This document shows, in pieces, positions 1 through 21,997 of a stretch of DNA of 21,997 bases (position 1 is its first letter; each line of letters starts with the position of its first letter). The translations under genes and the position numbers were made by a program. Where the stretch lies: the IMG/VR virus record IMGVR_UViG_3300018428_000220, positions 1 through 21,997 of that record; one strand, given 5' to 3'. The notes beneath the pieces are model-generated. The model ran no database searches. It had not been told where the DNA came from and saw only the letters and a list, made by a program, of their open reading frames with translations. The stretch is from a virus.

Positions 1-1538
1 ATAGAAGCAGTGAGAGGTAGTTCTGAAGTAGCAGAATTTATAAAAGATAGTCTAGCACTAGATAAATTATTTAAGCTTCCATCGCTAAGAACGATTGTGT
101 TATCTGTAAGACTTGTTGAAGTCTTAAGTGTGGGAAGCCCTCTAAATCCGAAAGGTAGGGCTTCTTTTGGAATTTGTCTATCTTCCACTGCAGCGTTCAT
201 AACAATTCTAACGTAAGCTGATCTATTTGGTCTCTTTCCTGTTACATTTAAACGTCTTTCAGATTCAGTCTCTGCATCAAAATTATAGTAAGCCTTAAGA
301 TCACCTATCTTAGTTCCGACATAATTTTCGTCTCCTGGATTTAATGTACAGAGAGAAAATTGCTCCAGAATCTTAAGATCTGTATCTGTGTCATAAAAAT
401 CTCTAACTAGAACTGTGAATGTTCCATAAGGATCTTTTGGATTTGTTGATTTTCTAAGATTAGAAATTGAAATCTTTACTTTTCTATTGCCAGCTATTCC
501 ATCATCAAGCGCTTCAAAGTGGAATAAATCATATTCTTTTTCTCCAAATGGTTGGGAGATAAAAGATGTTGATCTTGCTGTCTGATATCTAGTGTTGAAA
601 GATCCAAAAAGCTGTGTAAAAGTAGTCCCAGACCCTCCGGCGCCGGCGTTTGTATTGCTAGATCCGGATAAGATTGCAACTGTTGCATTAGATCCATCAG
701 ATTTAACTCTTGCTAGCTCATCTTCAACAGGAAAATCTGCGTAAAGATAGTGCTGCTCTTCATTAAATCTATCAGGGTTGGTATTCAGTATTTTCCCAAC
801 GTAGTGCTTGCTATCTGGATTAAGCGATGCAGTGTAAATCTTGATACCTGAAAAAGCTTCATCACTTGAAAAGTTAGAACCGGCTGCAGAAGAAAGAACA
901 AGCTTGAACATTCCTTGTTCTGTAGTTCCGTCATATGATCTTACCTTAGCAGTGTCACCTGATGTAGAAGTTCCTGCATAAAATCCATTATGATCTAAAA
1001 CTTCGAATCTTGATCCGCTAGGTGTCATAAGCATTGCTCTTATGAGATGTACATCTGACGCTGCATCGACAGAACTGTTGTCAGAAAACACTGGCATACC
1101 GTAAGCTTCGTTAGCTGTAGGATCATGCTTTGCAGCAAGAAACTGGACAACGCCGTTAAATCTGCCTTCTCCAGAAACGCTAGATCTTGAAGAAGCAGCT
1201 AGTAAAAATCCTGCGTTTTTAACTGTTCCTGCCGTTTGGGTATTTGATATATCTGTGGTGGTACTGTTAGCTCCTGCGCCTAAAACTCTTACATAAGTAA
1301 GTGCAGTTCTGTTCTTAAGCCACTCGTTTGCTGCATAAGTTCCAAATTTTTCCGGATCTAGAGATCCAAATTTATTTTCAAAATCTAAAAATGACCCGAC
1401 TGTAACAGGAACAAAAGCGGGTCCTTTTTGCGCAGTTCCGATAACTCCCGCAGGAACGCCAACAATTTCCGTTGTTCTTTGAGTTAGATCAATTTCACGC
1501 TCAAAAAAGCCCGGAGATCTGAAAGTTTGTTCTGCCAT
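1..1538 (-). CDS. gp18: Tail sheath protein gp18-like (C-terminus beyond window)
   Basis: Contractile tail sheath subunit, which polymerises around the tail tube and contracts to drive DNA delivery. The frame is open from an ATG at 1538 to the left edge (512 codons), so the C-terminal part is missing. The start is fixed by an AGGAG Shine-Dalgarno seven bases upstream. The N-terminus reads MAEQTFRSPGFFEREIDLTQ, followed by a VPAGVIGTAQKGPAFVPVTV segment and then SFLDFENKFG, the typical opening of T4-type sheath proteins. The middle is Ser/Gly/Thr-rich, as expected for the variable outer domains. It is the last of the gp13-gp14-gp15-gp18 series here, 60 bases after gp15 in genome position but downstream in transcription. 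A TATAAT box lies just upstream, so it may be transcribed separately as well as by read-through. Identity rests on N-terminal motifs and context. Confidence 0.9.
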   Translation of the reverse strand, partial: MAEQTFRSPGFFEREIDLTQRTTEIVGVPAGVIGTAQKGPAFVPVTVGSFLDFENKFGSLDPEKFGTYAANEWLKNRTALTYVRVLGAGANSTTTDISNTQTAGTVKNAGFLLAASSRSSVSGEGRFNGVVQFLAAKHDPTANEAYGMPVFSDNSSVDAASDVHLIRAMLMTPSGSRFEVLDHNGFYAGTSTSGDTAKVRSYDGTTEQGMFKLVLSSAAGSNFSSDEAFSGIKIYTASLNPDSKHYVGKILNTNPDRFNEEQHYLYADFPVEDELARVKSDGSNATVAILSGSSNTNAGAGGSGTTFTQLFGSFNTRYQTARSTSFISQPFGEKEYDLFHFEALDDGIAGNRKVKISISNLRKSTNPKDPYGTFTVLVRDFYDTDTDLKILEQFSLCTLNPGDENYVGTKIGDLKAYYNFDAETESERRLNVTGKRPNRSAYVRIVMNAAVEDRQIPKEALPFGFRGLPTLKTSTSLTDNTIVLSDGSLNNLSSARLSFINSATSELPLTAS

Positions 1539-1559
1539 CAATTACTCCTAAAAATTCCT

Positions 1560-1565
1560 ATTATA
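1560..1565 (-). promoter_or_regulatory. Possible promoter -10 box for tail sheath gene
   Basis: In the 60-base gap between gp15 and gp18 the minus strand carries an exact TATAAT. It lies 21 bases before the sheath ATG, which would give a very short leader that still contains the AGGAG ribosome site. No good -35 hexamer is seen at normal spacing, so this is a weak promoter candidate or one needing a phage factor. Confidence 0.3.
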
Positions 1566-1598
1566 ACTATGTTTGTCTTTGCTAAACATCTATTTTAA

Positions 1599-2801
1599 TT
1601 ATGACTCAATTCTCTCAATTTCTTCAATAATCTCAGAAGAAGCAACAGTTTCTCCGGCCCTCTGATTTCTAGTTCTTATCTTTGAAAATTCTGTTTTTGT
1701 TGATTTTGTAAAGGGATTTATTATAGTATTTTGTATAATTTCTCTTGATTCTCCTCTCACTAACTCGTGCTCTTTAATGTTTGTAAGATCTTCAAGAACA
1801 TGCCTTTTTACAGTTTCTCCCTTTCTTTCAGGTTGATAGTTAATAGATTCAGCATCACCACTATATACTCCAAAACTCAAGTTAGGAGCCGAAACATAGC
1901 TTCTTACCATTTTTGGCATACCGGGATGTTTAGGGTTTAATATGTAACCTGGAATAGTCACAGAAAACGTGTGTTTAATAATTCTTTCATCTTCTGTAAA
2001 ATTATCTAAATTTGTACCAGAATTTGAAAATGGGCCTGAAAAGAAAGCTACTAATTCATAGCCTCCCATTGTCACAATAGGAATTTCTTCTCCCTGCCCA
2101 GTAAAATTTACGAGAAGCGTTTCAAGCATTTGATTTGATTGCTGCATATACTGCGTCCAAAAAACAATGTCATAAGTAACAGCAACAAATTCGGGATATG
2201 GAACCTGTATTACTTCAAATATATTTGTCCCTAACTGCTCACCTAGACTTACTTTTGCGCCAGCAGAAAATTGTATGTTTGCATTTTCTCTTCTTGTTGA
2301 AATTGTATCAGGTTTTACGCCAAAACCCGGAGCTGGTGTATTTGAAAGAAAGTGTCTTTGAGAAGAAACATTATCTTGATGTTTAATACCTTGTTTGTTA
2401 ATAATGTTTTGATATTTTCTGTCTCTTTCACTTAATCTATATTTAATAACATAATTTTCTTGTTCTCTAAAAGCAATTGCAGTTTTTTTATTTGATTGAG
2501 ACGGTGAGAAATCAATATTTTGTCGCATAATAGAAATCAAAGGCAAAATTAAAGTGTTTTCTCTATCTCTAATTGGGTTTTTTCTTCTAGTTAGCGCAAA
2601 TCTTTCACCTGATGCAAAAATAACCGGTACTTTTTGAAGTGTACCTTTGTGTTTAACTTCAAAAGAAAGTTTTTTGTCAAATAGCTCAAAGATGGCTCTA
2701 TCAATATCTTCAATTCCAATAGAAGGGATGTCAAAATCTTCAGGCGCATTATTGCCGTCAAAATCTTTTATAACTTTTTCACCTTTAATTTGATGTCCCA
2801 T
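1599..2801 (-). CDS. gp15: Tail sheath stabiliser / tail completion protein, gp15-like
   Basis: Probable counterpart of T4 gp15, which caps the finished tail, holds the last sheath ring and joins tail to neck. It has 400 residues, longer than T4 gp15 (about 270). The segment KVPVIFASGERF near residue 57 matches the KVP-x-x-YAS-x-E-x-F block I recall from gp15. A later stretch, VTYDIVFWTQYMQQSNQMLE, matches the gp15 segment where a beta strand leads into a helix describing the 'TRY' region, and it is followed by a second beta-rich block ending in GYILNPKHPG. The C-terminal 90 residues are charged and low in recognisable structure. It starts two bases after the gp14 stop and sits between gp14 and gp18, the position expected for gp15. 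The match is by remembered motifs and position, not by alignment. Confidence 0.72.
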   Translation of the reverse strand: MGHQIKGEKVIKDFDGNNAPEDFDIPSIGIEDIDRAIFELFDKKLSFEVKHKGTLQKVPVIFASGERFALTRRKNPIRDRENTLILPLISIMRQNIDFSPSQSNKKTAIAFREQENYVIKYRLSERDRKYQNIINKQGIKHQDNVSSQRHFLSNTPAPGFGVKPDTISTRRENANIQFSAGAKVSLGEQLGTNIFEVIQVPYPEFVAVTYDIVFWTQYMQQSNQMLETLLVNFTGQGEEIPIVTMGGYELVAFFSGPFSNSGTNLDNFTEDERIIKHTFSVTIPGYILNPKHPGMPKMVRSYVSAPNLSFGVYSGDAESINYQPERKGETVKRHVLEDLTNIKEHELVRGESREIIQNTIINPFTKSTKTEFSKIRTRNQRAGETVASSEIIEEIERIES

Positions 2802-2803
2802 AA

Positions 2804-3475
2804 TTAATCTCCGCCTTCATCATAAAAAGACGATCCTACACTTCTAGGGTCACCTTTAGGAGAAACTTCTTTTGGACCGGTTATTGGATCTTCTAAAACA
2901 CCATTTTCTCTTAGTTGTCTAACATCTCCAGTTTCTCCAAGTCTATTTTTATCAAAACCTCTCTGCTGAACAAAAGTCTCCTGAACAGCATCAGCATCTG
3001 AGTAAGCTTCTGAGGTTGGTCCAAATATTTTTGCAAGAAATTGACCTTTTCTAGATTGTTTCCCTGTAATTGTAATATAACTCTTATGCTCAATTTGACC
3101 AAAAATTGTGTTTGTAGCAGGTCCTTTAATTACTTCAAAAAATGTAGACCCATAAGAGAAAAAATCTCCTTCTAAAACTTCAATACCTTTATCAAGAAGA
3201 TCTCTTGATTGAACGTAAGCTTCAACTGTGTAGTATTCTTCAGAACCAAATCGGTTTGTTCTAATTTCTTGAGGCTGATATTTAACTAAGCAGTCTATTT
3301 CTATTGGGTTTTCGAAAACTTTGTCAGGAGACTCTTCGTACACATCATGAACTTTTGACTTAACTTCTGATATTGGAAAATAGTAAATTTTTTGTCCAAC
3401 TACATCTTTGACTAATTCTTTTGCGGTGTCATTAATAAAATTAATCTCTCTTGGCGTTATAAAAAATCTTCCCAT
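2804..3475 (-). CDS. gp14: Neck protein gp14-like
   Basis: Likely neck protein equivalent to T4 gp14, which with gp13 forms the head-to-tail connector above the portal. It has 223 residues against about 256 in T4. Features that fit are the early QKIYYFPISEV segment (T4 has a similar CYYVPRE), an acidic stretch mentioning DVYEESPDKVFENP (T4 has a gene-14 'FGEDLKNKF' block), and LEGDFFSYGSTFFEVIKG (T4: EGDLIYFPMDNSLFEI). The C-terminal third is polar and probably flexible. It is packed between gp13, three bases upstream, and gp15, two bases downstream, which implies one transcript and coupled translation. Assignment comes from these short similarities plus gene order. Confidence 0.75.
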   Translation of the reverse strand: MGRFFITPREINFINDTAKELVKDVVGQKIYYFPISEVKSKVHDVYEESPDKVFENPIEIDCLVKYQPQEIRTNRFGSEEYYTVEAYVQSRDLLDKGIEVLEGDFFSYGSTFFEVIKGPATNTIFGQIEHKSYITITGKQSRKGQFLAKIFGPTSEAYSDADAVQETFVQQRGFDKNRLGETGDVRQLRENGVLEDPITGPKEVSPKGDPRSVGSSFYDEGGD

Positions 3476-3478
3476 ACG

Positions 3479-4633
3479 TCACCCCATGAATATTGCTTTG
3501 CCAATAGGCATTGGTATATAACGCAACTGTTTGTTCATCTGCTCAGCTCTGGTTGATTGTATTTCTATTAGCTTGTCATAAGTCATTGTATCAAGCATTT
3601 CTTTTAACTGTGTCTTGAGATCTTTTTGATCTTCTCTTCCTTGACTAATTAAATCACCACCGTTGAGAGAAACATCACCACCGGGTATTGGAATATTTCC
3701 AAACTTAGATCTGATTAATCCTAATTGCTCTTTAGAAAGTGCTAGTGTAAACTGTCTAATCCACTGCTTACCAATTGAATTAATTCTTGAATATGTTAAA
3801 TTTCCAAAAGGAAGATTAGACATATTTGAAACGCCGTGTATCATTTCATCTTTGTACGATGGATCCATAGGATCAGCATACTGCCTAATTCTAACCCATA
3901 ACTTCTTGCTATCAGACGTGGGTGTAGGAAATATTCTTAGTTTTGTTCCAGAAACTTCATACGAATAATTTGACCTTCTAACTCTATTTGAAAGATCTAA
4001 CTGACCAGCGCGAAGAATATCTTCAAAAACAGGTAACACGTAAAATATTGTTTCTGGAGTAAAAGACTCAAAGCTAAACTCGTTATTTAAATAATTGATA
4101 GCAGATGTTGTATCAAAAAATCTGTAAGCAGCTTGCGGATTAAAGTGGAACATTTCTACAATCTTAAGCTTTCCTTTTGTATTATCAAACAATGCAGATC
4201 CTCCTGCATCTTTAAGCTCTGTGTATAGATCATAATCTTGTCTACCCATTTCAAGCTGAATAGACCCGGATAGGGTGTTATAAGATCCTCCCACTCCTGC
4301 TTCCATTGCATAAGGTTCTGCAAATCTTGTTAAATATTCTAAGTTGTCACGAACATATTTTTCTTCAGCACCGGTCATGCTTCCAGTAGCATAACCAAGA
4401 AAGTTTACCAATTGTGACTTTGCTTGATACTGATTTAAAATTGAGCTGTACTCTAGAGAAGCTTCTTCCATGTTTCCCCAGACTTGCTTTTTTGTTAATT
4501 CAACGCTAAGAATGTCATCACCCAGCTTTCTCTTAACAAAAGTCACCATCTGATCAGCCTCAGTTATGAAGTCTGAGTCTGAATCAAAGATGCCAAATGG
4601 TGTGGGTGAAGTCACTTCAGAAAAATTAGCCAC
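3479..4633 (-). CDS. gp13: Neck protein gp13-like
   Basis: Likely head-completion/neck protein equivalent to T4 gp13. It has 384 residues, somewhat longer than T4 gp13 (about 310). Near residues 28-60 it has MVTFVKRKLGDDILSVELT, then a helical KQVWGNMEEASLEYSSILNQ, the helix-rich pattern seen at the start of gp13 proteins in cyanophage-type T4 relatives. The central part is aromatic-rich and the C-terminal quarter helical, ending in MPIGKAIFMG. The start is GTG, chosen because a GGAG ribosome site lies at the right distance. It opens the gp13-gp14-gp15 set, 60 bases after the preceding small gene, with a sigma70-like promoter in that gap. No catalytic role is expected. Confidence 0.75.
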   Translation of the reverse strand: MANFSEVTSPTPFGIFDSDSDFITEADQMVTFVKRKLGDDILSVELTKKQVWGNMEEASLEYSSILNQYQAKSQLVNFLGYATGSMTGAEEKYVRDNLEYLTRFAEPYAMEAGVGGSYNTLSGSIQLEMGRQDYDLYTELKDAGGSALFDNTKGKLKIVEMFHFNPQAAYRFFDTTSAINYLNNEFSFESFTPETIFYVLPVFEDILRAGQLDLSNRVRRSNYSYEVSGTKLRIFPTPTSDSKKLWVRIRQYADPMDPSYKDEMIHGVSNMSNLPFGNLTYSRINSIGKQWIRQFTLALSKEQLGLIRSKFGNIPIPGGDVSLNGGDLISQGREDQKDLKTQLKEMLDTMTYDKLIEIQSTRAEQMNKQLRYIPMPIGKAIFMG

Positions 4634-4661
4634 AGAAGTCTCCGAACAGAATTGGTCCTAA

Positions 4662-4690
4662 TATATATTCTCGAGAGTTCTGATTGACAA
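4662..4690 (-). promoter_or_regulatory. Sigma70-like promoter before gp13
   Basis: The minus strand carries TTGTCA (4690-4685), a 17-base spacer, and TATATA (4667-4662). Transcription would begin near 4655, about 20 bases before the GTG start of gp13. One mismatch from the -35 consensus and two from the -10 consensus with ideal spacing make this the best bacterial-type promoter in the window. It would drive the neck and sheath genes. It is found by eye only. Confidence 0.45.
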
Positions 4691-4693
4691 AAA

Positions 4694-5101
4694 TTATCCG
4701 ACTCCCTCAAAACCATTTGATGCAGTCAAAATTGGAAACTGATCTTTATCAATTGCTGTGTATCCTGCTGCGACACTAAAAGGTAGACTATTGTGTGAAG
4801 CTGATAGGAAAATTTTAGTACATTTAACTTCAAGTCGCATTGTCTGCTCTCCAGCATGAAGAGTATAAAAATTACTATTTTTTACTTTAAATGCGTTTTC
4901 TGAAAAAGCGATAGATAGATTTTTGTTTGTGCCACCGGCGGGCTCGTTGTTGTGAACACAAATCCACCTAGTGACACCTGGAAACTCAATTTCTCTTGTG
5001 CTGCCTGCAGGTGTAATAATGGAGCTGGTCAAATAAGGCCAACTACTAACTTGATATTCGGGTACAAACCCTAGTCCTGGTTTCGGATTGTTTAAGCTCA
5101 T
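4694..5101 (-). CDS. Beta-rich small protein, possible virion protein
   Basis: Unrecognised protein of 135 residues. It begins MSLNNPKPGLGFVPEYQVSS after a GGAG ribosome site and is eight bases from the stop of the cysteine-rich gene upstream. The sequence alternates short hydrophobic strands with Gly/Pro/Asn turns and lacks membrane segments or long helices, which suggests a beta sandwich. Phrases such as REIEFPGVTRWICVHNNEPA are in the style of decoration or fibre-associated proteins. It sits directly before the neck genes, so a role on the virion surface is reasonable. That role is inferred from composition and context. Confidence 0.7.
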   Translation of the reverse strand: MSLNNPKPGLGFVPEYQVSSWPYLTSSIITPAGSTREIEFPGVTRWICVHNNEPAGGTNKNLSIAFSENAFKVKNSNFYTLHAGEQTMRLEVKCTKIFLSASHNSLPFSVAAGYTAIDKDQFPILTASNGFEGVG

Positions 5102-5109
5102 TTTTTCTC

Positions 5110-5538
5110 CTACTTATCTGATTTTTCTTGCCAGTCTTTTGATATGCTATCTTTAGTTATTGGTCCACCTCTTGCCCATGTTGTGCAAGTTCTAGCTGAG
5201 TGGCACTTAAAGTGATGCATCCAACAATAACCTAATTCACCGTCTTTATCTGAAACTTCGCCAGGCATGCACTCTTTCATTCTCGGACTGACATCAAAAG
5301 CAACACAGTTTCCGCATAAAGACTTTTTAGCAGCACGCTCAGATGTTTCCCATTTTTTAGCAACTTTTTTCCAGTAGTCACCAGGTTCATCTATGTTTAG
5401 TGGACCATACATAAACTTTTTAATAGTGCTATCTCTATTTTTTGTGTTTAATTCTACATCACCAGCAGCTGCAGGACAAGCTAGGCCCTCGACTGCTTCT
5501 TTGAGAAATTTTCTCCACCCTTCCATTATAAGTTTCAT
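5110..5538 (-). CDS. Cysteine-rich probable metal or Fe-S binding protein
   Basis: Small protein of 142 residues with a dense cysteine block in its second half. Cysteines lie at 75, 78, 90, 105, 112 and 118 (spacing C-x2-C-x11-C-x14-C-x6-C-x5-C), with an extra one at 21 and histidines at 108, 109 and 113. The first four cysteines have spacing similar to high-potential iron-sulfur proteins (C-x2-C-x~16-C-x~13-C), but zinc binding is equally possible. No redox partner is encoded nearby. The N-terminus MKLIMEGWRKFLKEA is a short amphipathic helix like those on several small proteins here. The ATG overlaps the previous stop (ATGA) and has a GGAG site ten bases upstream; a second Met at residue 5 is a less likely start. 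No Sec-type signal peptide is evident. Confidence 0.8.
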   Translation of the reverse strand: MKLIMEGWRKFLKEAVEGLACPAAAGDVELNTKNRDSTIKKFMYGPLNIDEPGDYWKKVAKKWETSERAAKKSLCGNCVAFDVSPRMKECMPGEVSDKDGELGYCWMHHFKCHSARTCTTWARGGPITKDSISKDWQEKSDK

Positions 5539-5729
5539 TTCTTATATCTCCTTTCGCTTATGGGCTGATCTTCTTCTTGAACACCGTGTGCTTCATGAAC
5601 TTCTTTAATATCGTCTGAATCTTTTACTTTTTCTAATAATCTTGCTGGCACGTTTGTCTCAATAGATCCGTCAGGCCATTCGATGTCATAAATACTAATA
5701 TTGCCCTGCTTGTCGAGAGAATGCCACAA
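5535..5729 (-). CDS. Small SH3-like ORF, in frame with upstream gene after a single UGA
   Basis: Open frame of 64 codons from a TTG at 5729. The product reads like a small beta-barrel domain (NISIYDIEWPDGSIETNVPA), a pattern common in small phage proteins. It has no good start: the TTG has only a weak ribosome site, and the domain seems to begin further upstream (KKGSSLNEVGYVLWHS). That upstream part is open in the same frame right back to the UGA ending the 6092-5781 gene, with no ATG or GTG between. Its stop overlaps the ATG of the cysteine-rich gene, which supports its being translated. It may be reached by UGA read-through, by re-initiation at a non-AUG codon just after the stop, or it may be a gene fragment created by a nonsense change. 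Confidence 0.5.
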   Translation of the reverse strand: MWHSLDKQGNISIYDIEWPDGSIETNVPARLLEKVKDSDDIKEVHEAHGVQEEDQPISERRYKK

Positions 5730-5749
5730 AACATATCCAACTTCGTTTA

Positions 5750-5786
5750 AGGAAGAACCCTTCTTCCGAACGTGAGTCAGTCACGT
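5750..5786 (-). repeat. Two tandem inverted repeats around a UGA stop
   Basis: On the minus strand ACGTGA-CTGAC-TCACGT (5786-5770) is a perfect 6-bp stem that contains the UGA at 5783-5781. Immediately after it GGAAGAA-GGG-TTCTTCC (5767-5751) is a perfect 7-bp stem. Neither is followed by a U-tract, so they do not look like an intrinsic terminator. Their position between two in-frame ORFs suggests an effect on termination or re-initiation. Confidence 0.5.
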
Positions 5787-6092
5787 GTGCCCAATAATAT
5801 CATCATAAGCCTTGTCTTGCTTTGCATGTGGAATTAAATCAACTCCGTAGTCATGATCCTTAGCAAAACTTAGACGCTCTTGCTCTTCTTCAAGTGCCTT
5901 GTTTCGCTCAACTGCGCGCAGCTGGCGCAATGCTTTTTCACGTGACATTGGCTTTTTAGAAAGCGCGCGTCTCGTCTTTCTTCCTTTTTGCGGATTCTTT
6001 GGATAGACCTTGTAACCGCCTTTGACCTTTCTTATTTCCTCATCCACAAGTGAGGCAATGATTTCCTTTAAAAGGGCTGCTGAGACCTTCAC
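5781..6092 (-). CDS. Small basic protein of unknown function
   Basis: Protein of 103 residues that I do not recognise. It begins from a GTG with AGGAG six bases upstream. The first 25 residues (MKVSAALLKEIIASLVDEEI) form an amphipathic helix of the L-x-x-IIxxx-xxEE type also seen on other small proteins here. A strongly basic stretch follows (YKVYPKNPQKGRKTRRALSK), then a charged helix (KALRQLRAVERNKALEEEQE) and a short tail ending DDIIGHT. The basic part could bind nucleic acid. The frame continues past the UGA stop for another 80 codons (to 5535), so an extended product is possible. The N-terminal helix may be a capsid-targeting sequence, which is inference. Confidence 0.7.
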   Translation of the reverse strand: MKVSAALLKEIIASLVDEEIRKVKGGYKVYPKNPQKGRKTRRALSKKPMSREKALRQLRAVERNKALEEEQERLSFAKDHDYGVDLIPHAKQDKAYDDIIGHT

Positions 6093-6157
6093 AGATGACT
6101 CCTGTTGAACATTGTTTGCTTTCTAATATAGATAGGTGTTTTGAGTTTAAAGTGTCT

Positions 6158-6193
6158 TAGAAACAAAACAGGCAGCCCTAAAAAGAGCTGCCT
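6158..6193 (-). terminator. Probable intrinsic terminator
   Basis: Minus strand reads AGGCAGC, a loop of about ten bases, then GCTGCCT, followed by GTTTTGTTT. The 7-bp GC-rich stem with a U-rich tail lies 24 bases after the stop of the small virion-like gene (6480-6217). The tail is interrupted by G, so termination may be partial. Confidence 0.6.
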
Positions 6194-6216
6194 GAAATTG
6201 GTTTTTAAGTTTAAAA

Positions 6217-6480
6217 TTAGCTCTGTGTTCCTACAATTGCCCCGTCGCTGTCGGCAGTAGGCACAGCTGTGTGTATTCTTAAATCACCGGTTGAATCAAT
6301 AAAAAGATACCGAGTCTCTCCTGTAGGAGCTTGTAGTGAAATGTAAGAAGGCTTATTTGAACCGGTTCCACATTTTAAATCGATATGACCAGCTTCAGCT
6401 GAGCCTGAAACTGCTATATCAAAACCATCACCAGTTAGCTGGTGCAAACCTTTTGAGTCTGTTACTAATACTTTTGGCAT
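6217..6480 (-). CDS. Small beta-rich virion-type protein
   Basis: Protein of 87 residues starting MPKVLVTDSKGLHQLTGDGF. I place the start at 6480 because a GGAG site is six bases upstream; an upstream in-frame start at 6513 would add 11 basic residues without a better ribosome site. The C-terminal half, YLFIDSTGDLRIHTAVPTAD followed by GAIVGTQS, follows a pattern I recall from many small phage structural proteins ('LW-D-x-x-GxLRI...A-P-T...DG-xxVGTQ'), probably a beta-sandwich on head or tail surface. It is the last gene before a terminator. A decoration role is inferred, not shown. Confidence 0.75.
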   Translation of the reverse strand: MPKVLVTDSKGLHQLTGDGFDIAVSGSAEAGHIDLKCGTGSNKPSYISLQAPTGETRYLFIDSTGDLRIHTAVPTADSDGAIVGTQS

Positions 6481-6569
6481 AATTTTCTCCTTTTTGAGTT
6501 TACTTGTTCGCAAGATTCCGGCACGCTGGCGAGGTCAGCTTTATGCAATTGTACCGGGCCTAAGTATAA

Positions 6570-6827
6570 TTATAAATCTTCAACTAGTTTTTCTAATTTT
6601 TTATTAAAATCTTGTCTAGACATTTTTAAAGGCTTTTCTTTAATTCTTTCTTTTAAGTAGTGTACAATTTTATCAACACGTGGATCTGCTTCACCTGTTG
6701 GCTTTTTTCCTAATTCTTTTCTAAGAGCAGTAACCTCTTTTCTGAGAGCTGCGATATCACTTTCACATTTTGCACAGCACTCTGCTGCGGATGCTGCGGA
6801 TGCAGCTGCTGTCTTTTTAGTTGGCAT
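6570..6827 (-). CDS. Small coiled-coil protein
   Basis: Protein of 85 residues with no recognised family. An Ala-rich N-terminus with three clustered cysteines (AAECCAKCESD) leads into a heptad-like helix (IAALRKEVTALRKELGKK), a hinge and a second basic helical stretch ending KKLEKLVEDL. The cysteines could bind metal or form disulfides between coiled-coil partners. It starts from ATG with a GGAGGA site. It diverges from the plus-strand HExxH gene across 68 bases that hold a TATAAT (minus, 6869-6864). Confidence 0.7.
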   Translation of the reverse strand: MPTKKTAAASAASAAECCAKCESDIAALRKEVTALRKELGKKPTGEADPRVDKIVHYLKERIKEKPLKMSRQDFNKKLEKLVEDL

Positions 6828-6895
6828 TACTTCCTCCGATATTTGAAATGCTTCGTTATAAGTATTATATTAATCTCTTTTTTACCGGAGTAAAA
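6828..6895. promoter_or_regulatory. Divergent A+T-rich intergenic region
   Basis: This 68-base gap separates the only plus-strand gene from the minus-strand gene that starts at 6827. The minus strand has an exact TATAAT at 6869-6864. The plus strand has TATAAGTA at 6857-6864, one base from the T4 late promoter TATAAATA and 32 bases before the ATG. No -35 hexamers are clear on either strand. Both calls are tentative. Confidence 0.35.
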
Positions 6896-7228
6896 ATGAT
6901 CATCACGAACAGCAAGATACCGCAACTTATGTCAATTATCATAAACGTTTACGCCATTACACTTTGGCCATTTGTCTTTATTCGCGATGAAGGCAATGAA
7001 GATACCATCTGGCATGAAAAAATCCACCTGCGTCAACAGGTGGAGTTAGCAATTATTGGATTTTATCTTCTCTACGGAGCATTTTGGCTCTATAACTTTA
7101 TTAAGTTAAGAGATAAAGAAGCGGCATACTACGCAATTCCATTTGAAAAAGAAGCATATGCAGCTTCAAGTGGTGGCGAAACTTATCTTAGCAAGCGTCA
7201 AAACTACGCTTGGATTAACTTCCTGTAG
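6896..7228 (+). CDS. Small membrane protein with HExxH motif (putative zincin)
   Basis: The only convincing plus-strand gene. I choose the ATG at 6896 because CCGGAG lies five bases upstream; the frame extends further back to 6821 but that would overlap the opposite gene. The product has 110 residues. It has a hydrophobic segment at about 10-28, then WHEKIHLRQQ with H40-E41-x-x-H44, a second hydrophobic segment (about 50-70), and FEKEAYA (E84/E86), which could supply the third zinc ligand. This layout matches an uncharacterised family I recall from Bacteroidetes and phages (HEKIHxRQQ...SFEREAYAN). A membrane-embedded or membrane-attached metalloprotease is suggested but activity is unproven. 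Its 3' end overlaps the dUTPase gene tail-to-tail by 14 bases. Confidence 0.8.
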   Translation: MIITNSKIPQLMSIIINVYAITLWPFVFIRDEGNEDTIWHEKIHLRQQVELAIIGFYLLYGAFWLYNFIKLRDKEAAYYAIPFEKEAYAASSGGETYLSKRQNYAWINFL

Positions 7229-7643
7229 ATCCAAAACCACCAGAACCTCGATTGGTGTCTGATAGCTCTTCAACTTCTCTAAGCAAGACCTTTGGTCTCT
7301 CAATTATGAGAAGCTGTCCTATCTTATCACCCGGGTAGTATGACTTTCCTCTTCGCATTTCTGTCTTAGTAAATTTAAGCATAATGTCACCACGATAGTT
7401 AGAGTCAATTACTCCTACTGAGTTACCTAAAATAAACTCTGTCTTTGTAACTGAGCTTCGTGGGAAGAGTAGACCAACAAATCCTTTTGGAATCTCTATT
7501 GCAATACCTGTGTTAAAAACAATATTTCCCATATCGTCTTCTTCTCTAGTTACTGCCCATAAATCAAGACAGCCATCTCCTTCTAGAGAATATTTAGGCT
7601 TGACAGCATCTGGATGAGTCTTCTTAAAAGACGCAAAAATCAT
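7215..7643 (-). CDS. dut: dUTP diphosphatase (dUTPase)
   Basis: Trimeric dUTPase that hydrolyses dUTP to dUMP and pyrophosphate, keeping uracil out of phage DNA and supplying dUMP for dTTP synthesis. All five family motifs are present in its 142 residues: DGCLDLWA (about 23-30), PRSS (61-64), GVIDSNYRGD (77-86, with the catalytic aspartate D80), GDKIGQL (105-111) and the C-terminal Gly-rich arm RGSGGFGSTG (132-141). The length is normal for the family. Its ATG overlaps the stop of the preceding 86-residue gene (ATGA), so the two are coupled. A nucleotide-metabolism gene set among structural genes is unusual in position but the enzyme looks intact. Confidence 0.95.
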   Translation of the reverse strand: MIFASFKKTHPDAVKPKYSLEGDGCLDLWAVTREEDDMGNIVFNTGIAIEIPKGFVGLLFPRSSVTKTEFILGNSVGVIDSNYRGDIMLKFTKTEMRRGKSYYPGDKIGQLLIIERPKVLLREVEELSDTNRGSGGFGSTGS

Positions 7644-7900
7644 TCATCACCTCGCACAAAAGCAAACATGCGTCGGGCTTCGTGAATAATTTCTGTGACT
7701 GTAACATCACCATACTGTTTATGGGTTTCCCATCGCATAGCTGCTTTTCCTAAAAGAATATCTTTTGACAAGTTTAGCAACTCTAGACGCAAAGATTCTT
7801 CTGGTGATAATGTAGGAGGACCTTGCTGTAAAATCATGCCTATCGGACCTTCTGACTCTTCATTTTCTTCTTCGTTTGTTTCAATTTCTTCTTGGGACAT
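7640..7900 (-). CDS. Small acidic protein of unknown function
   Basis: Protein of 86 residues with no recognised family. The first 20 residues are very acidic (MSQEEIETNEEENEESEGPI) and likely disordered. The rest looks folded and helical (SLRLELLNLSKDILLGKAAM ending EARRMFAFVRGDE). It starts at ATG with AGGAG six bases upstream and is the first gene after the capsid terminator, so it should have its own promoter. AT-rich sequence TTAATATAAC lies about 20 bases upstream on the minus strand. The stop overlaps the dUTPase start. Confidence 0.65.
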   Translation of the reverse strand: MSQEEIETNEEENEESEGPIGMILQQGPPTLSPEESLRLELLNLSKDILLGKAAMRWETHKQYGDVTVTEIIHEARRMFAFVRGDE

Positions 7901-7953
7901 AAAAACTCCTATAAAGTTATATTAAAACAAATTTTAAAAAAGTACACATAAAA

Positions 7954-7980
7954 CAAAAAAGGCCCCTCCGAAGAGGGACC
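7954..7980 (-). terminator. Strong intrinsic terminator after major capsid gene
   Basis: Minus strand reads GGTCCCTC-TTCG-GAGGGGCC followed by TTTTTTG. This is an 8-bp GC-rich stem (one G-U pair) capped by a C(UUCG)G tetraloop, the extra-stable kind, with a six-base U run. It lies 26 bases after the capsid stop codon and should end the head-gene transcript. Confidence 0.93.
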
Positions 7981-7982
7981 TT

Positions 7983-8016
7983 CCTGTGTCTAGGACAGAG
8001 GCGTTATCAGATAACG
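7983..8016 (-). repeat. Two extra hairpins at the capsid gene 3' end
   Basis: CGTTATC-A-GATAACG (8016-8002) is an exact inverted repeat that includes the capsid stop codon. Next comes CCTCTGTC-CTA-GACACAGG (8001-7983), a stem with one C-C mismatch. With the terminator hairpin they make three stem-loops in a row, which may protect the abundant capsid mRNA from 3' decay. Confidence 0.55.
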
Positions 8017-9926
8017 TCCATGTCCATACAGGTGACTGTACCGTAGAAGTCAGCGCGAACCATCTTCTTACCGTAGCGAGTCATAACGCCCTTACGGGGT
8101 GTGAAGTCTTCTGGTGCGAAGATGGTTGGGGTGACGATGAGTGGTACGTAAGGAGCGTAGACGTAACCAGTCTCGAGGTAGGAACCTCCCTTGTAACCAA
8201 CAAGGATCTTGTTGCGTGGGAAGTAGGGGTCCTTGTAGACTGTGAAACGGTTGCTCAAGCTACCGATTGCAGCAGCACCGAGTGTGAACTCGCCACCAGT
8301 CTGGCCCTGACCGTCGATGCGGATGGAGGGCTTGTAGAGGACAGAAGCCTCGAAGATGGTAGCAACTTCGGGTGAGCAAACGAGGAAGTTTGCGGAACCA
8401 CGAAGAGTCTTACGGTGGATCTCGTTAGCAACATCAATGATGGTCTCAACGAGAGTCTCGTACCACTCACGAACTGTACCAGTGAACTGGGGACCAGTTG
8501 CGAGAGTTGAAGCGAGCTGAACAGCTGCACCAGTTCTCTTGTTGACGAACTTACCAGGGCTACGGCTCCAGTAGAAGTTAGCGCCACGAGCTTCAGTGAG
8601 AAGGTCGTTGAGGATCTCGCGATCGATCTCGAGAGCAATCTGCTCGGAGAGGATCTGGGTAAGCTCAACCTCAGCATCCATGCTGTGGTAAGCGTTGAGA
8701 TCCTGAGCGAGTTCTGGTGACCAACGAGCGCGGAGCTTACGTGTGGTCGCTGTAACCGCGATGGACTCGATCTTGATGTCGATCTCGGGGATGACTGGAG
8801 TAGGAGCTGAAGCAAAGTCGGACTCAAAGCTAGGAATAACGAGAGTTCCGCCAGTGCCACCAGCAGTAGCGACTGTGTCACCAACAACGAAAGAAGCTGT
8901 GAGGCAGCTGCTTGCATCGTCTAGATTGTTCTTAACACCAGCACCTGAAACAACCAAGAGGACGGCTGTAGAAGCTGCTGAAAGTGAAGCAAGTGGATCA
9001 GGTGTGAACTTGTTTGTTCCGGCGTTCCAAGTACCGAGCTGGTTAAGACGACGAACGTTAAGGATACCGCTGCCGGCCTGAACTGATTCAGGCATTGCAA
9101 CTAGTGCTGAGCCACCTGTAGCATCGAAAACAGAGATTGACTTGATTGCTGTTGCATCCATTTCTTGACCAGCTGAACCAGTAAGAATGTCTGAATCAAT
9201 AATCAAGAAGCTGAAGTCTCCGCCGGCTTCAATTAGTGAAACAATCTGCGGGTCGAACTGGAGTAACTTACCATCAGAACCACTGACTGTAGCTGAACCA
9301 TCAGCAACATAGGACTGTGTAGCTCCTCCGCCGAAATGACCATAAGCAAGAACGTCATTTGCAGTGTTGAGCTTCATACCAGTGCGATGTGTCTGTGAGT
9401 AAGCAGTACCGACCAAGTCGTACTGACCACCAACAGCATCAGAACCGGTACGAACAGCGTTACCAGCTGGGTTGTTGTAGAGTGACTGACCCTTAGCGTA
9501 GGTAACGTTTGTACCAGAACCAGCTGCAGCAGCTTCGCTAGCTGCTACGGTGTCTCCACCAACGTCTGAGCCGTAGGTGTAGTCGAGGTAGAAGAGCAGA
9601 CCGGAAGGAAGGCTCATGGGCTGGATGCTGACGAGTTCGTTAGCAACGAGTCCACCAAAGACGCGACGAACGATTGGGAAAGCGATGTTTGAGAAACCAT
9701 CAACCTGACCGCTGTCTGCGCCGGATGAACCGAGAACGTTTGCCTCACGAAGAACCTGAGCTGCCTGGTTCTCGAGAAGACGTGACATGGTCTCGCGACC
9801 GTGATCGCCAAGACCGCGGAGAAGACCGGTGCGTGACCACTTCTCCATCAATCTGTTGCTTTCAGCACCAACGTGACGATCACGAATGCCTTCTGTCAAC
9901 TGGTTTAAAGTAAATGAACGTGACAT
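8007..9926 (-). CDS. gp23: Major capsid protein gp23-like
   Basis: Forms the hexamers of the head shell. It has 639 residues, against about 521 in T4. Conserved T4-type blocks are RLMEKWSRTGLLRGL (25-39), RKLRARWSPELAQDL (396-410) followed by HSMDAEVELTQILSEQIALE, and the C-terminal GYVYAPYVPL and FTPRKGVMTRYG. The N-terminal pro-region ends with QVLRE (57-61), an L-x-E site for the gp21 protease close to the T4 cleavage at residue 65, so the mature protein probably starts at A62. A Gly/Ser/Thr-rich stretch of over 100 extra residues lies between about 130 and 390. AGGAG precedes the ATG. The gene is richer in G+C than its neighbours, which fits high expression. Confidence 0.95.
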   Translation of the reverse strand: MSRSFTLNQLTEGIRDRHVGAESNRLMEKWSRTGLLRGLGDHGRETMSRLLENQAAQVLREANVLGSSGADSGQVDGFSNIAFPIVRRVFGGLVANELVSIQPMSLPSGLLFYLDYTYGSDVGGDTVAASEAAAAGSGTNVTYAKGQSLYNNPAGNAVRTGSDAVGGQYDLVGTAYSQTHRTGMKLNTANDVLAYGHFGGGATQSYVADGSATVSGSDGKLLQFDPQIVSLIEAGGDFSFLIIDSDILTGSAGQEMDATAIKSISVFDATGGSALVAMPESVQAGSGILNVRRLNQLGTWNAGTNKFTPDPLASLSAASTAVLLVVSGAGVKNNLDDASSCLTASFVVGDTVATAGGTGGTLVIPSFESDFASAPTPVIPEIDIKIESIAVTATTRKLRARWSPELAQDLNAYHSMDAEVELTQILSEQIALEIDREILNDLLTEARGANFYWSRSPGKFVNKRTGAAVQLASTLATGPQFTGTVREWYETLVETIIDVANEIHRKTLRGSANFLVCSPEVATIFEASVLYKPSIRIDGQGQTGGEFTLGAAAIGSLSNRFTVYKDPYFPRNKILVGYKGGSYLETGYVYAPYVPLIVTPTIFAPEDFTPRKGVMTRYGKKMVRADFYGTVTCMDMDVI

Positions 9927-9980
9927 GTTTTAACTCCTTTATTATGTTATATGTCTTTGTTGTTTGATTTGTGAACTAAA

Positions 9981-11408
9981 TTAGTTCTTCAATCCTGCCA
10001 ATCTCTGCCAGCGATCAAGCTCAGGTGCATTACCCTGCTTGGGAGCTGACGAAGTTGTAGGTCTTGAAGAAGACCCACGGTTACGAGACTCTGTTAGAGG
10101 CTTTGCATTGCCGCGAGCAAATGTCTCAGTTAGGGACTTGTACAATGACTTAGCTTCTCTTAGACTGTTAGCTTCATCAAGTGCCTTGATAACGGATTTC
10201 TTTTCAGACTCGTTAAGGTTCTTGTTTTGTAGAAGCTTGTTGACATAGAGCAGCTTAGCATTGAAAAGGTTGAGATCTTCCAACTGTTCACGAAGAGTAT
10301 CAACAGCACTTCTGTATTTACCCAGTTTCTCAGAAAGCGCACGATTCTTGCGGCGCTCAGCACGGAATGCTTCCGCGAGTTTGTTTATTGTGGGTGGGTT
10401 AGTGAAAGCATCCTGACCTTCACTTCCTCCACCGAAAGCTTTTTTGACACCGGCTTTGCCACTGCCTGATCCACCAAACGCGCCCTTGACGCCGGCCTTA
10501 GAACCACCCTTACCACCGAAGTGATGATCCATTTTGCCTTCACGAACGAGCTTGCGAATTCTTAAGATTTCTTCAGCGAGCATAGCTTCGTCAACTTCAA
10601 CTTCTTCCTCGTCATCGTCAGAGGGAGGAGCACCCATCATAGCTTGGAAATCTTCTTCTCCTTCACCTTCGTCGTCAGCTGGAGCTTCATCTTCCATGTC
10701 TAGATCAGCGTCAGGTTCGCCTTCTTCGTCTTCTTCTAGCATGCCTCTAAGCTCTTCAGGGATCTGGTCTTCTTCAATATCATCGCCTAGATCAAGGACA
10801 AGCTTTAATTCTTGAAGCATTTCAGCTAGTTCAGCTTCAGGATCTCCGCCTTCTTCGACGTCGTAACCCTCTTCTTCAACTTCTCCTTCTATTGCGTGAT
10901 GTAATTCTTCTTCAACAGCTTCACGCAAAGCATTGAGATCTACTTCATAAAATTTTTCGCTCATTTTTGAATTCTCCTTTAAATTCGCTTCTTTATTATT
11001 TATTCTAACGCCAGATAAAGTTCTTTTTGTTTGATTAATTTTATCAGCGATATTGTTTAATTCTCTTTTTTGTGAAGAACTCAAGCCGCGGTATGCAGCC
11101 TGTGTAGCCTCAGAAACCATTTTTGTGTTCTCAACGTGAGTAATTTCTTTAGAAATGTCTAGTCCTAATAACGTAGAAAGCTTTTGAAGTGCTGCTTCAT
11201 CCAAAGTGACTTCATCAACATCATCTTCAGATTCTTCAACATCATCTTCTTCAAGATCTGAATGCTTAGATTCTAAAAGTTCAGATTCAATGAATTCTCT
11301 AATCTTTGGTGTGACTGCTTCTAAGACAGCCTTTTTTGCATTGGCCTCGGCTACTTCGCGCAGCTTCTTGGCATCTGCAATTGCTTCTTCGAACATCTTG
11401 TTTGACAT
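9981..11408 (-). CDS. gp22: Prohead scaffold / core protein gp22-like
   Basis: Likely internal scaffold around which the prohead shell assembles and which gp21 then degrades. The place directly before the capsid gene and the composition agree: a long, strongly acidic middle (about 165-280), predicted coiled coils (KLREVAEANAKKAVLEAVTP near the start and RAERRKNRALSEKLGKYRSA later), and a helical C-terminus ending LDRWQRLAGLKN. It has 475 residues, much longer than T4 gp22 (about 270). At residue 149 an in-frame ATG (10964) has its own GGAG site and late-promoter-like octamer, so a shorter 327-residue form may be made. A Gly/Lys repeat lies near residues 302-330. The start at 11408 has an AGAGG site. 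Confidence 0.8.
   Translation of the reverse strand: MSNKMFEEAIADAKKLREVAEANAKKAVLEAVTPKIREFIESELLESKHSDLEEDDVEESEDDVDEVTLDEAALQKLSTLLGLDISKEITHVENTKMVSEATQAAYRGLSSSQKRELNNIADKINQTKRTLSGVRINNKEANLKENSKMSEKFYEVDLNALREAVEEELHHAIEGEVEEEGYDVEEGGDPEAELAEMLQELKLVLDLGDDIEEDQIPEELRGMLEEDEEGEPDADLDMEDEAPADDEGEGEEDFQAMMGAPPSDDDEEEVEVDEAMLAEEILRIRKLVREGKMDHHFGGKGGSKAGVKGAFGGSGSGKAGVKKAFGGGSEGQDAFTNPPTINKLAEAFRAERRKNRALSEKLGKYRSAVDTLREQLEDLNLFNAKLLYVNKLLQNKNLNESEKKSVIKALDEANSLREAKSLYKSLTETFARGNAKPLTESRNRGSSSRPTTSSAPKQGNAPELDRWQRLAGLKN
10425..10505 (-). repeat. Imperfect tandem repeat in scaffold gene (Gly/Lys-rich)
   Basis: Two consecutive units encode SKAGVKGAFGGSG and GKAGVKKAFGGGS. Codons differ between copies (GCCGGCGTC and GCCGGTGTC), so the duplication is not brand-new. 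It makes a flexible basic linker between the acidic domain and the C-terminal coiled coil. Confidence 0.7.
10964..11004 (-). promoter_or_regulatory. Internal late-promoter-like octamer, ribosome site and start in scaffold gene
   Basis: Within the scaffold frame the minus strand carries AATAAATA (11004-10997), then AAAGGAGAAT (10980-10971), then ATG at 10964. The octamer matches the core of T4/cyanophage late promoters (xATAAATA), and the ribosome site is the best kind found in this window. The predicted short product starts MSEKFYEVDLNALREAVEEE. Confidence 0.5.
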
Positions 11409-11464
11409 ATTTAACCTCTATAAGACAAAAATAAATATAGTTAAAAAATTCAACTTACCTTTAA

Positions 11465-12094
11465 TTATTCTTCTTCTATTTCTTTTATTAGATTTTTTAC
11501 CCTGTTGACTCTTTTTTGATGATAGAGAAATGAACGCTCCATAGGATCAGCAAGATCAAATAGTGAAAATACATTATCATCGTATTCATCATGCCTTGGA
11601 AGAGGAGCTCTAGAAGTACCGAATTGAGTGCCACTAATTCTACCGGGTTTATTTCTAATATATTGAGCAGTTGACTGTGTGCCGAAGCCCGGGCCTTTTG
11701 TATTTTTCGGAACAGTACTGTAAGTATCTTTTTGCCGATAAGTTAAGCGGGGAGATAGACCTTTTACAGCAGGTGTAGTGTGATCTTCTGTAAGACCCAT
11801 AAAAGAACTAGAGTGCGAGCCTAATCCTGTCTCTCGATCACCGCGAGACCGATTAGGGTTTCTATAGGTGGGATTAGCTTTGGACCGAATTGCATTAATA
11901 GTCTCTCTGTCCATGTCAAGTTCGTCAAGAATATCTTCTGGATCTGATTTATCTTCTTCTGAATACTGGTACATGGGACGAGACATCCCCGGCGTTATGC
12001 CTGTCGTGGGATGACCAGTTCCTAATCTTCCATACCCACCGCCAACATTTCCGTCTTTTGGTGCAACAACGCCACCGGTGGTATTAAAATTCAT
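11465..12094 (-). CDS. Disordered protein with helical C-terminus, unknown
   Basis: Unrecognised protein of 209 residues. It is mostly Gly/Pro/Ser/Thr/Arg-rich with little predicted fold; the last 35 residues are helical (DPMERSFLYHQKRVNRVKNL). The start MNFNTTGGVVAPKDGNVGGG lies four bases after the stop of the preceding gene. It is in the cluster between prohead protease and scaffold, where T4-like phages keep core and internal proteins, so a role in the prohead core or as a packaged protein is possible. Nothing in the sequence gives a function. Confidence 0.65.
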   Translation of the reverse strand: MNFNTTGGVVAPKDGNVGGGYGRLGTGHPTTGITPGMSRPMYQYSEEDKSDPEDILDELDMDRETINAIRSKANPTYRNPNRSRGDRETGLGSHSSSFMGLTEDHTTPAVKGLSPRLTYRQKDTYSTVPKNTKGPGFGTQSTAQYIRNKPGRISGTQFGTSRAPLPRHDEYDDNVFSLFDLADPMERSFLYHQKRVNRVKNLIKEIEEE

Positions 12095-12098
12095 TTAA

Positions 12099-12653
12099 CT
12101 ATCCTGCAGATCCTGCATAAGACCTTCCAGAAATTAGAGCTGTTGCTGTATCTACGTCTTGTGTAGCAATTTCTGGAGATGTCGCAGATGGGTTTGCTGT
12201 TGATCCAAGCCCTACGCCAAATTCTCCGCCGGCGGCGGGAAGTGTACCAGTGTAAGCGGGTTGATCAGAAGCGGCTACTGACCCGGGACCAGGAGAAGTT
12301 AGTGGAGGAACATACGCTGAGCTGGGAGCACCTTCACCACCTCCAAAAGTTTTGCCGTCTGCAGTCATTGTATTAGCAGCGACATCAGGAGCATCTGGAT
12401 AGTCTCTGTCATAAGCAGACATTCTGTTTCCAACTCCTCCCGGCACCGATGTTCCATATGCAGTAAAGCCAGAAGTAGCATCTCCTTCCTGCACAGCCGG
12501 AATGAAAGTCTTTATAACTTCGTCATCTGTAATAGTACCGTTATGAATAGGTGAAGACGGATATGCTGAAGTGTAGTTTGCAGGATAACGCTTCCCGAAA
12601 CCACCTGTCTGCGTATCAGAAGGATTTGAAATAATATGATCTCTTTCAGACAT
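12099..12653 (-). CDS. Gly/Pro/Ala/Ser-rich disordered protein, unknown
   Basis: Unrecognised protein of 184 residues with very low complexity (Gly, Pro, Ala, Ser, Thr) and aromatic residues spread along it, for example KRYPANYTSAYPSSP. Almost no hydrophobic core is visible, so it is likely disordered or a linker-like structural protein. Its ATG shares a base with the TAA of the previous gene (TAATG), with GGAG six bases upstream, which shows it is translated with its neighbours. The next gene (to 11465) is similar in style, and the two may act together. Confidence 0.65.
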   Translation of the reverse strand: MSERDHIISNPSDTQTGGFGKRYPANYTSAYPSSPIHNGTITDDEVIKTFIPAVQEGDATSGFTAYGTSVPGGVGNRMSAYDRDYPDAPDVAANTMTADGKTFGGGEGAPSSAYVPPLTSPGPGSVAASDQPAYTGTLPAAGGEFGVGLGSTANPSATSPEIATQDVDTATALISGRSYAGSAG

Positions 12654-12895
12654 TAACTCTCCTTAATCTTTCTTTTGATTGTTTTAGTACGGTTTTGAAT
12701 TTTTTTAATTCTTTCAACAAGAAATTTCTGCTCTCTCTTGAGTTGTAGATATGTCTTGAGTTCTTTTCTTATTTCATCAAGGCGCTTTCTTTTCTTTGCT
12801 TCCTGAATCTTCTTTTTTTGTAAAGCAATTCTTTCGCGCTCTTCTTTGATAATTCTCTGCAAAACTTTAGGGGTAAGTTTAGTAACTTTGCTCAT
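12653..12895 (-). CDS. Small basic helical protein
   Basis: Protein of 80 residues, almost entirely a Lys/Arg/Glu-rich helix (ERIALQKKKIQEAKKRKRLD, then TYLQLKREQKFLVERIKKIQ). The N-terminus has LTPKVLQRIIKEERERI, the amphipathic L-x-x-II-x-EE pattern seen on other small proteins here. It could bind DNA or scaffold; which is unknown. The ATG has a CGGAG site six bases upstream, and AATAAATA (minus, 12961-12954) lies about 60 bases before it, inside the end of the preceding gene. Confidence 0.7.
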   Translation of the reverse strand: MSKVTKLTPKVLQRIIKEERERIALQKKKIQEAKKRKRLDEIRKELKTYLQLKREQKFLVERIKKIQNRTKTIKRKIKES

Positions 12896-12948
12896 TACGG
12901 ACTCCGAAAAAGTGGGCTAGCAAACTTAAATATTTCGCTACAATAAAA

Positions 12949-13452
12949 TTATCTATTTATTTTTGGAGCGAAAGCTAAATCTGCCCACTTACCAGCAGAC
13001 CCACCGAATAATTCTGTAGGATCAGTCTCAGCAACAATTCTGGCTGCTTGATCTGCCGGGGCTGTTGGGACGTGTGTCCTGCTGCCATTTTCTCTCTGTT
13101 CTTGCAAAGTTGAAGCAGCAGTATCAGCAAAAATCTCACTCATGATTGGATCTTTAGTGACTTTTGAGATGAGACTTGAAGTTTTTTCATTGACAGGAGC
13201 AGAAGACTCTGCGCCACTACCAAAGCTTACTTTATCTAAGTAGCTCCCGGGAGTCTGCATATTTTTTTGAACATTTCTCTTCTGCGCTTCATTCATTCTT
13301 CCAAGACCCATGATAGATCTTTTCTGAATACTTTCTTTTAGATCAGCTTTCTTTTCTCTAATATCACCTTCTTGAGGATAAAGACCTTCGGCCAAAATTT
13401 CAACAAGACACTCTTTGACGATAGATTTAAATACTTTTTTGTCTAACTTCAT
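12949..13452 (-). CDS. Unknown protein with amphipathic N-terminus
   Basis: Unrecognised protein of 167 residues. It begins MKLDKKVFKSIVKECLVEIL followed by AEGLYPQ; LAE at residues 20-22 fits the L-x-E cleavage pattern of gp21-type proteases. The rest is polar with probable helices and a conserved-looking C-terminus (TELFGGSAGKWADLAFAPKI). The start overlaps the prohead protease stop by four bases (ATGA), implying coupled translation with gp21. A capsid-core or packaged internal protein is a fair guess from position and the possible cleavage site. Confidence 0.7.
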   Translation of the reverse strand: MKLDKKVFKSIVKECLVEILAEGLYPQEGDIREKKADLKESIQKRSIMGLGRMNEAQKRNVQKNMQTPGSYLDKVSFGSGAESSAPVNEKTSSLISKVTKDPIMSEIFADTAASTLQEQRENGSRTHVPTAPADQAARIVAETDPTELFGGSAGKWADLAFAPKINR

Positions 13453-14060
13453 TTCTTATCCCAACTAAGTATGTCATTGAAAATTCTATCAATTCTATCT
13501 GATCTGTTAAAGAAATTGTTAAGGTCTCTTGGACGAACTGTTTTTCCTTCGTGCAAAGACATAAATGCGCCTGGGGTGGAAGGTTCAGAGACCATATCGA
13601 AACAAATCAACTGAAAGTCGTCTTGGACAACTTGAGTATTCCCCTTAGAAACAGTTGATCCTACGCCTCTAGAGCTAATCCCTAGAGTGACACCACTTTC
13701 AATCAAACTCTGAATAATTTTGCCGCTAGGTGTGTCTAAGACTTCAATTGTCCCATAGACATCATCGCCCTGCATATAAGCTTCTCTAACAATGTGAGAA
13801 GCATTTTTTAGCTCTACAACAGACGTATCAGGATGATCACATTCACCCAATGCTCTATTTTCTCTAATAAGCTTTTGATAATTTTCTATTTCTCTCTCAA
13901 GAATAGATTTTGGGTAAACTCTTCCGTTTTGGTTAAGTGTGTTTGCTCTTTGGATGACACCTTTAAGCATAACTTTTCCAAATTTTTCTCTGTTTTCTTT
14001 TATAACTTCTTTGTCGCAAGTGATAGGAAGCCACTCAGTTAGTACTTTTAATTCAGACAT
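13449..14060 (-). CDS. gp21: Prohead core protease gp21-like
   Basis: Serine protease of the T4 gp21 type (MEROPS S77), which cleaves scaffold and capsid pro-regions during head maturation. It has 203 residues, close to T4 (212). The catalytic His lies in GECDHPDTSV (H76), the nucleophile Ser in GISSRGVGS (S129/S130), and the candidate Asp in LICFDMVSEPS (D155), which matches the herpes-protease-like fold order. An NQNGRVYPKSIL segment near residue 43 is also typical. It overlaps the upstream helical protein by eight bases and the downstream gene by four. Start MSELKVLTEWLP is supported by a GAGGA site. Confidence 0.93.
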   Translation of the reverse strand: MSELKVLTEWLPITCDKEVIKENREKFGKVMLKGVIQRANTLNQNGRVYPKSILEREIENYQKLIRENRALGECDHPDTSVVELKNASHIVREAYMQGDDVYGTIEVLDTPSGKIIQSLIESGVTLGISSRGVGSTVSKGNTQVVQDDFQLICFDMVSEPSTPGAFMSLHEGKTVRPRDLNNFFNRSDRIDRIFNDILSWDKK

Positions 14061-14916
14061 TTGCGTCCTCCTTGTTCTTCAGCTCATTAATAAGCTTGGT
14101 AATAGTTAAAAATTTAACAATTGAATTGTCATTAATTTCTTCATTATTTAAGGCAACTATTGAAGATCTGACTCTATCAACTTTTTCAATAAGTATATTA
14201 TTAGACTCTGTGTCTTCAAAGTCTTCAAGCAGTCTTATTACATTATTTCTTTTTTCATTCAGGTAAGCCTTGAGATAATTTCTATCTTCTTCGCCGTAAA
14301 AAACGTAGTGAGAAATAATTTCTCTCTCTTCTCTTGATAGATTTTGATATTTTTGATTGATTTTCTCAGTCATAAGCTTAAAAACTAGCTTATCTGAGTT
14401 TGAAGCATCGACTTCTTGCTGCATTTTATCAATTTCATGACTAGATTTTTCACTTAAAAGATGTTCACCAATTTTCTTTTCAAATTCTATTAAGACTCCA
14501 ATGTCAGGAGCATCTTCTCGCCACTCATTAATTGCTATCTGAATAGAGCCTAATGTTCTGTAATTAGGAACATTTTGATAGAAAAAATCCTGCTTGTTTA
14601 GAGTGTAGTTAATGTCTCTTATGAGCGCAGACTTTTCTTTATTTAGCTTTTCTTGATCAATATTTCTCGCAGCTCTTTTAGCCTCGCTCAAGATTGATGC
14701 AACGATATGTGTGTCTGTTACTGTTGAGTTTGACAAAGCATGAAAGAGTCTGAATTCTTTATAAAGCTCTGTGTTTTTAGCAAATCTTTTTTCAATAATC
14801 TTTGTTGCTTTTTTAGCGTCAGATTTTTTACCTTCAATAATACAGTTCGTAACATACTGAACTAAAAGTTCATATATTATTCCTACATTTCTCTTTTTGT
14901 TGTGTTTGACTGTCAT
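14053..14916 (-). CDS. Helical protein between portal and protease, unknown
   Basis: Protein of 287 residues, nearly all alpha-helical and Lys/Glu/Asn-rich. It starts MTVKHNKKRNVGIIYELLVQ and has a conserved-looking block around FYQNVPNYRTLGSIQIAINE. I do not recognise a family. Its position, between gp20 and gp21, is where T4 has gp67 and gp68, small core proteins that shape the prohead, so a core role is plausible although it is much larger than either. Overlaps with both neighbours (ATGA at the start, eight bases at the end) make it part of one translational unit. A+T content is very high; in a line of 60 bases near 14101 I count only 11 G or C. Confidence 0.75.
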   Translation of the reverse strand: MTVKHNKKRNVGIIYELLVQYVTNCIIEGKKSDAKKATKIIEKRFAKNTELYKEFRLFHALSNSTVTDTHIVASILSEAKRAARNIDQEKLNKEKSALIRDINYTLNKQDFFYQNVPNYRTLGSIQIAINEWREDAPDIGVLIEFEKKIGEHLLSEKSSHEIDKMQQEVDASNSDKLVFKLMTEKINQKYQNLSREEREIISHYVFYGEEDRNYLKAYLNEKRNNVIRLLEDFEDTESNNILIEKVDRVRSSIVALNNEEINDNSIVKFLTITKLINELKNKEDANV

Positions 14917-16889
14917 TTTTCCTCCTCTGATGAATTGTTCTCAGAGATAACTCCTGTGAAAGTTTTTGGCTTGCCCATCTTCATATCTAGTCTAGAAAGT
15001 GTACTTTTTATCCTGTCAGTCATCTGAGCATTTTGATTAATCTTATTGTCTAAATATTCACTAATATCTAAATCTTCCATTGTTAATTTTGATAAAGCTT
15101 TAAGATCTGACATTTCTCTATTCATACCTGCAACGTCGTTTTGTTTTCTATCACCAGCATCTCGAGGTGTCATACGATGATATTCTTCTGCTCTTCCGGA
15201 TTCTTGATTTCTGCGTTTTTTGCGACGGCGCTCTTCGTATTCATGACGCAACTTATCTCTTTTTTCATCGTCTGTAAGTGAACTGTCATCGTCTTCATCA
15301 ACATCTTCTGACAAAAGAGAGGTTACGTTATCGATTGTTGATTGAATTCTTATCGGAACATTTTCATCTTCTATTGAATCATTTTCTGATAAATCTGGAG
15401 GTCCGCCTAAGTCAATTGATTGTGAAATTTGTGGTTCACCGCCCATTCCCAACCCCACTTCAGGATCTGAAGGTCCTTCTGCAGCTGTGATCTGTGTTGC
15501 TTCGATTTCAAGCTCGAGCATCTTGTCACGCTTCTGTCCTTTTCTAATTGTAGAAATTTCATCTTCAGTGAGGCGAAGAATATTTTTCTGGACCCAGTTT
15601 TTATCAACTAATCCGGGAGTTTGCAATGCAGTCCCGGCTGCTTCAAATCTTGACCTAAACAATTCTAGCTTTTGTTGCTGTGCTATTGTTGAAGGATTAG
15701 AAAGCTTAAGAGAAAAGTCTAATAAATCATTGTCAGAAAAGCCGTGACAATAAAGATGAATAATAGCAATTTTATTCATTTCTGCAAGAACTGTTCTTTG
15801 AACCCTGCTAATTGTCCTAGAAAATCTAATATCTTCTTGAGAAAGAGTTGCTTTGGCACCTAGACCTTCATCGTACCCTAAATAAGCTTTAGGTATCTTG
15901 AGCGCAGCAAAAAGTTTCTTTTGAATATACTCGACATCATTAGTCTCGCCTGCAACTGTACCTCCCGCAAGAGTAACAATATCAGTTCCGGATTCGCTTC
16001 CGCGAACAGGGATAAAATAGTCTTCGTCAACTGAAAGAGGATTATATCTTAAATCTACTCTTCCTGAAGATTGATCAGTAATAGATGCTCTCTTGAGTGT
16101 TGATTGAGCTCTTTCCATGTAAGCAGGAATTTCTTCTGGAGGAACGTTTCCTACATCGATCTTGAAGACACGCCTTTCTGGTGCTCTAACTATTCTATAA
16201 ACAAGCATTGCATCTTCTAAAAGGATAAGTTGTCTCCAAATTCTTCTGGCAGGCTCTAAGACAGAAGATCCGTATGGAATAAACGCATCGTTTCCTAAAA
16301 GACGCATGTGAGAAACTTGCCAATTTTCTAAGACTTGATTTCCTTGTGTAACCCATCTAAACCTGACTGCAAGTGGGTCATTAGGATCAAAGCCTTCTTC
16401 GCGCTCTACTTCTGAAATAGGCATAGGATAAGCATTGATAACACCGTATTCAGGACTTACGTCATTAAACAAAAAGTGATCGCCATATTTACAAAGATTT
16501 CTAACCCAGCTTGTTAAGTTAAAGTCGACATTTAGTGTGTCAAAAAATAAGTCATCAAGCAATTGCTTAATCTTTGTATTGTCAGAGTGAATATGAAGAA
16601 CGTTGCCGTTTTCATCTGCAGCAACAGACTCTTCTGCGTAGATGTCTAAAGCACTACCTATTTCAGGTGTGTATTCCATTTCGCTGAAGTCTGAGTATCT
16701 AGCCATTCTGTCATACGTCCCGTATGCAGACATTGCATTGCTGTATACTTTACTCTGATTTTTTCTAAATATTTCAAATGCAGAAGACGTGTATTTGTCG
16801 TCAGGCTTAATGAGTTTACGCTTGACAACAGGGCCAGACCTAAAAAGTCTGGTAAGTCTTCTGAATAGATTTGAATTGCTCTCTGCCAT
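14913..16889 (-). CDS. gp20: Portal vertex protein gp20-like
   Basis: Dodecameric portal through which DNA is packaged and ejected; it nucleates prohead assembly and docks the terminase. It has 658 residues, longer than T4 gp20 (524). T4-type features include FSEMEYTPEIGSALDIYAEE (about 70-90), the QSSGRVDLRYNPLSVDEDYF block, IVTLAGGTVAGETNDVEYIQ and KKLFAALKIPKAYLGYDEGL. A charged, Lys/Arg/Asp-rich C-terminal tail of over 100 residues with no clear fold (DDEKRDKLRHEYEERRRKKR) is extra. AAGGA precedes the ATG. It follows the terminase by 11 bases and overlaps the next gene by four. Confidence 0.93.
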   Translation of the reverse strand: MAESNSNLFRRLTRLFRSGPVVKRKLIKPDDKYTSSAFEIFRKNQSKVYSNAMSAYGTYDRMARYSDFSEMEYTPEIGSALDIYAEESVAADENGNVLHIHSDNTKIKQLLDDLFFDTLNVDFNLTSWVRNLCKYGDHFLFNDVSPEYGVINAYPMPISEVEREEGFDPNDPLAVRFRWVTQGNQVLENWQVSHMRLLGNDAFIPYGSSVLEPARRIWRQLILLEDAMLVYRIVRAPERRVFKIDVGNVPPEEIPAYMERAQSTLKRASITDQSSGRVDLRYNPLSVDEDYFIPVRGSESGTDIVTLAGGTVAGETNDVEYIQKKLFAALKIPKAYLGYDEGLGAKATLSQEDIRFSRTISRVQRTVLAEMNKIAIIHLYCHGFSDNDLLDFSLKLSNPSTIAQQQKLELFRSRFEAAGTALQTPGLVDKNWVQKNILRLTEDEISTIRKGQKRDKMLELEIEATQITAAEGPSDPEVGLGMGGEPQISQSIDLGGPPDLSENDSIEDENVPIRIQSTIDNVTSLLSEDVDEDDDSSLTDDEKRDKLRHEYEERRRKKRRNQESGRAEEYHRMTPRDAGDRKQNDVAGMNREMSDLKALSKLTMEDLDISEYLDNKINQNAQMTDRIKSTLSRLDMKMGKPKTFTGVISENNSSEEEK

Positions 16890-16900
16890 TTATTTAATCC

Positions 16901-18520
16901 TTACTTAATAACCCACATGTAGTCACTTAATATATTACTACGACTTCTCGTATTATTTAAATCTTGTTTCACGTTGTTAGTCAATCCGCTGCTGTTTGGA
17001 CTTGAACTATAAACACCAGTTGGAGCAAATACTTGCTCAGGAGTGTCGTTATAAGATCTTTGATTTTTTGACATCGCAGCAAGCATAGCATCGTTTAGTC
17101 CTGCATTTGACTTTGAATAATCAGATGCACCATCAAAGAGCCATGAGCCAATTGCCAAACTCATGACTAAGTCATCATTAAAACCTGCTCTTGCTTGAGC
17201 TCGACCGGTATTCCAAGTAAACACCTTAAGTTCTTCATAAAATCTAGAGGAGTAAGAGATCAACTGCCTATTTCTAAGAAGTTCTTCTAGCTTTGCCAGC
17301 ACGGTGCTTCTTGTCTTTCCATTTGTGTTAAATCCAGCGATGTCTGCAGAAGAGGGAGGAACATAGTCACCAATGTAGACTTGTTTCTTTTTTCTGTAAT
17401 AAAGCTTAGGATATTTAAGATCTTGTAATTTTAAAATTGTCGCATAACCATAAGAATTATTTTCTGGACAAACTAACGCTTTGTTATATTTTAAACCAAA
17501 TTCATTTATAAGCTCAGCAAAATTATCGGGCCTGATTTTACCCTTATACTCAGCAACAACTTCAGATGTTTCTGTGTCAATTATGTGAAACGTTGAATAG
17601 TCTTTTGAGTCGCCTCTTGATACGTCAGCAGATAAAATATAATTGTTTGCGCTAAGAGGATACTTCCATATCCAAACGTTCCTATCAAAACCTTGTCTTT
17701 CTACCGGTGGCTTAACAATTGTTCTCATCCATTCTAGAGCATTGCTGTCCAAGAATGTTTCACCTGATGTAGCAAAATCGCACAAGTACTCCTGCGCAAT
17801 CTGTCTTCTGTTCATGTTTTTAGTTGTTTTTTCAAACCACTCATCATCTCTTTCTGGATGCACATTCCACGGAAGATTGATGGCATTGAATTCATTAAGA
17901 CCTGCTTCTGCATCAACATAAAGTTGATGATACTGGCCACCGACGCCGTTAGGTGTGGACAAGATAATAACTCTACCACCGGTTGAAATTGTAGGATAAA
18001 TACCCGTCCAGATTGTGTCAAAGTTTCTAACGAACGCAGCCTCGTCAACGATTAGAAGCGAAAGTGCTTCTGAGCGCCCAGCATCTTCAGATGTTGGAAT
18101 TGCTTGTATTTGTGATCCGTGACTAAATTTAATTTTTTGCTTATTGTTTTCAACAATGTCAGCTAAGATCATCCACTTAGGAAGAGATCTTATCATTGTC
18201 TTAACTTTAGTAATAAAGTTCTGAGCAACTGTTAGCTTGGTAGCAATAATCAGAATATTCTTTTCTTTCTGAAATATCGCCATCCATACTGCATATGCAG
18301 CGACTAGAGTTGAAAGCCCTAACTGTCTAGACTTGAGAACTATATTAAATCTATGCTCAAGAAACTCTTCTACACAATCATCCTGAAAAGGGAACGTTTC
18401 AAAAGGAATAAGGCCCTTAACAGGATGCTGAATTTTTAGATAATTTTTAAAGAAATAATTTGGATCTTTTCCACACTTGATTATTTCTTTAACTTGTAGC
18501 TGCTTATTATACTTCGCCAT
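16901..18520 (-). CDS. gp17: Terminase large subunit gp17-like
   Basis: Packaging motor with ATPase and nuclease domains; it cuts concatemeric DNA and pumps it into the prohead. It has 539 residues. ATPase motifs are Walker A KSRQLGLST (63-71), Walker B LLIVDEAAF (155-163, E160) and coupling motif ILSTPNG (186-192). The RNase-H-like nuclease has SADVSRGDSKDYS (D299), PENNSYGY (E353) and FNDDLVMSLA (D449/D450). Walker A has LS where T4 has KT at the fifth and sixth positions. The start ATG sits in the loop of a small hairpin and lacks a clear Shine-Dalgarno. No small terminase (gp16) was found nearby. Confidence 0.95.
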   Translation of the reverse strand: MAKYNKQLQVKEIIKCGKDPNYFFKNYLKIQHPVKGLIPFETFPFQDDCVEEFLEHRFNIVLKSRQLGLSTLVAAYAVWMAIFQKEKNILIIATKLTVAQNFITKVKTMIRSLPKWMILADIVENNKQKIKFSHGSQIQAIPTSEDAGRSEALSLLIVDEAAFVRNFDTIWTGIYPTISTGGRVIILSTPNGVGGQYHQLYVDAEAGLNEFNAINLPWNVHPERDDEWFEKTTKNMNRRQIAQEYLCDFATSGETFLDSNALEWMRTIVKPPVERQGFDRNVWIWKYPLSANNYILSADVSRGDSKDYSTFHIIDTETSEVVAEYKGKIRPDNFAELINEFGLKYNKALVCPENNSYGYATILKLQDLKYPKLYYRKKKQVYIGDYVPPSSADIAGFNTNGKTRSTVLAKLEELLRNRQLISYSSRFYEELKVFTWNTGRAQARAGFNDDLVMSLAIGSWLFDGASDYSKSNAGLNDAMLAAMSKNQRSYNDTPEQVFAPTGVYSSSPNSSGLTNNVKQDLNNTRSRSNILSDYMWVIK

Positions 18521-18527
18521 GGCGAAG
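18512..18527 (-). promoter_or_regulatory. Hairpin enclosing the terminase start codon
   Basis: CTTCGCCATGGCGAAG is a perfect 16-base palindrome. In the mRNA it would fold as a 6-bp stem CUUCGC/GCGAAG with loop CAUG, placing the initiator AUG in the loop. No GGAG-like site is present upstream. This could limit or time terminase synthesis. Confidence 0.5.
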
Positions 18528-18543
18528 ATAAATATACTGCTCG

Positions 18544-18924
18544 CTAGCTTATTTCAAAAACGTGAACTTGACGAACGAGAGCTGTGCCTTTATCTGAGTA
18601 TGAGTGATAATTCATTAGTTCAACTGAAGAGTCGTTTGAGAGTTCTTTCGTCTTGAGCGCTCTGCCAGCTTTCTCTTTGAATAGTTTTTTGACATTTGAC
18701 AAACAATCTTTTCCAATTTTCTTTAAATCTTTCTCAGACTCTTTAGCTGCTTGCTGCATCTGATTTCTGTCTCCCAGATTTACAATCATCATGCAGGTCA
18801 TTCTGAGCCTGTCTTCTCCTGTTATTTTCATAACACATTTAATTGATCCAGTATATGATTGAAATGCTGCTCCGTACAAATCTTCAACAACGGTACTTAA
18901 GATATTTGTCTCTTCGAAATTCAT
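18544..18924 (-). CDS. Unknown small protein
   Basis: Protein of 126 residues that I do not recognise. It is a mix of beta-rich N-terminus (SYTGSIKCVMKITGEDRLRM then TCMMIVNLGD), a Lys-rich helix (QQAAKESEKDLKKIGKDCLS) and a beta C-terminus (TALVRQVHVFEIS), an alpha/beta layout of a small complete domain. No membrane segment or signal peptide is seen. The ATG overlaps the previous stop (ATGA), and GGAG lies five bases upstream inside the previous gene's last codons. It sits just before the terminase, 23 bases away. Confidence 0.7.
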   Translation of the reverse strand: MNFEETNILSTVVEDLYGAAFQSYTGSIKCVMKITGEDRLRMTCMMIVNLGDRNQMQQAAKESEKDLKKIGKDCLSNVKKLFKEKAGRALKTKELSNDSSVELMNYHSYSDKGTALVRQVHVFEIS

Positions 18925-19199
18925 TTTATCTCCTGCCTTTTAGACGCATTAATAATTAGCCTCTTTCTACCATTTATGTATTTTCTTATTACACTTTTTT
19001 TAGGGCGCCACCCTTCTGACCACTCTTTTTTTCGAGATTCAACAAACGTAAGATAACATTCATGACAACAGGAATGATCAGAATGACTCTGGTGATCACG
19101 TTCTCCTCCTAATATAAATCCACATAGATTACAAAAGAAGTGATCTCTAGAGCTGCTCTCTCCTTCTCTAACAAACTTAATTTCATACTGCTTGGACAT
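18921..19199 (-). CDS. Small zinc-binding protein
   Basis: Protein of 92 residues with a metal-binding cluster: C23-x2-C26, then H36, H39, H42 and C44, C45, C48 in GGERDHQSHSDHSCCHECYL. This resembles a zinc finger or ribbon. The rest is basic (KKEWSEGWRPKKSVIRKYIN then GRKRLI), so nucleic-acid binding is plausible. It overlaps the 3' end of the Mre11-Rad50 fusion by 17 bases and the next gene by four. I recall similar small finger proteins beside gp17 in other aquatic phages but cannot name a family. Confidence 0.75.
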   Translation of the reverse strand: MSKQYEIKFVREGESSSRDHFFCNLCGFILGGERDHQSHSDHSCCHECYLTFVESRKKEWSEGWRPKKSVIRKYINGRKRLIINASKRQEIK

Positions 19200-21997
19200 A
19201 AGAATCTACTCCTGACTTCATGATATCAATTGTATTATCAACAATATCTTTTATCTGGTCGATGTGAGAAATCACCAAAATATTCTTAAATGATTTTTTA
19301 AGTGATTGTAGAAGTCTACCACAAGCTGCCAAGTTTGTTTCATCCAAAGATCCAAACCCTTCATCAATTATAAGCATCGAAGACTTAGGAAGCGAAGAAA
19401 CATTAATAAGCGCAACACGAATAGCAAGTGAAGAAATCATCTTTTCCATTCCCGAGCCTAATTCAACAATTCGCTTTGAATCTCCATAATCAATAAATAC
19501 ATCCATTGCATTAGACTCTAAGTCTGCTTCTAGAACAACTGTAAATGCAACAACACCCTTGAGAATCTTTGATATTTCTTTATTAATCTTAGGAAGAAGT
19601 GAATTAATAATCTGTACTGGAATGCCTCGCTTAGAAGTGGCTTGAATAAAAAGATCTTGTACTTTGAGTTGTGTATTTAGTTCATCAAATTTCTTTTTAG
19701 ACTTTTCTGCATTTTCAATTGAAAGTCTAATTCCTTCAATAATACGAATCTTATCTATTCTGTTTTCGTCATTTGAGCGTAAAGATTTTTTCTTAGAATC
19801 AAGAAGCCTAGACACGCCTGACATGTCGCTTTCTGGATCTTGCCCGTCAAATCGCTTTCGCAAGTCTTCGCTTATTCTCTTTCTTGTTTTGTATTCATTT
19901 TGAAGATTTTCTAGATCATTTTGTGTAGACTGAATCTTAACTCTATCGTTAGAGATCTTTGTGACTAATTCTGATTTTTTCTGTATTATCGAATTGTATT
20001 TTTCAATCTTTTCTTCGTAATTTTCTTTCTTTATTTTTTTGTATGATGTTGACAAGTCGTCGATGTTGGTCTGAAGCTTGTTAACCTTCTCTCTCTTTTC
20101 TTCAATTTTGTTTTTGTTTCGGTGAGAATCTTTAATAAATTTGCATGTAGGGAAATTATCACCACAAGGAACTTCAAGAAGTCTTTTAACAGATTTCTCC
20201 ATTGCATCAAGCTCGGTGGTCTCTGCCTTTAAAAATCCTTTGAGCTCCCACAGTGTCTTTACCAGCCCTTTAGAAGAAGAGTATTTTTCTTTCACATCGT
20301 CTATGTCAAAAGAATCTATAAAGTCTTGAATTTTTTTAATTTTTGCTTCTGTGTCAAAAATAGACTCTTTGTATTCGTCTAGATTTTCTTGCTTTAAATC
20401 AATTTTTTCCTGTAAGGAAGCTGCGAGGTTTTCTGCATCTTCGACTTCTGTCACAGTGACAAAGTCTCGGTCTGTATTTTTAAGCACTTCTTTTGTAAGT
20501 TCTTCAATTTCGCTTTCTAACGCAGATTTTTCTTGATTGATCTTGTCAAGAATAGTTTGATTGTGACTCATCTTAATATTTAAATCATCAATCTGCTTAG
20601 ACCAACTGCTTTCAGCTGTGAACTGTTTAAGTTCTGATCTCAGGTCAGAAGTTTCTTTCTTAGCAATTTCATTCATGTCATCAAATACACTCATATCTAA
20701 AAAGCTAGATAGAATATTTTTTCTTGCAGTGGCTTTTTCTTTGATAAAGACGTTCATCTCGCCCTGAGAAGCAAGACTAGTCATATGGAATTCTTCCGAA
20801 GTGCCTATCATTGAGCGAAGAATTTTTTCAGATTCGCGGCGCTGTTCTTCTGTCTTGTCAGTTACAATATTACCTGCGCTGTCAAGCTGATAGACTTTTA
20901 AATTAGTAGGTGCCCAAACATTATTTTTTGTAGTTTTCTTTACAGTCTCTCTAATAACTCTAAAAGGGACACCGTTTACTGATATGTCGATCTCTGTCTT
21001 GCACTGATTTTTTCTTGAATTAATAATGTGAATATTCTTAATCGAACCGCGATCTGACGTGTTGAATAATCCATACGCAATTGTTCCGATTATAGAAGAT
21101 TTACCTCTTGCATTTCTACCAAATATACCTGTAATACCTGGGAGCTTATCTAAGTTTATTTCATTAGACTCACCATAACAAAATGTATTATCAAATGAGA
21201 TTTTATTAATTCCCCACTTAACATTGCGCAAATCAGAATTTTCTTGAGTAACTTCTGAGAGATACGTCGCAGTTACTTTGTCTAGCTCATCCCACTCTTC
21301 TTCTTTGATATTACTACCTGCGTAATACTGTCGCATTAGATCTTTCATTACTTTTGGATCTCTGAGATTAAGAGAATCAGTCTTGCTTTCTTTTATCTTT
21401 TCAGCAGAAAAAGAGTTATCGATTTTAAATACGACTTCTGTTGCATTTTTTGATTTCTTAAGCGCTTTTTGCAGTGCTCTTGTTTGTGCGGGTGTAATGT
21501 AGTCATTAACAGCACTGATTCTAAAGCGCGAAAGTCTAGAATGAGAAGAACAAGCCTTTACAGTTTTTTCAACGTCACCTCGCCACTCAACAGTGACAAA
21601 TTCATAGTTATTCTTGACAGGATAAAACTCAACGTCAAAATCATCTTTTGATCTAATGTCCCACAGCAAGAATCCTTTTTCGCCATCTTCGCCGTAATTT
21701 TGTTGAATTGTGCTTCCACAATATGCAACTGTCTTCTTAGTGTTTAGAAACTGTCGTTTATGAATATCACCAAGCAGACCAAAATCAAATGCATCAAAAA
21801 AACTAACGGGTACTTCTCCGTCAAGCGACCAATCAATATCTGTTAGCGACCCTGCAACTGCGCCATGAAAAAGTGCAATCGACACGTTCTCTGTGGGTTT
21901 TACCTTGTCCCAATTTTCTTCATCAAAACAAGAAAAGACACACCAGTCAAACCCTGGTATGCCAGTTGGATATACTCCTGAATCTTTATAGAGAAAG
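19183..21997 (-). CDS. gp47/gp46: Recombination nuclease, gp47-gp46 (Mre11-Rad50) single-chain fusion, 5' truncated by window
   Basis: The frame is open from the right edge to 19183 (938 codons; N-terminus outside). Residues below count from the GTG at 21885. Mre11/SbcD part: ALFHGAVAGS (4-13), FDFGLLGDIHKRQF (33-46) and AYCGSTIQQNYGE (54-66), matching late phosphoesterase motifs. Rad50/SbcC part begins about residue 224: Walker A GIFGRNARGKSS (253-264), long coiled coils, a possible zinc hook C574-x6-C581, ABC signature-like VELGSGMEKMISS (about 807-819) and Walker B MLIIDEGFGSLDE (about 837-849), followed by VISH. In T4 gp46 and gp47 are separate proteins that form an end-processing nuclease for recombination and host-DNA breakdown. 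Here both are on one chain with no stop or restart between. The same single frame runs through the junction. Confidence 0.92.
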   Translation of the reverse strand, partial: FLYKDSGVYPTGIPGFDWCVFSCFDEENWDKVKPTENVSIALFHGAVAGSLTDIDWSLDGEVPVSFFDAFDFGLLGDIHKRQFLNTKKTVAYCGSTIQQNYGEDGEKGFLLWDIRSKDDFDVEFYPVKNNYEFVTVEWRGDVEKTVKACSSHSRLSRFRISAVNDYITPAQTRALQKALKKSKNATEVVFKIDNSFSAEKIKESKTDSLNLRDPKVMKDLMRQYYAGSNIKEEEWDELDKVTATYLSEVTQENSDLRNVKWGINKISFDNTFCYGESNEINLDKLPGITGIFGRNARGKSSIIGTIAYGLFNTSDRGSIKNIHIINSRKNQCKTEIDISVNGVPFRVIRETVKKTTKNNVWAPTNLKVYQLDSAGNIVTDKTEEQRRESEKILRSMIGTSEEFHMTSLASQGEMNVFIKEKATARKNILSSFLDMSVFDDMNEIAKKETSDLRSELKQFTAESSWSKQIDDLNIKMSHNQTILDKINQEKSALESEIEELTKEVLKNTDRDFVTVTEVEDAENLAASLQEKIDLKQENLDEYKESIFDTEAKIKKIQDFIDSFDIDDVKEKYSSSKGLVKTLWELKGFLKAETTELDAMEKSVKRLLEVPCGDNFPTCKFIKDSHRNKNKIEEKREKVNKLQTNIDDLSTSYKKIKKENYEEKIEKYNSIIQKKSELVTKISNDRVKIQSTQNDLENLQNEYKTRKRISEDLRKRFDGQDPESDMSGVSRLLDSKKKSLRSNDENRIDKIRIIEGIRLSIENAEKSKKKFDELNTQLKVQDLFIQATSKRGIPVQIINSLLPKINKEISKILKGVVAFTVVLEADLESNAMDVFIDYGDSKRIVELGSGMEKMISSLAIRVALINVSSLPKSSMLIIDEGFGSLDETNLAACGRLLQSLKKSFKNILVISHIDQIKDIVDNTIDIMKSGVDSYVQAV

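Follow-up and report, generated by a model that had tools for sequence, protein, structure and literature searches.

The stretch of DNA analysed here, called the window, is the 21,997-base virus record IMGVR_UViG_3300018428_000220 of IMG/VR. A gene fusing Mre11 (SbcD) and Rad50 (SbcC) lies near its right end at 19183-21996, on the minus strand like all the features described below. It is a single open frame of 937 codons plus a stop, with no internal stops and no frame break across the Mre11/Rad50 junction, and it extends past the right edge of the window, beyond which lie about the first 106 codons. A GTG at 21885, proposed in the ORF list, was rejected as the true start because the frame stays open up to the window edge. 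On its own, the fragment in the window has Pfam matches of the Rad50 type and none to a phosphoesterase, because phosphoesterase motifs I-III fall beyond its end. Eight relatives in viral contigs span the whole or nearly the whole of the fragment with 41-87% identity; the gene is complete in all of them (1,042-1,050 aa), and the relatives 77-87% identical to the window gene have a complete protein of 1,043 residues. These relatives add about 106 residues on the N-terminal side of the window part, and it is there, the window lacking this region, that motifs I-III were read: DxH (ADVHWRG), GDxxH (GGDIVH) and GNHD. The full-length relative used as a reference (L001, 87% identical) has Pfam matches to Metallophos (3.6e-11), AAA_23 (4.4e-13) and SbcC_Walker_B (1.6e-4). 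An earlier note made from the window's sequence had described one frame bearing metallophosphatase motifs followed by a full Rad50/SbcC-type ATPase with coiled coils, and had looked to the region upstream for the N-terminal phosphoesterase motifs; Pfam, the motifs and the predicted structure confirm the first point, and the relatives supply the second.

Is the fusion genuine, or did a sequencing or assembly error merge two adjacent genes through a lost stop or a frameshift? A profile scan of the viral collection found 288 related stretches, of which the best 80 loci were kept; in 79 of these 80 a single frame holds both halves (a contig end cuts one of the 79), and the motif test failed for L083. 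Taken together, the loci yield 74 distinct fusion proteins longer than 1,000 aa, coming from many samples, and those sampled are 43-87% identical to L001. The two parts are joined by a linker of about nine residues in the predicted structure (21220-21246). It corresponds to window residues 251-259 or so, and not to the surroundings of residue 224 where the earlier note had put the junction. In a comparison of the window with L001 the Mre11 part gave a corrected dN of 0.03 and dS of 1.13, and the segment comprising the linker and the binding helices a dN of 0.09 and dS of 1.50; for the first Rad50 lobe dN was 0.06 and synonymous sites were saturated. With dN far below dS, these rates indicate that the junction is conserved and under purifying selection. 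There is no conserved internal start near the Rad50 part, and 17 of the 74 genes have no ATG, GTG or TTG near its beginning. Production of a separate Rad50 from an internal start was likewise rejected, as neither a conserved start nor a Shine-Dalgarno site occurs near the junction.

Artefactual fusions of this kind probably do exist, as in Listeria phage LMTA-57 (KJ591605.1 / NC_047871.1), whose gene is annotated as a 1,009-aa 'recombination exonuclease'. Among the matches listed, the gene is fused in this one genome only; in sister phages that are 97-98% identical the alignment falls into two pieces, mostly corresponding to two annotated genes. In the tree the LMTA-57 gene clusters with the split genes of Herelleviridae, apart from the other fusions. 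It is thus probably a frameshift or sequencing error between two genes that the sister phages keep apart. Its junction, however, differs from the one described here, having a spacer that ends in Met ahead of the Rad50 part. Given 74 distinct full-length fusions with a conserved linker, a sequencing error at the junction, which the earlier note had named as a possible refutation, is a vanishingly unlikely explanation, and we take the window gene to be a true fusion.

The part of the Mre11 half within the window comprises the rest of the phosphoesterase domain, with motifs IV and V (21640-21996), the capping domain (21415-21639), and a predicted Rad50-binding helix-loop-helix (21247-21357) whose two helices span L001 residues 320-330 and 338-356 in both models. 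Mean pLDDT of the predicted structures was 82.6 for the full chain and 87.5 for the Mre11 part. When the Mre11 half was compared with known structures, 39 Mre11/SbcD entries, at Z 19.8-26.4, came before any other phosphoesterase; Mre11/SbcD chains match over L001 residues 1-301, and the nuclease and capping domain matched Staphylococcus aureus SbcD with Z 26.4 and an rmsd of 2.9 over 277 residues. In the region of the predicted Rad50-binding helices, matches to 3tho_B and 6s6v_A reach residue 357-362, but at a high rmsd that probably reflects differing domain placement.

The motifs of calcineurin-like phosphoesterases (DxH, GDxx(D/H), GNHD, IV and V) are all kept, with one deviation. In L001 numbering, D8, D44, H47, N80, H81 and D82 are present in 55 of 55 aligned proteins, H10 in 54 of 55, and H150 and H185 in 56 of 56. 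Motif IV (ALFHGAV, 21856-21876) contributes the metal-ligand His, invariant in all 56. The deviation is D183, which replaces the first His of the GHxH of motif V (GDIH, 21760-21771); this Asp and the second His are both present in 56 of 56. GLLGDIHKRQ, which the earlier note listed among the metallophosphatase motifs, holds motif V, reading GDIH and not the canonical GHxH. Thermotoga maritima has GHIH here, the His in question binding metal in Mre11. The 74 fusion proteins have GDIH (70) or ADIH (4), and hence Asp without exception. The substitution is not a unique mark of fusions, a reading that was rejected: the split SbcD of T5-type phages has GDLH, and the fused protein of phage PAU has GHIH.

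Because motif V has Asp in place of a metal-ligand His, catalysis is not certain. The nuclease half could be dead or altered and the protein mainly an ATP-driven DNA tether, a possibility to which the presence of Asp in 74 of 74 proteins and in Mimivirus R555 lends some weight. The other metal ligands, however, are all invariant or nearly so, Asp is itself a metal ligand, and the same Asp occurs in the stand-alone SbcD of T5-type phages. The strict conservation of the site speaks for activity, and we regard a dead or altered nuclease in a protein that is mainly a tether as quite unlikely.

The Rad50 half has the expected organization, with ATPase lobe I at 20680-21219 (recognized by Pfam, predicted structure and structure matches) and lobe II at 19186-19623, separated in the predicted structure by a descending coiled-coil arm (20173-20679), a hook tip (20143-20166) and an ascending arm (19636-20133). 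Lobe I has the Walker A motif GRNARGKS (21097-21120), with its Lys invariant in 56 of 56; lobe II has the signature SGMEK, Walker B (IIDEGFG), the D-loop and the H-switch. Walker A, the Q-loop, the ABC signature, Walker B, the D-loop and the H-switch, distributed over the two lobes, are all invariant in the 56 aligned proteins; the ABC signature in the fusions reads SGME, not SGGE/Q. Rad50/SbcC structures match this half at Z 25.5-28.9, the best being Pyrococcus furiosus Rad50 (28.9). The hook is another matter. The tip reads CGDNFPTC, a C-x6-C arrangement and not the canonical CxxC zinc hook. Among the 74 proteins C-x6-C is found in 71 and C-x8/9-C in three; CxxC is found in none, though both coiled-coil arms are present. 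By contrast, CxxC is present in every one of nine split pairs and of seven fusions that are more distantly related.

How common are such fusions in phages, a question the earlier note had left unanswered? They are very common in this aquatic phage group, and occur also in cultured jumbo phages and in giant viruses. The named phages with a fusion are Microcystis phage Mel-JY01, Tenacibaculum phages pT24 and PTm1, Chryseobacterium phage MA9V-1 and Sphingomonas phage PAU; from the same search, PTm5 and MA9V-2 likely carry it too. It is also found in a 735-kb metagenomic phage. No fused relative was found in the plasmid collection. Bacterial genomes yielded five loci (L117-L121), of which L117 and L120 adjoin phage structural genes. 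L117 (NHDW01000006.1) is a 305-kb phage contig binned in a Methylococcaceae MAG, in which a RecA match recurs with equal score 280,180 bases apart, suggesting that the genome is complete at about 280 kb and that the contig's ends overlap.

The fusion gene itself appears to be invaded in two relatives. In a 484-kb phage (LR756508.1, L012:2313-6538) an insert with a 305-aa ORF that matches TnsA-like endonucleases breaks the gene immediately behind motif V (GDIHKRQ); the insert is likely a homing element, with no match to an Rfam intron, and neither L012 nor the window gave any Rfam match. In L120 (positions 3-140) an in-frame, intein-like C-terminal end precedes the fusion protein and is joined to it at the GNH motif, making an intein insertion likely.

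A tree built from Mre11 and Rad50 head columns places the fusions on one side of a branch with 93/86 support, a split recovered in 92% of bootstrap trees; its branches are long, and it covers neither the giant-virus nor the cellular fusions (Mimivirus R555 and the others described in 2011). The topology is compatible with a single fusion event in these phages, without proving it. The window's phage and its relatives form a large fusion-only clade, and this clade and its C-x6-C hook are new details. It is possible, though we hold the idea only tentatively, that throughout a large clade of aquatic phages of the T4 type the sole Mre11-Rad50 is the single-chain form, its hook re-engineered to C-x6-C and the metal site of its nuclease re-liganded. 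If so, metal binding at the C-x6-C tip may differ, a disulphide may form there, or dimerisation may do without zinc, and these phages may have altered the way in which the Rad50 arms are joined.

Downstream of the fusion gene, and overlapping its 3' end by 17 nt, is an ORF for a 92-aa Cys/His-rich protein (18921-19199) that is not part of the fusion; it has three relatives in viral contigs and none in named phages. The terminase large subunit gene (16901-18520) is a conserved downstream neighbour. In the three relatives examined, the genes for a RuvC-like resolvase (a weak assignment, with a Pfam match of 1e-3 in one locus, below the cut-off) and a DnaG-like primase lie upstream of the fusion, and those for terminase and portal downstream. 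RecA/UvsX is encoded in all seven records tested, one of which is a bacterial MAG holding a phage contig. In each of twelve viral records, of 29 to 293 kb and possibly incomplete, so that a second copy may have been missed, Metallophos matches once and SbcC strongly once, and both matches fall in the fusion gene; one of the twelve, G011, has a second SbcC-like match in another frame, which is weak (E 2e-4). In one relative (L003:5387-7686) the fusion gene directly follows genes for an AAA_5 (MoxR-like) ATPase and a DUF2201 (VWA-like) protein; in L006 and L117 this pair was not seen in the corresponding position. Flavobacterium immuto phages, whose terminase is similar, were considered as holders of a split pair beside the terminase and rejected, the two adjoining genes having no such domains.

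Given the RuvC-like, primase, RecA/UvsX and terminase neighbours, the likely job of the protein is to process DNA ends for recombination-dependent replication. A different view would be that it serves mainly in host takeover or defence, through host DNA degradation or as a Lamassu-like sensor, and not in phage replication. In its favour, the Lamassu LmuB profile (1.9e-29) and Lamassu structures both match the Rad50 half; further, T4 46/47 mutants are described as deficient in host DNA degradation as well as in recombination and DNA replication (PMC5105663). But a match to LmuB is expected because Rad50 and LmuB are homologous, and a defence-system reading of it was rejected as a case of shared ancestry. 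Moreover, the Mre11 nuclease half is complete, the gene is single-copy in the large records of the group, and in three relatives it lies downstream of primase and upstream of terminase. We consider a takeover or defence role unlikely.

Computed domain content, folds, conserved active sites and single-copy status make it very probable that the window, from a marine T4-like phage, encodes an Mre11-Rad50 (SbcDC) enzyme in a single chain; by analogy with SbcCD and T4 46/47, it would process and tether DNA ends for recombination-dependent replication. SbcCD is an ATP-controlled exo- and endonuclease (PMC6265447). In the mechanism we propose, two copies of the protein would dimerise via Mre11, via ATP-engaged Rad50 heads and via the hook at the coiled-coil tip, and the Rad50 heads, by binding and hydrolysing ATP, would govern whether a DNA end can reach the two-metal site of the nuclease, in the manner of SbcCD and T4 gp46/47. 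Once ends were resected and tethered in this way, RecA/UvsX could initiate recombination-dependent replication on the linear phage genome; host DNA degradation may be a further role. The fusion probably fixes a 1:1 stoichiometry, and the covalent link through the Rad50-binding helices probably replaces part of the inter-subunit binding. That fusion fixes stoichiometry and tethers nuclease to ATPase, as the earlier note had suggested, is a reasonable proposition. Our search of the literature found no published experiment or assay on any phage Mre11-Rad50 fusion.

There is good support for a genuine fusion that is common among a large group of aquatic phages, but it is a known kind of fusion and not a new idea, since Yoshida, Claverie and Ogata described Mre11/Rad50 fusions in 2011 in Mimivirus (R555), plasmids, bacteria, eukaryotes and a Bacillus phage (PMC3175470). 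In marine viral metagenomes they found homologues of R555 at high abundance, and they proposed phages as the carriers (PMC3175470); complete phage carriers of such R555-like genes are now identified. A compact one-chain enzyme of 1,043 aa could ease structural and mechanistic work on Mre11-Rad50, and the natural hook variant offers a test of whether the CxxC zinc hook is essential.

Compared through the text of that paper and through structural neighbours in BFVD, rather than through the R555 sequence, the window protein resembles R555 in having Mre11 N-terminal and Rad50 C-terminal, GDxxH in motif II, the His-to-Asp change in motif V (Asp242 of R555; PMC3175470), capping and helix-loop-helix regions and a short linker. 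It differs in length (about 1,043 versus 1,351 aa) and in belonging to a phage and not to a giant virus of eukaryotes. The top BFVD neighbours are giant-virus proteins of 969-1389 aa, the closest also include jumbo-phage proteins, and most of these proteins are as long as a fusion. Mel-JY01, pT24, PTm1, MA9V-1 and PAU likewise have both halves in one gene and share the fusion side of the tree, but are only 16-29% identical to L001 and have a canonical CxxC hook and, except for Mel-JY01, longer coiled coils (1,301-1,326 aa). The T4 gp47/gp46, T5 D12/D13-type and Herelleviridae SbcD/SbcC pairs have a homologous nuclease and ATPase and presumably the same role in phage replication; they are, however, encoded by two genes, have the CxxC hook and fall on the opposite side of the tree, and the T4 and Herelleviridae nucleases have GHxH in motif V. 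Escherichia coli SbcCD shares the folds and the catalytic motifs, but is distant in sequence, with GHIH in motif V and a CPLC hook, and, as in T4, its two genes correspond to what is here, as the earlier note had supposed, one polypeptide.
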